NCBI GenBank assembly: GCA_021325275.1
Contig: JAJPHL010000009.1
Location: 1-64,000 of the forward strand
Direction of reading: 5' to 3'
Length of the DNA: 64,000 bases
DNA from: Terriglobia bacterium
Lineage (GTDB): Bacteria > Acidobacteriota > Terriglobia > JAJPHL01
The notes beneath the pieces were generated by a model, which was given only the letters and a program-made list of their open reading frames with translations, was not told the DNA's origin and did not search any database. The translations under genes and the position numbers were made by a program. This document shows positions 1-64,000 of this stretch, in pieces (the stretch's first letter is position 1; the number at the start of each line of letters is the position of its first letter).

Positions 1-81
1 CGCATGGAGACGTTCATTCACAAGTTCCTGCCGCTCGACATGCCGGGCGGAGAGAACACGCGGAACGCGTCGTCGAGGTAA
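1..81 (+). CDS. C-terminal end of an unidentified protein (partial)
   Basis: The frame is open from the window edge and stops with TAA at 79-81. It gives about 26 residues including HKFLPLDMPGGENTR. This is too short to name; the end resembles the tail of secreted hydrolases but that is a guess. A strong intrinsic terminator follows 25 nt after the stop, which supports this being a true gene end. Confidence 0.6.
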   Translation, partial: RMETFIHKFLPLDMPGGENTRNASSR

Positions 82-105
82 AGTCGACCGGACGTCGAAG
101 TATCG

Positions 106-140
106 CGGGGAGTCGGGATACCGGCTCCCCGTTTTTATTT
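106..140 (+). terminator. Intrinsic terminator after the first gene
   Basis: CGGGGAG (106-112) pairs with CTCCCCG (125-131). The stem extends inward through TCGG/CCGG to a four-base loop and is followed by TTTTTATTT. This is a canonical rho-independent hairpin between the upstream gene end and the amidohydrolase. Confidence 0.85.
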
Positions 141-172
141 GCTGCGCGCCGGTTCGGTGTACACTGTTGCGC

Positions 173-1807
173 ATGACCACGCGAACTATCGCTCTTTCCT
201 TTTTGACCGCTGCCATTTTCGCCGCCACCGCGCCGGCGCAAGCGAAGCTTCCGACGGAAAAAGAAGCCGCACTCAAGGCTGAAGTCGCTGCGCAAATCGA
301 CTCCATGAAGAAGCAAGCGCAGGTGATGGTCGACACCGTTTTCAGTTTCGGCGAACTCGGTTTCCAGGAATTCGAAACGTCGAAATACCTTACCGGAATT
401 CTCGAAAAAGAAGGATTCAAGATCGAGCGCAACGTCGCGGGCCTTCCCACCGGATGGGTCGCGACATGGGGATCGGGCAAGCCGGTGATCTCGCTCGGCT
501 CCGACATCGACGATATTCCGCAGGCGTCGCAGAAGCCGGGCGTCGGCTGGCACGAGCCGATCGTCGAGGGCGCGCCGGGACACGGCGAAGGCCACAACTC
601 CGGCGTGCCGATGAATATTCTCGCGGCGATCGCCGTGAAAAAAGTCATGGAGCGTGAGCACATTCCCGGCACGCTGCACCTGTGGCCGGGAATCGCCGAA
701 GAGTTGCTCGGCGGCAAAGCGTATTTCGTCCGCGACGGCGTGTTCAAGAACGTCGACGCCGTTTTGTTCGCGCATGTGGCCGCCAATCTCGGCGTGTCGT
801 ACGGACCGTCGCTCAATCAGAACGGTCTGGTGTCGATCGAGTACAACTTCAAGGGAGAAAGCGCGCACGCCGCCGGCGCACCGTGGCGTGGACGCAGCGC
901 GCTCGACGCCGTGGAACTCATGGACGTCGGCTGGAATTTCAAGCGTGAGCATTTGCGGCTCGCGCAACGTTCGCATTACGTGATTTCCAACGGCGGCGAT
1001 CAACCGAACGTCGTCCCGCCCACCGCCAGCGTCTGGTATTACTTCCGCGAAGCCGACTACGAACACATCATGGACCTTTGGCACACCGGCGACGACATGG
1101 CCAAAGGCGCTACGCTGATGACCAGCACAACTTTCACCGAACGGTTGCTCGGCGCGGCGTGGCCCGGACATTTCAACAAGCCCATCGCCGAGGCGATGCA
1201 GGAAAACATCAAGAAAGTCGGCATGCCGCAGTGGTCCGAGGACGATCAAAAAATGGCCAAGGGTTTGCAGAAAGAATTGAAGCAGCCTGAGCGCGGCCTG
1301 GGAACGAAAGTTTCCGAACTTCGCGCGCCGCGGCCGCAACCTGCGGCGGGTGAAGGCGGCGATTTCGGCGAAGCCGGGCAGCAGCAGCCCACCGGCGGCG
1401 GATCCGACGATATCGGCGACGTCTCGTGGGTTGTGCCGACGATCACGCTGCGCTATCCGTCGAACATCCCCGGCGGTCCGGGACACAATTGGGCCAACGG
1501 AATTTCCATGGCCACTCCGATCGCGCACAAAGGCGTGATTGCCGGCGCCAAAGTGCAGGCGATGACCACGCTCGACTTACTGCTGCATCCCGAACTCGTG
1601 AAAGCGTCGTGGGACTATTTCAACAACGTGCAGACCAAGGACACCAAGTACAAGCCCTTCCTGCGTCCCGACGACAAGCCGGCCATTTGGCTCAACAAAA
1701 AAACCATGGAAGAGTATCGCGAGAAGATGCGTCCGTTCTACTACAACCCGGCGAAATTTGACACCTACCTGGAGCAACTCGGTGTCAAATATCCGACCGT
1801 AAGGTGA
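173..1807 (+). CDS. Exported M20-family amidohydrolase (AbgB-like)
   Basis: 544 residues from the ATG at 173; a TTG two codons earlier is also possible but adds nothing. Residues 1-27 form a signal peptide ending in AQA, so the enzyme probably works in the periplasm. The family hydrolyses amide bonds, for example aminobenzoyl-glutamate or acylated amino acids, with two metal ions. Visible metal-site motifs are GHGEGHNSG near residue 137, AEE near 175 and SAHAAGAPW near 230, the last in the lid/dimerisation part. A proline- and glycine-rich insert lies near residues 390-415 (around nt 1340-1410). The exact substrate cannot be read from the sequence. The aldo/keto reductase remnant starts 4 nt after the stop, so the two once formed an operon. 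Confidence 0.85.
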   Translation: MTTRTIALSFLTAAIFAATAPAQAKLPTEKEAALKAEVAAQIDSMKKQAQVMVDTVFSFGELGFQEFETSKYLTGILEKEGFKIERNVAGLPTGWVATWGSGKPVISLGSDIDDIPQASQKPGVGWHEPIVEGAPGHGEGHNSGVPMNILAAIAVKKVMEREHIPGTLHLWPGIAEELLGGKAYFVRDGVFKNVDAVLFAHVAANLGVSYGPSLNQNGLVSIEYNFKGESAHAAGAPWRGRSALDAVELMDVGWNFKREHLRLAQRSHYVISNGGDQPNVVPPTASVWYYFREADYEHIMDLWHTGDDMAKGATLMTSTTFTERLLGAAWPGHFNKPIAEAMQENIKKVGMPQWSEDDQKMAKGLQKELKQPERGLGTKVSELRAPRPQPAAGEGGDFGEAGQQQPTGGGSDDIGDVSWVVPTITLRYPSNIPGGPGHNWANGISMATPIAHKGVIAGAKVQAMTTLDLLLHPELVKASWDYFNNVQTKDTKYKPFLRPDDKPAIWLNKKTMEEYREKMRPFYYNPAKFDTYLEQLGVKYPTVR

Positions 1808-2283
<476 letters not shown>

Positions 2284-2449
2284 CAAGCGGGCCCTCTGGC
2301 GTTACACGATAAGAGGCCGCCGTTCTACTACAACGACGCGAACCCCAAGAGCGCATCAGTGTTTTCCCTACACTCCTCCCCGTAGTTTCCCCGATTTGAT
2401 CGGGCTTCCCACGGTGGTACGGTGGACTTCTGTGTTTTCGGAGGTCCGA

Positions 2450-3304
2450 TTGCCGAGCAAATTGGCGTCCTTGATTGAACAGCATGAGAGCGAATTACTC
2501 GATGAATGGCTAGAACATCAGAAGCGCGCGTTAGGATCCGCCGCGCAGCGAATTTCCGACGGACAAATGCGCACCGCCAGCCAGAGGCTTCTCGGAGCGT
2601 TGCGCATGACGCTGCAAGCGCACGGCCCCGAGGCCGCGGCCAAGGATCCGGCATTGCTGCAAGTTCTCGATGCCGTGTCGCACGAGCGCGTCGCGCAGGG
2701 GTTCAGTCCTTCGGAGACCGCCGTATTCGTTTTCTCCCTCAAGGAAGCGCTCTACGATCGCCTTCAAAAGGAATTCGGCAACGATGCCGCGGCATTCTCG
2801 AAAGAAACGTGGGACGTCACACGCCTGCTCGACAATATGGGCCTGTACACGTTCGAGACGTATCAAAAGAGCCGCGACGACATCATCCGGCGTCAACAGC
2901 AGGAGCTCTTGGAACTTTCCACGCCCGTGATGGAATTATGGGACGGCATTTTGGCCTTGCCGCTCATCGGTACGCTCGACAGTGGACGCACGCAGATCGT
3001 GATGCAGAATCTGCTCGACGCCGTCGTCGCCAAGAACGCGGACTTGGCGATCATCGACATCACCGGCGTTCCCACCGTCGACACGCTGGTCGCGCAGCAT
3101 TTGCTCAAGACCGTGAGCGCGGCGCGCCTGATGGGCACGGATTGCATCATCAGCGGCATTCGCCCGCAAATCGCGCAGACCATCATTCACCTTGGCGTGG
3201 AGTTGCAAGGCGTCGTGACCAAGGCCAGCCTTTCGGGAGCGTTTGCTTACGCATTGGAACACCGAAAGATGTCCATCGTGAAAAACAGCGGTATCGCAAC
3301 CTAA
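2450..3304 (+). CDS. rsbR: RsbR-like stressosome STAS protein
   Basis: I start this at TTG 2450 because GGAGG (2440-2444) lies 5 nt upstream; the open frame extends to 2396 without support. The product is 284 residues. The N-terminal half (about 1-150) is helical and not a recognised sensor fold. The C-terminal STAS domain (about 157-280) carries the typical run from STPVMELWDGILALPLIG to the VDTLVAQHL region, with Thr/Ser around the phosphorylation site. RsbR proteins form the stressosome core with RsbS and hold RsbT until signalled. The stop overlaps the rsbS start (TAATG at 3302-3306), so the genes are translationally coupled. Confidence 0.9.
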   Translation: MPSKLASLIEQHESELLDEWLEHQKRALGSAAQRISDGQMRTASQRLLGALRMTLQAHGPEAAAKDPALLQVLDAVSHERVAQGFSPSETAVFVFSLKEALYDRLQKEFGNDAAAFSKETWDVTRLLDNMGLYTFETYQKSRDDIIRRQQQELLELSTPVMELWDGILALPLIGTLDSGRTQIVMQNLLDAVVAKNADLAIIDITGVPTVDTLVAQHLLKTVSAARLMGTDCIISGIRPQIAQTIIHLGVELQGVVTKASLSGAFAYALEHRKMSIVKNSGIAT

Positions 3305-3687
3305 TGGACCGAATTCCGATTCTGAAGATGGGCGAGTGCCTCCTGGTCAGCATCCAAGTGGATATGGACGACGATCTGGCGCTCGCGCTGCGGGATTCCC
3401 TCACCTCGCGCATTGTGCAGGATAAGGCGCGCGGCGTGTTGATCGACATCTCGTCGTTGGACATCGTCGATTCTTTCATCGGGCGCATGTTGGCGAACAT
3501 CGCCGCCATGGCGAAAATCCTCGATGCGCAAACGGTGCTGGTAGGCATGCGGCCTTCCGTGGCGATGACGCTGGTGGAGTTGGGCCTCTCGCTTCCCGGC
3601 ATTCAAACGGCGCTCAACGTCGACCGCGGGCTGAAGCTCTTGCATTGTTCGCCGCAAGGAGAGTCGAGTGCCGCCAAGCATCATTAG
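3304..3687 (+). CDS. rsbS: RsbS-like single STAS domain protein
   Basis: 127 residues, the size of a lone STAS domain, starting at the ATG that overlaps the rsbR stop. The motif DISSLDIVDSFIGRML contains the Ser that RsbT-type kinases phosphorylate in RsbS. The family is the scaffold half of the stressosome. It sits between RsbR and RsbT in the classical order, and its 3' end overlaps the RsbT start by 20 nt. A short tail rich in Ser, Ala and His follows the domain. Confidence 0.9.
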   Translation: MDRIPILKMGECLLVSIQVDMDDDLALALRDSLTSRIVQDKARGVLIDISSLDIVDSFIGRMLANIAAMAKILDAQTVLVGMRPSVAMTLVELGLSLPGIQTALNVDRGLKLLHCSPQGESSAAKHH

Positions 3688-4096
3688 CGAAACTGTCAAG
3701 AATCAGGCGGTGAAATTGAACGCAGCCTCCGACGTCGTGATGATTCGCCAGGCGGTGCGCGCGTTAGCAGTGGAAATCGGAATGAATCTCGTGGACCAAA
3801 CGAAAATCATCACCGCGGCGAGTGAATTGGCGCGCAATGCCGTGATCCACGGCGGGGGCGGCGACGCCACGCTCGAGATCGTTCGCGACGCCGCCAATCG
3901 TCTTGGGCTGCGTCTGTCCTTCGAAGATCGCGGGCCGGGAATCGCCGATATCCAGCGCGCGATGACTGATGGATACACCACGGGCACCGGGTTGGGGCTG
4001 GGCCTTGGCGGCGCGCGCCGGCTGTCGAGCGAATTTCACATTCAATCCGCTCCCGAGCAAGGCACCAAAGTCACAATCCTGAAGTGGAAAGGCTGA
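3668..4096 (+). CDS. rsbT: RsbT-like serine kinase (GHKL ATPase)
   Basis: 142 residues from GTG 3668, inside the end of rsbS. The N box ELARNAVIHGG, the G1 box DRGPGI and the glycine-rich lid GTGLGLGLGGARRL identify a GHKL ATPase of the RsbT class. RsbT phosphorylates RsbS/RsbR, is released from the stressosome and then switches on a downstream phosphatase or regulator. Here the next genes are a SpoIIE-type phosphatase and two histidine kinases rather than rsbU, rsbV, rsbW and a sigma factor. Confidence 0.9.
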   Translation: MPPSIISETVKNQAVKLNAASDVVMIRQAVRALAVEIGMNLVDQTKIITAASELARNAVIHGGGGDATLEIVRDAANRLGLRLSFEDRGPGIADIQRAMTDGYTTGTGLGLGLGGARRLSSEFHIQSAPEQGTKVTILKWKG

Positions 4097-4103
4097 CGGT
4101 CGC

Positions 4104-5108
4104 GTGAAGAGTCTGGTTTTTTCCGTGAACGATTCGAGCGCCGTCTCCGAAGTGCGGATGGCGGCGCTGGATCTCGCCAAGGAAGAAGGGTTGACCGCGG
4201 AGTTGGCCGGTTCGGCGGCTCTGGTGGCGACCGAAGCCGCCACCAATCTTGTGAAGCATGCACACAACGGCGAAATCCATCTCGCGCCGCTTTCGGGCCG
4301 CGGATCGCCCGGCGTGGAAATGTTGGCGATGGACTCAGGTCCCGGCATTGGCGACCTGGAACACTGGTTGCACGACGGCCGTTCGACGGCCGGCACAGCG
4401 GGCACGGGATTCGGTGCGATTCGCCGCAGCTCGCAAGTGTTCGACGTTTACTCGGCGGTTGGAAAAGGGACCGCGATGTTGTCGCAAGTGACAATCGGGA
4501 AATCGGGTGCGCTGCTCGACGGTCACATTCGCATGGGAATCGTGAAGCGCGCGTTGGCTGGACAAGATTGCTGCGGTGACGACTGGGCTGTCTCAGTCGC
4601 GCCCGACTCTTTGTCGGTGATGGTCGCCGACGGATTGGGTCATGGGTTAGACGCAAGTGTGGCGTCCAGTGCGGCCGTCGAAGCGTTCCTGTCGACGGGA
4701 CCGTGCGGTCCCGGAGAGCACTTGTTGCGCATTCACAACAAACTGAAAAGCACGCGCGGCGCGGCGGTAGCCGTGGCGCGGTCCAGCTATCAGGAAGGGC
4801 GCGTCATCTTTACAGGCTTGGGAAATATTTGCGGAATGGTTGTAGGCCCCACCGCTTCGCAGTCGATGGTTTCGCTCTACGGAACGTGTGGGCACTCGGC
4901 GCGCAAGATTCAGGAATTCACATATCCGCTGCCGCAAAACGCCCTCGTGGTGATGCACTCCGACGGACTCTCCGCGCAGTGGAGCAGTGAATCCGACCCT
5001 GGACTCTTGCGCTGCCATCCGTCGCTGATCGCCGCGGTTCTCTACCAGCGCGCCGTGCGCGCACGCGACGACGCGTGCATCATCGCACTGAAGAAGGATG
5101 TGCTATGA
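4104..5108 (+). CDS. GHKL ATPase fused to a SpoIIE/RsbX-type phosphatase
   Basis: 334 residues from GTG 4104, 7 nt after the rsbT stop. Residues 1-135 are an RsbW/RsbT-like ATPase (EAATNLVKHA, DSGPGI, GTGFGAIRR). Residues about 145-330 are a PP2C/SpoIIE-type phosphatase with VADGLGHGLDAS and MHSDGL, whose acidic residues bind Mn/Mg. In stressosome operons RsbX dephosphorylates RsbS and RsbR to reset the system; a fused ATPase is a known variant. The stop overlaps the next start as ATGA at 5105-5108. Confidence 0.88.
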   Translation: MKSLVFSVNDSSAVSEVRMAALDLAKEEGLTAELAGSAALVATEAATNLVKHAHNGEIHLAPLSGRGSPGVEMLAMDSGPGIGDLEHWLHDGRSTAGTAGTGFGAIRRSSQVFDVYSAVGKGTAMLSQVTIGKSGALLDGHIRMGIVKRALAGQDCCGDDWAVSVAPDSLSVMVADGLGHGLDASVASSAAVEAFLSTGPCGPGEHLLRIHNKLKSTRGAAVAVARSSYQEGRVIFTGLGNICGMVVGPTASQSMVSLYGTCGHSARKIQEFTYPLPQNALVVMHSDGLSAQWSSESDPGLLRCHPSLIAAVLYQRAVRARDDACIIALKKDVL

Positions 5109-6922
5109 AGAGTGGCCTGCGCGAAGAGCGAATCACCGCGTTGGGGGGCGTGAAGCTCGTCGAGGAGTGCGACATTGTCACGGCGCGGCAACGCGCGCGG
5201 CAACTGAGCGAGCTCGTAGGATTGCAGACGGGCAATCAAGCGCGTGTCGCGACGGCGATTTCGGAACTGGCGCGCAACGCGTTTCAGTACGGGCACGGCG
5301 GACGCATCGACTTCGGCATCGACTTGAGCGCCGCGCCGCAGGTGTTGTGGGCGGACGTCGTCGATCGCGGCCCGGGAATCGCGAACCTTCAAGCGATCCT
5401 CGACGGCCAATATGAATCCGCCACCGGCATGGGCATCGGGCTCACCGGCACGCGGCGTTTGATGGATTACTTTGAAGCGCGCTCGCAACCCGGATCGGGC
5501 ACGCACGTCCGCATCGGCAAGACCATTCCGTATCCTGCGCGGCGCTTGACCGCGCAGGACGCCGCAGCAATTCGCGAAGGGTTTCTGAAACTGGAGCCTG
5601 TCACGACTCACGAAGAACTGGCGCGTCAAGTGCGCGAGTTGGCGTATGCGCTGGAAGCGTTGAAGGCGCGCGAAGCCGATCTGGAGGCGCGATCTCAGGA
5701 GCTGCATCGCTTGAACGTGGAACTTGATGAAACGAATCGCGGCGTCGTGGCGCTCTACGCCGAGTTGGACGAGAAAGCGGCGGCGTTACGGCAGGCCGAC
5801 GAAATGAAATCGCGCATTTTGTGGCACGTCAGCCACGAATTTCGCACGCCCGTTGGATCGATCCTCGCGCTTTCGCACTTGTTGCGGCGCGGCACGGACG
5901 GTCCGTTGACGGACGAACAAGATAAACAAATAGGATTCATCGCCCAGGCGGCGTCGGAGCTCGCCGCGATGGTCAACGACCTGCTCGATCTGGCACGCGT
6001 AGATGCGGGACGCAGCGAGGTGAAGAAGTCGCCCGTAAAGGTCGGTCCATTTCTCGGATCGGTGCGCGGCTTGATGCGTCCGCTGCTTACGCATGAAAAC
6101 GTGGCGCTGATTTTCGAAGAAGTGGATGAGGGACTGGTTGTGGAGACAGACGAAACCAAGCTCGGCCAAATCGTGCGCAACTTGATTTCGAATGCCTTGA
6201 AGTTCACCGAGCGCGGCGAAGTCCGCGTGTCTTGCCGCCCATCACCGGACAATGACGCGGTAGAGTTCACTGTCGCCGACACGGGAATCGGAATTGCGCC
6301 GGAGAATCTCGACCGTGTCTTCGAGGAATTCGCCCAGGTGGAACACCCGATCCAAAGACAAGTGAAAGGCACGGGGCTCGGGCTTCCGCTCTCGCGCAAA
6401 CTCGCGAAGTTGCTCGGCGGCGAACTGGAAGTGCGTAGCGAATTAGGCGTCGGTTCCACGTTCGTGTTGAGCTTGCCGCTCGGCGAACGCGCGAAGAAAC
6501 ACGGTCAGCCGGTGGTGCTGGTGATCGACGACGAAGAGGCGTCGCGGTATCTGGCGGACCAATTGTTTCGCGAATCGAAGGTTCGCGTGGTGCAAGCCTC
6601 GGACGGTGGCGTGGGCGCCGAACTCGCGCGCTTCGAGCGTCCTGCTCTGATTTTGCTCGATCTCATCATGCCTGGGCGCAGCGGCTTTGAAATCCTGGAT
6701 GAACTGAAGGCCAATCCGGACACGGCTAGCATTCCCGTGGTGATTTACACATCGATGAATCTTACCGCGAGCGATTTCGAGCGATTGGGCGGCCACTGCG
6801 CGGCGATTTTGCCGAAACTCGGCAGTCATCGAACGCCCGCGTTCCAGGCGATGCGCCGGATTCTGAAAGATCCCGAATTGTTTAAGGATGAACCCGAATT
6901 TGCGGAGGTTGCCAATGCATAA
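5105..6922 (+). CDS. RsbT-like ATPase / histidine kinase / receiver fusion
   Basis: 605 residues from ATG 5105. Domain order: an RsbT-like GHKL ATPase (about 15-145: SELARNAFQYG, DRGPGI, GMGIGLTGTRRL), a long coiled coil (about 170-235), HisKA with the phospho-His in HVSHEFRTP near 242, a full HATPase (NLISNALKFT, DTGIGI, GTGLGLPLS), and a receiver domain from about 473 (VIDDEE, phospho-Asp in LLDLIMPG near 519, Lys in ILPK). The protein thus carries two separate ATPase folds, one of stressosome type and one of two-component type, so it could receive stressosome input and send it into phosphotransfer. There is no membrane segment, so it is cytosolic. It overlaps the next gene by 8 nt. Confidence 0.9.
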   Translation: MKSGLREERITALGGVKLVEECDIVTARQRARQLSELVGLQTGNQARVATAISELARNAFQYGHGGRIDFGIDLSAAPQVLWADVVDRGPGIANLQAILDGQYESATGMGIGLTGTRRLMDYFEARSQPGSGTHVRIGKTIPYPARRLTAQDAAAIREGFLKLEPVTTHEELARQVRELAYALEALKAREADLEARSQELHRLNVELDETNRGVVALYAELDEKAAALRQADEMKSRILWHVSHEFRTPVGSILALSHLLRRGTDGPLTDEQDKQIGFIAQAASELAAMVNDLLDLARVDAGRSEVKKSPVKVGPFLGSVRGLMRPLLTHENVALIFEEVDEGLVVETDETKLGQIVRNLISNALKFTERGEVRVSCRPSPDNDAVEFTVADTGIGIAPENLDRVFEEFAQVEHPIQRQVKGTGLGLPLSRKLAKLLGGELEVRSELGVGSTFVLSLPLGERAKKHGQPVVLVIDDEEASRYLADQLFRESKVRVVQASDGGVGAELARFERPALILLDLIMPGRSGFEILDELKANPDTASIPVVIYTSMNLTASDFERLGGHCAAILPKLGSHRTPAFQAMRRILKDPELFKDEPEFAEVANA

Positions 6923-8033
6923 TCACACCATCGTCAACATCGACGATCATGAACCCGCGCGTTACGCGCGTCACCGAATTCTGGAAACGGCCGGCTACAA
7001 GGTGTACGACGGCTCCACGGGAAAATCGGCGATGGAGCTGGTGGAACATCATAAACCGGCGCTGGTGCTGCTCGACGTGCATCTGCCGGACATAAACGGC
7101 ATGGAAGTGTGCCGCCAACTGAAAGCCGGTCCGTACGCGGCGTCGATTCTAGTGCTGCAGATTTCGGCCTCTGCGATCAGCGGACGCAGCGCGCGAATCG
7201 CCATGGACAACGGCGCGGACGGCTATCTTACCGATCCGGTCGATCCCGACGTGTTGATCTCCACCGTGAAGGCGCTCTTGCGCCTGCGCGCCGCCGAGCG
7301 ATCGCTGGCGATCACAAATCAACGCTTGGAAAAAATGATCGCGCGGCTGGAACGCTCCAACGCCGACCTGCGGCAATTCGCGCAGCTCGCCAGCCACGAG
7401 ATGCGCGCGCCACTGCGTGCGATGGAAACGTCGATCGCGATGCTGGTGGAGCAAGGTCAACTCGAGGGTTCGGCGCGCCAGCACGCCGCCGCGCTGCAAA
7501 ACGGGGCGGCGCGCATGGACGCGTTGCTCACCGGCATCGTAGCGCTCTCTGAAGCGAACAAGAATCCGTTTACGATCGGGCCGGTGGACTTGTCCGTTGT
7601 GGTTCATGAAGCGATCGGCAAGTTGAGCAAGCGAATCGCTGAGTCGCGCGCAGCTGTGGACTACGAGGATCATCTGCATGGGCAGTCGCAGATTGAAGGC
7701 GATTCCGCGCAACTGGTACGCATGATGGAACACTTGATCGACAACGCGATCAAGTTTCGCAAGAATGTCCCGCCGCGCGTGCTCGTCAAGCTTGAAGCCG
7801 GCCCGCAGCGCGATTGTCTGCTTTCGATCACCGACAATGGAGCGGGAATTCCGGACGCCGAACGCGATGATCTTTTCGATTTGTTCCCGCACTTGCGCGG
7901 CGATCCGCCGAACCCGGCGATCGGCTTAGCGGTGTGCCGCCGCATCGTGGATCTGCACGGCGGCCGCATTTGGGCCGAAGCGCCCGAGGGCGGCGGCACG
8001 CGCGTGATGATTTCATTGCCGGCGGAATCGTGA
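6915..8033 (+). CDS. Receiver-histidine kinase hybrid
   Basis: 372 residues from ATG 6915, which overlaps the end of the upstream kinase. Residues 5-125 are a receiver with the acid pair IDDHE and phospho-Asp in LLDVHLPD. The conserved Lys is replaced: the loop reads YLTDPVDP instead of the usual K-P, which should weaken or change phosphorylation. HisKA follows with LASHEMRAPL (His near 162), then a HATPase domain (HLIDNAIKFR, DNGAGI, AIGLAVCRRIV) to the end. It is soluble and has no output domain, so it probably takes part in a relay with the preceding hybrid kinase. It is the last gene of the 2450-8033 operon. Confidence 0.9.
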   Translation: MHNHTIVNIDDHEPARYARHRILETAGYKVYDGSTGKSAMELVEHHKPALVLLDVHLPDINGMEVCRQLKAGPYAASILVLQISASAISGRSARIAMDNGADGYLTDPVDPDVLISTVKALLRLRAAERSLAITNQRLEKMIARLERSNADLRQFAQLASHEMRAPLRAMETSIAMLVEQGQLEGSARQHAAALQNGAARMDALLTGIVALSEANKNPFTIGPVDLSVVVHEAIGKLSKRIAESRAAVDYEDHLHGQSQIEGDSAQLVRMMEHLIDNAIKFRKNVPPRVLVKLEAGPQRDCLLSITDNGAGIPDAERDDLFDLFPHLRGDPPNPAIGLAVCRRIVDLHGGRIWAEAPEGGGTRVMISLPAES

Positions 8034-8035
8034 AG

Positions 8036-8160
8036 CTAGTTCTCGGACGGTTTGTTGACGCGATCAGTCACTAGGATCTCAACTGGGCCCTGCCGGGCTC
8101 CAGCTTCAGCCCGAGTTGTTCCTGAACCGCCGTGAAAATCGATGGAAGCACCTGCCGTTC
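8036..8160 (-). pseudogene. C-terminal remnant of a TIGR03435-type protein
   Basis: Read on the minus strand, 8144-8090 encodes PSIFTAVQEQLGLKLEPG, the usual end of the soil-bacterial TIGR03435 family. That frame runs into a false tail and a stop at 8071. One base away, VEILVTDRVNKPSEN then a stop at 8036-8038 gives the family's normal C-terminus. Joining them needs one inserted base near 8086-8090 (the expected codons would be GGC AAG GGC CCA). No upstream part of the gene remains; the kinase gene begins to occupy the strand at 8229. This is a decayed fragment. Confidence 0.75.
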
Positions 8161-8228
8161 CGGCGACGCCGAGCTATTCGAGCATGACGAACCACTATCC
8201 TTTGCGGTTAGTGTAGATCGCGGCCCAA

Positions 8229-11200
8229 TCATTGTTTTCGGGAAGCCGAAGCCCGGGGCCACGTTCCCGGCAGGAGAAAATCCGCCAACTTCACGGGATT
8301 CGCAATGTGTTGCGCTTGCATCCAATCGGACACGACGCCCGAGCGGCGATATTGTGTCGCGGCGACCCACGGAATCATTTCCGCTTGCGTCAGCAGCGAC
8401 TCGGCGTTGGCCAGCGCCGCTTCTGTCTTGTCGGGATCGCCTTGTGTGCTCGCGATGCACGCGCGAAGCGCGGCGGCGAGCGCCGTGGCCAGAGGTGTGT
8501 TCTCACGTTCCAGCGTGGCGCGCGAACTATTCGCTTGGTCAAGAGCCGCAGCCGCCACGGCGCACTTCCCGCGCAGAAACGCCGCACCGATCCGCAAGAT
8601 TTGCAGGCGCATCAGATCGGAAGATCGCAGCCGTTTCCACGCCGTGTCGTGGATCGTCCAAGCGTCTGCGGTGCGTCCTTCGTAAAGCGCCGCCTCTGCT
8701 TCCCAAACGGCGGCGAAGTATCGCTGCAAGTCGAACGAAGGAGAATCAGGCGACGACGAGTCCCACATGGCGATCCACTCGCGGGCTTCCTCCACCGCTT
8801 TCTTCGGCTCGTCGCCGGCCAAGCGCGTGACGAAGGCGGCCGTGAGCAAATGAAAATTCACCAGCCGGTAGCGATTGCCGCGATCGCGCGCCTCGCGCGT
8901 GACCTCCGCGAGCGCTTGGGCGGCGGCCTGCCATTCACCCAGCATGGTTTGCGCGATCAACGAAAAAATCACCGCGCCGTCGCGTTCCCATCCGGCGGCA
9001 TGCGGTTCATGATGTTTGGCCGCCGGCGCATCCGGTTTCGGCGAAGATGATGAAGGGCGAGATTCGCGCGAAGGCGCCACGCGACGCGCGAACGACAAGC
9101 TTTCCCTCCAGCGTCCGCGCAGACTCGCCGCGATCGCATTCATGCAAGCGACAAACGCTTCGGATTCCTGACCCGGCGCGGTCAGCGCCATGCGTCGCGC
9201 TTCCGCCAAAAGCAAATCCGCGTCCGTGGACGCATTCTTGTCGGCGAGGCAATGCACCGCTTCGGCGGCCAACGCCATGCTCATGCGATAGGGATCGTCG
9301 GAATCCATCGCCCAAAACAAGTGGCGCGCGCAAAACTCGGCGCTCCGCCGCGGATCGGCTAGCGCCAGACTCATGGCCGCGCTCCAACACGCGTCCATCT
9401 GGCGCTCAAACTCGACGCCGCTGCGAGTTCTTCCCACTGGATGGCGCATCCGTTGTCGCGCACGCCGGCGATTCCACCAAATCGACAACTCGATCCACCA
9501 GCGCGACTTCGGGCAGGGGACTCCTAAGCGTGGCAGCACGTCGCGCAAACGCGCCAAGCCTTCCGCGTTGTGTCCGCTGATCAGCAATTGCTCCGCACCG
9601 CGCATTTGCAACCACAAGCGATCCTCACGCCCCGAATCGGCCGCGGAGAAGTACGCTTGCGCCGCTTCAGCGCCGCGGCCCGCATTCGCCAGTGCTCCGG
9701 CGAGCAGCGTCCACAACTCGGCCGCGTCGGTGCTGGTGCCTTCGCTGGCGATTTCCAGTGCCTGGCGATACATCCGCGCCGCGTGCTCGAACGCCAGCAG
9801 CGTGCCGGCGCGATCGCCGGCGCGTCGCGCGTATTGCGCGGCCCTCTCGCGATCGCCCGCGCCGCGGAAATGCGCCAGCATGCGTTCGTAGTCGGCGGCG
9901 CCCGATTCCTCGAGTGCCTGCGCGATCGCGCGATGAATCTCGCGCTTCCGTTCCGCGCTGAGATGCTCGATCAGCGCCGAGCGCACGCGTCCGTGGTAGA
10001 GATCCAAATTGAACGACGTACGAAACGCCGGATTGATCGCCAGATTGATCGCCGTATCGTAGGCCGTACCGAACCAAGCTTTCGCCGCCGCTGCCGCGCG
10101 AGCCAATCGAGTGGAAAGCACGGCGCTGCGCGCCGCCAACAGATCGGCTCCGAAATTTGCGGCGGCGTAAACGATTTTTTCGTCAAGCGGGCCGCCGGCC
10201 ACGGCGATCACTTCCAACGCCCGTGCCACGGGCAGATCCATGGTACGCAGTTGCCGCTCGAGAACGGCCTGCAAAGTCAACTCGCTGGTGGCGGCGTCGG
10301 GTGATTCGCTCACAAAGCTGGCGAATTCGCGAATCAAAAACGGATTCCCAGCCGACTCGGCGGCGACGCGCGCGATGGCATTCTTGCCGCGCTTCTCCGG
10401 CGACGCCACAATCTGCCGCGCCAGCGCTTCGGAATCTTCGGGCGTTAACGCCTTCAACTCCACGCGCGTGACCGGCACGTTCCACGCTTGCTCTTCCCGC
10501 GCGATATCGCGCAGCAGCGGTGTGCGATCCGCTTCCTCGGAGCGATACGCCAGAATCATCAGCAGCGGTGGCGCGCCGGGTCCCGAGAGGATTTCGCGAA
10601 ACAGCGCGAGGCTGTCGCTGTCGCCCCACTGCAAATCGTCGATGAACAAAATCAAGCGGTGGCGATCGGCCACGCGCCCAAGCAGTTCGCGCAAACTTCG
10701 GAACGCCTCGCGCCGCGCCGCCACCGGATCACCGACCGCTTGTCGCGCCCCCGTATCGCCCGAGCGAACGTGCGGCGATTTGGCCGGCTGAAACACGGGG
10801 AAGACGCGCGCCAGCGCGCCGGCATGCCGCGGCATCATCGCGTCGCGCGCCTCCGGCGTGGAATTTTGCAGAAACCGCGCGAGATCGTCGAGCAATTCGT
10901 CGAACGCCTTATACGCGACGACTTCCGTTTCGTAGCAACGTCCACGCAAGACCACGGTGTCGGAATCTTCCGCCAGCGCCATCACCAGAAATTGCTGGAT
11001 CACCGCGCTCTTGCCCATCCCCGACTCGCCGATCACATGCAGGCAGCACGGCTGTCCCTTGGAAGTACGGTAGAGCGCGCTGTGCATCTCTACGAGCTCG
11101 GCGGCGCGTCCGATCAGCGCATCGTCATCGCGCGATACATCGCGCGATCCCGGCGGGGTCGACGCGACGCGCGGTTTCGCCAGGCGTTTCGTGAAAGCCT

Positions 11201-12194
11201 CGCGGATTTCCTTCGCGCCAAACCGGCGCTCCGGATCGCGCCGCAATAGGCCCATGCAGAGCGCTTCCATGTCCTCGGGCACGGTTTTGACAAATGCGGA
11301 AGGGGCCGGCGGATCACGCTCTTGCTTCGCGGCCAGCACGGCCGCCGTGTTGCCTTCAAACGGTAAGCGGCGCGCGAAAATCTGGTAGAGAATCACGCCG
11401 ACACTGTACCAATCGCTGGCCGGCGACGTAGTTTGGCCGGCGATTTGCTCGGGTGCGACGAAATCCGGCGTACCAAGGGAAGAAGCACCGCGCTGGAATT
11501 CCTCCAACTCCTTGGCAATTCCGAAATCGAGCAGCTTGACGACGCCTTCGTCAGTAACCCAAATGTTGGATGGCTTGATGTCGCGATGCAAGATGCCCGC
11601 CGAATGCAACGCTTCCAAACCGTCGGTGAGTTCCAGGAAAATACGCGGACGCTCCGCGCCCACCGGTTGATCGAGCGCGCCGGTGAGATCGGTTCCCGAG
11701 AGCAATTCCATGGTCAGGAACCAATTCGTGCCTTCTTGCACCAATTCGTACAAGCGAACGAGATTGCGATGGTTGAGATCGGCGCTGCGTTTAGCGACGC
11801 GGCGAAATTCTTCCTTGAAACGAATCAGCGCGGTGCTCGACGCGGTCTGTTGGCGGAAATGCTTTACGGCCACCAGTACGTTGCGTTGGCGGTCGAAGGC
11901 GGAGTATACGTCGCCGAATCCGCCCTTACCAAGAAAGTCGCGAATTTCAAATCGCTCGCTGGTGACGGCCGCGGGTTCCCGCGGTGGCGCGACTTCATGC
12001 AGTGAAAACGGCGCCGCGACCGTTTCGAGAAATGCGCCGGCGCCGCGATGGTCGGTCAGCAATTTGCGCACTTCGTCGACGATCGTGGGATCGTCTTCGC
12101 ATTGCCCGGCGAGCCACGCTTCGGCGTCGGGCTCCTGCATTTCATAGACGTGCTCGAACAGCGCGTTGATACGGGCCCATCGGTCGGCGGTCAT
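8229..12194 (-). CDS. Ser/Thr protein kinase with AAA ATPase and TPR-like tail
   Basis: 1321 residues from ATG 12194, chosen because it overlaps the sigma factor stop as ATGA; the longer frame to 12257 runs back into that gene. A leader of about 85 residues precedes a PknB-type kinase domain (about 85-345) with the Gly loop LGKGGFGDVY, VK Lys, HRDIKPSN and DFG: all catalytic residues are present. A predicted ATPase follows, with Walker A GESGMGKS near 388 and Walker B LILFIDDLQWGD near 520. The rest is a long helical, TPR-like region (about 690-1300). This kinase-AAA-TPR layout is typical of large signalling kinases in Acidobacteria and Myxobacteria. No membrane segment is evident. Targets are unknown, but the overlapping ECF factor is the obvious partner. 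Confidence 0.9.
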   Translation of the reverse strand: MTADRWARINALFEHVYEMQEPDAEAWLAGQCEDDPTIVDEVRKLLTDHRGAGAFLETVAAPFSLHEVAPPREPAAVTSERFEIRDFLGKGGFGDVYSAFDRQRNVLVAVKHFRQQTASSTALIRFKEEFRRVAKRSADLNHRNLVRLYELVQEGTNWFLTMELLSGTDLTGALDQPVGAERPRIFLELTDGLEALHSAGILHRDIKPSNIWVTDEGVVKLLDFGIAKELEEFQRGASSLGTPDFVAPEQIAGQTTSPASDWYSVGVILYQIFARRLPFEGNTAAVLAAKQERDPPAPSAFVKTVPEDMEALCMGLLRRDPERRFGAKEIREAFTKRLAKPRVASTPPGSRDVSRDDDALIGRAAELVEMHSALYRTSKGQPCCLHVIGESGMGKSAVIQQFLVMALAEDSDTVVLRGRCYETEVVAYKAFDELLDDLARFLQNSTPEARDAMMPRHAGALARVFPVFQPAKSPHVRSGDTGARQAVGDPVAARREAFRSLRELLGRVADRHRLILFIDDLQWGDSDSLALFREILSGPGAPPLLMILAYRSEEADRTPLLRDIAREEQAWNVPVTRVELKALTPEDSEALARQIVASPEKRGKNAIARVAAESAGNPFLIREFASFVSESPDAATSELTLQAVLERQLRTMDLPVARALEVIAVAGGPLDEKIVYAAANFGADLLAARSAVLSTRLARAAAAAKAWFGTAYDTAINLAINPAFRTSFNLDLYHGRVRSALIEHLSAERKREIHRAIAQALEESGAADYERMLAHFRGAGDRERAAQYARRAGDRAGTLLAFEHAARMYRQALEIASEGTSTDAAELWTLLAGALANAGRGAEAAQAYFSAADSGREDRLWLQMRGAEQLLISGHNAEGLARLRDVLPRLGVPCPKSRWWIELSIWWNRRRARQRMRHPVGRTRSGVEFERQMDACWSAAMSLALADPRRSAEFCARHLFWAMDSDDPYRMSMALAAEAVHCLADKNASTDADLLLAEARRMALTAPGQESEAFVACMNAIAASLRGRWRESLSFARRVAPSRESRPSSSSPKPDAPAAKHHEPHAAGWERDGAVIFSLIAQTMLGEWQAAAQALAEVTREARDRGNRYRLVNFHLLTAAFVTRLAGDEPKKAVEEAREWIAMWDSSSPDSPSFDLQRYFAAVWEAEAALYEGRTADAWTIHDTAWKRLRSSDLMRLQILRIGAAFLRGKCAVAAAALDQANSSRATLERENTPLATALAAALRACIASTQGDPDKTEAALANAESLLTQAEMIPWVAATQYRRSGVVSDWMQAQHIANPVKLADFLLPGTWPRASASRKQ

Positions 12195-12763
12195 TTTTCT
12201 GAGGACGGATTGGGTGCGTGCAACTGGCCCGCCAGCCAAGCGCGCGCCAAACTCCATTCACGCTTCACGGTACGATCGGAAATGTTCAACAGTTCGGCGA
12301 TTTCCTCATTCGAAAGACCGCCGAAATAACGCATCTCCACGATTTGCGTCTTGCGCACATCGAATTCAGAGAGTCGCTGGAGCGCGGAATCAAGATCGAT
12401 CAGATCGACGGGTCGCGCCGGCTCGATCGCATGCTCTTCTTCGAGTGTGACCATTTGCAATCCGGAGTTTCGCTTCTTCGCTCGCTTGCCACGCGCGTGA
12501 TCCACCAGCACTTGACGCATGATGCGCGCCGCCAGCGCGAAGAAATGCGAGCGGTTGACGAGCGTGCGATCGTTCTCCGGAAGAATGCGAAGGTAAGCTT
12601 CGTGGACCAGCGCCGTGGCTTGCAGCGTGTGTCCCGGCCGTTCGCGGCGGATGAAACTCGCCGCCAATCGGCGGAGGCGAGGATAAACCAACTCCACCAA
12701 TTTTGCTTCGGCGGCAGAATCGCCCGCACGCCGCTTCTCGAGAAGTTGCGTGATCTCGTCCAT
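12191..12763 (-). CDS. ECF-type sigma factor (TIGR02999-like)
   Basis: 190 residues. Sigma region 2 spans roughly 20-90 (LVELVYPRLRRLAASF, ATALVHEAYLRIL, FFALAARIMRQVLVDHAR) and region 4 spans 125-180 (DVRKTQIVEMRYFGGLSNEEIAELL, NISDRTVKREWSLARAWL). This is the ECF subgroup often paired with Ser/Thr kinases instead of anti-sigma factors. Its stop overlaps the kinase start, so the two are co-translated and the kinase may control the factor by phosphorylation (inference). The promoter should lie in the 118-nt gap at 12764-12881 shared with the divergent ABC gene; I see no clear core elements there. Confidence 0.92.
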   Translation of the reverse strand: MDEITQLLEKRRAGDSAAEAKLVELVYPRLRRLAASFIRRERPGHTLQATALVHEAYLRILPENDRTLVNRSHFFALAARIMRQVLVDHARGKRAKKRNSGLQMVTLEEEHAIEPARPVDLIDLDSALQRLSEFDVRKTQIVEMRYFGGLSNEEIAELLNISDRTVKREWSLARAWLAGQLHAPNPSSEK

Positions 12764-12881
12764 GTGAGACGCTCAGGCAAGGCCGCCCCGTACGGCCTTA
12801 TCGCGCCCTTTATACTAACACGTCGCACGTTCAACGTGGGCAGGACGAAACGAAATGCTGGAGTAGAATGAATCTGCCTCA

Positions 12882-14606
12882 ATGCCGAAATTCGATCCAC
12901 TTCGCGAACCGCTCGATCACGGCGACTGGGATCGCGTCGTGGTGTTGCTGAACGGCATGGACGCGCAAGTCGCCGGCGACGCGCTGCAAGGTCTGCCGGC
13001 CGAGTCGCAGAAGCAACTTTTCGCGAAGCTCCCCGTCGATACGGCTGCCAAGATCGCGGGCGTACTTCCGTATTTCGAGGCGTACGTGTTGCTGCACTCC
13101 CGTCCGCTCGAGGAAATGCGCGACATTGTCGATCGAATGGACTCAGGCGAACGGTTGCGCTTCTTCGATGAATTGCCGGAAGAAGCGTGGCAGCAAATGA
13201 CCGACGAGATGGGTGCGGAGCGCACCGGCGAGATCGAGCATGCCCATGCGCTCCCCGCAAAGCCGGAGCCGCTGCCCGTTCTTCCGTTGATCGAAGCGCG
13301 ACAAGTGGAGAAACGCTACGCGCGCGCCGGGGGCGGATCCACGCAAGTGATCGCGCCCACCGATCTCACCGTGGAATCGGGATTGATCACTTCGATGCTC
13401 GGGCCGTCGGGCAGCGGAAAATCCACGCTGCTACGAATGCTTTCAGGATTGTCCGAGCCCTCGAGCGGCGAAGTCTTGTGGCACGGCAAGCCGCTGCGCG
13501 AGTCGGACGGCGGCGGTCCGAACTGCGCGATCGTATTCCAAAGCTTCGCGCTCTTTCCGTGGCTCACGGTGGTGGAAAACGTAGAAGTGCCGCTGGTGGC
13601 CCGGGGAATGCGCGTGCGCGAACGCCGGCGCAAGGCGATTAAGGCGCTCGACTCGGTGGGACTTCGAGGTTTTGCCAGCGCGTATCCAAAGGAGCTCTCC
13701 GGCGGCATGAAGCAGCGCGTCGGATTGGCGCGCGCCCTCGCCGTGCAGCCCGAAGTTCTCTTCATGGATGAACCATTCTCCGCGCTCGACGTGCTGACGG
13801 CCGAGAACCTGCGCGGTGAACTGATGGAATTGTGGCTGTCGCGAAAAATGCCGGCCAAAAGCATTTTTCTTGTGACCCACAACATTGAAGAAGCCGTGAT
13901 GCTGGCGGATCGCATTCTGGTGCTGGGACGGAATCCCGCGCGCATTCGCGCCGACTTCCGCATCCAGATCAAACATCCGCGCGACCGCAACGCGCCGGAG
14001 TTTCTTGTCTACGTCGATTACATCTACAAGCTGCTGACGCAGCCTACGCTCGATGCCGCGCATCCGCCGACGATGGCGGGCGCGAAGCAGGCGTACCAAA
14101 TGATCCCGCACGCGCGCATCGGAAGCATCGGCGGATTACTGGAGCTGCTGAACGATCGTGGCGGTTCCGACGATTTGTATCGCGTCGCCGACGAGTTGCG
14201 TATGGAATTGGACGATTTGCTGCCGATCGTCGAAGCGGCGGCGCTGTTGAAGTTCGCGAAGTCCGCGCGCGGCGACGTGGAAGTCACGTACGAAGGCAAG
14301 AAATTCGCGGAAGCGGAGATTCACGACCGCACCCGTCTGTTCCGCGACGCCGCGCTCGCCAACGTGACGCTGTTGCAACAGATGCAAAGCGCGCTCATGA
14401 GTAAATCGGATCACACCATGCCGCTGGAATTTTTCCGCGACGTGCTGCGCGAGCATTTCGCCGAGGACGAAATGAAATTGCAAATCGATACGGCGCTGAA
14501 CTGGGGACGTTCCGGCGACATTTTCACGTATCAGCCGGAGACCGACCGTCTGGCGTTGTTCAGCGCCGTGATTCCCGCGGAAGCCGACGAGGTGGAAACG
14601 TCGTGA
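12882..14606 (+). CDS. ABC importer ATPase with an MgtE_N-like N-terminus
   Basis: 574 residues. Residues 1-115 look like the helical MgtE N-domain (repeats such as LQGLPAESQKQLFAKLP and DIVDRMDSGERLRFFDELPEEAW). A NitT/TauT-type ATPase follows: Walker A GPSGSGKST near 174, Q loop FQSFALFPWL, signature LSGGMKQRVGLARAL near 272, Walker B VLFMDEP near 290, H loop VTHN. Residues about 400-565 match the AAA-associated C-terminal domain seen in such ATPases. The stop overlaps the permease start (GTGA). The importer family takes up nitrate, sulfonates or similar anions, but no binding protein lies nearby, so the substrate is open. Confidence 0.88.
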   Translation: MPKFDPLREPLDHGDWDRVVVLLNGMDAQVAGDALQGLPAESQKQLFAKLPVDTAAKIAGVLPYFEAYVLLHSRPLEEMRDIVDRMDSGERLRFFDELPEEAWQQMTDEMGAERTGEIEHAHALPAKPEPLPVLPLIEARQVEKRYARAGGGSTQVIAPTDLTVESGLITSMLGPSGSGKSTLLRMLSGLSEPSSGEVLWHGKPLRESDGGGPNCAIVFQSFALFPWLTVVENVEVPLVARGMRVRERRRKAIKALDSVGLRGFASAYPKELSGGMKQRVGLARALAVQPEVLFMDEPFSALDVLTAENLRGELMELWLSRKMPAKSIFLVTHNIEEAVMLADRILVLGRNPARIRADFRIQIKHPRDRNAPEFLVYVDYIYKLLTQPTLDAAHPPTMAGAKQAYQMIPHARIGSIGGLLELLNDRGGSDDLYRVADELRMELDDLLPIVEAAALLKFAKSARGDVEVTYEGKKFAEAEIHDRTRLFRDAALANVTLLQQMQSALMSKSDHTMPLEFFRDVLREHFAEDEMKLQIDTALNWGRSGDIFTYQPETDRLALFSAVIPAEADEVETS

Positions 14607-16351
14607 GCGATTCCGCGAGCTCGACGCGCCACTCCTTTCCGCCGTGGGCCGCGGTATCTTCGACCGTTCCTTCGTTGTTGCGCGATTTGCCGATTCTCGC
14701 CGCGGGCCTGGGCATTTTTTGGGGGCTGATTTCGCTGTCGCGATATTGGGGCAGCAACGCCGGTTCGCAGCCGGACATCGAATTGCGCTTGGCCGTGCTG
14801 CCGAAGTACGCGCTCTTCTCGGTGGCGCGCATCGCGATCGCGTACGCCGTCAGCCTGATGGTCACGATCGTATATGCGTACGTTGCCGCGCACAACGCCA
14901 AAGCCGAGCGCATCATGATTCCGCTGCTCGACACGCTGCAATCGATTCCGGTTCTGAGTTTCCTTCCGCCCGTGATGATCGCGATGGTGGGATTATTTCC
15001 GTCGCGGCAACTCGGCGTGGAGCTCGGGTCGATCGTGCTGATTTTCACGGGGCAGGTGTGGAACATGACCTTCAGCGTGTACTCGTCGCTGAAAAATATT
15101 CCGCGCGAATTGCTGGAAGCGGCCGAAGTCTATCGCTTGAGTTGGTGGCAAAAGCTGATTCAACTGGAATTGCCGTATTCGGCGATTGGCCTGGTGTGGA
15201 ATTCCATGATGTCGGTGGCGGGCGCGTGGTTTTTCTTGATGGCGTGCGAGATGTTCACGCTCGGCAATCGCGACTTGCGCCTGCCGGGTTTGGGATCGTA
15301 TTTGGAAACCGCCGCCAACGCCGGCAACATGCGCGCCGTGGCGTGGGGATTGGCCGCGATGGTCTCGGTGATCGTGTTGATGGACCAACTAATCTGGCGG
15401 CCGGCGATCGCGTGGAGTGAAAAGTTCAAATTCGAGCAAGTGGAAGCGTCGCAAACGCCGCGCTCGCCGGTGCTCGACGTGTTGCGCCAGTCGAGATTGC
15501 TTTCGTTCGCCGCCGCCGTGACCGTCGCGCCGGTGCGCGAAGCGGTGACGCTGCGTTTAGCGAGACTCCACACCGAAGCCCGGCCGCGACACGCGAGCGC
15601 TTGGGGATCGCGGACGGCGCTGGCGTGCGGCACGGCTGCCGCGGCGGTGATCGTGTTTGCCGTGGCGCGCATGATCGTGGAGTTGAGCACGATTTCGCTG
15701 TACGGCGTGCGCGAGATTCTGACCGGCGCAGCGGCCACGTTTCTGCGCGTGGAATTTGTGCTGGTCCTGGCCGCTTGTTGGACCGTTCCTGTTGGCGTAT
15801 ACATCGGGCTCCGGCCTCGACTCGCCGCGCTGGCCCAGCCGCTCGCGCAAATCGCGGCCTCCGTTCCGGCGACGGCGTTGTTTCCGATTATTCTCGTCGC
15901 GCTGATTCGCGTGGGTGGCGGATTGGGCGTCGGTTCCATCGTGCTGCTGATGCTCGGCACGCAGTGGTACATCTTATTTAACGTGATCGCCGGTGCGAGC
16001 GCGATTCCTACGGACCTGAAGGAAGTTTGCAACATTTATGGCTTACGCGGTCGAGACCGTTGGCGGAAATTGTTGCTGCCGGGAATTTTTCCATTCTTGA
16101 TTACGGGACTTGTGACGGCGTCGGGCGGCGCGTGGAACGCCAGCATCGTGGCGGAGTACACGCGCATCCACAATCAAACATATTCCACCGTCGGACTCGG
16201 CGCGGTGATCAGCCGTTGCGCCGATTCCGGCGACTTCGCCGTGCTGCTCGGCGCGACGGTGGTGATGGCGACGATGGTGGTAACAGTGAATCGCCTGCTT
16301 TGGCGTCGATTGTACGCGCTGGCGCAAACGCGCTACAAATTGGAAACGTAG
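14603..16351 (+). CDS. ABC importer permease, two fused transmembrane modules
   Basis: 582 residues from GTG 14603, overlapping the ATPase by 4 nt. Two BPD_transp_1 halves are joined in one chain, each with several membrane helices. The cytoplasmic EAA loops that contact the ATPase are visible as LLEAAEVYRLSWWQKLIQLE in the first half and EVCNIYGLRGRDRWRKLLLP in the second. A single fused permease can serve in place of a homodimer. With the upstream ATPase it makes a complete translocator lacking a local substrate-binding protein. Confidence 0.88.
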   Translation: MSDSASSTRHSFPPWAAVSSTVPSLLRDLPILAAGLGIFWGLISLSRYWGSNAGSQPDIELRLAVLPKYALFSVARIAIAYAVSLMVTIVYAYVAAHNAKAERIMIPLLDTLQSIPVLSFLPPVMIAMVGLFPSRQLGVELGSIVLIFTGQVWNMTFSVYSSLKNIPRELLEAAEVYRLSWWQKLIQLELPYSAIGLVWNSMMSVAGAWFFLMACEMFTLGNRDLRLPGLGSYLETAANAGNMRAVAWGLAAMVSVIVLMDQLIWRPAIAWSEKFKFEQVEASQTPRSPVLDVLRQSRLLSFAAAVTVAPVREAVTLRLARLHTEARPRHASAWGSRTALACGTAAAAVIVFAVARMIVELSTISLYGVREILTGAAATFLRVEFVLVLAACWTVPVGVYIGLRPRLAALAQPLAQIAASVPATALFPIILVALIRVGGGLGVGSIVLLMLGTQWYILFNVIAGASAIPTDLKEVCNIYGLRGRDRWRKLLLPGIFPFLITGLVTASGGAWNASIVAEYTRIHNQTYSTVGLGAVISRCADSGDFAVLLGATVVMATMVVTVNRLLWRRLYALAQTRYKLET

Positions 16352-16386
16352 GCTCCTGGAGAACGCAGTAGTATGGTGCGAATCCC

Positions 16387-16596
16387 ATGACTTCCGTATC
16401 GCAAATGACGGACGATCAATTTGAGCGCTTCGCGCTGGAGATTCTCCAGCGGGAAATTGGGCCTGACGGACTCGCGCGCTTCTTACGGCGCTTTTGTTCC
16501 GGCAAAGGGGACTACACCCGTGACCGCGCATCGTGGCAGAGAGATCTGACCGTCGAACAGATTGTTGCTTCCCTAAACCGCCCTCAGGGTGTGTAG
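16387..16596 (+). CDS. Small hypothetical protein
   Basis: 69 residues from ATG 16387: MTSVSQMTDDQFERFALEI at the start and the motif GDYTRDRASWQRDLTVEQI. It is helical and polar, without membrane or signal sequence. I have the impression of a widespread small soil-bacterial family, but I do not know a function. It stands 35 nt after the permease and ends 1 nt before the stop of the convergent NHL gene, so it may simply be the last gene of the transporter transcript. Confidence 0.65.
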   Translation: MTSVSQMTDDQFERFALEILQREIGPDGLARFLRRFCSGKGDYTRDRASWQRDLTVEQIVASLNRPQGV

Positions 16597-16597
16597 A

Positions 16598-19500
16598 TTA
16601 CTTGATGGCCAACGTCACCGTATTGGCCGCGACTCCGTTTTGTGTCAGCACCAGCGGTACCGTGTTGCCCGCTTTAATTCCAGCCGGAATCTGCACGTTG
16701 ATTTGGTAGAGTCCCACGAAACCGGGGGCGAGTCCCGCGAATTGCACCGCGGCCGATTGTCCGCCGATCGCGACTTTCGGTACGCTGAGCGCGTTCGGCA
16801 CCGGATTTGTCGGCGGCGGCGCGCCGGTGGTCACCGGCTGATCGACCGCGCCGAGACCCGTCGCGTAGATCAGCACGACGTCGCCGGCAACCGCCGGAGC
16901 CGACGCGTTTACGAGCGCGCCCGCCGGTGTGACGATGGCGCCTTGATTCGGCGCGGCGGTGGACGGCGCGAGAAACATGCCCGGGCGCGCGGGGACCACG
17001 GTGATCGCTTGCGGCACGGCAGCGGCTTGCGGAGTCAGCACGACAACCTGTTGCTGGCTGCTGGGCGGTGTTTCAAAAGGAACTTGCGCGTTGATCTGTC
17101 CGCTGCTGCCGTAGAAAAGCGGTGCGTTGATTCCACCAACGTTCACGCTGACGCCTCCGAGCGTGGTTGGCAGCGGCGTCTTGGTTGCGCTGAGAGGAGT
17201 CGAGCCGAGTTGCTGGCCGAAAACGGAGACAATGCTGCCCGGCGCCACCGGCGCGCCCGCCGCGAAACTCGCGCCGTTCACGATTCCGCCTTGTCCCACC
17301 ACCGGCGCGGACGCATTCGCATTCACTCCGTACGCCACCGGCGTTAGATTCAACGTGGGCAGCGACGGCGCTTGCGCGCTAATTTGGATGATCGTGAACG
17401 CGCCCGAGCTCTGTGGTTGCCACGTCCCCGTGTAGATGCCGGTTCCCAAACTCACCAGGGGCACCGGAGGATCGCCATTCGAAAATGTCGCTGTGACCGT
17501 GGCATTGGTCACGACATTCGCGCAATCGTCAGTGAGTTGCACTTCGAGACTCACCGGATAACCCACCGAAGTCGAGTAGCTGCCGCCGTTTTGCAAACTT
17601 CGCGTGACGCCGAGCAATTGGGTCGGATTGCACGCCGCCGCAGCCGGCGAGCGCCGATCGTCCGGGCTGGAACCGCCACCGTTGGCAACACCACCGCCGT
17701 TAACAACCAAGAACAGCACGTTCACGGTTTGCGAGATGCCGTCGGCGAAGAGCAACGTCAAAGTTCCGCGGCGGACTCCCGGACTTAAGCCTGACGCCGA
17801 TGGCTGCACGTTCACCGTCAACGGCACGCCGCTTTGCAGCACGGAGTTTTGGGTGCCCGACGTGAGCCACGTGCCGCCGTCGAATGTCAGCAGGCCTTCG
17901 GCGAATCCCAACGACCCGGGTACGGGGGTGTTCAACGTCACCGATTGCGCACTGGGATTTGTGCCAACCGTCGTGGTGAAAATCAATCCCGTAGGACGCA
18001 CTAGCACGCCGGGATTGCTGCCCGCAGGCAGTACGTTGAGCACGACTGTCACCGCTTGCGGCGCATTGCGCGCACCCGGCGCCGCGATCGTCACGATGCC
18101 GTAGTAGGTTCCCGCCGACAGTGACGCGGCATTCACGGAAACCGTCGCGAGCGGAACTTGCAGGGAATTGGGCTGACTTGTCCCGCTCTCGGGCGTCACG
18201 CCGAGCCACGATCCACCGGAGACCGTCGATGCCGCGGCGGTCCAGTTCATTGTGGTTTGCCCGGTATTGAGAACGCCGACGGTCTGCGGCGGCACGCCGC
18301 CTCCTCCAGCGACGGTTGTGAACAGCAATCCCGTTTGACTCACGAGCAGCGTGGGTTTCGGTTGAGTCACCACCAACGCGACCGTTACGGAAAGCGATTG
18401 TCCCGTGGTCGCGCTCTGCACGGTGATAATGCCGGTGTACGAGCCTTCCGTCAATCCCGCGGGATTGACCGAAACGCGCGACACGCCCGGCGCGGACGCC
18501 GTGCTCGTGCCCGACGTCGACGAAATGCTGAGCCAATTCCCACCCGCCTCCGTGACCAAGGCGGCCGTCCAACTCAGCGATCCACCACCACTGTTGGAAA
18601 TGGTAAGCGCGTGCGATCCCGGTGACGCGCCGCCCACCAGGTAATCGAACGTCATCGACGACGCGCTCAGCGCGAGACTCGGTGGAACCGGCTTGGTCAC
18701 CACAAACTGCACCGCGACATTCTGATTCGGCGTGGATGCCAGCGGCGATTGAATCGTAATCGTTCCTTGATACGTGCCCGGCTGCAGGCTCGCGGCGCTG
18801 GCGCTGACCGTCACGCCGCCGGGTGCGTACGCCGTGGGCGGCGAAAACGTGAGCCATGGATTTCCGTCCGTCGTTGACGATTGCACGCTGTAGATCAATC
18901 CATTGACCGTCGAGGCGGTGGACAATTGCGCCGACGCTGGCGTTGCGGTGGTCGCGGGCGCGGTGAAACTCAAACTGGAAGGAGAAACGGAGAAAGCCGG
19001 CCCGTTTACAAACACCTTTCTCACGCGATCGTTTTGCGAATCCACGAAATACAGATTGCCGGAAGAATCGAAGGTGATCGCCGTGGGGAAACGCAGTCCC
19101 GCGGAAGTGGAGAATCCGCCATCGCCCGAGAAATCCTGCGCCCCGGTTCCCACAACGATGTTGACGGTTCCGCCGCTGATCTTTTGGATCGTGCTGCAGA
19201 AAGTATCTGCCAAATAGACGCTGCCCGCGGAATCCACCGCCAATCCTGCGTGATACTCGATTCCGAAGGATGTTTGCGACGCGGGAGTTCCTGAGGGAGT
19301 ACAGCCGGTCTGCCCGGTGCCCGCGAACGTGGAGATTACACCGGCCGGGTTCACCTGGCGAATCCTGAAGTTGAAGCTATCGGCGATGTAGATGTTGCCG
19401 GCCGCGTCCACCGCGACTGACGTAGCGCCGCTGAGCTGTGCGGCGGTTGCCAGTCCACCATCGCCGGAGAATCCCGACTGGCCGGTGCCCGCCACGGTGG

Positions 19501-21091
19501 AAATCGTGCCGTTGGTCACTTTGCGGACGCGATTCTGCCCATCCACGATGTACAAGTTGTTGCCCGCGTCGAACGTGATGCCAAACGGACGCACCGTGGC
19601 GCTCGCGGCTGGTCCGCCATCGCCGACCGCACCGTTTCCTCCTCCTGCGAACGTTGTAATCGTGCCGGTGGCGTCGACTTTTCTCACACGCGAGTTGTCG
19701 GTGTCGGCGATGTAAAGATTGCCGGCGCGATCAACGGCGAGACTCTGCTGCGAACTATTGGAATCAAGCGCGAGGGATGCCTGCGTGGCCGGACCGCCGT
19801 CGCCGGAATAGCCAAAAGTTCCGTTTCCAGCCACGGTGGTCACGACTCCTGTGGGTGAAATCTTGCGGACTCGCTGATTGCCGGTGTCAGCGACGAAAAT
19901 ATTGCCATTTGCGTCCACTGCCACTCCGCCCGACCATTGCGGAAAACTAAAAAAGGAACTGGTTGCGAGTCCGCCGTCCGGCGAATATTTGAACTGTCCG
20001 CTTCCGGCGAACGTATTGATCGTGCCGCTGGCGTTGACCACGCGAATCTTGTGCGAATAGGAATCGCCGATGTAAATGTTGCCGCTCGGATCGACGGCAA
20101 CGCCGAGAGGACCCGCCAAGCGTGCGCTTAACGCCGATCCGCCGTCGCCGGATACGCCCATCGTCCCTTGTCCGGCAACCGTGTTGATCAGTCCGCTGAC
20201 GCCGACTTTTCGGATCCGGTTGTTGTTGTCGGCGATGTACAGATTTCCTTGTGCGTCGAGCGCGATCGCCTGCGGAGACGAGAGTTGAGCGCTCACGGCC
20301 GGTCCGCCATCGCCGGAAAAACCGCCGTTGCCGTTGCCCGCCACGGTGCTGATCGCTCCGCCGTGCGGAATCTTGCGAATGCGGTTGTTCAACCAGTCGG
20401 CGATGTAAAGGGCGCCCTGAGCATCAAGGGCCAGTCCTTGAGGATTGTTGAGAGAAGCGGATGTGGGTGCGCCGCCGTCTCCCGAAAATCCCGCCGTGCC
20501 GTTGCCGGCGAACGTGGTGACGATCCCCGACGTATCGACTTTGCGAATGCGGCTGTTGCCGGAATCGGAGATGTAGACGTTACCTGCTGAATCGACGGCG
20601 ATACCGCTGGGATTACTGAATCCCGCACCGACGGCAGGACCGCCGTCGCCCGAAAATCCGCCACCGCCGCCCGCGATCGTGGTGATTTTTCCGGTCGTAT
20701 CGATTTTGCGCACGCGCCGATTGCCTGTGTCGGCGACGTAGACATTTCCCGCGCCATCCAATGCGATACCCTGGGGCGCGTTGAAGGTCGCGCTGGTGGC
20801 GGGGCCGCCGTCACCGGAAAATCCTTGCGAGCCGGTTCCCGCGATCAGCGTCACCGTGCCGGCCGGTGAAATCTTCACCACAACCGCACCCGGCGTATCG
20901 ACGGCGTAGATGTTGCCGCTGGAATCGGAAGCCATTCCCTCGATCTGCCCCAACGGGACGTTCGCAGCCGTCACGCCGGCGGGAAAAGTCCACGTGGCTC
21001 CCGCGACAGTGGTGATCACGCCCTGCGCGTGTACGCTAGCCGCCGACAGGAAAACGCCGGCAAGAAATGAAAGAAGTCGCCGGAAACTCAT
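16598..21091 (-). CDS. Giant secreted NHL-repeat protein with TIGR03437-like C-terminus
   Basis: 1497 residues. A signal peptide (1-23, ends VHAQG) is followed by about a dozen NHL/beta-propeller units up to about residue 690, each built around FSGDGGPAT, a GVAVD-like core, GN-YIADT, R-RKV and TTVAG. Then come three or four BACON/Ig-like beta domains (about 700-1130, PSSLSFTAP and GTYQGTITIQ), an invasin-like beta domain near 1160-1250, and a C-terminal domain like TIGR03437 (GGIVNGASFAAGAPVAPGS, then IYATGLG). Such proteins are exported and probably surface-attached; the task is unknown. It is a tandem paralogue of 21147-25622 with only 55 nt between them. Confidence 0.9.
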   Translation of the reverse strand: MSFRRLLSFLAGVFLSAASVHAQGVITTVAGATWTFPAGVTAANVPLGQIEGMASDSSGNIYAVDTPGAVVVKISPAGTVTLIAGTGSQGFSGDGGPATSATFNAPQGIALDGAGNVYVADTGNRRVRKIDTTGKITTIAGGGGGFSGDGGPAVGAGFSNPSGIAVDSAGNVYISDSGNSRIRKVDTSGIVTTFAGNGTAGFSGDGGAPTSASLNNPQGLALDAQGALYIADWLNNRIRKIPHGGAISTVAGNGNGGFSGDGGPAVSAQLSSPQAIALDAQGNLYIADNNNRIRKVGVSGLINTVAGQGTMGVSGDGGSALSARLAGPLGVAVDPSGNIYIGDSYSHKIRVVNASGTINTFAGSGQFKYSPDGGLATSSFFSFPQWSGGVAVDANGNIFVADTGNQRVRKISPTGVVTTVAGNGTFGYSGDGGPATQASLALDSNSSQQSLAVDRAGNLYIADTDNSRVRKVDATGTITTFAGGGNGAVGDGGPAASATVRPFGITFDAGNNLYIVDGQNRVRKVTNGTISTVAGTGQSGFSGDGGLATAAQLSGATSVAVDAAGNIYIADSFNFRIRQVNPAGVISTFAGTGQTGCTPSGTPASQTSFGIEYHAGLAVDSAGSVYLADTFCSTIQKISGGTVNIVVGTGAQDFSGDGGFSTSAGLRFPTAITFDSSGNLYFVDSQNDRVRKVFVNGPAFSVSPSSLSFTAPATTATPASAQLSTASTVNGLIYSVQSSTTDGNPWLTFSPPTAYAPGGVTVSASAASLQPGTYQGTITIQSPLASTPNQNVAVQFVVTKPVPPSLALSASSMTFDYLVGGASPGSHALTISNSGGGSLSWTAALVTEAGGNWLSISSTSGTSTASAPGVSRVSVNPAGLTEGSYTGIITVQSATTGQSLSVTVALVVTQPKPTLLVSQTGLLFTTVAGGGGVPPQTVGVLNTGQTTMNWTAAASTVSGGSWLGVTPESGTSQPNSLQVPLATVSVNAASLSAGTYYGIVTIAAPGARNAPQAVTVVLNVLPAGSNPGVLVRPTGLIFTTTVGTNPSAQSVTLNTPVPGSLGFAEGLLTFDGGTWLTSGTQNSVLQSGVPLTVNVQPSASGLSPGVRRGTLTLLFADGISQTVNVLFLVVNGGGVANGGGSSPDDRRSPAAAACNPTQLLGVTRSLQNGGSYSTSVGYPVSLEVQLTDDCANVVTNATVTATFSNGDPPVPLVSLGTGIYTGTWQPQSSGAFTIIQISAQAPSLPTLNLTPVAYGVNANASAPVVGQGGIVNGASFAAGAPVAPGSIVSVFGQQLGSTPLSATKTPLPTTLGGVSVNVGGINAPLFYGSSGQINAQVPFETPPSSQQQVVVLTPQAAAVPQAITVVPARPGMFLAPSTAAPNQGAIVTPAGALVNASAPAVAGDVVLIYATGLGAVDQPVTTGAPPPTNPVPNALSVPKVAIGGQSAAVQFAGLAPGFVGLYQINVQIPAGIKAGNTVPLVLTQNGVAANTVTLAIK

Positions 21092-21146
21092 AGGCCCCCA
21101 AAGCCGAGGCTATTTTACACTAAGCGCCGCCGTCGTTGGATCGTCG

Positions 21147-24100
21147 TTATTTGATGGCCAGCGTTACCGTGTTGCTCGCGACTCCGTTTTGCGTCAACAC
21201 CAGCGGTACCGCGTTGCCCTTGGACGTGTTTGCCGGAACCTGTACGTTGATTTGGTAGAGTCCCACGAAGCCGGGCGCGAGTCCCGCGAACTGGACTGCG
21301 GCCGATTGTCCGCTGATCGCGACTTTCGGGACAACCACGGCGTTGGGCACGGGATTCGTTTGCGGCGGCGCGCCGGTGGTCACCGGCTGATCGACCGCGC
21401 CGAGACCCGTCGCGTAGATCAGCACTACGTCACCGGCCGTCGCCGGCGACGCCGCGTTGATCAGCACGCCGGCCGGCGTGACGATCGCGCCTTGATTCGG
21501 CGTGGCGGAAGTGGGCGCGAGGAATATTCCAGGACGCGCGGGAACCACGGTGATCGACTGCGGCACAGCGGCGGCCGAGGGCGTGAGCACAACCACTTGC
21601 TGTTGGCTGCTCTGCGGAGTCTCGAAGGGAACTTGCGCGTTGATCTGGCCGTTGGAGTCGTAGAAGAGCGGCGCGTTGAGGCCGCCGACATTCACGCTGA
21701 CGCCGCCGAGTGTGGTGGGCAGCGGGACTTTTTGCGCGGCGGCGGGAGACGATCCCAGTTGTTGGCCGAAGACCGACACGATGCTTCCCGGCGCGACGGG
21801 CGCGCCCGCCGCGAAACTCGCGCCGTTCACGATTCCGCCTTGTCCGACAATCGGCGCACTGGTGCTCGCGCTGACGCCGAACTGGACCGCCGGCAAATTC
21901 AGCGCCGGCAGCGAGGGCGCTTGCGCGGTGATCTGAACGAACGTAGATCCACCGGCGCTCTGCGGCTGCCACGTTCCCGTGTAGACGCCCGTGCCTAGAC
22001 TCGCCAGCGCCACCGGAGGATCGCCGTTCGAAAACGTCGCCGTGACGGTGGCGTTGGTCACCACGTTGGCGCAATCGTCGGTGAGTTGCACTTCGAGACT
22101 CACCGGATATCCCACCGATGTTGCGTAGCCCGCGCCGTTTTGCAAACTTCGCGTGACACCGAGAAGCTGCGTCGGGTTGCACGCTGCGGCGGCGAGTGAG
22201 CGCCGATCGTTTGCTTCGGAAGTGCCGCCATTTACCACGAGAAACAGCACATTCACAGTTTGTGATGTGCCGTCGGCGAAGAGAAGCGTCAAAGTTCCGC
22301 GGCGGACTCCTGAACTCAAGCCGGATACCGATGGCTGTACGGTCACGGAAGACGGCACGCCGCTTTGCAGCACAGAATTCTGCGTGCCCGATGCCAACCA
22401 CGTGCCGCCGTCGAACGTCAGGAAGCCCTGCGCGAATCCGAGCGATCCCGGCACGGGCGTATTCAGCATCACCGATTGCGCGGCGGGCGTGGTTCCTTGC
22501 GTGGTCGTGAAAATCAATCCCGTGGGACGCACGAGTACGCCGGGATTCGATCCCGCGGGCAGCACGTTTAGCACAACGGTCACGGCTTGCGGCGCGTTTC
22601 TTGCTCCCGGCGCGGCGATCGTGACCACGCCGTAATACGTTCCCGCCGCGAGCGACGACGCATTGATCGCGACAGTCGCGAGCGGCACTTGCAGCGAGTT
22701 CGGTTGACTCGTTCCGTTCGCGGGCGACACGCTGAGCCACTGTCCGCCGGAAATAGTCGACGCAGCAGCGGTCCAATTCATCGCCGTCTGACCGGTGTTG
22801 ATGATTCCGATGGTTTGCGGCGGGACTCCTCCGCCGCCCGCGACGGTGGTGAACAGCAATCCCGATTGACTCACGAGCAGCGTCGGCTGCGGTTGCGTGA
22901 CCACCAACGTGATCGTCACGTTGAACGATTGCCCGGTCGTAGCGCTTTGCACGGCGATCGTGCCGGTGTACGCGCCCGCCGCGAGGCCTGATGGGTTCAC
23001 GCTGATTTGCGCGACACCCGGCGCGGCGGCCGTGCTCGATCCCGACGCCGGCGACACAGTGAGCCAGTTTCCTCCCGCGTCAGTGGACGCGGCTGCAGTC
23101 CACGAAAGCGATCCGCCGCCGCTGTTGGCCAAGGTGAGTGCGCGCGGCGCCAGCGTCGTGACGCCGGTGAGATAGTCGAACTGCATCGACGACGCGCTCA
23201 GCGTAAGGCTCGGTGGAGTCGCCGGCGTCACCGTAAATTGCACGGCAACGTTTTGATTCGGTGTGGCCGCCAGCGGCTCTTGTATCGTGATCGTTCCTTG
23301 ATACGTTCCCGGCTGCAGCTTGGCGGCGTTCGCGCTCACCGTGATTCCGCTGGGTGAATAGCCGAACGCTGGCGAGAACGTCAGCCACGGATTGCCGTCG
23401 GTGGTGGACGACTGCACGCTGTAAACGAGTCCTGAAACGGTGGAGGCCGTGGAAATCTGCTGCGAGACCGGTGTGCTGGTCGTTGCGGGCGCGGTGAAGG
23501 TCAGCGTCGTGGGCGAGGCCACGAACGATGGCGCGGCGGCCAGCACTTTGCGCACGCTGTCTCTAGATGCGATGTAGATGTTTCCCGCCGAGTCGACGGC
23601 GACATCCGAGGGCGAAAGCGATGCTTGCAGCGCGGAGGCGCCGTCGCCGACAATCGTCCCGCCGCCCGCTACGGTGCTGATCGTGCCGTCGGTGGCGACT
23701 CTGCGAATGCGGGAGTTGCAACTGTCGGCAATGTAGACGTTGCCATTGAGATCGGTTGTGATTCCTTGGTTGTTACAGATTCGGGCGCTGGTGGCCGGGC
23801 CGCCGTCGCCGGAAAAGCCCGGTGTGCCTGTCCCTGCGAACGTTGTGATCACCCCTGCCGGCGTCACTTTGCGAATCACGGCGTTGTTCGTATCGGAAAT
23901 GTAGACATTACCGATGCCATCGACGGTAAGTCCGTTGGGACTATTGAGTGTGGCGCTGGTGGCCGGGCCGCCGTCGCCGGAATATCCCGCGTTGCCGTTG
24001 CCGGCGTAGGTGGTGATGACTCCCGATGTGCTGATTTTGCGGATGCGGTTCTCGCTTCGTCCGGCAACGTATAGATTTCCGGCGCGGTCGAAAGCGAGCG

Positions 24101-25622
24101 CGTCTGGCGTGCTAACGTTGGCGGAACTGGCCGGACCGCCGTCGCCGCCGTAGCCGTTGCCGCCCACCACTTGTGAGAGCAAGCCCGCCGTGGAGATCTT
24201 GAAGACTCCCGAGCTCAGGCAAATGTAGACATTCCCTGAGGCATCCACCGCGGGCGCCAGCGGCTCCGCGATCGCGAAACTTGTGGCCGTTGGCGTTCCG
24301 TTGAGAACTCCGACGCCGAGCACGCCGGTTCCGGCGATCGTGGAAATCAATCCGGCCGGAGTGACTTTGCGAATGCGATCTTCGAGAGTGTCCGCGATGT
24401 AAAGGTTGCCCGCGGAGTCCAGCGCGATATGCGGCAGGTTGTATTGAAAGCCGAGGTAAGCGCTCGTCGCAGGGCCGCCGTCGCCCGAGATGCGAAACTG
24501 TCCGTTGCCCGCGAATGTCGAGATGATCCCCGCTGTGTTGATCTTGCGAACTCGCTTGTTGCTTCGGTCGGCGACGTAAATGTTGCCCGCCGCATCGGCG
24601 GCTACTCCACCGATGGTGGAGAACGAAGCCTGAAGCGCGGGGCCGCCGTCGCCCGCGAAGGTGGGGCCATTACCGGCGCCGGCCACCAGATTGATGAGGC
24701 CGCTCGTATTGACACGGCGCACGAGGTTGGCAAAACGTTCGCCGATCAATACGTTTCCAGCGCTATCCACGGCGACCGAGTATGGATCGGAAAGCGAAGC
24801 GCTCACGGCGGGACCACCGTCGCCCGAGGCGAACGCCTGTCCGTTGCCGGCAATCGTGGAGATGACTCCGCCGCGAGGAATTTTGCGGACGCGGTGATTT
24901 CCATCGTCGGCGATATACAGCGCACCCGATGAATCCACCGCCACGCCCGACGGAAAGTTCAGCGCCGCCGCCGCGGCGGGACCGCCGTCGCCGGAGAATC
25001 CCTGCACGCCGGTGCCGGCGATGGTGGTGATGATTCCGTTCGGCGCGATCTGCCGGACCCGATGATTGTTGCTGTCGGCGAGGTAGACATTCCCTTGGGA
25101 ATCCACGGCGAGGCCATTGCCTGCGTTGGTAATCGCCGACGAACCGGTGATGGCGGCAGACGTGGCCGGGCCGCCGTCACCGGAAAACCCGGGAATTCCC
25201 GTGCCCGCGAAGGCGGTGATGATGCCGCTCGTACTCACCTTGCGGACTCGCGCGGAATCCCAAACGTAGATATTGCCTGAAGCATCCACGGCAACCGTGG
25301 ACGGTATCTGCAACGAGGCGCTCGTGGCCGGTCCGCCGTCGCCGGAGAATCCCTGCGTGCCATTTCCGGCGACCACGGTGAGGATTCCATTGGGCGAAAC
25401 CTTCATCACCATGAAATTGTAGGTGTCGACGAAGAAGACATTGCCGCCGGCGTCGGTTGTCACCGAAGTGATGTAGCTGAGCGGGGCGTTGACGGCGGGT
25501 CCGCCATTGCCCGTGAAGACCCACTGCGCTCCCGCGACCGTTCCGATCACGCCTTGCGCGTGCGCGCCGAGTGGGACCAGGAAAACGCCAACAACAAACG
25601 ACAGGATTCGCCGGAAACTCAT
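21147..25622 (-). CDS. Giant secreted NHL-repeat protein, tandem paralogue
   Basis: 1491 residues with the same architecture as its downstream neighbour: signal peptide ending AHAQG, about a dozen NHL units to about residue 680, BACON/Ig-like beta domains, an invasin-like beta domain and the TIGR03437-like C-terminus. The C-terminal 800 residues are nearly collinear with the neighbour (for example IVNGASFAAGAPVAPGSIV is identical). The NHL units differ much more, which suggests duplication followed by divergence of the propeller or exchange of the shared tail. Both starts share MSFRR-LSF and similar upstream bases. It is probably transcribed first, with the paralogue after it. Confidence 0.9.
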   Translation of the reverse strand: MSFRRILSFVVGVFLVPLGAHAQGVIGTVAGAQWVFTGNGGPAVNAPLSYITSVTTDAGGNVFFVDTYNFMVMKVSPNGILTVVAGNGTQGFSGDGGPATSASLQIPSTVAVDASGNIYVWDSARVRKVSTSGIITAFAGTGIPGFSGDGGPATSAAITGSSAITNAGNGLAVDSQGNVYLADSNNHRVRQIAPNGIITTIAGTGVQGFSGDGGPAAAAALNFPSGVAVDSSGALYIADDGNHRVRKIPRGGVISTIAGNGQAFASGDGGPAVSASLSDPYSVAVDSAGNVLIGERFANLVRRVNTSGLINLVAGAGNGPTFAGDGGPALQASFSTIGGVAADAAGNIYVADRSNKRVRKINTAGIISTFAGNGQFRISGDGGPATSAYLGFQYNLPHIALDSAGNLYIADTLEDRIRKVTPAGLISTIAGTGVLGVGVLNGTPTATSFAIAEPLAPAVDASGNVYICLSSGVFKISTAGLLSQVVGGNGYGGDGGPASSANVSTPDALAFDRAGNLYVAGRSENRIRKISTSGVITTYAGNGNAGYSGDGGPATSATLNSPNGLTVDGIGNVYISDTNNAVIRKVTPAGVITTFAGTGTPGFSGDGGPATSARICNNQGITTDLNGNVYIADSCNSRIRRVATDGTISTVAGGGTIVGDGASALQASLSPSDVAVDSAGNIYIASRDSVRKVLAAAPSFVASPTTLTFTAPATTSTPVSQQISTASTVSGLVYSVQSSTTDGNPWLTFSPAFGYSPSGITVSANAAKLQPGTYQGTITIQEPLAATPNQNVAVQFTVTPATPPSLTLSASSMQFDYLTGVTTLAPRALTLANSGGGSLSWTAAASTDAGGNWLTVSPASGSSTAAAPGVAQISVNPSGLAAGAYTGTIAVQSATTGQSFNVTITLVVTQPQPTLLVSQSGLLFTTVAGGGGVPPQTIGIINTGQTAMNWTAAASTISGGQWLSVSPANGTSQPNSLQVPLATVAINASSLAAGTYYGVVTIAAPGARNAPQAVTVVLNVLPAGSNPGVLVRPTGLIFTTTQGTTPAAQSVMLNTPVPGSLGFAQGFLTFDGGTWLASGTQNSVLQSGVPSSVTVQPSVSGLSSGVRRGTLTLLFADGTSQTVNVLFLVVNGGTSEANDRRSLAAAACNPTQLLGVTRSLQNGAGYATSVGYPVSLEVQLTDDCANVVTNATVTATFSNGDPPVALASLGTGVYTGTWQPQSAGGSTFVQITAQAPSLPALNLPAVQFGVSASTSAPIVGQGGIVNGASFAAGAPVAPGSIVSVFGQQLGSSPAAAQKVPLPTTLGGVSVNVGGLNAPLFYDSNGQINAQVPFETPQSSQQQVVVLTPSAAAVPQSITVVPARPGIFLAPTSATPNQGAIVTPAGVLINAASPATAGDVVLIYATGLGAVDQPVTTGAPPQTNPVPNAVVVPKVAISGQSAAVQFAGLAPGFVGLYQINVQVPANTSKGNAVPLVLTQNGVASNTVTLAIK

Positions 25623-25691
25623 AAGCCTCCGAAGGTCACGCTATTCTACACTAGCGGCCGTGGAGTGGTGACGCGGCTGACGTAATATCCT

Positions 25692-26939
25692 ATGGTGAGT
25701 TTCGCAGCGCCTTTCATCCGCCGGTATGGTCCTCCCGTGTTTTTTTTCGCGTGCGTTTTCCTATACGTCCGCGAAACCATTGTCAGGGTCGTGCCGGCGC
25801 TCGCCGGTCCCAGCGATTTCCTGGTTTATCAACAGGGCGCGGTTCAAGTGGTGAATGGCAACAGCCCGTTTACCGCCGTCCGGTATTTCTATCCGCCGCT
25901 TCTCGCGTTGCTTCTTACGCCCATTGCCCGCCTGGACTACGTCGTCGGGCGATGGTTGTGGTTCTTGTTTTCGCAGCTCTGTTTGCTCGGGTCGGCGTGG
26001 CTTCTGTGGCGTTTTCTTGGCCGGGATTGGACGGCCGCGTGCATCATTGCACTCGTTTGGGCCACGGGCGGCGCGGCTTTTGAGAATCTCTACCTGGGTC
26101 AGTTGGGCCCGCAGCTCCTGTTGCTGTTTGTTCTCGCGTATACGCGAACCGGGTGGTTCCAAGGCAGTGCTCTGGGACTCGCCGCGGCTCTCAAAGTGTT
26201 TCCCGGTCTCGCGGCCGCGGCGCTCTTATTGGCGCCTTCACGTCGCGCGTTTGTCAGCTTCATCGTTGCCGCTGCCGCGTTGAGCGCGATTCCGTGGATC
26301 ATTGTGGTGGCCGCGCTCTCGGGCCCCCGGAAGCCGGTGGGAGAGTCGTTCGTGGCCGGGACGCCGGCGATTCTGAGTTGGTCACTACCGTCGGTGGCGC
26401 TCCGTGCGCTCGATCCGCCGCGCGAAGGAATGCCGTTCCCGCGCAATTGGGAGATCGGCAACGACGCGCCGAGCCTCCAACTACCGCTGCGTGATCGCGT
26501 AGTCTCGTTATCGGTGGCGGCCGTCACTTTTTTCGGCGGAACGGCGCTGGTTTTCTTTACGACGCGAGGGCGGCTGTCATCCGCGGGCGTGCCATGGGCG
26601 ATGGCGGCATTCGTGGCGCTGTCGCTCGCGTCGTTGCCGTACGCTTGGACGCATTACCAACTTTTCCAATATCCGGCGGTTGCGATGCTCCTCTGTTACC
26701 TCTGGCGATCGCGCCGGTGGGGCCTCGGTGCATTCGTGCTCGTGTGCGGCGCATTGCTGTACCCGCTGCCCGTTGCGGTTCTCAGAAGATACTATGAACA
26801 GCGCGGCGGAAGTTGGGCTCCGGCCGCTCCCGTCACTCTCTTTTTTTGGACCTCCGTCGCGCCGCTCGCATCGCTCGCGTTATTCGGAGTATTGAATCGC
26901 ATGAAAAACGAATCGTACTTGATGGACTCCCGCCGTTAG
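25692..26939 (+). CDS. DUF2029/GT87-like polytopic membrane protein
   Basis: 415 residues from ATG 25692, with about ten hydrophobic helices. The pattern SDFLVYQQGAVQVVNGNSPF followed by RYFYPPLLALLL is characteristic of the GT87 family, whose studied members are polyprenyl-phosphate-mannose-dependent mannosyltransferases of the inner membrane. The acidic residue after the first helix is present. Its 3' end overlaps the end of the convergent YfhO-like gene by 60 nt. The exact sugar donor cannot be inferred. Confidence 0.8.
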   Translation: MVSFAAPFIRRYGPPVFFFACVFLYVRETIVRVVPALAGPSDFLVYQQGAVQVVNGNSPFTAVRYFYPPLLALLLTPIARLDYVVGRWLWFLFSQLCLLGSAWLLWRFLGRDWTAACIIALVWATGGAAFENLYLGQLGPQLLLLFVLAYTRTGWFQGSALGLAAALKVFPGLAAAALLLAPSRRAFVSFIVAAAALSAIPWIIVVAALSGPRKPVGESFVAGTPAILSWSLPSVALRALDPPREGMPFPRNWEIGNDAPSLQLPLRDRVVSLSVAAVTFFGGTALVFFTTRGRLSSAGVPWAMAAFVALSLASLPYAWTHYQLFQYPAVAMLLCYLWRSRRWGLGAFVLVCGALLYPLPVAVLRRYYEQRGGSWAPAAPVTLFFWTSVAPLASLALFGVLNRMKNESYLMDSRR

Positions 26940-28970
26940 CCGAACACCGCGAAGCAGGCCCTTGACCGACTCCATCCTGTAACCAGGCACTTCCCACCCA
27001 CGATAGCCTGCATCGGCGAGCACGAGCAGGCCCGGTCCTTGGGCTTCCACCACGACTTCCGTTGGACGATAGACGAGAATGCGGGCGCGCGAGCCGTCGC
27101 CGTCCACGTGGACGCGCGGCAGCACATGCGGATTGCGATAAACATCGATTTCGCCCTCATAGACGCGCTGAAAGTCGCCGAGGCCGGGCGGCAAAGCGGC
27201 ATCGTGCGCGGCCAGGTAATATTTTACGTTCAGTAAATCGAGAAGACGCGGCTGGTCGACCCGAGTCAGTTGTTGATTCCAGTAAAACGCGCGACTCAGA
27301 AAGTCGCTGTATCCCGCGCCCCATTTTTCAAGCGGCCTCAGAAAGCGATCGCGCTCAAAGAGCGTCGCGCGATTGATGGGGTGCGCGAGATCGAGCCTCG
27401 CCCGGAGGTCTGGAAAACTCGGGTCGATTCCGGACATGTACTCGAAGTACGGCAGATAGGTCATCGCGTCATAGCCGCGCACGTCTTCCAAACCAAACAT
27501 CGCGGAGGTGTTGGCGGGAAGCGCGTCGCCTGCGACTCTGAATCGATCGCCGTCACGCCGCAAGAACTCAATCGCCGGAGTCGAGGGAAAGTAGAGATCG
27601 TGCGTGATTGCGGGGTTGTATCCGAAAAGATAAAGCGAGAGGTCGGCAAACAATACGAGCGGCGCGAGCACCGGACGCCAGCGCAGCGTGGTCACGCTCG
27701 CTACCAGCACGATCGCCAGCTTCAGCGCCGTCCATGCTTCGAATCGCTCTAGATGCAACGCGACGATGAACTCGTGGAAGGTCCAGAACACGGCGGCGGC
27801 GCAAAGTCCCGCCGTCACGGCGGTCCAAAGCACCGGAAAGCGGCGCTCCCGGTAGTCGTCAAGAGCGCCGGCTGCGAGCATCGCGCCCGCAAACGTGATC
27901 GCGGCCCAGAACTTCGAGACGTAAATGGTTCGCAAGTGAGGCAGCGACATCAGCCACGCCATCGGCGGCACGCGATAAATGATCAGCAAACTTCCGGCGG
28001 CGATCCACAGAAAAGGATCTCGCAGGGCTTTTCCCGGCCGCGCCACGATCCACGCGGCGATCAGCAGCACCGGCAGAAGCCCAAAATACCCTCCGGGATT
28101 GGACGCCCAATTCACTTGCGGCGCGGATGTTCCAAAGAATTCCGGTGTGAGAAACTCGAAGAGCGTGTGCGCGGAGAAGAACTCCGGATTGTACTCGCCG
28201 CGAAATTTCCCGGCCGCGCTGACCTCCAGGTATCTCCACAGCGGAATCAGCGCCGGCAGCGCGGCTCCCACGCCGGCGAGGGCCGCCGCCCCGGCTTTCG
28301 CGACGTCGGGGAGTTTCGGCTTCCGCGAGAGAAACCAAATTCCCACCACCGCCAGGACCACCGCCGCCGACTCCGGCTGTCCCGCGAGCAACGTCATCGC
28401 CGTGAACAATGCGAGCCAAAGCGGCCGCACCGGATCGACGGACCATAACAGCGCAGGAAGCCATGTGATCGCGTCGCCGATGGGATAGCCTATGGAAAAA
28501 ACGAAGGTATAGGAAAATCCGTACGCCACCGCGGCGAGGGCGGAAGCGTTCCGCGAATATCGGCGACGCGAAAACGCAAACGTGAATCCCGTAGCCAAGC
28601 ACGTTTTCAAAATGGCTGCGAGAACATAGGACCACGTGGGCGGAAGAATGAAATGCAGCCAGTTCAAGGGATCGAGCGGCGCCGATTGGCCGTTGGCCAG
28701 CATTGGCGATCCCGCAAAGGCGTAAGGATTCCACAGGGCCGCGCGCCATCCGTCGCGGCGGACCACTTGCCGCCACGGTTCCAATTGCAATACTTGATCG
28801 GAAAGAATTGGATTGTGAACTTCGCGGCCGGAGCAAGACGCAGTCGCGGACCAGGGCAACTGCCAGCACAGCACGTCGAGAGGCAGAAGCACTCGGCCGG
28901 GCGCCAATCCTGGGGAATAGAAGAGAACGGCGGCCAAGGCTAACCACAGCGTGTGCCGTGTGCGATCCAC
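26880..28970 (-). CDS. YfhO-like large membrane protein
   Basis: 696 residues. It starts with a membrane helix, then LLPLDVLCWQLPW and the loop NPYAFAGSPMLANGQSAPLDPLNW, which is typical of bacterial YfhO/GT-C-type membrane proteins. About a dozen helices follow to around residue 450, and a soluble beta-rich C-terminal domain after that. Family members are implicated in glycosylating envelope polymers. It ends in FVFHAIQYSE, overlapping the convergent GT87-like gene tail to tail by 60 nt. It lies upstream of, and in the same direction as nothing else; the atp operon starts its last gene 21 nt away on the same strand, reading into this intergenic gap. Confidence 0.8.
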   Translation of the reverse strand: MDRTRHTLWLALAAVLFYSPGLAPGRVLLPLDVLCWQLPWSATASCSGREVHNPILSDQVLQLEPWRQVVRRDGWRAALWNPYAFAGSPMLANGQSAPLDPLNWLHFILPPTWSYVLAAILKTCLATGFTFAFSRRRYSRNASALAAVAYGFSYTFVFSIGYPIGDAITWLPALLWSVDPVRPLWLALFTAMTLLAGQPESAAVVLAVVGIWFLSRKPKLPDVAKAGAAALAGVGAALPALIPLWRYLEVSAAGKFRGEYNPEFFSAHTLFEFLTPEFFGTSAPQVNWASNPGGYFGLLPVLLIAAWIVARPGKALRDPFLWIAAGSLLIIYRVPPMAWLMSLPHLRTIYVSKFWAAITFAGAMLAAGALDDYRERRFPVLWTAVTAGLCAAAVFWTFHEFIVALHLERFEAWTALKLAIVLVASVTTLRWRPVLAPLVLFADLSLYLFGYNPAITHDLYFPSTPAIEFLRRDGDRFRVAGDALPANTSAMFGLEDVRGYDAMTYLPYFEYMSGIDPSFPDLRARLDLAHPINRATLFERDRFLRPLEKWGAGYSDFLSRAFYWNQQLTRVDQPRLLDLLNVKYYLAAHDAALPPGLGDFQRVYEGEIDVYRNPHVLPRVHVDGDGSRARILVYRPTEVVVEAQGPGLLVLADAGYRGWEVPGYRMESVKGLLRGVRLTAGVHQVRFVFHAIQYSE

Positions 28971-28991
28971 GGGCGCTATCTTACATCGAGG

Positions 28992-29381
28992 CTAGCTCTT
29001 TGCGGTCTGCAAACGGGCGACGGCGCGCTCGAGCGAGGCCATGCAACGTTCGAGATCGACGTCCTTGGCTCCCGAGCGAATCCGCTCCTCGGCGCGTTTC
29101 TTGGCGGCCTCCGCGCGCGGCACGTCGATTTCCGCGGCCTTCTCCGCCGTTTCGGCGAGCACCGAAACTTGCTGCGGCAAAACTTCCACGTATCCCCAAC
29201 TCACCGCCAGTTTCTCGGTCGATCCACCGTGTTTATACTCGATGGTCCCGGGCGCGAGCTCGGAAATCAGCGGCGCGTGCTGCGGCAAGATGCCGAGATA
29301 ACCGGCTTTGCCGGGAATCTCCACCGAATCGATTTCGGTGGAAACGAGCAAGCGGTCGGGAGTGGCGATATCTAATTTCAT
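28992..29381 (-). CDS. atpC: ATP synthase F1 epsilon subunit
   Basis: 129 residues. The N-terminal beta sandwich is clear (MKLDIATPDRLLVSTEIDSV, then GYLGILPQHAPLISEL), followed by a two-helix C-terminal part (AEAAKKRAEERIR, ERAVARLQTA). Epsilon joins the rotor to the c ring and can inhibit ATP hydrolysis. It is the last gene of the atp operon, 22 nt after atpD. Confidence 0.95.
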   Translation of the reverse strand: MKLDIATPDRLLVSTEIDSVEIPGKAGYLGILPQHAPLISELAPGTIEYKHGGSTEKLAVSWGYVEVLPQQVSVLAETAEKAAEIDVPRAEAAKKRAEERIRSGAKDVDLERCMASLERAVARLQTAKS

Positions 29382-29403
29382 GGGCGTGTCGGCGGCTGTT
29401 TGG

Positions 29404-33316
<3,913 letters not shown>

Positions 33317-33346
33317 CTATGCCTTAAGCCTTCTGCGTTTGGTCCG

Positions 33347-33889
33347 TTATTGCGAACTTAGCTTGGCGCGCAGCGTTTGCAAACGCTCGCGCACCGATCC
33401 ATCGAACACCGTGCTGCCCACGCGCGTGACCGCTCCGCCGATCAGTGCCGGATCCACGTGATACTCGGCGCGTACTTTCTTGCCCGTGCGTTTCGTGAGG
33501 GCTGCTTCCAGCTTAGCCCGCTCCGCCGCGCCGAGTTCGGCCGCGGTTGTTATGTGCGCTTCCACCACGCCGTGACGCTCGTCCATTTCCGCGCGGAACA
33601 GCACAAGAATCTCCTGCAACAGCGCGATCCGTTTGTGATCCACCAGGACGAACAGAAAATTACGCGCCAGCGTGGAAAATCCCAGCTTCGAGCCGAGCGC
33701 GTCCACCAGTTGCTTCTTCGCTTTCGCCTTCACCGCGGGACTCGTGAGCACGTTCCGCAAGTCGGCGCTCGATTGCATCATGCCCAGGAATCCCGTGATC
33801 TGCGACTCCACGTGTTCGCCGCCCGAAACTTTGGCGCCGGTGACTGCGTCGGCGAGCGCGCGCGCGTAGCGGGAGGCGACGGCGGCCAT
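33347..33889 (-). CDS. atpH: ATP synthase F1 delta subunit (OSCP)
   Basis: 180 residues, normal length. It begins MAAVASRYARALADAV and has the conserved C-terminal part DPALIGGAVTRVGSTVFDGS followed by RLQTLRAKL. Delta links the F1 head to the b/b' stalk. Its ATG overlaps the last base of the atpF stop, so the two are coupled. Confidence 0.95.
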   Translation of the reverse strand: MAAVASRYARALADAVTGAKVSGGEHVESQITGFLGMMQSSADLRNVLTSPAVKAKAKKQLVDALGSKLGFSTLARNFLFVLVDHKRIALLQEILVLFRAEMDERHGVVEAHITTAAELGAAERAKLEAALTKRTGKKVRAEYHVDPALIGGAVTRVGSTVFDGSVRERLQTLRAKLSSQ

Positions 33890-34587
33890 TAGTTCTTGCC
33901 TCCGGTCGCGGTTAGATCCTCTACAAACGAATCAAGCAATTTGCCTTGCGTCGCTGCGTTCATGCGACCCTTCAGGTGCTCCTCGGCGAGATCGACGGCG
34001 AGTTTCGCGGCATACGCCTTCAACTCCTGGCGGGCCTGGCGCGTCTTCACGTCGATTTCGGCGTCGGCAGCGGCGAGAATCTTCACTTCCTCGGCGGCGG
34101 TGGCGAGCCGCAGATGCTCGGCTTCGGCGGCGTCATCTTTGGCGGCGTTCGAGCGGAGCGCGGCGATCTCCTCGCTCAAGTGGGCCATTTTCTGCTCGAT
34201 TTCCGCCAAGCGCTTTTGCGAGGCGTCGCGGGCGGCTTCGGCGTCGGCCATGCCTTTGCGGATCGCCGCGGTGCGCGCCTGGAAAAACTCAGACGCCGGT
34301 TTCTTGAGGAAGTAGATGATCGCGCCGAACAGGATCACAAAGTTGATCGTCTTGTAGATCAGGTCCTTCTGTTCCTGCTTCTCGATCTTTTCCTGTTCCT
34401 CGGGCGACGGTTGATGCCCTAACTTCTCGTCGCTCTCCACTTCCCGCGCTTCTCTCTTGATCGGTTCGCGCTGTGGCTCCCCTTGCGTTTGCGGCTCCGC
34501 AGGCTTGGCGGCGGGCGGCTCCTGCCCCCAAGCAAACGCGCACAAAATCACTCCGAGGATCGCGCCAAGCATCAGAATTCGCTTCAT
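33889..34587 (-). CDS. atpF: ATP synthase F0 b subunit with long N-terminus
   Basis: 232 residues, longer than a usual b (about 156-170). A hydrophobic leader (1-20, signal-like) and a charged stretch (Pro, Glu, Lys rich to about 70) come before the true membrane helix TINFVILFGAIIYFLKKP. A long heptad coiled coil (SEFFQARTAAIRKGMADAEA onwards) forms the peripheral stalk. The extra N-terminal helix could place this part across or in the periplasm (inference). It overlaps the upstream b' stop as ATGA. Confidence 0.9.
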   Translation of the reverse strand: MKRILMLGAILGVILCAFAWGQEPPAAKPAEPQTQGEPQREPIKREAREVESDEKLGHQPSPEEQEKIEKQEQKDLIYKTINFVILFGAIIYFLKKPASEFFQARTAAIRKGMADAEAARDASQKRLAEIEQKMAHLSEEIAALRSNAAKDDAAEAEHLRLATAAEEVKILAAADAEIDVKTRQARQELKAYAAKLAVDLAEEHLKGRMNAATQGKLLDSFVEDLTATGGKN

Positions 34588-35021
34588 CGCAGTACGGCCT
34601 CGGCAATCGACTCCGCCAATCGTTGACTCTCGCTCGATAGCTGCGTGCGCGCCGTTGCGACATCGCTGTCGATGGCGGTACGCGCAGTTTGCAGCTTTTC
34701 GCCGGCTATGGCACGCGCCTTCTCGACCATCGCGGCGCGGGCGGCGACGGCCTGTTGGCGCGTGGCTTCGCGCATCTTCACAATCTCGCCGCGGGCCGTT
34801 TCGAAGGCGCCATCGTATTCGCGGGCCTTGGCCTCGGCGGCGGCGATGCTGCGTTTGGCCTCTTCCTCGCGTCCTTCGGTCGAGTCGTGACGCTCCTTCA
34901 GCAGCTTTTCGAGCGGCGTGAAGAATACGACACGCAGGAAAGCGTACAAGAAGACCAAAATGACCATGGTCGGCACGGCGCCGAGCACAAGATCAACCAG
35001 TTGGCCGAGAATTTTGTCCAT
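34584..35021 (-). CDS. atpF: ATP synthase F0 b' subunit
   Basis: 145 residues: a membrane helix (VDLVLGAVPTMVILVFLYAF) then a long charged coiled coil. It is the first gene of this operon and pairs with the next b-type gene, so the stalk is probably a b/b' heterodimer as in cyanobacteria and many Acidobacteria. The a and c subunit genes are not in this window, so F0 is split between two loci. Confidence 0.9.
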   Translation of the reverse strand: MDKILGQLVDLVLGAVPTMVILVFLYAFLRVVFFTPLEKLLKERHDSTEGREEEAKRSIAAAEAKAREYDGAFETARGEIVKMREATRQQAVAARAAMVEKARAIAGEKLQTARTAIDSDVATARTQLSSESQRLAESIAEAVLR

Positions 35022-35092
35022 GTCGTACGTACGCCCTAGCGTTTACGCGCACGCCTCCGTACGCGGGGCCCCAAGCCCATGCAAGCTTATGA

Positions 35093-35122
35093 TTAATAAC
35101 ACAGGAATGTGATGTTTTACAA
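35093..35122 (-). promoter_or_regulatory. Candidate atp operon promoter
   Basis: On the minus strand TTGTAA (35122-35117) and TATTAA (35098-35093) are separated by 18 nt. They lie in a marked AT-rich island about 70-100 nt before the b' start, in an otherwise GC-rich region. It is a sequence match to a sigma-70 promoter only. Confidence 0.4.
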
Positions 35123-35241
35123 GCGAATCGCGACGCGCGCAGCGGGCCGCGCTCGTCGATCGAAGCGTCCATTTTGGACTGGGACGAAAGGGACGGTGCC
35201 GCAGCGCGTTTGACAGCAGCGAGCCTCGCTACACTCAGACC

Positions 35242-35365
35242 ATGGAAGTTCATCTCCGGCCGGAAACTGAATCCGGCCTGCGGTAGCCAGCTTCCGAGAC
35301 CCGTCTACGCCGACGACTTGATGCTGCGAACCGCGTCATCGGCGAGATTGACCAAGAAGCCGGGC
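35242..35365 (+). pseudogene. Remnant of a small antitoxin-like gene
   Basis: ATG 35242 opens with MEVHLRPETESGLR and then hits TAG. Right after the stop the same frame reads PASETRLRRR, and the next frame reads ADDLMLRTASSA. Small antitoxins in these bacteria commonly start MEVHLTPE-EAKL-LASETGR followed by a DDLV-like segment. The order and spacing fit, so I read this as such a gene with a stop mutation and a frameshift. TTGACA lies at 35210-35215 upstream. No toxin gene is visible next to it. Confidence 0.35.
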
Positions 35366-35830
35366 CTACTTCGCGGTGTCCGTTCCCTGCGTCATGCTGA
35401 TGAGGCGCTGTGATTCCGGGGTGGCGAACGGCCCCCAACGAGTCCCGTCGGTGAAAACGACCGCATCGACCGTGATCCGCGGCGTGGTCGACGCACCGGA
35501 AGCGTCCTTTGTCACCGCGATATCACGCCAAGTAAACTGTTCACCGGGATCGACATACGGCTTGGCCGCCTTCACTGACTTCACGGTCAGGCGCGCGACG
35601 TGACTCGCGACTTTGCCGGTCGCATTCACGAAATCCACGCGCAAGACGCAACCTCGAATCTGTTTGGTTGAGACGTTCTTGGCAGCCATCGCCAAGACGT
35701 CCCCACTGTCACCTGGCTTCACACTTTGAGTCACTTCAAGCGGAGCCGGGTCATTCTGCTGGTTGGAGGCGAAAAGGAATGGCGCCACGCACAGCGCGGA
35801 AGCCAACACGATCGCTTGGCGACGTTTCAT
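35366..35830 (-). CDS. Exported hypothetical protein
   Basis: 154 residues with a signal peptide (about 1-21, MKRRQAIVLASALCVAPFLF). The mature part is a single small beta-rich domain (for example LAMAAKNVSTKQIRGCVLRVDF and EQFTWRDIAVTKD) that resembles secreted soil-bacterial proteins of unknown role. It is alone on the strand between the metallophosphoesterase and the atp operon. Nothing in it suggests an enzyme. Confidence 0.7.
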   Translation of the reverse strand: MKRRQAIVLASALCVAPFLFASNQQNDPAPLEVTQSVKPGDSGDVLAMAAKNVSTKQIRGCVLRVDFVNATGKVASHVARLTVKSVKAAKPYVDPGEQFTWRDIAVTKDASGASTTPRITVDAVVFTDGTRWGPFATPESQRLISMTQGTDTAK

Positions 35831-35880
35831 GGTCGGACCCCCTGCGAGCTACAGACGAATCGAGCAGCGCGGGCGTTCGC

Positions 35881-36960
35881 CTATTTCGCCTTCAAATCCA
35901 CTTCGTCGAGCGTCGACCCATCAATCGCCGTGACCTTTATGTGGATCGCGGACCCGTGCACTTCAATCTGGATGAAGTTTTCCACGCTGGCGACCTTTTG
36001 CGTGATGCCCGCCGGAGGCTTATCCACGTCGTAGAGCGGCGCGCCGCCTCCGCCGCTGGTGAAATAGTGAATCCCCTTCTGCAGATAGTGCTGGTAGTTG
36101 TGGTCGTGACCCCAAAACGTCGCCTGCACTTTGTATTTCTCGAAGAGCGGCATCAGCGCCGTGATGTGCGGATTCCCTTCCTGGCGGCGCGCCACCGCGC
36201 TCATCGGCGGATGATGACCGCCCACGAATCGCCACGTGGCGTCCTGATGCTCGAGTAAATCTTGCTCCAGCCAGCGGACTTCTTCGTCCCACAACGCGTC
36301 GCGCTCCTTGGCCAACGTCGAGAACGCGGGCTTGTCGGTATTCAGAATGCTGAAGTGCATGTTGCCCCAATCGAATGAGTAATAGCCGGACCTCTGTTGG
36401 AGCAGCTCGAAATAATACGAGCTATTGCGCTCGTGATTTCCCAGAGCCGGGAAGTAGACGGTCTGGCGCAGCAACTCGCGCTCGATGTCGAAGAAGATCG
36501 GCCACAGCGCCGCGTCGTAGCCGTTTTCCACTTGATCGCCGTTGTCGATCACGAAATCCGGCGCGCCCGCCTTCACTAGTTGTTCCATCACCCGGCGGTG
36601 CACGTCGTGCCGCGTGCGGGTATCGCCGTAAACAATGAATCGCACGGGAGTATCGGGAGCGTTCGCGGCGGGAGGCGTCTTGAACGATCCCTTCAGCGCG
36701 CCGTTCGCCACCGTGTAGTCGTACCGCGAGTTCGGCGCGAGGCCCGTGAGCGTGGTTTTTTCGGTGTGCAGCGCGGGATAAACCTTCGCCGGCGTGGTGC
36801 TCCCGGATTGCTGAACAGTGGCTTCGGAATCCTGCACGATCCACGTGATGGTGGCCGTCCCGCGAACCTGCATGGTGACAAAAGGCCCGCCGATAATTTT
36901 TTGTGCAGAGGAAACGGTGGGCAGAAAGAGAAGAAAAAGCGCCGCACGCTTGATATGCAT
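35881..36960 (-). CDS. Secreted metallophosphoesterase with N-terminal Fn3-like domain
   Basis: 359 residues. Signal peptide at 1-19 (ends SSAQ), then a beta domain of purple-acid-phosphatase type (about 20-100), then a calcineurin-like phosphoesterase. All five metal blocks are present in order: YGDTR, DNGDQVENG, GNHER, GGHHPP and GHDHNYQ. These bind two metal ions for phosphomonoester or diester hydrolysis outside the cytoplasm. The substrate is unknown. It stands alone, 50 nt from the exported hypothetical gene. Confidence 0.88.
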   Translation of the reverse strand: MHIKRAALFLLFLPTVSSAQKIIGGPFVTMQVRGTATITWIVQDSEATVQQSGSTTPAKVYPALHTEKTTLTGLAPNSRYDYTVANGALKGSFKTPPAANAPDTPVRFIVYGDTRTRHDVHRRVMEQLVKAGAPDFVIDNGDQVENGYDAALWPIFFDIERELLRQTVYFPALGNHERNSSYYFELLQQRSGYYSFDWGNMHFSILNTDKPAFSTLAKERDALWDEEVRWLEQDLLEHQDATWRFVGGHHPPMSAVARRQEGNPHITALMPLFEKYKVQATFWGHDHNYQHYLQKGIHYFTSGGGGAPLYDVDKPPAGITQKVASVENFIQIEVHGSAIHIKVTAIDGSTLDEVDLKAK

Positions 36961-36977
36961 ACGGGGACGATTCTAAC

Positions 36978-37010
36978 TCAACCGGCAACCAGCACCAGCA
37001 ACCAGCAACC
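36978..37010. repeat. Short tandem repeat of CAACCAG-type units
   Basis: Between two convergent-side gene ends lie the units CAACCGG, CAACCAG, CACCAG, CAACCAG and CAACCGA in a row, about 7 bp each with one 6-bp unit. It resembles the heptanucleotide repeats found in intergenic DNA of several bacteria. It is one of three such heptad-type arrays in 36.9-47.4 kb. Confidence 0.6.
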
Positions 37011-37015
37011 GATCT

Positions 37016-38029
37016 TTAATTTCCTTCTACTTTGACCGGCAAGGCCGGCAGCACGGCGACCTTTTCCATTTCCTTCACCAGATCGCCGTCCCACGCGCCG
37101 CGTTTCGCGCCTTCCCACAGGACCTCTAGCGCTTCCTGCGCCGGGATCGCGTGATGATACGGCCGCTGCGTCGTCAGCGCGTCGAAAACGTCAGCCACCG
37201 CGAGAATCCGCGCGGTCATGGGGATTTTGCCGTTCTTCAGGCCGTCGGGATAGCCCGTGCCATCGAGTCTTTCGTGATGATGGCGGATGATCGGCAGCAC
37301 ATCGCTGAAAGATCTCAGCGGTGTGCAGATTTGCTCGCCGACCACCGGATGCAGGTTCACGGCCACGCGCTCCTCGGTGGTGAGCGGTCCGTTCTTGCAG
37401 AGAATCTGCTCCGGCACTGCGACCTTTCCGATGTCGTGCAAGATTCCGCCGCGCCGCAGCGCGATCATTTCGTCTTCGTTCGCGCCGATGCGCTGGCCGA
37501 TCGCCGTGCAGTATTCGGCCAGCCGCTGGCAGTGTCCTTCGGTGTAAGGATCCTTAGCCTCGATGCTCATCGCCAACGCGCAAACCACGGCCTCGGCTTC
37601 TTCCAGGCGATCGACGTATTGTTTGATGCGCATCAGCGAGCGGACGCGCGCGATCAATTCCTCGCGGCGAATCGGCTTGCTGAGGAAATCGTCGGCGCCC
37701 GCTTCGATTCCTACGACGCGATCGGCGCTGCCGGAAAGCGCCGTCACTAAGACCACGGGCAATAGTTTGGTATTCGGATCGCTCTTTAAGCTGCGACAAA
37801 CGTTGAAGCCGGTCTCGCCGGGCATCATCACGTCGAGAATCGCTAGATCCACGGCTTTCGAGCGCGCGGCTTCGAGGGCCGCGTTGCCGTCCGGTGCGGC
37901 GATGATCGCGTAGCCTTCCGGCTCCAGCAGATCCTGAAGGAGCATGCGGCTCGCTTCGTCGTCGTCGGCAATCAAAATGGTAGGGATTCGCGGAGAACCC
38001 AGACTCAGCGGCGCAAGAGGATCCGTCAT
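37016..38029 (-). CDS. Response regulator with HD-GYP phosphodiesterase domain
   Basis: 337 residues from ATG 38029, chosen over the longer frame because GGAGG lies 6-7 nt upstream. Residues about 15-130 are a receiver (IADDDEASR, phospho-Asp in LAILDVMMPG, Lys in FLSKP). After a helical linker comes an HD-GYP domain with HDIGK near 197 and HHHERLDGTGYPDGL near 250-263. HD-GYP enzymes hydrolyse cyclic di-GMP, so this protein lowers that messenger when its receiver is phosphorylated. No kinase gene is adjacent. Confidence 0.93.
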   Translation of the reverse strand: MTDPLAPLSLGSPRIPTILIADDDEASRMLLQDLLEPEGYAIIAAPDGNAALEAARSKAVDLAILDVMMPGETGFNVCRSLKSDPNTKLLPVVLVTALSGSADRVVGIEAGADDFLSKPIRREELIARVRSLMRIKQYVDRLEEAEAVVCALAMSIEAKDPYTEGHCQRLAEYCTAIGQRIGANEDEMIALRRGGILHDIGKVAVPEQILCKNGPLTTEERVAVNLHPVVGEQICTPLRSFSDVLPIIRHHHERLDGTGYPDGLKNGKIPMTARILAVADVFDALTTQRPYHHAIPAQEALEVLWEGAKRGAWDGDLVKEMEKVAVLPALPVKVEGN

Positions 38030-38158
38030 GGCTCCCTCCAAAACTAACTCCATCCAGTATCTCAAACGCGCCCTGAAAAACAGATAGTGCATTGGTACCG
38101 GCCCTTTCTCCCGTACGGTCCTAGCACCGCGGTGGGTCCTTTCTGCTAGGCTTAGGAC

Positions 38159-41100
38159 GTGCTTCTCAAAAGAGTGTTCATTGGAGTTTTAGCTGCTGTG
38201 TCGGCGGTCGCGGCGCTGGCCGCTGCGCAAGACGTCGACGCAAAAATTCTGGCGCCACTGCGCTGGCGCATGATCGGGCCGTTCCGCGCGGGGCGCGTGA
38301 CGTCGGTGGCCGGGGTCAGCGGTCAACCGAATCTCTACTATTTCGGGACGCCCGGCGGCGGCGTGTGGAAAACCATCGACGGCGGACACACATGGCGGCC
38401 GATTTTCGATGGCCAACCGGTGGCCGGCATCGGCGCGATTGCCGTGGCGCCCTCGAGCCCCAATATTATTTATGTCGGCACGGGACATACCGCGTCCGGC
38501 GACGGCGTGTATAAATCGCCCGACGGCGGCGCGACCTGGTCGCACGCGGGACTCGAGAAAACGCAATTCATCCAGGCGATCATCGTCGATCCGAAGAATC
38601 CGAACGTCGCCGTGGCCGGCGCGAACTCGCTCGGCCAGCAAATTTTGTGGCGGCCGCTGCCGAAGAACGCGTACTCGCTCGATCGCGGCATATTCAAAAC
38701 CACCGATGGTGGCAAAACGTGGAAGCAAACCTTGATGGTCGCCGATTCCACCGGCGTGGTCGACATGTGCGCCGACCCCAACGATTCGCGCAGACTCTAC
38801 GCCGTGATGTTTCACCCGGCGACAGGTCACGGCGATGCGGCGGTCGACGCCACGTCCGACATTTTTTTCTCGGCGGATGAAGGATCCACGTGGAAGCCGC
38901 TCGTCACGCAAGGATTGCCCGGCACGAAGACCGACGGACGCGGCCGTCTGGGCATCGCCGTGGCGCCGGGACATCGCGGCCGTTTGCTCTACGCGATTTT
39001 GAGCCAGGGATTTTTTCGTTCCGACGACGGCGGCGCGACTTGGAGCAAGGCGTCGAAGGATCCTCGCGTGATCGGCAGCGAGTATTTCAGCCGTGTCTTC
39101 GTCGATCCACTGAACGCCGACGTGCTGTACGTTTCACAAACGTCGTTTTATCGTTCCACGGACGGCGGAAAAACGTTCGAGGCGTTTGTGGGCGCGCCGA
39201 GCGGCGACGATTTTCACGTGCTGTGGATCGATCCGCATAATTCCGAGCGGATGTTGCTGGGTGTCGACCAGGGCGCCATCGTCACGGTGAACGGCGGAAA
39301 AACCTGGGGATCGTGGTACAACCAGCCGACCGGCGAGTTCTATCACGTCTCGACGGATTACGGATTTCCCTACAACGTTTACGGAGCACAGCAGGATTCG
39401 GGCACCGCGATGGTGGCGAGCCGCAGCGACTACGGCGAAATTACCGATCGCGAGTTCATGTCGATCGGCGGATTCGAGTATTGCTTCATCGCGCCCGATC
39501 CGCTGCGAGCGAACCTTATTTATTCCGGCGGCTGGTACAACACGGTGGTGCGATTCGACAAAACCAACGGCCAAGTCGCCACGATTTTCGAGCCGGGCGA
39601 CCGCTATCGCGCCACGAATATGTCGCCGCTCGAATTCTCACCGCACGATCCGCACGCGTTGCTTCTCGGCACGCAGTTTGTGATGCGTACCACCGACGGC
39701 GGACGCCGCTGGGAAGAACTGAGCCCCGATCTCACCGGATTCGTAGAGGGCGATCGCAACGCTAAGCGCGATCCCGATGCGCCGCCGCCTCCCGCCATCA
39801 GCGCGATGGCGCTATCGCCCGCGGACGCCAACGTGATTTGGGCGGGCACGTCGAATCAAGTGGTCCAGGTGACGCGCGACGGCGGAAAGTCGTGGAGTAA
39901 AGTCTCGCCGCCGGGACTCGCCGATCCGCAGCGGATTCTGGCGATTGAAGCGTCGCGCTTCGACGCGGGGACCGCATACGTGGTCGCCGGATCGCTGCGT
40001 GGCGCGATCGCGCCGTACATCGCACGCACGCGCGATTTCGGACACACGTGGCAAACGATGATCGCGGGCATTCCCGCTGATGAGATGCCTGAAGTGGTGC
40101 GCGAAGATCGCGTTCACAAAAACTTGCTCTACGCCGGAACCACGCGGCGCGTCTACGTATCGTTCACCGGCGGCGATCGCTGGCAGCCGCTGCAAATGAA
40201 CATGCCCGTGGTGAGCATCACCGATCTCGCGGTACACGGCAACGACTTGGTGGCGTCGACGTACGGCCGCGCGCTGTGGGTCCTCGACGATCTCGCGCCG
40301 ATTCGCGATTTGGCCGCCGGAGCCTCGGCCAAGTTGACGAGTGCATACTTGCTCCCGCCCGCAACGACAACGCGTGTCCGCTGGGACAGTTTTCAAGACA
40401 CGCCGTATCCTCCGGAAACGCCGGCCGGAAAAAACCCACCTGACGGCGCGATCATCGATTACTTCTTGCCGAGCGCGCAAGCGAACGACGTGATCATCAC
40501 CATCACCGATGAGCGCGGCCGCACCGTCCGCCGCTACTCGAGCTCCGACAAAGCGCCGAACTTGCCGCTGCCGAACGTTCCGAGCTACTGGTTTGGTCCG
40601 CCGAACACTCCGGGCCGCGACGCCGGACTACATCGCTTCGTTTGGGACTTGCGTTATCCGCCGCCGCGCGTGTTGCCGTATAGCTATTACGGCAATTTAC
40701 TGGAGTACACCGAGTACACCTACGCCGATCACGCGATTCCCGGCGACACGCCGCCCGAACAGCCGCTCGGCGCGCTGGTGGTGCCAGGAAATTATTTCGT
40801 GGAGCTGTCGGCCGGAGGGCAAACCTTACGCCAGCCGCTCACCGTGATTCCCGATCCTCGCTTGAGCGCCTCCGCCGCCGACTTGCAGGCCCAACTCGAC
40901 CTAATGCAGCAAATCGCGCGCGGCCTGGACGCGACCTTTGGCGCGTTTCATCAAACATTGCCGCTGCGTGAGGCGTTGGAGGAGCGCAAGAAGGCGAATG
41001 TGCCCCCGGACGTGAAGGACATGATCGATGCACTCGAGAAAAAGCTCGACGCCGCGTCGAAAGGCACGAAGACGGCGCCCGGCTTGGGCCCGGTGAATCG

Positions 41101-41320
41101 CGATTTGGCGCGCATGGCGCTGAATGCGCAAAGTGCCGACGTGCGCCCCGCCGACACCGTCCGCACCGTCGTTGAGGATCGCTGCAAAACGCTCGACGTC
41201 GATTTGTCGCTTTGGCGCGACCTGAACGCGCGCGACATTCCCGCGCTGAACGTCAAGCTGCAAGCGGCGAACCTCTCGCCGCTGCCAGTGGTGCAGGTCA
41301 GCGCATCGTCCTGTAAATAA
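38159..41320 (+). CDS. Secreted BNR/sortilin-like beta-propeller protein
   Basis: 1053 residues from GTG 38159 with a signal peptide (1-24, ends ALAAAQD). Many BNR/Asp-box motifs are visible: TIDGGHTW, SPDGGATW, TTDGGKTW, SADEGSTW, SDDGGATW, STDGGKTF, TTDGGRRW. They build one or two large propellers as in the VPS10/sortilin-like and photosystem-assembly-like families. Residues from about 740 on form beta domains and a helical tail (LQAQLDLMQQIARGL). Genomes label such proteins glycosyl hydrolase, but I see no catalytic residues to support that. It ends 4 nt before cydA, which may be only accidental spacing. Confidence 0.8.
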   Translation: MLLKRVFIGVLAAVSAVAALAAAQDVDAKILAPLRWRMIGPFRAGRVTSVAGVSGQPNLYYFGTPGGGVWKTIDGGHTWRPIFDGQPVAGIGAIAVAPSSPNIIYVGTGHTASGDGVYKSPDGGATWSHAGLEKTQFIQAIIVDPKNPNVAVAGANSLGQQILWRPLPKNAYSLDRGIFKTTDGGKTWKQTLMVADSTGVVDMCADPNDSRRLYAVMFHPATGHGDAAVDATSDIFFSADEGSTWKPLVTQGLPGTKTDGRGRLGIAVAPGHRGRLLYAILSQGFFRSDDGGATWSKASKDPRVIGSEYFSRVFVDPLNADVLYVSQTSFYRSTDGGKTFEAFVGAPSGDDFHVLWIDPHNSERMLLGVDQGAIVTVNGGKTWGSWYNQPTGEFYHVSTDYGFPYNVYGAQQDSGTAMVASRSDYGEITDREFMSIGGFEYCFIAPDPLRANLIYSGGWYNTVVRFDKTNGQVATIFEPGDRYRATNMSPLEFSPHDPHALLLGTQFVMRTTDGGRRWEELSPDLTGFVEGDRNAKRDPDAPPPPAISAMALSPADANVIWAGTSNQVVQVTRDGGKSWSKVSPPGLADPQRILAIEASRFDAGTAYVVAGSLRGAIAPYIARTRDFGHTWQTMIAGIPADEMPEVVREDRVHKNLLYAGTTRRVYVSFTGGDRWQPLQMNMPVVSITDLAVHGNDLVASTYGRALWVLDDLAPIRDLAAGASAKLTSAYLLPPATTTRVRWDSFQDTPYPPETPAGKNPPDGAIIDYFLPSAQANDVIITITDERGRTVRRYSSSDKAPNLPLPNVPSYWFGPPNTPGRDAGLHRFVWDLRYPPPRVLPYSYYGNLLEYTEYTYADHAIPGDTPPEQPLGALVVPGNYFVELSAGGQTLRQPLTVIPDPRLSASAADLQAQLDLMQQIARGLDATFGAFHQTLPLREALEERKKANVPPDVKDMIDALEKKLDAASKGTKTAPGLGPVNRDLARMALNAQSADVRPADTVRTVVEDRCKTLDVDLSLWRDLNARDIPALNVKLQAANLSPLPVVQVSASSCK

Positions 41321-41324
41321 CAAC

Positions 41325-42653
41325 ATGGATTCCGCGCTCTTCGTTCACCGCCTGCACTTCGCGTTTACAATCACGTTTCACTATCTCTTTCCGCAGCTCA
41401 CCATGGGACTCTCGCTGCTGATCGTGATCTTAAAGACCATGGCGATCCGCACCGGCGACCCGCACTACGACGACGCGGCGCGCTTTTGGACGCGCATCTT
41501 CGGAATCAATTTCGCCATGGGCGTGGTCACCGGCATCCCCATGGAATTTCAGTTCGGCACGAACTGGGCGATTTTTTCGCGCTCCGCCGGCGGCGTGATC
41601 GGCCAGACGCTGGCGATGGAAGGCGTCTTCTCGTTTTTTCTGGAGTCCACGTTTCTCGGATTGCTGGTGTACGGCGAAAAACGGATGAGCCGCGCGATGC
41701 ATTGGTTCGCGGCCTTCGCTGTCTTCGCGGGATCGTGGCTGAGCGGCTATTTCATCATCGTCACCGATGCCTGGATGCAGCACCCGGTGGGTTATACGCT
41801 GGCGGACGGCCGATTCCAGATCGCTAGTTTCGCGGAAATGCTCTTGAATCCGTGGGCGGCGTGGCAATACGCGCATAACATGACGGCGTCGGTAGTCACG
41901 GCCAGCTTCGTTGTGGCTTCCATAGGATCGTTCTATTTGCTGATGGGCGCGTACCGCCGCTTCGGCGAAACGTTCGTACGCCTGGGCGTGATTTGCGGAT
42001 GCGCCGCGTCGATCATCATGATTTTTCCCACCGGCGACGGTCAGGGGAAAATGATCGCCCTTCATCAGCCGGTCACGCTTTCCGCGATGGAAGGATTGTT
42101 CGACACCGCGCAAGGCGCGCCGCTGGCTCTCATCGGGCAGCCTGACGTTGAAAAGCTGCGCCTCGATAATCCCGTTGTCGTGCCGAACATGCTCAGCTTT
42201 CTCACGTATCAACGCTGGCACGCCGAGGTGAAAGGCCTGCGCGAATACCCGCGCGATCGCTGGCCCGACAATATTCCGCTGCTCTACTTCAGCTATCACA
42301 TCATGGTGGGTCTCGGCACCATCTTCGTCGCGGCGATGGGCGCGTCCGCGCTGATGCTGTGGCGCGGCGTGCTGTTCACGCGCCGCTACATGCTGTGGAT
42401 GCTGATGCTGTTGCTGCCGTTTCCCTACATCGCCACCACCGCTGGATGGATCACCGCGGAAGTGGGCCGCCAGCCGTGGCTCGTCTATGGATTGATGCGC
42501 ACCGCCGCCGGGGCTTCGCCGCAAGTGTCGGCGGGAAACGCGTGGTTCACGCTGCTCGGATTCATGGGTCTGTACATGGTGTTGGGACTTTTGTTTTTGT
42601 TCCTCGTGCAGCGTGAGATCGAGCACGGGCCATCCGCTTCGGGGGCGCACTGA
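41325..42653 (+). CDS. cydA: Cytochrome bd-type quinol oxidase subunit I
   Basis: 442 residues, about nine helices. The N-terminal RLHFAFTITFHYLFPQLTMG carries the high-spin heme His, and the second His and the Met ligand lie in WQYAHNMTASVV and further on. GWITAEVGRQPW is the conserved block at the C-terminal side. The quinol-binding loop is short, as in the CIO-like (S) subfamily. The enzyme reduces O2 to water at high affinity without pumping protons. Stop and next start overlap as TGATG. Confidence 0.95.
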   Translation: MDSALFVHRLHFAFTITFHYLFPQLTMGLSLLIVILKTMAIRTGDPHYDDAARFWTRIFGINFAMGVVTGIPMEFQFGTNWAIFSRSAGGVIGQTLAMEGVFSFFLESTFLGLLVYGEKRMSRAMHWFAAFAVFAGSWLSGYFIIVTDAWMQHPVGYTLADGRFQIASFAEMLLNPWAAWQYAHNMTASVVTASFVVASIGSFYLLMGAYRRFGETFVRLGVICGCAASIIMIFPTGDGQGKMIALHQPVTLSAMEGLFDTAQGAPLALIGQPDVEKLRLDNPVVVPNMLSFLTYQRWHAEVKGLREYPRDRWPDNIPLLYFSYHIMVGLGTIFVAAMGASALMLWRGVLFTRRYMLWMLMLLLPFPYIATTAGWITAEVGRQPWLVYGLMRTAAGASPQVSAGNAWFTLLGFMGLYMVLGLLFLFLVQREIEHGPSASGAH

Positions 42654-43681
42654 TGCCAACGCTTTGGTTTTGGCTCGTCGCCGCGGCGATTGCGATGTAC
42701 GTGATCTTCGATGGATTCGACATCGGCGTAGGGATTTTACATTTTCTCGCCGCGCGCGACGACGCGGAGCGTGCGCGGCTGCTGCGCGTCATCGGTCCCG
42801 TGTGGGACGGCAATGAAGTATGGCTGCTGGCGGGCGGCGGCACGCTGTACTTTGCGTTCCCCGCACTCTACGCCGCGAGTTTCAGCGGATTCTATCTGCC
42901 CCTGATGATCGTATTGTGGCTGCTGATCCTGCGCGGCATCTCGATTGAATTTCGAAATCACATTGAAAGCCACTTGTGGATTCCTTTCTGGGACGCGATC
43001 TTCTGCGGATCGAGCGCGCTGCTGGCGGTGTTCTTCGGCGCGGCGCTCGGTAACGTGGTGCGCGGCGTGCCGCTCGACGAAAGCGGATTGTTCTTTCTTC
43101 CGTTGTGGGTGAATTTTCTTGCGCCGTCGCCGGGCAATGGACTTGGCGTTACGGGCATTCTCGATTGGTACACGATTTCGGTCGGCGTCGCGGCGCTGGC
43201 GACGCTCGGGATGCACGGCGCGCTCTGGGTGATGCTGAAGACCAACGGAGAATTGCACGACCGTGCAAGAGTTTGGCGAAATCGTTTCTGGATCGCCGCG
43301 GGCGTCTTCACGGTGCTGATTACCTTAGAGAGTTTTTCCGTTCAGCCGCATTTGGCCGGGAGTTTTCGCGCCGCACCGTGGGGATTCTTCTTCCCGGCTC
43401 TGGCCATCACCGGATTCTTCGGTGCGCGATTCACTCGCGGTCTCGCGGCGTTCCTGGCGTCGTGCGTCTACATCGCAGGAATGTTGTGCAGCGCGGCGTT
43501 CGGGTTGTTTCCACTTGTGCTGCCGTCCAACGGCGAGCCGCACACGTCGCTGACGATCCAGAATTCCTCGGCCGCCGCGCATGGACTCTCCGCGGGACTC
43601 GTCTGGTGGATCCCCGGCATGCTGCTGGTGACCGCATATTTTGTTTTCACTTATCGCCGGCTGGCGGGGACCGTCGAGTAA
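42653..43681 (+). CDS. cydB: Cytochrome bd-type quinol oxidase subunit II
   Basis: 342 residues with about eight helices. It starts with MPTLWFWLVAAAIAMYVIFDGFDIGVG, which includes the conserved acidic residues of CydB, and has the GPVWDGNEVWLL motif. CydB pairs with CydA and supports heme insertion and proton access. No small CydX gene or cydCD is visible next to it. Confidence 0.95.
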   Translation: MPTLWFWLVAAAIAMYVIFDGFDIGVGILHFLAARDDAERARLLRVIGPVWDGNEVWLLAGGGTLYFAFPALYAASFSGFYLPLMIVLWLLILRGISIEFRNHIESHLWIPFWDAIFCGSSALLAVFFGAALGNVVRGVPLDESGLFFLPLWVNFLAPSPGNGLGVTGILDWYTISVGVAALATLGMHGALWVMLKTNGELHDRARVWRNRFWIAAGVFTVLITLESFSVQPHLAGSFRAAPWGFFFPALAITGFFGARFTRGLAAFLASCVYIAGMLCSAAFGLFPLVLPSNGEPHTSLTIQNSSAAAHGLSAGLVWWIPGMLLVTAYFVFTYRRLAGTVE

Positions 43682-43702
43682 AGCGCGTTATAATGCGGGC
43701 CC

Positions 43703-44764
43703 ATGAAATTCCGCACTGCGGTCATTCTTCTCGCCACGGTTTTTTGTTTCGCGCAAGCACCCGGCCGCGGAGGCCAAGCCGCGCCCGCTGAGCCCGGGGC
43801 TCCTGCGGCCACTCCCGCGCCGCAAGTCGGCGCAGGCGTCGGCGGTGGTCAACCGGATTTCAACAACGACGCGCTTTCGCGCCGGCTCGACGATCTCACG
43901 TGGTATTTCACCATGGGTGACATCGCCGATATCGACAACGTCGAAATTCCCGGCTTGCCGCCGCGCGTGATTCCCAACCCCACAGGACAAGGCGCGGGCA
44001 ATCCCGTGGTGTTTCATTGCTACACGTTCATTCCGAAAAAACTCGACCGCACCAAGAAGCATCCGCTGATGGTCTTCGTGCACGGCGGCGTCCACAGCAA
44101 CTTTACCCGCGATACGTCGCCGCATTTGATCCGCGAACTGGTTGAATTGGGATACACGATCATCGCGCCCGACTATCGCGGGTCGACGGGATATGGAGGC
44201 GAATTTTGGCGCGATATCGACTACGGCGGACGGGAGAACGATGACGTAATGGCCGCGCGCGACTGGGCCGTGGAGAATTTCGATTTCGTCGACCCCAAGC
44301 GCGTCGGCATCATGGGATGGAGCCACGGCGGCATGATCACGCTGATGACGATTTTCGATCACGCCGAAGGTTTCGCGGTCGCGTACGCCGGCGTGCCGGT
44401 GAGCGATCTCGTGGCGCGCATGGGATACAAGGGTCCCGGTTACCAGCAGCTTTACTCCGCGCCGTATCACTTGGGAAAAACCGCCGAGCAGAACGTGAAT
44501 GAATATCGCAAGCGGTCCCCGGTGTGGAACGCGCAAAAACTGAACACGCCCCTGCTCGTGCACACCAACACCGCCGACGAGGATGTGAACGTTCTCGAAG
44601 TGGAAGAGTTGATCCGCGCCTTCAAGGCGGAAGGCAAGAAATTCGAATACAAGATTTACGACAAAGCGCCTGGTGGGCATCACTTCAATCGTCTCGACAC
44701 GAAACTGGCGCGCGATTCACGCAGGGAAGTGTATGAATTCCTCGGGCGGTATCTAAAACCCTGA
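43703..44764 (+). CDS. Secreted prolyl-oligopeptidase-type alpha/beta hydrolase
   Basis: 353 residues with a signal peptide (1-19) and a Gly/Pro/Ala-rich linker to about 50. The hydrolase fold shows the oxyanion loop VFVHGGVHSNF, the nucleophile elbow IMGWSHGGMI with the catalytic Ser, the acid in NTADEDVNVLE and the His in APGGHHF. This matches peptidase family S9 or related esterases. There is no separate beta-propeller domain, unlike full prolyl oligopeptidases. The 30-bp inverted repeat follows 6 nt after its stop. Confidence 0.85.
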   Translation: MKFRTAVILLATVFCFAQAPGRGGQAAPAEPGAPAATPAPQVGAGVGGGQPDFNNDALSRRLDDLTWYFTMGDIADIDNVEIPGLPPRVIPNPTGQGAGNPVVFHCYTFIPKKLDRTKKHPLMVFVHGGVHSNFTRDTSPHLIRELVELGYTIIAPDYRGSTGYGGEFWRDIDYGGRENDDVMAARDWAVENFDFVDPKRVGIMGWSHGGMITLMTIFDHAEGFAVAYAGVPVSDLVARMGYKGPGYQQLYSAPYHLGKTAEQNVNEYRKRSPVWNAQKLNTPLLVHTNTADEDVNVLEVEELIRAFKAEGKKFEYKIYDKAPGGHHFNRLDTKLARDSRREVYEFLGRYLKP

Positions 44765-44770
44765 CGGTTT

Positions 44771-44849
44771 TTTCAACGCAGAGACGCAGAGGGCGCAGAG
44801 GATGAATCAATCAGGTTTTCTCTGCGCCCTCTGCGTCTCTGCGTTGAAA
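44771..44849. repeat. Perfect 30-bp inverted repeat of CGCAGAG units, terminator-like
   Basis: Bases 44771-44800 and 44820-44849 are perfect reverse complements separated by a 19-nt loop. Each arm is made of ACGCAGAG/GCGCAGAG-type short units. Such sequences are widely dispersed between genes of many bacteria. Placed right after the hydrolase stop and before the glycosyltransferase, it will form a very stable hairpin in RNA and may end transcription. Confidence 0.85.
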
Positions 44850-44876
44850 GAACCCTTAGTGTATTCTTGAGAAGCG

Positions 44877-46121
44877 ATGGCGCAGGCTCTCCTTTGGATT
44901 TTCTGGCTCTCCGCGGGACTGGTGATCTACACCTACGCGATCTATCCGCTGCTACTGGTCGCGATGGCGGGGATTCGTCAAGTCCTCGATGATTTGCGCT
45001 ACGCGGCGGGCCGGCGCGACCGGCGTAAGCCGATGCTCGATATCGCGCGCGCTTTCGACTATCCGCGCGTCAGTTTGGTTTTCGCCGCCTACAACGAAGA
45101 ATCCGTGATCGAAGAGAAGATGGCCAACTGCCGCGCCATCGACTATCCAATCGACCGCCTGGAGATTCTCGTCGGTTGCGACGGATGCAGCGATCGCACG
45201 GCGCAATTGGCGCGCGCGGCTGCCGTTCCTCAAGCAACCGTTTTTGACACGGGCGATTTCGCGCAGCGCAGCGGCAAGCCGGCCGTGCTGAATCGTTTGG
45301 TCGCGCTGGCCACCGGCGATCTGGTGGTTTTTTCCGACGCCAACACCATGCTGCAATCGACAGCGGTCGCGAGGCTGGCGCGACACTTCGCCGATCAGCG
45401 CACCGGATGCGTGTGCGGCGAACTTCGCGTGCTGCCGCGCGAAGGTGGACCGTCGACGGAAGGCGCCTACTGGCGCTACGAACTGTTTCTGAAGTTTTTG
45501 GAGAGCCGCTTGGGAATGCTGCTCGGTGCCAATGGCGGAGTCTTCGCCGCGCGCCGCGACCTATATCAACCGCTGCCGAAGCAAGCGATCATCGACGATT
45601 TCTTGATCGCCATGCGAATTCGGGACGGCGGTTACGACGTGATTTATGATCCCGAGGCCGCCGCATTTGAGGAAGCCGCCGCCGGTGTTCGCGACGAGTT
45701 CAAGCGGCGCATTCGCATCGGCGCGGGAAATTTTCATGCCCTTCGTTTCACCGCGCGATTGCTCAGCCCCCTGGCCGGCGGAATTTGCTTCAGCTACTGG
45801 TCGCATAAAGTTCTTCGTTGGCTTGTGCCGTTCGCGCTGCCGCTGGCGTTTGTGGGCGCCTCGGGTCTCGCCGCGAACGGCCGTTTTTCCGATGTTGAGC
45901 GAGGCTTTTACGGTGCGTGCGCGGTGCTGGGACTCATGATGACGGCGCTTGCGGCCGTCGGCTATCGCATGGAATTGCGCAACGTTCACCGCAGTTTGTT
46001 TAGCGTGCCATACTATTTCTTGTCGATGAATCTGGCGTTGCTGCTTGGTTTTTTCAGATTCGTGACCGGCGAACAGACCACGGTGTGGCAGCGCACCGCG
46101 CGCCCGAAGCAAGACTCCTGA
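44877..46121 (+). CDS. Family 2 glycosyltransferase, membrane-bound
   Basis: 414 residues from ATG 44877. A membrane helix at the N-terminus is followed by a GT-A domain with SLVFAAYNEESVIEEKM, VGCDGCSDRT, the metal-binding FSDANTM and the acidic/ED region LPKQAIIDDFLIAMR; three to four hydrophobic helices close the protein. The family adds sugars to lipid-linked or polymer acceptors at the cytoplasmic face. It is the first of three genes (44877-48047) on the same strand that look like a polysaccharide locus. Confidence 0.88.
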   Translation: MAQALLWIFWLSAGLVIYTYAIYPLLLVAMAGIRQVLDDLRYAAGRRDRRKPMLDIARAFDYPRVSLVFAAYNEESVIEEKMANCRAIDYPIDRLEILVGCDGCSDRTAQLARAAAVPQATVFDTGDFAQRSGKPAVLNRLVALATGDLVVFSDANTMLQSTAVARLARHFADQRTGCVCGELRVLPREGGPSTEGAYWRYELFLKFLESRLGMLLGANGGVFAARRDLYQPLPKQAIIDDFLIAMRIRDGGYDVIYDPEAAAFEEAAAGVRDEFKRRIRIGAGNFHALRFTARLLSPLAGGICFSYWSHKVLRWLVPFALPLAFVGASGLAANGRFSDVERGFYGACAVLGLMMTALAAVGYRMELRNVHRSLFSVPYYFLSMNLALLLGFFRFVTGEQTTVWQRTARPKQDS

Positions 46122-46131
46122 TCGCATCGAC

Positions 46132-47325
46132 ATGACCGGCGAATCCATCATCTATTTCAACAAAGAATGGGGTGAAAACACCACTTCCGCCGATCACGTC
46201 TTCGAACAGCTTTGTCGCCACAACAAAGTGATGTGGGTGAATTCCATCGCCATGCGCAATCCGAATCTCGGATCGGCGCACGATTGGGGACGCATCTACA
46301 AAAAGGTTCGCAAACTTCTCGGCGGATTGCGGCAAATGGGACCGAACGCGTGGCTCTATCAACCGTTTTTCATTCCGCTGCCGTTTTCGAAGCGTGCGCA
46401 AACGCTGAATCGCCGCCTGTTGCGCTGGTCGCTGCGGCGGCAGGCGAGAAAACTCGGCATGAAGAATCCGCAACTATGGACGTTTCTTCCGAGCGCCGTC
46501 TACATGATCGGCGAATTGGATGAATCGGTGGTGGTCTACTACTGTATCGACGCGTGGACGAAGTTCGTGCACCTCGACGGCGGCAGCATCGCGCCGCTGG
46601 AAGATGAGTTGATCCGCAAAGCCGACGTATGCTTCGCCTCGGCGGAAAGCATTCTTGAAAGTCTGAAAGCGCGCAACCCCAACACGTATTTGTCGCGCCA
46701 CGGCGTGGACTTCGAGGTATTCGCGCGCGCCTCCGATCCCGCGACCGTTGTGCCCGACGACATCGCGCGCTTGCCCAAGCCGGTGATCGGTTTTTTCGGC
46801 GGCCTTCGCGAACACATCGACTTTGATTTGCTCGTGGCGATCGCGCGCCGTCATCCCGAATGGTCGCTCGTGTTGTTGGGATTAGTGCAGGTGAACGTTG
46901 ACATGTTGCGCGCCCTGCCCAACGTGCACATTTTGGGATCGCGCAAGTATCAGGAACTTCCGGCGTACTGCAAAGGTTTCGACGCGAGTATTATTCCGTA
47001 CTTGCGCAACGAATTTACCGAGCACGTGAATCCCATCAAGCTGCGGCAATACTTGTGCGCGGGATTGCCGACCATCGCCACCGCGATTCCGGAGACGTTA
47101 GAATACGCGCACGTGGCATCGGTGTGCGAGACGCACGACGAATTTATCGCCGCCATCGAACATGAACTAGCAGCGGATTCGCCGGAGCGTCGTGCGGCGC
47201 GTCGCGAGACCATGCGTAGCGAGTCGTGGGAAGGAAAAGTCGCCGTTGTTTGCGAGCGAGTTATGGCGGCGAAGGAGGAGCGGCAAATCAAAAATCAAAA
47301 ATCAAAAATCAAAAGTGAGAAATAG
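46132..47325 (+). CDS. Family 4-like glycosyltransferase
   Basis: 397 residues, GT-B fold. The C-terminal half has KPVIGFFGGLREHIDFDLL, SLVLLGLVQVNVDMLRALPNVHILG and NPIKLRQYLCAGLPTIAT, the usual donor-sugar site with its Glu. The last 14 or so residues (RQIKNQKSKIKSEK) are encoded by a 7-bp tandem repeat and are not part of the fold; the native end was probably a little earlier. It starts 10 nt after the GT2 gene, so they are cotranscribed. Confidence 0.88.
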   Translation: MTGESIIYFNKEWGENTTSADHVFEQLCRHNKVMWVNSIAMRNPNLGSAHDWGRIYKKVRKLLGGLRQMGPNAWLYQPFFIPLPFSKRAQTLNRRLLRWSLRRQARKLGMKNPQLWTFLPSAVYMIGELDESVVVYYCIDAWTKFVHLDGGSIAPLEDELIRKADVCFASAESILESLKARNPNTYLSRHGVDFEVFARASDPATVVPDDIARLPKPVIGFFGGLREHIDFDLLVAIARRHPEWSLVLLGLVQVNVDMLRALPNVHILGSRKYQELPAYCKGFDASIIPYLRNEFTEHVNPIKLRQYLCAGLPTIATAIPETLEYAHVASVCETHDEFIAAIEHELAADSPERRAARRETMRSESWEGKVAVVCERVMAAKEERQIKNQKSKIKSEK

Positions 47326-47417
47326 CGCGCTGGGGTCTCGCGCGAAGGTTCGGTTGCTCGGGCCTCGTCCGTTCCTCCATTTTTGATTTTTGCCTTTTGA
47401 TTTTTGATTGTTGATTT
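47285..47417. repeat. Inverted pair of 7-bp tandem repeats (AATCAAA / TTTGATT)
   Basis: Four copies of AATCAAA run from 47286 to 47313, and about five TTTTGAT-type copies in the opposite sense run from 47380 to 47416. They can pair over about 30 bp around a 65-nt loop. The left arm lies inside the glycosyltransferase reading frame and lengthens it; the right arm touches the start of the deacetylase gene. It looks like an inserted dispersed element. Confidence 0.7.
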
Positions 47418-48047
47418 ATGTTCTTCTCAAACTGGTTCGGTCCTTCCCTAACCCGCCTCCCACCCGGCAATCGTGTAGCCTTGACCTTCGATGACGGCCC
47501 CAGCGAAACCACCCCGTACGTTTTGGATTTGCTCGCCGAGTACAACGCACGCGCGACATTTTTTCTCGTCGGCATGAACTGCCATCGCCTTCCAGACGTC
47601 GCGCGGCGAGTGATCGCGGAAGGTCACGAGATCGGCAATCACACGTGGTCCCACGCGAATTTCTATCGTTGCGCGCCATGGCAAGTGCGCGCGGAAATCG
47701 AGCGCGGCCAGCAGGCGATCGAAGACACGCTGGGGCGGCGCCCGCAGTGGTTCCGCCCGCCGTTCGGTGTGCGCTGGTTCGGCATGTTTCCGGCGCTCGA
47801 TCGTTTGGGAATGCGCTGCGCGTTATGGTCGCTCGACACCTGCGACTGGCGCGATCCCGCCGACGCGATTGTCGAGCGCGGGGCAGGCGCGCAAGCCGGC
47901 GACGTGCTTCTCCTTCACGACGGTTTTCGCACGCACGTAGGAAACAATCGCAAGGAAACGGTGGCGGCGCTGGGACGCTTGCTCGCGCAATTCCGCGATC
48001 GTGGGTTGGAAATGGTGACGCTAGCGCCCGCGGCGCCGGCCAAGTAA
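47418..48047 (+). CDS. Polysaccharide deacetylase (NodB domain)
   Basis: 209 residues, essentially one NodB domain. Motif 1 TFDDGPSETT, motif 2 HEIGNHTWSHANFYR (metal His pair), motif 3 RPPFGVRW, motif 4 DTCDWRDP and motif 5 LLLHDG are all present. The enzyme removes N- or O-acetyl groups from glycans with one metal ion. There is no signal peptide in the chosen frame, so it acts in the cytosol or on lipid-linked precursors. It follows two glycosyltransferases. Confidence 0.92.
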   Translation: MFFSNWFGPSLTRLPPGNRVALTFDDGPSETTPYVLDLLAEYNARATFFLVGMNCHRLPDVARRVIAEGHEIGNHTWSHANFYRCAPWQVRAEIERGQQAIEDTLGRRPQWFRPPFGVRWFGMFPALDRLGMRCALWSLDTCDWRDPADAIVERGAGAQAGDVLLLHDGFRTHVGNNRKETVAALGRLLAQFRDRGLEMVTLAPAAPAK

Positions 48048-48052
48048 GGAAG

Positions 48053-48835
48053 CTACTGCTTGCGCTCCATCAGCACTTTCAAAGAGGCATTCTTCAGTGA
48101 ACTGTTTCCCTCGACCTTGGCGACCTTTCGCAGACTCGCCGTGCTCAAGTGACGCAGCAGTGAAAGCGCGGTGCCGCCGGGCGTCTTTGGATTGATGGCG
48201 ATCGATACTTTCAGTTCCTCGCTGAGCGCCCATGTGGGATTGGTGCGTAGCATGCGGACAAGTTGATCGGCCACCAGCGCGTCGATGCTCGGCATCTTGG
48301 AAATCGCGATGATTTCCGGCAGCGTGATCAGCGGATTCTTCACGAGATAGAGCAGAAGCATCGGCGTGGGCTGCTGCGCGATGATGGTGCGTCCGCTTTG
48401 CCCCGCGCGCGTGGCGTAGATGACGCGTTGCGCGAAGGTCATTTTGCGAATGCGCGCGTGTTCGTCGAGACGGTCCGCGGTATCGAATTTGAATTCCGCT
48501 TCCGACGCCGGCGGGACTTCGCGCAATGCGGTTTCCAACTCCGGCAGCAGTTCGCGCGGACTGCCGGGAATCGCCACGCGCAGTTGCAGTGCAACATCTT
48601 TGGCGACAATTTGCTGGGCGGTCGGGTCGAGGCGCGCGACTTGAATGTCGATGGGGCGCGGGCGGTCGGGCAGCTTGAATTGAAACGATCCGCGAAACGG
48701 GAGCGGCAGCGTGTCCTTGCGATCGGTGAGCAGCCGCCCGGATTCGAGCAGATCGTAAACATAGCTCGCTTCCTCGGCCTCGGTGGCCAGTTGCACTGCC
48801 ACGCATCCTTCGCTCTTATCCAGCGAAACGCGCAT
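48053..48835 (-). CDS. Hypothetical protein, helical
   Basis: 260 residues. The N-terminal third is beta-rich (MRVSLDKSEGCVAVQLATEA, RGSFQFKLPDRPRPIDIQVA). The middle and C-terminal parts are helical with HEAT-like repetition (LVKNPLITLPEIIAISK, LVADQLVRMLRTNPTW, LLRHLSTASLRKVAKVEGN). I do not recognise the family. It ends 6 nt from the convergent deacetylase and begins upstream of tRNA-Ser, pointing away from it. No neighbour suggests its role. Confidence 0.7.
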   Translation of the reverse strand: MRVSLDKSEGCVAVQLATEAEEASYVYDLLESGRLLTDRKDTLPLPFRGSFQFKLPDRPRPIDIQVARLDPTAQQIVAKDVALQLRVAIPGSPRELLPELETALREVPPASEAEFKFDTADRLDEHARIRKMTFAQRVIYATRAGQSGRTIIAQQPTPMLLLYLVKNPLITLPEIIAISKMPSIDALVADQLVRMLRTNPTWALSEELKVSIAINPKTPGGTALSLLRHLSTASLRKVAKVEGNSSLKNASLKVLMERKQ

Positions 48836-48909
48836 CGCGCGAGTGTAGCACGGCGCGTCTATGTTAGACTAAAGTTCTCCGCACGTCGCGACCGCGAAAT
48901 CCCAAGTTC

Positions 48910-49001
<92 letters not shown>

Positions 49002-49088
49002 ATAGACTATTTATAATCAGTAGTTTATAAAATTATCCTTGCACATGTACCAAGATTTGTACCATCATTCCGTAGGGCGAGGTTTTTG

Positions 49089-50159
49089 ATGCTTACACTT
49101 TATCGCCGCCATCGGAAGGAATGCCCATACAGCGATGACCGCTATCACCGCCGCTGTACGTGTACGGTTTGGGCGCAGGGCACCATTGAAGGAACGCCGA
49201 TCCGTGAGTCTCTGAAGACCCGTTCATGGGAACGGGCTGAGCAGATCAAGCGCGACAGGGAAGCGGGCCGGAGCGCCAAGCCAGAAACGCCGGCCGCAAT
49301 GACCATCGAAGCGGCCATCAAGCTCTTCATCGAAGACTGCGAATCGCGGAACCTCACCGACAGCCCGCTGAAGAAGCACAAACGCCTTACGCGACGGTTC
49401 GGTGATTTCCTAATGCCGCTCGGCATCGAATTCTTTCCAGGAGTGACGACCGACATCATTCGGCGCTTCCGTTCGACCTGGAAGCTGTCGCCGCGGACTG
49501 CGGCCAAGGAATTGGAACGGCTCCGTTCTTTTTTCCGCTTCTGTGTCGAAGCCGGATGGATCTCAATCAATCCCGCGAAGGCCGTGAAATCGCCGAAGTC
49601 GAAAGAGCTGCCCCGCCTGCCGTTCAGCGACGACGAAGTGGCGAAGATACTTTCGAAAACGGAAAACGACCGGGAGCTTGCCTTCGTGAGAATCCTCCGA
49701 CACACGGGACTCCGAATCGGCGACGCATCACTGCTTCAGAAATCGGCTATCTCTGAGAATCGTGTCTACCTCTACACGACGAAGGGCGGCACGCCCGTCC
49801 ATATCGTTCTACCGCCCGATCTCGTCTCGCTTCTTAATTCGCTTCCCGCTCCAGGCGGATATTTTTTTCTCTTCGGCGAATCGACAAAGATGCACACGAC
49901 GGCCGACCTCTGGCGTCGCCGCATCAAACGGATGTGCAAGGATGCGAAGGTCACACCGGATCATCCCCATCGTTTCCGGCACACACTGGCAGCCGATCTC
50001 CTCACAAAGGGTGCGAGCGTCGAAGATGTTGCCGCAATCCTTGGCAACAGCCCTGCTGTCGTGATGAAGCACTATTCCCAGTTCTGCCGTAGGAGGCAGG
50101 ACCGTCTGGATGACCTCATATCAAAGACCTGGAAGAAGACTCTCGTAAGGGTCAAGTAG
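49089..50159 (+). CDS. Tyrosine integrase at tRNA-Ser (Int1)
   Basis: 356 residues from ATG 49089; a TTG one codon upstream is possible. A Cys/His-bearing N-terminus (HRKECPYSDDRYHRRCTCTVW) resembles small metal-binding or arm-binding modules. Then come the SAM-like core-binding domain (about 75-155) and the catalytic domain: Arg in HTGLRIGDAS, Lys in TTKGG near 233, HRFRH near 294, and Tyr in KHYSQF near 328. The LGH motif reads LGNSP, a common variant. It starts 90 nt after the tRNA, as expected for an integrase at attL. Confidence 0.93.
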   Translation: MLTLYRRHRKECPYSDDRYHRRCTCTVWAQGTIEGTPIRESLKTRSWERAEQIKRDREAGRSAKPETPAAMTIEAAIKLFIEDCESRNLTDSPLKKHKRLTRRFGDFLMPLGIEFFPGVTTDIIRRFRSTWKLSPRTAAKELERLRSFFRFCVEAGWISINPAKAVKSPKSKELPRLPFSDDEVAKILSKTENDRELAFVRILRHTGLRIGDASLLQKSAISENRVYLYTTKGGTPVHIVLPPDLVSLLNSLPAPGGYFFLFGESTKMHTTADLWRRRIKRMCKDAKVTPDHPHRFRHTLAADLLTKGASVEDVAAILGNSPAVVMKHYSQFCRRRQDRLDDLISKTWKKTLVRVK

Positions 50160-50472
50160 CCCCTCAGACTTAAGGAATGTTCTTCGTCTCTGAGAGGGTC
50201 CCAGGCGGCGCTCAGGGCCCTTCGTGGCTCCTGCGGCGGCGATCCGGCATTGTCCCAAATGAAATGAACTTAATACCCGACGCTTTCTGTCGGTAATCCT
50301 CACTACATACAGTTTTTTCACTGTAGGCAATTCACGTTATCGGAAGGATAAGAGGGGATTGGAAGCGTTCACCATAAAGTTATGATCTATGCCATGTTCC
50401 TATTGACATCCGCTCGGAAAATACGGTATATGTGTCCTCCGATTCCGAATACTCCGATTGGAGACGTACATT
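50160..50472. other. 313-nt gap after Int1: hairpins and a promoter
   Basis: An imperfect hairpin just after the integrase stop (CCCTCAGA with TCTGAGAGGG around 50161-50198) may be its terminator. Two more small hairpins follow: CCGAC/GTCGG near 50278-50293 and TACAGT/ACTGTA near 50307-50325. The promoter for the next gene lies at 50403-50432. The open frame at 50382-50642 is an out-of-frame shadow of the secreted protein gene. Confidence 0.5.
50403..50432 (+). promoter_or_regulatory. Promoter of the secreted protein gene
   Basis: TTGACA (50403-50408) and TATATG (50427-50432) are 18 nt apart in an AT-rich patch. The start codon at 50473 is about 35 nt past the expected transcription start, and GGAG is 10 nt before it. 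Confidence 0.6.
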
Positions 50473-51906
50473 ATGAAGCCCAATTGCAGAGTCGCCAAAC
50501 CATCGCTCAGGACGAGTGGATGGAAAAAATCCTTCGGGGGTCTCTCTATAGCGCCGCTGCTGCTGTCACTACTGGTTGGCATCGTTTGTCTCAGTGTCAC
50601 GGTGCGTGCAGACGTTCTCGATACCCTGAAGAGTTACGCTAAAGACCCGGCAAAAGGCTTCCTCGACGATGCCGAGACGAAGGCGAAGAACGTGATTGCC
50701 CGGGGCCAGGATGCTGCTGACGGTGCAATAACGCACGCTGGACAGGTGATCGACGTCGCCGCTCGTGACGCCATCATTGGTCTAGGCGCGCATATAAACA
50801 AGGCCATTGGAGATCTCGACCTCGGCGAGCAGAACGTGCTTGCATCGATTCTCGATTTAGAGACGAAAGCCGACCACATCCTAGCTGGTGTATACGATCT
50901 GCGAGACACTACCGCCGTTGACCTCACTAACATCCTAAGAGGTGTGGTTTTTGTGCATGCGCCGGACTTCCTGGTTCAGGCAATTAAGGGCACCGCTCTC
51001 TTGCCTCAGAAGGACGATTATCACATCACGGTTACGGCAGTTGGTTTCGGCCAAACGAGCGACTCGATGGCTGAGATAACCGCTTCACTGAACGGAAACC
51101 CGATTAAGTTAGGTGAAGTCGATCAGGTCAGCGAGGCAGGCAACGCAATTCTGTCCATTCCCAATGGAACGATTCTGCGGTTATTCGCCCCAGACTCATT
51201 GAAGTTTGCGGATCTCGCATTGAATGTCAACATAAAGCGTAAACACTGGTACTGGTTCGGTTGGAAGAGCCACCACTATCAAGTTCCTATTCGTCTCATG
51301 CTCTATCCAACCCACGTCGCTACTGTGACCGTCCATTTTACGGCACCATCATTTGGGTGGGTCTCCACAGGCGATGTATTTTCTGCAACAAAACAGACAG
51401 AGGAAAAGGATGGATGCAAGTTCTGCGATGTGTCTTGCACTTCGAAACCGACCTTTGACGTTACTGTGCCAGGAAATCACACGCCCACCGCGGTTGGAGA
51501 TGAGCGCATTACTAAGGCCGGAGTGGAGTGCATTGCGGGAGGTAGTATTTGTGCTTTCAACGTTCGATCGGGTACGGATATTTCCGCGAACGGAACCCGT
51601 GCTTCTGGCCACGTCGAAACCTGTAGTCATCCGACGGTATGGCGACTGCGTGCCAGTGTCGAGAGGTGGCAGCAGACCGGTGACCCAACAAACGATCAAA
51701 AAATTGAGGTCCTCGTCGATAGACCACAGGTGATTCCTCTGCCTGACGGCGTTTCATCGGTCACCATTGACGTGGTATCGTCAACCAAGCAGAATTATAC
51801 GTTTGTGATTCCGAGTTCTGACCCGCACGGCATCCTCAACGCGACAATGCCTCCCGGAAGCCATAGCCTGATCATATCTGCATTGCCCATTCAGCCTATC
51901 TACTAG
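50473..51906 (+). CDS. Secreted protein of unknown function (element cargo)
   Basis: 477 residues from ATG 50473, with GGAG 10 nt upstream. A long positive n-region is followed by a hydrophobic helix (LSIAPLLLSLLVGIVCLSVTV) and a probable cleavage near VRA-DV. Residues about 50-165 are amphipathic and helical (DDAETKAKNVIARGQDAADG). The rest is beta-rich with a Cys cluster (DGCKFCDVSCTS), two further Cys (VECIAGGSICAF) and several aromatic residues. No known domain is recognised. Base and codon use are less GC-rich than the chromosomal genes. It is the only clear exported cargo of the element; its last codon overlaps the convergent small gene. Confidence 0.75.
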   Translation: MKPNCRVAKPSLRTSGWKKSFGGLSIAPLLLSLLVGIVCLSVTVRADVLDTLKSYAKDPAKGFLDDAETKAKNVIARGQDAADGAITHAGQVIDVAARDAIIGLGAHINKAIGDLDLGEQNVLASILDLETKADHILAGVYDLRDTTAVDLTNILRGVVFVHAPDFLVQAIKGTALLPQKDDYHITVTAVGFGQTSDSMAEITASLNGNPIKLGEVDQVSEAGNAILSIPNGTILRLFAPDSLKFADLALNVNIKRKHWYWFGWKSHHYQVPIRLMLYPTHVATVTVHFTAPSFGWVSTGDVFSATKQTEEKDGCKFCDVSCTSKPTFDVTVPGNHTPTAVGDERITKAGVECIAGGSICAFNVRSGTDISANGTRASGHVETCSHPTVWRLRASVERWQQTGDPTNDQKIEVLVDRPQVIPLPDGVSSVTIDVVSSTKQNYTFVIPSSDPHGILNATMPPGSHSLIISALPIQPIY

Positions 51907-52130
51907 AATCTAGTGGCGACTTTGACGTACACCTCTGCGATAGCTTTCGTGCATCGCTCGTTCCAGAGGTGTGCGAGCATTGCTCGGCACACGGAAGCCC
52001 AGGCTTCTGATCCTCGGCAAAAAATCACCGCAGCCTCCAACGGACTTACACTTGCCGGGACTCCTTCCAACTCTGGAAGCTCGTTCGCGAACGCGAACGA
52101 CCTCTCACGAGCGCGTTTCTCGGCCATCAC
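51903..52130 (-). CDS. Small hypothetical protein
   Basis: 74-75 residues (starting GTG 52130 or ATG 52127). TAGGAGG lies 5-8 nt upstream, an excellent ribosome-binding site whose TAG is also the stop of a short upstream frame (52140-52175), so translation is likely coupled. The protein is helical (SPLEAAVIFCRGSEAWASVCRAML) with two Cys. The family is unknown. It ends inside the last codons of the secreted protein gene, tail to tail. Confidence 0.6.
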   Translation of the reverse strand: MMAEKRARERSFAFANELPELEGVPASVSPLEAAVIFCRGSEAWASVCRAMLAHLWNERCTKAIAEVYVKVATRF

Positions 52131-52139
52131 CCCGTCCTC

Positions 52140-52175
52140 CTACTGATTTGATTCGAAGCACTTCGATCCCTTCAC
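52140..52175 (-). CDS. Possible 11-residue leader peptide
   Basis: GTG 52175 to TAG 52140 encodes MKGSKCFESNQ. The start follows AAGGAGAAACAAC, the same leader that precedes the HTH gene on the other side of the inverted repeat. The stop lies within the ribosome-binding site of the next gene. It is too short to be sure it is translated. Confidence 0.3.
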   Translation of the reverse strand: MKGSKCFESNQ

Positions 52176-52435
52176 GTTGTTTCTCCTTTTCGCTCCCGAA
52201 GTCCCTCGGTCACTGCTTCGCTTGACGGCAACGACGGCCTAGCCGCGCCCGGCGCTCACCTACGTTCTGCTTTGTCGGTTCCCCCAAACGAGATTCCGCC
52301 CTGCGGGTTTTGCTCGCCATTCAGCTCGCCGGAATCTCGCCCGGTCCCCCCAACAATGCACTTCGGCTCGCTTGGGAGCGGCTCCGCTTGCTTTTCGTGC
52401 CCCGAGGGACTTCGGGAGCGAAAAGGAGAAACAAC
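52176..52435. repeat. Perfect 34-bp inverted repeat around a 192-bp spacer
   Basis: 52176-52209 and 52402-52435 are exact reverse complements. Read outward, each arm ends in AAGGAGAAACAAC directly before a start codon: ATG 52437 on the plus strand and GTG 52175 on the minus strand. Inside, CGAGATTCCG (52289-52298) and CGGAATCTCG (52330-52339) form a second inverted repeat, and CGGTTCCCCC / CGGTCCCCCC are direct repeats. It may be an invertible segment, a cruciform, or a duplicated leader. No protein-coding gene is seen in the spacer. Confidence 0.9.
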
Positions 52436-52436
52436 C

Positions 52437-52691
52437 ATGTTGTCAATCAATCGAGAACCACAACCTGAACGGACAGCACCATTCAAGGCCGTCACTCAGT
52501 TCCTTACCGTTGCGCAGGTGGCACGCCGTTGGAGCGTCAGCGAGGATCTCGTTCGCCGCCGCTACCGCAATAACAAGCACGTCCTGAAACTGGGCGCGGT
52601 CAAGCCGCGAACCCGCGGATGGGTCATGCTTCGCATCCCCGAATGGCTCGTTCTGGAAGACGAGGAAAAATTGAAGACTCGTATCCCGTGA
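52437..52691 (+). CDS. AlpA/excisionase-like helix-turn-helix protein
   Basis: 84 residues from ATG 52437, because AAGGAG lies 10 nt upstream; the frame extends 165 nt further without support and through the inverted repeat. The core FLTVAQVARRWSVSEDLVRRRYR followed by a basic wing (LGAVKPRTRGWVMLRIP) is the MerR-like fold of excisionases and AlpA regulators. Such proteins direct integrase toward excision or control it. It is the best candidate recombination directionality factor of the element. Confidence 0.8.
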   Translation: MLSINREPQPERTAPFKAVTQFLTVAQVARRWSVSEDLVRRRYRNNKHVLKLGAVKPRTRGWVMLRIPEWLVLEDEEKLKTRIP

Positions 52692-52698
52692 TTCCCTT

Positions 52699-52722
52699 GG
52701 CGGGAGCTTAACGGCTCCCGCC
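52699..52722 (+). terminator. Hairpin after the HTH gene
   Basis: GGCGGGAGC (52699-52707) pairs with GCTCCCGCC (52714-52722), loop TTAACG, 7 nt after the stop. A T-rich run (GTTCTTCCC) follows but is weak. Confidence 0.7.
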
Positions 52723-52918
52723 GTTCTTCCCTAGTAGAGGAGGGGAACGGTCGCACCAACCAGAAATACGGGTTTCAGAATAGAAATCTAGTGAGTGAAA
52801 AACCTTGTCAGCCAGCAGCGAAGGTGGGTTACAGTGGCAGATAACTCAAAGAGAGGGCATCGTAAATGTACCGCGCGGTGACGAGGAAGAGAGGTTGAGA
52901 GACGGGAGGTAGAGACCT

Positions 52919-53527
52919 ATGGCATGGTGGAATGATGAGCCGTCGAAAGAGGAGCTGGCTCGTCGGCGCGAGACGGAAGAGCTTATGGAGCAAGTGCGCG
53001 CCTGCTTCCCAGGCGCTGTGCGTGAAGTACGTGACTTGCGGCGGGGAGAAGAGTCAACGTTCTACGAGCAGTATGAACATGCATCGCCGAGACAGCAGCG
53101 GTTGGAACTCAAAAGGCTGCAACGCGAACAAAGGCGGCGGCAAACACCCAGCGACGGCGACTTCGCTAGAGACATCCTAACGACGGGCCTTCAGATTTTC
53201 ACGGAGATGCATGCTTATCAGGATGGTGACGATGACCCGCCATCAATGAAGAGGCTCTTAACACGACTGACCGACGAGCAACTGCAAGAAAGAATCGATT
53301 TCCTCGAAGAACAGTTGCAGGCGCCGCCGCAGCCGCAACCAGAAATACAGACGCCACGATTAAATAGCCCACGCCGCAGCACGCCGGAAGAATTGATCGC
53401 CCGAGACGATGACCTCGATGAAAGGGAGGCGCGGGCAATAGCTGCTTGCAACGGAAATGAGGAAAAGATCGCCCGCGTAAGGCGCATCTTCTATGACGAG
53501 AGAATGCGCGTCATGGACGAATCATAA
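52919..53527 (+). CDS. Hypothetical protein, charged and helical
   Basis: 202 residues from ATG 52919, with GGGAGGT 9 nt upstream. It is rich in Glu, Arg and Gln with a predicted coiled coil (RRETEELMEQVRAC; LELKRLQREQRRRQ) and a Pro/Gln segment (PPQPQPEIQ). There is no signal or membrane part. I do not recognise it. The upstream gap 52723-52918 holds no other gene. The terminator at 53526-53555 belongs to the convergent gene. Confidence 0.7.
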   Translation: MAWWNDEPSKEELARRRETEELMEQVRACFPGAVREVRDLRRGEESTFYEQYEHASPRQQRLELKRLQREQRRRQTPSDGDFARDILTTGLQIFTEMHAYQDGDDDPPSMKRLLTRLTDEQLQERIDFLEEQLQAPPQPQPEIQTPRLNSPRRSTPEELIARDDDLDEREARAIAACNGNEEKIARVRRIFYDERMRVMDES

Positions 53528-53555
53528 AAAAACCGCCTTCCCAAAGGGCAGGCGG
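53526..53555 (-). terminator. Intrinsic terminator of the 53584-53949 gene
   Basis: On the minus strand CCGCCT pairs with AGGCGG (53555-53550 with 53538-53533), with an inner CCC/GGG pair, followed by TTTTTTT. It lies 29 nt after the stop of the minus-strand gene and just before the last codons of the convergent gene. Confidence 0.8.
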
Positions 53556-53583
53556 CGATAGACGGGGCCGTGTGCGCTTCTTC

Positions 53584-53949
53584 CTACGCACTGGGCGGCT
53601 GTAAAGCGAATTCAAGCATGAGAGACTCAACACGAGCGACGGCTTCAGCGGCGGTCATCCGATGCTCGGAGATGCCGATTCGCGTTAGCCGGTCCTCGAG
53701 GATACCGAGAGCATGTTCACGAACTCGGGCGAGATATGCATCCTCGCTGGCTTGCGTGAGCCTTTTGTGCATGGTTTTCTTCATCGACTCAGCGATTTTC
53801 ACGAATCTCTCCGAGCCGAGGCGCCGAAATTCTTCCACAACGTTGTCAAAGAGTTCATCGGCAAGACGGATTCTCTCAAGGTGCATTTCCCGGATGTGCA
53901 TCGGCAGCGTAACAAATGCTCGGATGTCCGGATCGATTGACCGGTTCAT
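53584..53949 (-). CDS. Hypothetical protein with own promoter and terminator
   Basis: 121 residues from ATG 53949; GGGGAG lies about 9 nt upstream. It is helical and charged (IREMHLERIRLADELFDNVVEEFRRLG; HALGILEDRLTRIGISEHRM). No family recognised. A strong promoter (54045-54073) and an intrinsic terminator frame it as a single-gene unit divergent from the ATPase gene. The opposing plus-strand frame 53570-54022 is a shadow. Confidence 0.75.
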   Translation of the reverse strand: MNRSIDPDIRAFVTLPMHIREMHLERIRLADELFDNVVEEFRRLGSERFVKIAESMKKTMHKRLTQASEDAYLARVREHALGILEDRLTRIGISEHRMTAAEAVARVESLMLEFALQPPSA

Positions 53950-54044
53950 AGGCTTTTTCTCCCCTAGCAGTTTGGAGAAGTCCGACGTACCGTCCGGCTC
54001 CTCCGCCTGCCCGGGAGAATGATGCTCGCTGATGATCTTTCGGT

Positions 54045-54073
54045 ACTATAGCGCCTAAGTGCTGTTTTGTCAA
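54045..54073 (-). promoter_or_regulatory. Strong sigma-70 promoter, minus strand
   Basis: TTGACA (54073-54068) and TATAGT (54050-54045) are exactly 17 nt apart on the minus strand. This should start transcription near 54038, about 90 nt before the 53949 start codon. Its -35 box lies at the very beginning of the divergent ATPase gene. Confidence 0.75.
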
Positions 54074-54081
54074 TAGCTTAC

Positions 54082-55770
54082 ATGGGTCCGATTTTTATAG
54101 GCAATGACGAGCACGGAATGCCGATCGAGCTTGGTGATCGTGAACTGCAAACCCATGTGCATGGCATTGGTGCATCGCGCACTGGGAAGTCAAAGCTGAT
54201 CGAATGGATCGCACGGGCCATGGTCAAAAGCCGGCAGGGATTCTGTCTCATCGATCCGCACGGATTTTTGTACGACGATTTGGTACGGTGGCTTGCCTAC
54301 GCGCAGCCCGAACGGGAGATCATCCTCTTCGAGCCAGCCTCGGCCGACCGCATCGTTGGATTCAATCCGTTTCAAGAACGGGGCAGCGGAGACCTCAGCA
54401 CCCTTGTCGATCGCAGAGTGCAAGCGACAGTAAAAGCGTGGGGCGCGACGAACACAGATCAGACACCGCGGCTCGAACGCTGGTTGCGTTGCCTGTACTG
54501 GGCGCTCATGGAGCAAGGTTACTCTCTTGATGCGGCGCGGTACTTCCTCAGTTGGCGCGAAAAAGAAATCCGGCAACATCTCGTCCGTTCCATCCAATCG
54601 GATGCTGTGCGCGGCGAATGGGAAGAACTTGGGTCTATAAAGAACGTCCAGGACTTCTGGTCTCAGATCGAGAGCACGAAGAACCGTCTCCTTTTCCGTT
54701 TCCTCGAACCGCTCCAAGTACGACGCGTGATGGGCCTCAACCGCAACAACATCGACCTGGTGGACGTAATGGAGAACGGGAAAATTCTCCTCGTGAACCT
54801 CCAGCCAAAAGATGACCGTCTCAGCGAAGAAAACGCGCGTCTGATCGGTACACTGCTCCTCAGCCAGATTTGGGAGACCGCCCAGAAACGCCAGCAAGGT
54901 CCCGGTGGTCGCGCGCCCTCGGCATTTCCGGTCATCATTGATGAGTTCCAACGTTTCCTAACGCCGGACGTACCCGAGATGCTGGACGAGGCTGCGAAGT
55001 ACGGAATCCATCTGTTTCTGTTCCATCAACACCTTTCACAACTCAAGAAACTCGACGAACAGGCATACGGCGCCGTGATGACGAACGCACGTATCAAGGC
55101 GGTGTTCGGCGGTCTCTCCCGCGAAGATGCTCGCACCATGGCCGAAGAGATGTTTCCAGGCCAGGTCGATCTCAAGCGCACGAAGTTCGTGATTGAGCAG
55201 ACGAAATTTTGGCCAGTGTACGCGCGTGATACGGTCTACACGCGCGGCTCAAGTCAAGGTATGGGAACCACAAGCTCAAGTGGCAGAACGGATAGTCTCG
55301 CATGGAATCCCGACCTGGGAACCTGGGTACCTTCGACTGGGGAAAGCTCGTTACAGGGCAACTCTGAAGCGGGGCAAGAACAGGAAGGGGAGGCCAACAT
55401 TCCGATTGTGCTGCACAAACCCTTCAAGGAAGTCTCATCCATAACGTCGTACTCGCTCGATGAGATGCTCTGGGAGCTTTCAGACCGGCTAATGGAACAA
55501 TACCAACGACATTACATGATCAGAATCCCTGGCCGGCCCACACGGGCTGCTGTAACGCCCTTCGTAGTATCGCGGGCCGTTGAGCCTAAGGTTCTCGCGG
55601 CATACAAGGATCACATGTCTGAGCAGTTTTTACACGCGAACGAGGTGGACGCGGCGCTGCGAGAAGTTCACAACCAGCTCGCGATCGCGACGACGGGGCA
55701 GCCCCTTCCGAGCCACCGTAAGGAGATGGTAGAATTTTCGGAACCGCCTCCCGACTTCCGGGAAAAATAG
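54082..55770 (+). CDS. Soluble VirD4/HerA-like ATPase 1
   Basis: 562 residues from ATG 54082 (a TTG at 54067 is possible; no ribosome-binding site is visible for either). Walker A GASRTGKSKL near 36, the LIDPHG block, Walker B VIIDEFQRF near 295, and sensor-like LFLFHQHLSQL. This is the type IV coupling/HerA-FtsK superfamily that moves DNA to a conjugation channel or packages it. There is no N-terminal membrane anchor, unlike VirD4. A flexible Gly/Ser/Thr stretch lies near 400-450. It is followed 15 nt later by the Replic_Relax gene, so they are likely one operon. Confidence 0.85.
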   Translation: MGPIFIGNDEHGMPIELGDRELQTHVHGIGASRTGKSKLIEWIARAMVKSRQGFCLIDPHGFLYDDLVRWLAYAQPEREIILFEPASADRIVGFNPFQERGSGDLSTLVDRRVQATVKAWGATNTDQTPRLERWLRCLYWALMEQGYSLDAARYFLSWREKEIRQHLVRSIQSDAVRGEWEELGSIKNVQDFWSQIESTKNRLLFRFLEPLQVRRVMGLNRNNIDLVDVMENGKILLVNLQPKDDRLSEENARLIGTLLLSQIWETAQKRQQGPGGRAPSAFPVIIDEFQRFLTPDVPEMLDEAAKYGIHLFLFHQHLSQLKKLDEQAYGAVMTNARIKAVFGGLSREDARTMAEEMFPGQVDLKRTKFVIEQTKFWPVYARDTVYTRGSSQGMGTTSSSGRTDSLAWNPDLGTWVPSTGESSLQGNSEAGQEQEGEANIPIVLHKPFKEVSSITSYSLDEMLWELSDRLMEQYQRHYMIRIPGRPTRAAVTPFVVSRAVEPKVLAAYKDHMSEQFLHANEVDAALREVHNQLAIATTGQPLPSHRKEMVEFSEPPPDFREK

Positions 55771-55785
55771 TTTTCTTAACTCACC

Positions 55786-56520
55786 ATGCCGGCGACAACT
55801 GGATTTCAACTTGTCGAAAGCGACCTTGCGCTGTTGCAGCACGTCCACGAATTGCGTCTCGCCACGATTGAGCACCTAGCCGCGCTCTCTGGCAGGTCGT
55901 ACAAGCAAACGCAGAAGCGACTCGCAAAGCTCGAAGAGCGGCGGTACCTGGCGTGCCTTGCCCGACGGCCGCAAAAGCATGTCTACGCGATCGGAAGTGC
56001 GGGAATTCCCGTGCTCATCGAGCACGGCTATGCGCCGCAGGAGATCGCCGGCCAGCGGCTCCGGCAGACGGAACTAAAGGAACTAGGAATCCGGCATGCG
56101 GTTTTCGTCGCGGACATCCACGTGAAAGTCTTGCAACTCACGAATACGCAAGCGTATACGCTTCCCAGATGGACCGAAGGTCCGTCGCTCTGGGATCGCG
56201 TAACGAGCAGTAGCAATGTGATTATCCCGATCCGTCCGGACGCGCTCTTTACGATCGCATCACCGACAGGGGAGAGGGCACATTTTTTCCTCGAAGCAGA
56301 CCGCGGCACGATGGCACACAGCCGGATGCGGGAGAAGATCACCGGATACGCTGCGTACTTCCATCAACGACTACACTCGAAAAAGTACGAGGGGATGAAA
56401 GTTTTCCGCGTCGTGACGATCACGGAAACACTTGGCCGAGCGGAAGGACTCCGATCCGAGTTTCGTTCGATGATGCCGGCGCTCGGATCACTCCTCGCGA
56501 ATCGAAATCGGATTCTTTGA
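55786..56520 (+). CDS. Replic_Relax (replication-relaxation) family protein
   Basis: 244 residues from ATG 55786. The N-terminal winged helix (LALLQHVHELRLATIEHLAAL; RSYKQTQKRLAKLEERRYLAC) and the nuclease-like C-terminal part (DIHVKVLQL, PDALFTIA, HFFLEADRGTMAHSRMREK) match PF13814-type proteins of plasmids and integrative elements. They are thought to bind near origins of replication or transfer. It lies directly downstream of ATPase 1, which supports a joint DNA-processing role. Confidence 0.85.
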   Translation: MPATTGFQLVESDLALLQHVHELRLATIEHLAALSGRSYKQTQKRLAKLEERRYLACLARRPQKHVYAIGSAGIPVLIEHGYAPQEIAGQRLRQTELKELGIRHAVFVADIHVKVLQLTNTQAYTLPRWTEGPSLWDRVTSSSNVIIPIRPDALFTIASPTGERAHFFLEADRGTMAHSRMREKITGYAAYFHQRLHSKKYEGMKVFRVVTITETLGRAEGLRSEFRSMMPALGSLLANRNRIL

Positions 56521-56787
56521 CCAGGACCTCTCTATTTCTTTCGTGAAACTCGTGAGTTCCGTTTGTGGTTCGGTATCGCCCAACGTGTCGAGAGCCGTCG
56601 AGGCGAGATCACGCGCAACGTCTCTCTCGTACCGTGAAGTTTGCGTGTGATTGGACGGGCAGCTCCCCTGCGGGGGAGATTCGCCCTGCGTTTTGACACC
56701 GGCTGCTAGGGACAGAACAGTCCCAAAAGGCGCGGCATAGGAAAAGGCCCCGCAAAGCCAAAAGGCGATGCGGGGCTTTCCTGTTTC
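56521..56787. other. Gap between Replic_Relax and small genes
   Basis: It contains a CTCCCC/GGGGAG hairpin (around 56664-56679) and the terminator at 56742-56783. On the minus strand one open frame around 56640-56480 has a protein-like composition (SRYERDVARDLASTALDTLG) but no start codon and overlaps the end of the Replic_Relax gene, so I do not call it. Confidence 0.4.
56742..56783. terminator. Bidirectional terminator
   Basis: GCCCCGCA (56747-56754) pairs with TGCGGGGC (56769-56776), with an inner GCC/GGC stem and an AAAA loop. On the minus strand it begins 5 nt after the stop at 56788 of a broken small gene and is followed by CCTTTTCC; on the plus strand CTTTCC follows. Confidence 0.7.
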
Positions 56788-56934
56788 TACTCAACCTCCT
56801 CTCCGTCTTCGTCTACCTCCACTATCTTGACCACCTTGTCGATCGGGCCTTCGTGCCAATCAACACTTGGAGAGTAGAGCGCTTCATGCTGGGCTTCTTT
56901 CTATCTCGTTGACATATACACGGTATCGTTTCAA
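56788..56934 (-). pseudogene. Frameshifted small gene coupled to ORF A
   Basis: TTG 56934 overlaps the stop of ORF A as TTGA and opens MKRYRVYVNEIERSPA, ending at 56884. One frame away, from 56900 to the stop at 56788, the sequence reads HEALYSPSVDW then EGPIDKVVKIVEVDEDGEEVE, an acidic protein-like tail with no start codon of its own. The terminator follows 5 nt later. One missing or extra base near 56890 would join both into a protein of about 50 residues. Confidence 0.45.
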
Positions 56935-57116
56935 GCGGTTGGTTGCTTGGTTTCCCCCTTTAACTTCTTCCATTCTTCGGCAAGGGCATCGAGATGCAGA
57001 TTGATCCTGATATTCCGCGCACGGCTCAGATTTTTCCTGTCGCTCTGCTCTTCGTGCAGACGACATTGGAGAACTTCGATTTCCTCAATGCGCTTACGGA
57101 TCTGTTTTTCTGTCAT
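56931..57116 (-). CDS. ORF A: small coiled-coil protein
   Basis: 61 residues from ATG 57116: MTEKQIRKRIEEIEVLQCRL followed by more charged helix and WKKLKGETKQPTA. It has the heptad look of a coiled coil. No Shine-Dalgarno is seen; the 24 nt before the ATG are A/C-rich, and the nested palindrome (57148-57333) precedes that. Its stop overlaps the next start as TTGA. Function unknown. Confidence 0.55.
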   Translation of the reverse strand: MTEKQIRKRIEEIEVLQCRLHEEQSDRKNLSRARNIRINLHLDALAEEWKKLKGETKQPTA

Positions 57117-57147
57117 CGGGGCGGGTTGATGTGGTTAGTTTCGACCT

Positions 57148-57333
57148 TTGCGCCCGTGTTCGCTTCACGGCGGCTTCGTCTACGGGGAGGGTTCCCAGCG
57201 CCGTCAAGGTGGATCGACAAAAAAATGCCGCTCGCGCTCTCTTGGGCGCGGCGGCGAAGAGTCGAAGTACCTTGACGGCGCAGGGACGGGTTCCCCGTAA
57301 ACTTGCCGATCCGTGAAGCGAACACGGGCGCAA
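57148..57333 (-). repeat. Nested palindrome S1 (possible structured leader)
   Basis: Five nested pairings share one axis. The outer one is 23 bp and perfect (57148-57170 with 57311-57333). Then TACGGGGA/TCCCCGTA (57181-57188 with 57292-57299), a 13-bp perfect pair (57198-57210 with 57269-57281), TCGAC/GTCGA (57214-57218 with 57261-57265), and an inner stem GCCGC-t-CGCGC with GCGCGGCGGC (57227-57237 with 57246-57255). On the minus strand it precedes ORF A. Its ends resemble those of S2. Confidence 0.85.
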
Positions 57334-57448
57334 GACGCCACGAAGAACAGAATCGAACAGTCATCATCTTCCTTTCGAGATCGTGACACCTCCCGAAGGG
57401 TGGGCGGGGAACGTAGCTCCTCCCCTTGCCCAAAAAGGAAATCCGAGA

Positions 57449-57473
57449 AGGGGCGGGCACTTTGCCCGCCCCT
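57449..57473 (-). terminator. GC-rich hairpin after ORF B
   Basis: A 10-bp perfect stem, AGGGGCGGGC with GCCCGCCCCT, with a 5-nt loop, lies 10 nt after the ORF B stop (57483). Downstream on the minus strand come TTCTCGG and then a CCTTTTTGG run, so T's are not immediate. Confidence 0.6.
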
Positions 57474-57482
57474 CAGTCACGG

Positions 57483-57713
57483 CTACTGCCGCAACCGCTC
57501 GCGCGCCGGCGCACGGAATTGTCTCGGATGTTCGCGTCGTTCTCCCGCATCGCGCGGGGCAGGCGACTGGCCACTAGCCTTCAAACCGTTGCGATACGAT
57601 TCGAGCACGCGCTCGCGAATGGCGCGCTTCGTTTCCGCGTAACCGATTTTCTCATCTGTGAGGTCGCGGAAGAGCGTGTCGAGCCAGCGGTCTACGTCTT
57701 GGAGGTATCCCAT
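57483..57713 (-). CDS. ORF B: small hypothetical protein
   Basis: 76 residues from ATG 57713: MGYLQDVDRWLDTLFRDL, then DEKIGYAETKRAIRERVLES. The first 48 residues look like a helical domain; the last 28 are Arg/Pro-rich and could be read-through of decayed sequence. No Shine-Dalgarno: 23 nt of A/C-rich leader follow palindrome S2. A hairpin follows the stop. Function unknown; same layout as ORF A. Confidence 0.55.
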   Translation of the reverse strand: MGYLQDVDRWLDTLFRDLTDEKIGYAETKRAIRERVLESYRNGLKASGQSPAPRDAGERREHPRQFRAPARERLRQ

Positions 57714-57738
57714 AATAAATTTGTTTTTTTTGTTTGTC

Positions 57739-57870
57739 GACCTTTCCGCCGTTTCATTTCACGGCGCTTTTTTTCGCCGCGCAGAGCCGGAAGGCGGGTT
57801 ACTGCTTCTGAGTAACCCACCGATGGCCTGCGCGTTCCTCTGTGCCGTGAAATGAAACGCAGGGAAGGTC
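57739..57870 (-). repeat. Nested palindrome S2 (possible structured leader)
   Basis: GACCTTTCC (57739-57747) pairs with GGGAAGGTC (57862-57870) including one G-T pair, a perfect 16-bp pair follows (57750-57765 with 57844-57859), then CGCGCAG/CTGCGCG (57778-57784 with 57828-57834) and GGGTTACT/AGTAACCC (57796-57803 with 57811-57818). On the minus strand it precedes ORF B. Its outer ends share TCGACCTTT and TTCACGGCG with S1, in the same orientation. Confidence 0.85.
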
Positions 57871-57941
57871 TCGGAAGGGCAAGGGGAGATCCAAAGGGGG
57901 AGGTGGGCAAGTGAATCCGACGCAGAATCGACTTCCGGTTA

Positions 57942-57947
57942 TATAAT
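57942..57947 (+). promoter_or_regulatory. -10 element of the 57964 gene
   Basis: A perfect TATAAT lies 17 nt before the ATG at 57964. No good -35 box is seen at the right distance. If used, the leader would be only about 10 nt. Confidence 0.4.
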
Positions 57948-57963
57948 CCGATGTCTTACTACA

Positions 57964-58500
57964 ATGACGACCAGCGAACTGGCTAGCGCCGTTATACTCG
58001 TTGCCCTCGCCGACGTGCGGAAAGGCTCTGTCGCCAGTCTGAATGGCATCGAGCCTAGGGTTATGCTTCGGGAAGTCATTTATCTTAGGCTGTTCGCCAC
58101 AATTGAAGTCATTGACAGGGCCATCCGTCCGGAGCAGGTCTCGGTCGTACGAAATGCGATGGCTTTGATGATTGATGATTTGTTCCGTTCTATGGCCGCG
58201 GATCAACTGGTAGATGGTTTTGAAACAGCGAAACAGGAATTCATAGCCCGATCCGAGTTGTACGCCCGAGCCATCGCTGCTGATGATACCGGGTTAAGAG
58301 CCGGCCACGCATTCGCGGCCCTTGTCCATGGACGAAATCCCGGAGGCCAGGGTCCAAAAGAGCGATGGGAGCTCTTGCAAGAATGCGGTCCTGAAGCTTC
58401 GCGACTCGGCTACAGTGAGTACTACAGTACATTCATGGGCCTCTACTCTTGGCTAAAGGAAATCAGGAAGCAGGGCCAACGGGAAATCAAAGACTTTTAA
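57964..58500 (+). CDS. Hypothetical protein
   Basis: 178 residues from ATG 57964, soluble and largely helical (LASAVILVALADVRKGSVAS; MALMIDDLFRSMAADQLVDG; YYSTFMGLYSWLKEIRKQG). No family is recognised. It stands alone on the plus strand between palindrome S2 and the end of the convergent ATPase 2 gene. Start is supported by the TATAAT just upstream. Confidence 0.65.
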   Translation: MTTSELASAVILVALADVRKGSVASLNGIEPRVMLREVIYLRLFATIEVIDRAIRPEQVSVVRNAMALMIDDLFRSMAADQLVDGFETAKQEFIARSELYARAIAADDTGLRAGHAFAALVHGRNPGGQGPKERWELLQECGPEASRLGYSEYYSTFMGLYSWLKEIRKQGQREIKDF

Positions 58501-58578
58501 ACACTCCAGTTCTCCGACAAACCAGAACGCCGTAGAAGTGAGATTGCAAGTAGGCAAGAAAAGGAGGGTCCTAGAATA

Positions 58579-59928
58579 TTATCTGATCGCGGATCGTTGG
58601 TTGTGGGGCATCCTAGCGCGAAAGTTTTTTACCTGCGGGAGGGTGTCACCGAAAAAATCTCGCCGCAACGCTTCCTCGACCGCAGCGCGCGGCTTCGCGT
58701 AGCGGCTGCGACTGACGCCGATCACAGAGTGCTGCCATGCGTGTTTCGGATGTCGGGTAAACGGAGGATGCGCTTTGACTCGGTGGAACGCCGGAGCGCC
58801 AGGGGCGCCGAGGAGGGTCCGAACGTACATCGTGTAGTTAGGAAGTTCCTGGAGGTACGCGGCGGGTATCGTCATTCCGAATTCGGCGCTCAGACGCGTC
58901 GCGTCGCTGCCGCTGACCCGAAAGGCGACGACGGTTGCACAATTCGTGAAGACCGCTGCGGCCGCTTCGCGCGGCAACGACTCGATTCCCTGCGTAGCGA
59001 GTACCAGCACGAGGCCGAACTTTCGACTCTCCGCAAGGATGGATTCAAAGTCGCCGATGAAACTCTGCGCTTCCTCGCAATAGAGCACGTGGGGAACGCG
59101 GGAAGCCTCCGGGATGTCCTGCCGAGAAAGCGCCGCGAGTTTCTCTTTCAAAAGAATCAGCGACCCGAGAAGACGGGAGTTGTCATCGCCAATGGAACCT
59201 TTCGCGAGGTCACAGAAAAATATCTTGCGGCCGTCCATCATCCAGCGGAAGTTGAAACTCGAACGCGTCTGACCGATAATCGCCCGCATAAGGGGATCGG
59301 TCAGGAAAGCGCGACACTTGTTGAGCACTGGTGAGATTGCTTCTTCGCGAAACGAACTAGTCCAGCGGTCGAACGTGTTCGAGAAAAAATCGAGAACGGC
59401 AGGATTCGAGACGTGCTGGAGCAAGACGGCTCGATACGCCTCGTCGGTGAGAAGTCGGGGAAGCGCGAGAAGCGATATGGGAATCGGTTGCTCGATGAGT
59501 ACGTAGAGCGCGTTTCGCAAAATGTCCTCGAGTCGCGGCCCCCACGAGTCTGCCCAGAGTGTGTGAAAGATGCTGACGACGTGGGAAACGACGAGACCGC
59601 GTTGCTCGACGCGCGGACAGTCGAGCACGTTAAGGGCGAGTGCGTGGTTATAGTCTTTCGGGTCGAAAAAAATCACATCGTTTTTTCTCGAACGCGGGAC
59701 GTGATTGGCTAGGAGTTCTTCACACAGCCCTCCGTGTGGATCCACAACAGTGACACCTGTTCCTACATCGAGGTCGGTCGCCGCCATGTTTGTGAGCAAT
59801 GTGCTCTTGCCGGTTCCGGTCGCACCGAAGAGCGCCATGTGCTTGCGGCGCGCGTCAACCGGAATAGAGAGGTCCGGCGTCCCGAAGAGGTTATCTTCAT
59901 GGGTACCGATCGGGGCATTGTCGAGCAT
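58579..59928 (-). CDS. Soluble VirD4/HerA-like ATPase 2
   Basis: 449 residues from ATG 59928. Walker A GATGTGKSTL near 36, VVDPHGG near 62, Walker B in HVLYCEEAQSF near 270, and an arginine/sensor region VLATQGIESLP. It belongs to the same TraG/VirD4-HerA superfamily as ATPase 1 but is clearly different in sequence and length, and also lacks a membrane anchor. The upstream small gene (59940-60161) is 11 nt away on the same strand, so they form an operon. Confidence 0.85.
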   Translation of the reverse strand: MLDNAPIGTHEDNLFGTPDLSIPVDARRKHMALFGATGTGKSTLLTNMAATDLDVGTGVTVVDPHGGLCEELLANHVPRSRKNDVIFFDPKDYNHALALNVLDCPRVEQRGLVVSHVVSIFHTLWADSWGPRLEDILRNALYVLIEQPIPISLLALPRLLTDEAYRAVLLQHVSNPAVLDFFSNTFDRWTSSFREEAISPVLNKCRAFLTDPLMRAIIGQTRSSFNFRWMMDGRKIFFCDLAKGSIGDDNSRLLGSLILLKEKLAALSRQDIPEASRVPHVLYCEEAQSFIGDFESILAESRKFGLVLVLATQGIESLPREAAAAVFTNCATVVAFRVSGSDATRLSAEFGMTIPAAYLQELPNYTMYVRTLLGAPGAPAFHRVKAHPPFTRHPKHAWQHSVIGVSRSRYAKPRAAVEEALRRDFFGDTLPQVKNFRARMPHNQRSAIR

Positions 59929-59939
59929 GAATGAGTTTC

Positions 59940-60161
59940 TTATGAATCCAAAGGCTCCGTGAGTTCGTCATCGAGATCTGTCTTCCAACGATGCCCAGCC
60001 TTTACCTGTCGTTCGCGCCACACGACAACAACGTACCCCATAGCCTTAAGGCGAGCGGCAGACACTCGGGCCGCTCGTTCCGTTTTGAACGCCTTGCTGT
60101 CGCGGACCGGTCCCACGTCGACGAAGAAACTATAACGGTAGATTGTTCGGGTAAGTTCCAT
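59940..60161 (-). CDS. Small hypothetical protein upstream of ATPase 2
   Basis: 73 residues from ATG 60161 (the frame extends 36 nt further without better support). MELTRTIYRYSFFVDVGPV, then RAARVSAARLKAMGYVVVVW suggest one small alpha/beta domain. The short distance to ATPase 2 suggests they work together. No family recognised. Confidence 0.6.
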   Translation of the reverse strand: MELTRTIYRYSFFVDVGPVRDSKAFKTERAARVSAARLKAMGYVVVVWRERQVKAGHRWKTDLDDELTEPLDS

Positions 60162-60218
60162 TGGTGGGTATACACCAATTCTACTTTCCGAACCCAAAAC
60201 ATTCCTGTGGACAACTGT

Positions 60219-60264
60219 TTGACAGTCTCGTATGACGGCGTATCATAAAGGACGTTATGATACG
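60219..60264 (+). promoter_or_regulatory. Promoter with overlapping palindromic operator
   Basis: TTGACA (60219-60224) and TATCAT (60241-60246) are 16 nt apart. CGTATCATAA (60239-60248) and TTATGATACG (60255-60264) form a perfect 10-bp palindrome with a 6-nt spacer that covers the -10 box, the expected start of transcription and the ATG at 60257. Binding of a repressor here would block both transcription and translation of the following two genes. Confidence 0.7.
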
Positions 60265-60379
60265 TCAACCCAGGAACGGGGAGGACCCTGAAAAACTGCC
60301 CATCGAGCAAGACGAGTTGGTCGAGCCCGCCGACTTCCTGGAGCCGGAGGATCTGAGCGTCGGAACATTGGAACCATGA
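60257..60379 (+). CDS. 40-residue acidic protein coupled to Int2
   Basis: ATG 60257 to TGA 60379, with AAAGGA 5 nt upstream. The protein is very acidic (MIRQPRNGEDPEKL, then EQDELVEPADFLEPEDLSV). Its stop overlaps the Int2 start as ATGA (60376-60379), a common sign of translational coupling. It may be a small regulator or partner of the recombinase; no family known. Confidence 0.65.
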   Translation: MIRQPRNGEDPEKLPIEQDELVEPADFLEPEDLSVGTLEP

Positions 60380-61350
60380 GGAACGATATGGTTTCAATTG
60401 GGCCACGGGATCTTGGAAGAGCCGGATTCGACAATCTGCCCGCCGCCGTCGCGCGCGCCGGCGACCGCGCCGCTTGGCGCTTCGTTGAATTCTTCACGGC
60501 CACGATCCGGAACCGCAACACGCGGGCCGCATACGCGCAAGCGATCAAGCAGTTCTTCGCCTGGTGCGAGAAGCACCGCGTCAACACACTCGCGCAAATC
60601 AACCCAGTGGTGGTCGCGGCATACATTGAACAGCACCAAAGCATGGCGCCCACTGTAAAGCAACATCTCGCGGCAATTCGAATGCTTTTCGACTGGCTCG
60701 TGACCGGCCAGATTGTACCTGTGAATCCCGCGGCGTCCGTGCGCGGCCCGAAGCACGTCGTCCGGCGCGGCAAGACGCCCGTGCTGAAAGCCGATCAAGC
60801 TCGGCAACTTCTCGATTCCACCAACACCGATACGATCGTTGGCCTCCGCGATCGCGCGATCATCGGATTGATGTGCTACACGTTCGCGCGCGTCTCCGCG
60901 ATGACGAACATGAGCATCGAGGATTATTATCAAAGCGGCAAGCGCTGGTGGGTTCGCCTTCACGAAAAGGGCGGAAAGCGTCACGAAGTACCTGCACACC
61001 ACAACGCCGAGGCCTATCTCGATGCCTATCTCGACACTGCCGGCATTCGGGAGGAAAGGAAATCTCCATTATTCCGGAGCGTAGACAAGCGGCGAGCAAT
61101 CACGGCGAACCCGATGGCGCGAACGGACATTTTGCGCATGGTAAAGCGGCGGGCACTCGAAGCTGGACTCCCCTCTTCAACCTGCTGCCACACGTTCCGT
61201 GCTACTGGAATTACCGCCTATCTCGAGAATGGCGGCACTATCGAGAACGCGCAAGCGATCGCCGCGCATGAGTCACCACGCACCACGAAGCTCTACGACC
61301 GCACCGGCGATGAAATCACATTGGACGAAGTGGAACGGATCGCTATCTAG
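60376..61350 (+). CDS. Complete XerC/D-like tyrosine recombinase (Int2)
   Basis: 324 residues from ATG 60376 (overlapping the small gene; a second ATG at 60388 is possible). Residues about 30-125 form a SAM-like core-binding domain (TIRNRNTRAAYAQAIKQFFAW). The catalytic set is complete: Arg in YTFARVSAMTN near 178, Lys in HEKGGKRHEVP, HTFRATG near 275, His in AAHESP near 298, Tyr in TKLYDR. It is GC-richer than its neighbours. It may cut the element's other end, resolve multimers, or belong to a second mobile unit. Confidence 0.92.
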   Translation: MRNDMVSIGPRDLGRAGFDNLPAAVARAGDRAAWRFVEFFTATIRNRNTRAAYAQAIKQFFAWCEKHRVNTLAQINPVVVAAYIEQHQSMAPTVKQHLAAIRMLFDWLVTGQIVPVNPAASVRGPKHVVRRGKTPVLKADQARQLLDSTNTDTIVGLRDRAIIGLMCYTFARVSAMTNMSIEDYYQSGKRWWVRLHEKGGKRHEVPAHHNAEAYLDAYLDTAGIREERKSPLFRSVDKRRAITANPMARTDILRMVKRRALEAGLPSSTCCHTFRATGITAYLENGGTIENAQAIAAHESPRTTKLYDRTGDEITLDEVERIAI

Positions 61351-61414
61351 TAAACTCGTGGTTCGCGTTGAAGTATGTTTGCGTGATTTTGCTGTCGCGC
61401 TCCGAGATCGGTCT

Positions 61415-62743
61415 TCATTCGGCCATCGGGATCACGTCATTTTCCCAGGTGCTATTCGCTGACCAACGTAAGAGACCCATGCCACGGAGTCGTTCCGGGC
61501 ACCGCAAGAAGGGATGATCGAGAATCCCTTGGCGGTAGGCTTCGTCGTGAATCGACGCGTAGGCGGAATTGGGCCGCACTTTGAGTGCCTTCAACGAAGG
61601 CGTAAATTCAAAATAGAAGTTGGGATCTTCCGCTGGTCCTTGGTTCGACGTGACCTCCAGCACCGGATCGTGGTATGCCACATCCCTTGGCTCGAAATAA
61701 GGATAACGATAGAATTTGTTGATTTCTGTGTCAGGAAGCAAGACATACTCTTGCGCCAGGGCGGAAGGCGCATTCGCAAACGCGTAGCGCGGCTTGTCTG
61801 GATTCCCTAAGGGAGCGCAAACCGGCGGCCCATAGGCATCGATGACCGCAAGGAACGGTCGGTCGAGAGAGTTGTCAATGCCCGACAAAGCTAGCATTGG
61901 GTGGCCATCCCTTACGAACGTACAGATTCGATCTACGAACCCACGCGGCCAGAACTGCACTAGCGACTTGCCCGACGGATTGATTCGAAGTAAGCAGGAC
62001 GCAAACCGGGTATAGTGATGCACGGCCATCCAGATTGCGGGTGTTCCCCCAGAATCCCGAACCAGCAGGTCGTTGATCGCCCATCCGTCCTCGAAGGCAT
62101 TGCCGTCGTGATCCAACAAAGGGGGCGTCGCGCGCAGCCGCCAGCGAGGCTTTCCGCGCCAATCGAGGCAGACAAGTTCGGTTTCGTCGCCGCCGGCGTT
62201 TGACACCGAGTATCTCGCCCAAGCAAGTATGCTCTTGCGGCCCGTGCCATCGAGATCGGCGAGCACAATCCGATGTTGCCCCGACCTCCCCACTTGCGCG
62301 GGAACTACTTCACGTTGCAACTCATAGGTCCAAAGTTGATCACCGTTGGCGTCAAGCGCGATGATCATTCGACCGCGAAATTCGGCCGCGTGAGGAGACC
62401 ACCTCCGCGTCGCGAACCAAACCGTAGCCCCAGCTATTGCAACGCCAGTCCCAAACATCCATATCAGACGCCGCCGCGTCAGGACTCCATCCCCTTTCGA
62501 AGTCAAAGCTCCCACGGGATCGTCCTTTTGATCCGTACTCGCAGCGTTGCAGTCGAGGGTGCGCTGCCTCATCCAAGCGTCAATCTCCCGCCGCGACGCG
62601 AATACGCGGCCGCGCTTCGTGTTTGGGACGCTCAGAACGGGCATGCCTTGGGCCCGCCACCGCTTGGCCGTGGAGCGGTCGATGTGGAGGTAGACCGCGA
62701 TCTCCTTCCACCCTTCGAGGCGATCTTCTTTAGTGTCAGACAT
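61415..62743 (-). CDS. HTH-membrane-propeller regulator
   Basis: 442 residues from ATG 62743 (GAAGGA is 5-6 nt upstream; a longer frame starts at 62806). An excisionase/MerR-like HTH lies at the N-terminus (RLEGWKEIAVYLHIDRSTAKRW, then PNTKRGRVFASRREIDAWM). One membrane helix follows near 95-115 (RLIWMFGTGVAIAGATVWFA), and the rest is an extracellular FG-GAP/PQQ-type beta domain (MIIALDANGDQLWTYELQ, IVLADLDGTGRKSILAW). One-component regulators of this kind are common in Acidobacteria. It faces the BNR gene across the 11-bp repeats. Confidence 0.8.
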   Translation of the reverse strand: MSDTKEDRLEGWKEIAVYLHIDRSTAKRWRAQGMPVLSVPNTKRGRVFASRREIDAWMRQRTLDCNAASTDQKDDPVGALTSKGDGVLTRRRLIWMFGTGVAIAGATVWFATRRWSPHAAEFRGRMIIALDANGDQLWTYELQREVVPAQVGRSGQHRIVLADLDGTGRKSILAWARYSVSNAGGDETELVCLDWRGKPRWRLRATPPLLDHDGNAFEDGWAINDLLVRDSGGTPAIWMAVHHYTRFASCLLRINPSGKSLVQFWPRGFVDRICTFVRDGHPMLALSGIDNSLDRPFLAVIDAYGPPVCAPLGNPDKPRYAFANAPSALAQEYVLLPDTEINKFYRYPYFEPRDVAYHDPVLEVTSNQGPAEDPNFYFEFTPSLKALKVRPNSAYASIHDEAYRQGILDHPFLRCPERLRGMGLLRWSANSTWENDVIPMAE

Positions 62744-62798
62744 TTGGTCCTTCTCGATCAGTGGTGGACGAATTGTATCAAACGCCATGATCCGTTCG

Positions 62799-62828
62799 TG
62801 AGCCATATGTGAGCCATCAATGAGCCAT
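62799..62828. promoter_or_regulatory. Three direct repeats TGAGCCAT at 11-bp spacing
   Basis: TGAGCCAT occurs at 62799, 62810 and 62821, that is, on one face of the helix at one-turn intervals. It lies between two divergent genes, 56-85 nt before the HTH regulator start and about 80-110 nt before the BNR gene. This is the typical look of a site for a dimer or oligomer of a DNA-binding protein, most likely the HTH gene product (inference). Confidence 0.7.
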
Positions 62829-62907
62829 CATGCATCTTGACGGCCTTCTCCGTAGTGCCCAGTCTGAGATGGTGCGGTCGACAATAGCCATTAAGGAGAA
62901 AACTGCG

Positions 62908-64000
62908 GTGCGCAAAAGGCAAATCATGTTCGCGGTACTTTCGGTGATGATCTTCTCTCTCGGGGACTATTGCCTCATTGAACGACCAGAGGCGCACGGC
63001 TTACCAATCAGCGATTCAAGAGCGACGGAAGCAACAGCCGAGTCTGTCGCTGCGCGTTCCGAAAAACCTACATCCGCCCACTTTGGACAGACCGCTGGAA
63101 ACAGTTTCTTCTTTGGCCCCCAGAATATCTATCTTCTTGCGGCTAACACTCTGTTTCGAAGCGTAGCTGACGATCTGACGGTTTGGCATCGGTTGGGCGA
63201 CAATTTCCCACTAAGGCTGGCCGCAGCTGACCCTGCGCAGGACAATATCCTGTACGCGGTGAACCCAGCCAATCAGATTCTGAAATCGGTTGATGGCGGC
63301 CAGAAGTGGCTCAACGTTAGCCCTGGAGTGCAACCTCCCTATTCTGCGATCACCACGCTTCTCGTTAACCCAGCAGACTCCAAGGAAGTTTTCGCGGGCA
63401 CACAAAGCGGAATTCTGAGAACGCAGGACGCTGGCTTCACCTGGCAACACACATCGTTTGGCGGTTCCGTATCTGAGTTGTTAATCGGCCCGAGGGCATC
63501 CGCTCTGATTAGTGTCTTAAGCGCGGGGACGATCTTTACGTCTTCGGATCATGGAACGACATGGAAACGCTCCGAGACTGGCCTGCCCTTGGTGCTGGTC
63601 CGAGGGGCCGCTCGAACGGCATCGCAAAGCCCGGTCAAGGTTACGATGCTGCTACTCGTTGATCGCGAGAAGCCGTTTCTTCTCGCTCTAACTGATGGCA
63701 AGGGAATGTTTCGCAGCAACGACAACGGTGCTAGCTGGTCAATCTCCGCCCCGAGTTTCACCGCTGCCGCGGACGCAACCGCATTCGTTGACGGCGATCG
63801 TATCCTCATCGCCTCGGAAGGCAAGGTCCATAGTTCTTCAGACGGCGCAGCGTGGAGCACCATTTCGATCAAGTCGAGTGGCAAGAGCATTCAATCCGTC
63901 GCCGGTATTATACGATCCTCTGCGCGCGATGGATACATGCTGCGTTTTCGTTTTGCGGGAGATCCTGAGAGCGCGAGTCGTTTAGGCTACCTCAATCCTA
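62908..64000 (+). CDS. BNR-repeat secreted protein (partial, runs off the window)
   Basis: 364 codons from GTG 62908 to the window end without a stop; AAGGAG lies 9 nt upstream. The N-terminus (RKRQIMFAVLSVMIFSLGDY) is a signal peptide or anchor. Residues from about 80 on show Asp-box repeats (SVDGGQKW, TQDAGFTW, SSDHGTTW, SNDNGASW, SSDGAAW), so it is a beta-propeller of BNR/sialidase-like or sortilin-like type. No catalytic function can be assigned. It diverges from the HTH-membrane regulator and is probably controlled with it. Confidence 0.8.
   Translation, partial: MRKRQIMFAVLSVMIFSLGDYCLIERPEAHGLPISDSRATEATAESVAARSEKPTSAHFGQTAGNSFFFGPQNIYLLAANTLFRSVADDLTVWHRLGDNFPLRLAAADPAQDNILYAVNPANQILKSVDGGQKWLNVSPGVQPPYSAITTLLVNPADSKEVFAGTQSGILRTQDAGFTWQHTSFGGSVSELLIGPRASALISVLSAGTIFTSSDHGTTWKRSETGLPLVLVRGAARTASQSPVKVTMLLLVDREKPFLLALTDGKGMFRSNDNGASWSISAPSFTAAADATAFVDGDRILIASEGKVHSSSDGAAWSTISIKSSGKSIQSVAGIIRSSARDGYMLRFRFAGDPESASRLGYLNP

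Follow-up and report, generated by a model that had tools for sequence, protein, structure and literature searches.

Two nested hairpins, S1 and S2, each precede a small gene on the minus strand of the window (the whole 64,000-nt stretch of DNA analysed, which opens contig C9 of a soil acidobacterium), and as judged from sequence comparison they are a conserved, duplicated structured unit that is rare among sequenced genomes. By analogy with plasmid F, we consider it close to an even bet (probability about 0.48) that S1 and S2 are duplicated single-strand promoter or primer sites of the Frpo/ssi type, situated in the leading region of a MOBC-type integrative mobilizable element.

S1 (57141-57336, minus strand, ~196 nt), upstream of ORF A, is built of four to five coaxial stems, with 23-bp outer arms that are 100% paired (57148-57170/57311-57333) and inner arms at 57193-57218/57261-57286. 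S2 (57737-57870, minus strand, ~134 nt), upstream of ORF B, has 27-nt outer arms that are 89% paired (57739-57765/57844-57870); its outer arm is homologous to that of S1 and its interior differs. On the minus strand both hairpins terminate in AAAGGTCGA, from which an A/C-rich spacer leads to the ATG (24 nt for ORF A, 23 nt for ORF B), and the outer arms of S1 and S2 are distinguished by two compensatory changes (TTCGCTTCACGG/CCGTGAAGCGAA versus TTCATTTCACGG/CCGTGAAATGAA). The 6.86-Mb genome contains TCGACCTTTNCGCC, the end common to both hairpins, at S1 and at S2 and nowhere else. RNA folding gave -141 kcal/mol for S1 (z = -13.5) and -79 kcal/mol for S2 (z = -8.6), values that no shuffled sequence matched, and single-stranded DNA energies gave z-scores of -10.7 and -6.3, so that both sequences fold far better than shuffles whichever strand or energy set (RNA or DNA) is used. 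Nesting depth was not discriminating as a genome-wide statistic and GC-corrected fold energy was used instead; by this measure of foldback S1 ranked first among 2,891 windows of 240 nt, drawn from ~320 kb of host genome. Arm mapping and fold scores confirm the nested inverted repeats described in an earlier note on this DNA, which had also correctly reported matching outer sequences with differing interiors and, on the minus strand, conserved ends at a conserved distance from the start codon.

S1 and S2 lie within a mobile element. The 27-bp 3' end of a tRNA-Ser(GGA) gene identified by ARAGORN (48910-48999, plus strand), designated attL (48974-49000, plus strand), has an exact second copy beyond the window at contig C9:79662-79688, and because of these exact repeats we place an inserted element of ~30.7 kb at ~48974-79688; GC content falls from ~0.60 to 0.55 at the insertion. 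A tyrosine integrase gene (49086-50159, plus strand, Pfam PF00589) adjoins the tRNA gene. The element further encodes a VirD4/TraG-type coupling ATPase (54067-55770, plus strand, PF12696/PF02534), a MOBC-type Replic_Relax relaxase (55786-56520, plus strand; PF13814 at 84.3 bits against a curated cut-off of 25.3), a second coupling-type ATPase that is TrwB/HerA-like (58579-59928, minus strand) and a second tyrosine recombinase (60376-61350, plus strand) that is 75-83% identical in related elements. It also carries a DUF932 gene (contig C9:76928-77812) with relatives in related elements, and genes for a DnaG-like primase (CHC2 and Toprim domains), ParA and a YhcG nuclease; no mating-pair-formation genes were found in the subset of its ORFs that was scanned. 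The relaxase gene is 0.6-1.3 kb away from S1 and S2, and both small genes are read in its direction. The att repeats, integrases, PF13814 relaxase and coupling ATPases argue for the Frpo/ssi-type reading, as does the direction of ORF A and ORF B, which point at the relaxase gene as the leading genes of F point at oriT. Of the roles listed in the earlier note, a transcription or replication origin is the one we favour, because the units adjoin the relaxase gene of a mobile element.

The PF13814 family is designated MobC (MOBC) in CONJscan, and streptococcal integrative mobilizable elements combine an integrase and a PF13814 relaxase with their own VirD4-type coupling protein (PMC5357655). The element in the window has the same three components. 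Unlike its streptococcal counterparts, it has two coupling-type ATPases, a primase and ParA, and it further differs from them in its tyrosine integrases, tRNA-Ser site, acidobacterial host and hairpin-led small genes. Beyond the element, partial copies of the tRNA-Ser 3' end at contig C9:96132 and 97518 suggest that more elements, or their remnants, have accumulated there in tandem. At a locus in another family of the same class (L044, 5879-5968 and 12283-13305), three features cluster: a tRNA-Ser(GGA) gene, a gene of PF13814 type and an integrase that shares 56% identity with the second recombinase of the window. The clustering suggests the same insertion site.

The second ATPase gene served as the query for related elements: a search of 84,980 genomes with an alignment of its 449-aa product found them in Bryobacterales and other Acidobacteria MAGs, and a search of genome contigs with the 567-aa ATPase gave no match. 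The closest relative, L067, from a Bryobacterales MAG, shares 72% identity in the ATPase and 71% in the relaxase. Directly before its homolog of ORF B, L067 carries a hairpin that has AAAGGTCGA at its base, 22 nt from the ATG, and whose four to five stems pair off one-to-one with those of S1. In an S1/L067 alignment of 53 pairs, hand-fitted to the structure, we counted 7 double compensatory changes, 0 one-sided changes and ~10 broken pairs, compared to 0-1 double changes in slid controls, and a covariance model built from S1 and L067 recovered the held-out S2 (E = 2.9e-6). The L067 homolog, the double compensatory changes and the recovery of S2 together identify a conserved structured unit, and this conservation (7 double versus 0 one-sided changes, and S2 recovered) argues for the Frpo/ssi-type reading, tempered by the hand-fitting of the alignment. 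They also bear out the core of the earlier description, in which a structured leader with compensating arms and a small gene form a unit that is repeated, and they add a third homolog. The interior of the L067 hairpin resembles that of S1 although the gene behind it corresponds to ORF B, which suggests that hairpins have been exchanged between genes as cassettes and makes the hairpin a module that can precede different genes. This modularity also argues for the Frpo/ssi-type reading.

The unit is rare. The model from S1 and L067 (R1) placed it in two genomes only when 257 genomes of the order of L067 and 399 of the class were searched, weak partial matches aside and with the stricter filters used for these large R1 searches (~650 related genomes), and it was absent from viral contigs. 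This search speaks against a wide occurrence in Acidobacteria, the group in which the earlier note had proposed to look, and the restriction to two genomes counts against the Frpo/ssi-type reading.

In L067, too, the orientation relative to the relaxase gene is the same, with the small gene running towards it. ORF B (57483-57713, minus strand) encodes a 76-aa two-helix protein that is 64% identical to its L067 counterpart across the full alignment, and the two genes differ at 10, 6 and 29 first, second and third codon positions, respectively, indicating that ORF B is a real gene under protein-level selection; no homolog beyond these two genomes appeared among the 257 genomes of the order and 399 of the class. 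ORF A (56931-57116, minus strand) encodes 61 aa predicted to form one long helix (pLDDT 92), and its composition is coding-like. A homolog of ORF A was not found.

Conjugative elements enter the recipient as single strands, and in F the Frpo1 and Frpo2 sequences fold on the entering strand and drive transcription of the leading genes at an early stage (PMC9849209, PMC11541004). We folded the F leading region (L081) with the same tools as a positive control, and found that Frpo2 (before ssb) and Frpo1 are long nested foldbacks, 87% identical, that a third palindrome ends 36 nt upstream of an anti-restriction gene, and that a DUF932 gene lies in the leading region near oriT. Like Frpo1 and Frpo2 of F and ssi of ColIb-P9, S1 and S2 are long nested imperfect stems in homologous copies, and like the F sites they precede genes, those of F running towards oriT and ORF A and ORF B towards the relaxase gene. 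The F control, with two homologous foldbacks ahead of genes, and the DUF932 gene common to the element and the F leading region argue for the Frpo/ssi-type reading. S1 and S2 are nevertheless shorter than the Frpo sequences (~196 and ~134 nt versus ~280-390 nt), the relaxase of the element is of MOBC type whereas that of F is MOBF, and S1 and S2 have no recognisable -10 box. They also lack sequence similarity to the F leading region and to plasmids or phages, which counts against the Frpo/ssi-type reading.

Promoter motifs were ambiguous. The best -10/-35 match in S1 to the sigma70 consensus was 7/12, as it was in Frpo1 and Frpo2, and we dropped this consensus as a discriminator because even these validated sites reach only 7/12. 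The lack of a convincing -10 counts against Frpo/ssi-type sites, although for the same reason the weak -10 in S1 is weak counterevidence. On the minus strand, the apical hairpin of S1 is followed by T7, 11 nt and TTGACG, resembling the spacing in Frpo2, where an A/T-rich apex is followed after 11 nt by AGGACA; the L067 apex has an interrupted T run with TTGACC at 12 nt, and S2 has only a weak version. The expected number of matches as good as that of S1 is 0.02 in 200 nt of the element. The resemblance to Frpo2 speaks for the Frpo/ssi-type reading but carries little weight because it was noticed after the fact, and TTGAC, common to S1 and L067, is absent from S2, which counts against that reading. 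The template-strand fold was more stable in L067 and in 4/4 F controls, and S1 and S2 were neutral, so that template-strand folding is not clearly favoured in either, a further point against it; in the S1/L067 alignment, ~6 pairs read as A-C mismatches in the coding strand and as G-T in the template, versus 2 G-U, counts too small to assign a strand preference.

If S1 and S2 are sites of this type, the plus strand of the window is predicted to be the transferred strand, and by analogy with F oriT would lie in the intergenic stretch at 56521-56930, which has the relaxase gene on one side and ORF A and ORF B on the other. On the entering strand, each palindrome would fold in the recipient into a duplex-like hairpin, at which host RNA polymerase would start and transcribe ORF A or ORF B before synthesis of the complementary strand; the transcript might also prime that strand. 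Once the DNA was made double-stranded, the hairpin would be gone and the promoter silent. We infer that the acting molecule is the DNA strand and not an mRNA, and, by the analogy with F, the promoter or primer activity, the strand of transfer and the position of oriT.

The main rival is an mRNA leader, in which the minus-strand transcript would fold into the long hairpin and control the two small genes, acting either by attenuation or as an insulator that blocks readthrough from the host chromosome and shields their own short transcripts. It owes this standing to the terminator-like apices of S1 and L067, where a T run comes after the apical hairpin as read in the coding direction (the one in L067 was flagged as a putative terminator at 2796-2815), and to the conserved, A/C-rich 22-24 nt between hairpin base and ATG; the held-out S2 also gave its higher score on the coding strand (28.3 bits, compared with 22.6 on the other). 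However, S2 lacks an apical terminator, the sequence ahead of the hairpins shows no promoter, and the hairpin stops short of the start region, leaving the start codon unburied. The best Rfam covariance matches of S1 and S2 fell far below the gathering score, arguing against this leader and against any known RNA class, a possibility left by the earlier note. We judge an mRNA leader unlikely.

Improbable, in our estimation, is that S1 and S2 are ssi or replication-origin sites for priming only, for example by the element's DnaG-like primase, and take no part in transcription of ORF A and ORF B. That primase is conserved in the element and its relatives together with a second palindrome family, and single-strand conversion could well be served by two copies on the same strand, but the repeated exact placement 22-24 nt before three small-gene starts is needless for priming, and most primase-bearing relatives lack sites of the S1/S2 type. 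Least likely of all are selfish or relic palindromes, that is, palindromic mini-elements inserted one within another and kept palindromic by hairpin-templated mutation and not by selection. Hairpin-templated correction can yield paired changes without function, and inverted-repeat families are plentiful in the host genome. Against such an origin, the genome contains no copies of S1 or S2 beyond these two, the gene-proximal base is the conserved part and its distance from the start codon is conserved as well, and L067 retains a homologous unit next to the same gene. The lack of further copies led us to reject a dispersed mini-element (MITE or REP), and it leaves the mobile miniature element suggested in the earlier note unsupported. 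An integron attC site was also rejected. Like attC, S1 and S2 are imperfect nested palindromes with conserved ends, variable interiors and small orphan genes adjacent; unlike attC, which follows its gene, they precede genes, their ends lack RYYYAAC/GTTRRRY by inspection, and no integron integrase is annotated.

Other long palindromes occur in the element and the host. H1 (52176-52435), unnoticed in the earlier note, has 34-bp perfect outer arms and a nested interior, and sits between divergent small ORFs at 51903-52127 (minus strand) and 52438-52691 (plus strand, excisionase-like); its arms contain AAGGAG, and the palindrome lies 2 nt ahead of the excisionase-like ATG and ~50 nt ahead of the minus-strand ORF. 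H4, a fourth long palindrome that the element carries a little beyond the window (contig C9:69209-69435, within the family region C9:69205-69440, L018:9205-9440), belongs to a family with one member in each of four related elements (also L099:5880-6076, L066:4705-4945 and L068:17196-17430). Members carry GCGATAGC motifs, and their four-sequence alignment has 45 predicted pairs, 14 of them with double changes, making the family a candidate oriT, replication origin or initiation site. H1 and the H4 family indicate that elements of this family repeatedly carry long conserved foldbacks. Compared with the chromosome, the element is only modestly enriched in foldbacks. Host foldbacks formed by the short dispersed repeats AACGCAGAGACGCAGAG, TTGTATCAGGGCACGGCTTCAGCCGTGCCG and AAAATCAAAAATC (window 44755-44865 and 47285-47425, and chromosome loci L021-L064) are unrelated to S1 and S2; multicopy host repeats are among the other strong foldbacks of the chromosome.

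The well-documented single-strand promoters are those of enterobacterial plasmids, and elsewhere candidates have been proposed mostly by similarity or promoter consensus. It is possible, though doubtful, that S1 and S2 represent a foldback lineage of acidobacterial MOBC elements that arose independently of Frpo and provides the genes of tiny establishment or anti-defence proteins with single-strand promoters in the form of interchangeable cassettes. If this were true, single-strand promoters would have arisen more than once and would exist outside MOBF and other well-studied plasmids, and ORF A and ORF B would be candidate establishment or anti-defence proteins. Such sites could be sought by a rule that dispenses with sequence similarity, namely homologous nested foldbacks before small genes facing a relaxase gene. 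A sequence-unrelated case with conserved structure in Acidobacteriota would mean that expressing genes early, from the strand that enters the cell, is a strategy of mobile elements in general.
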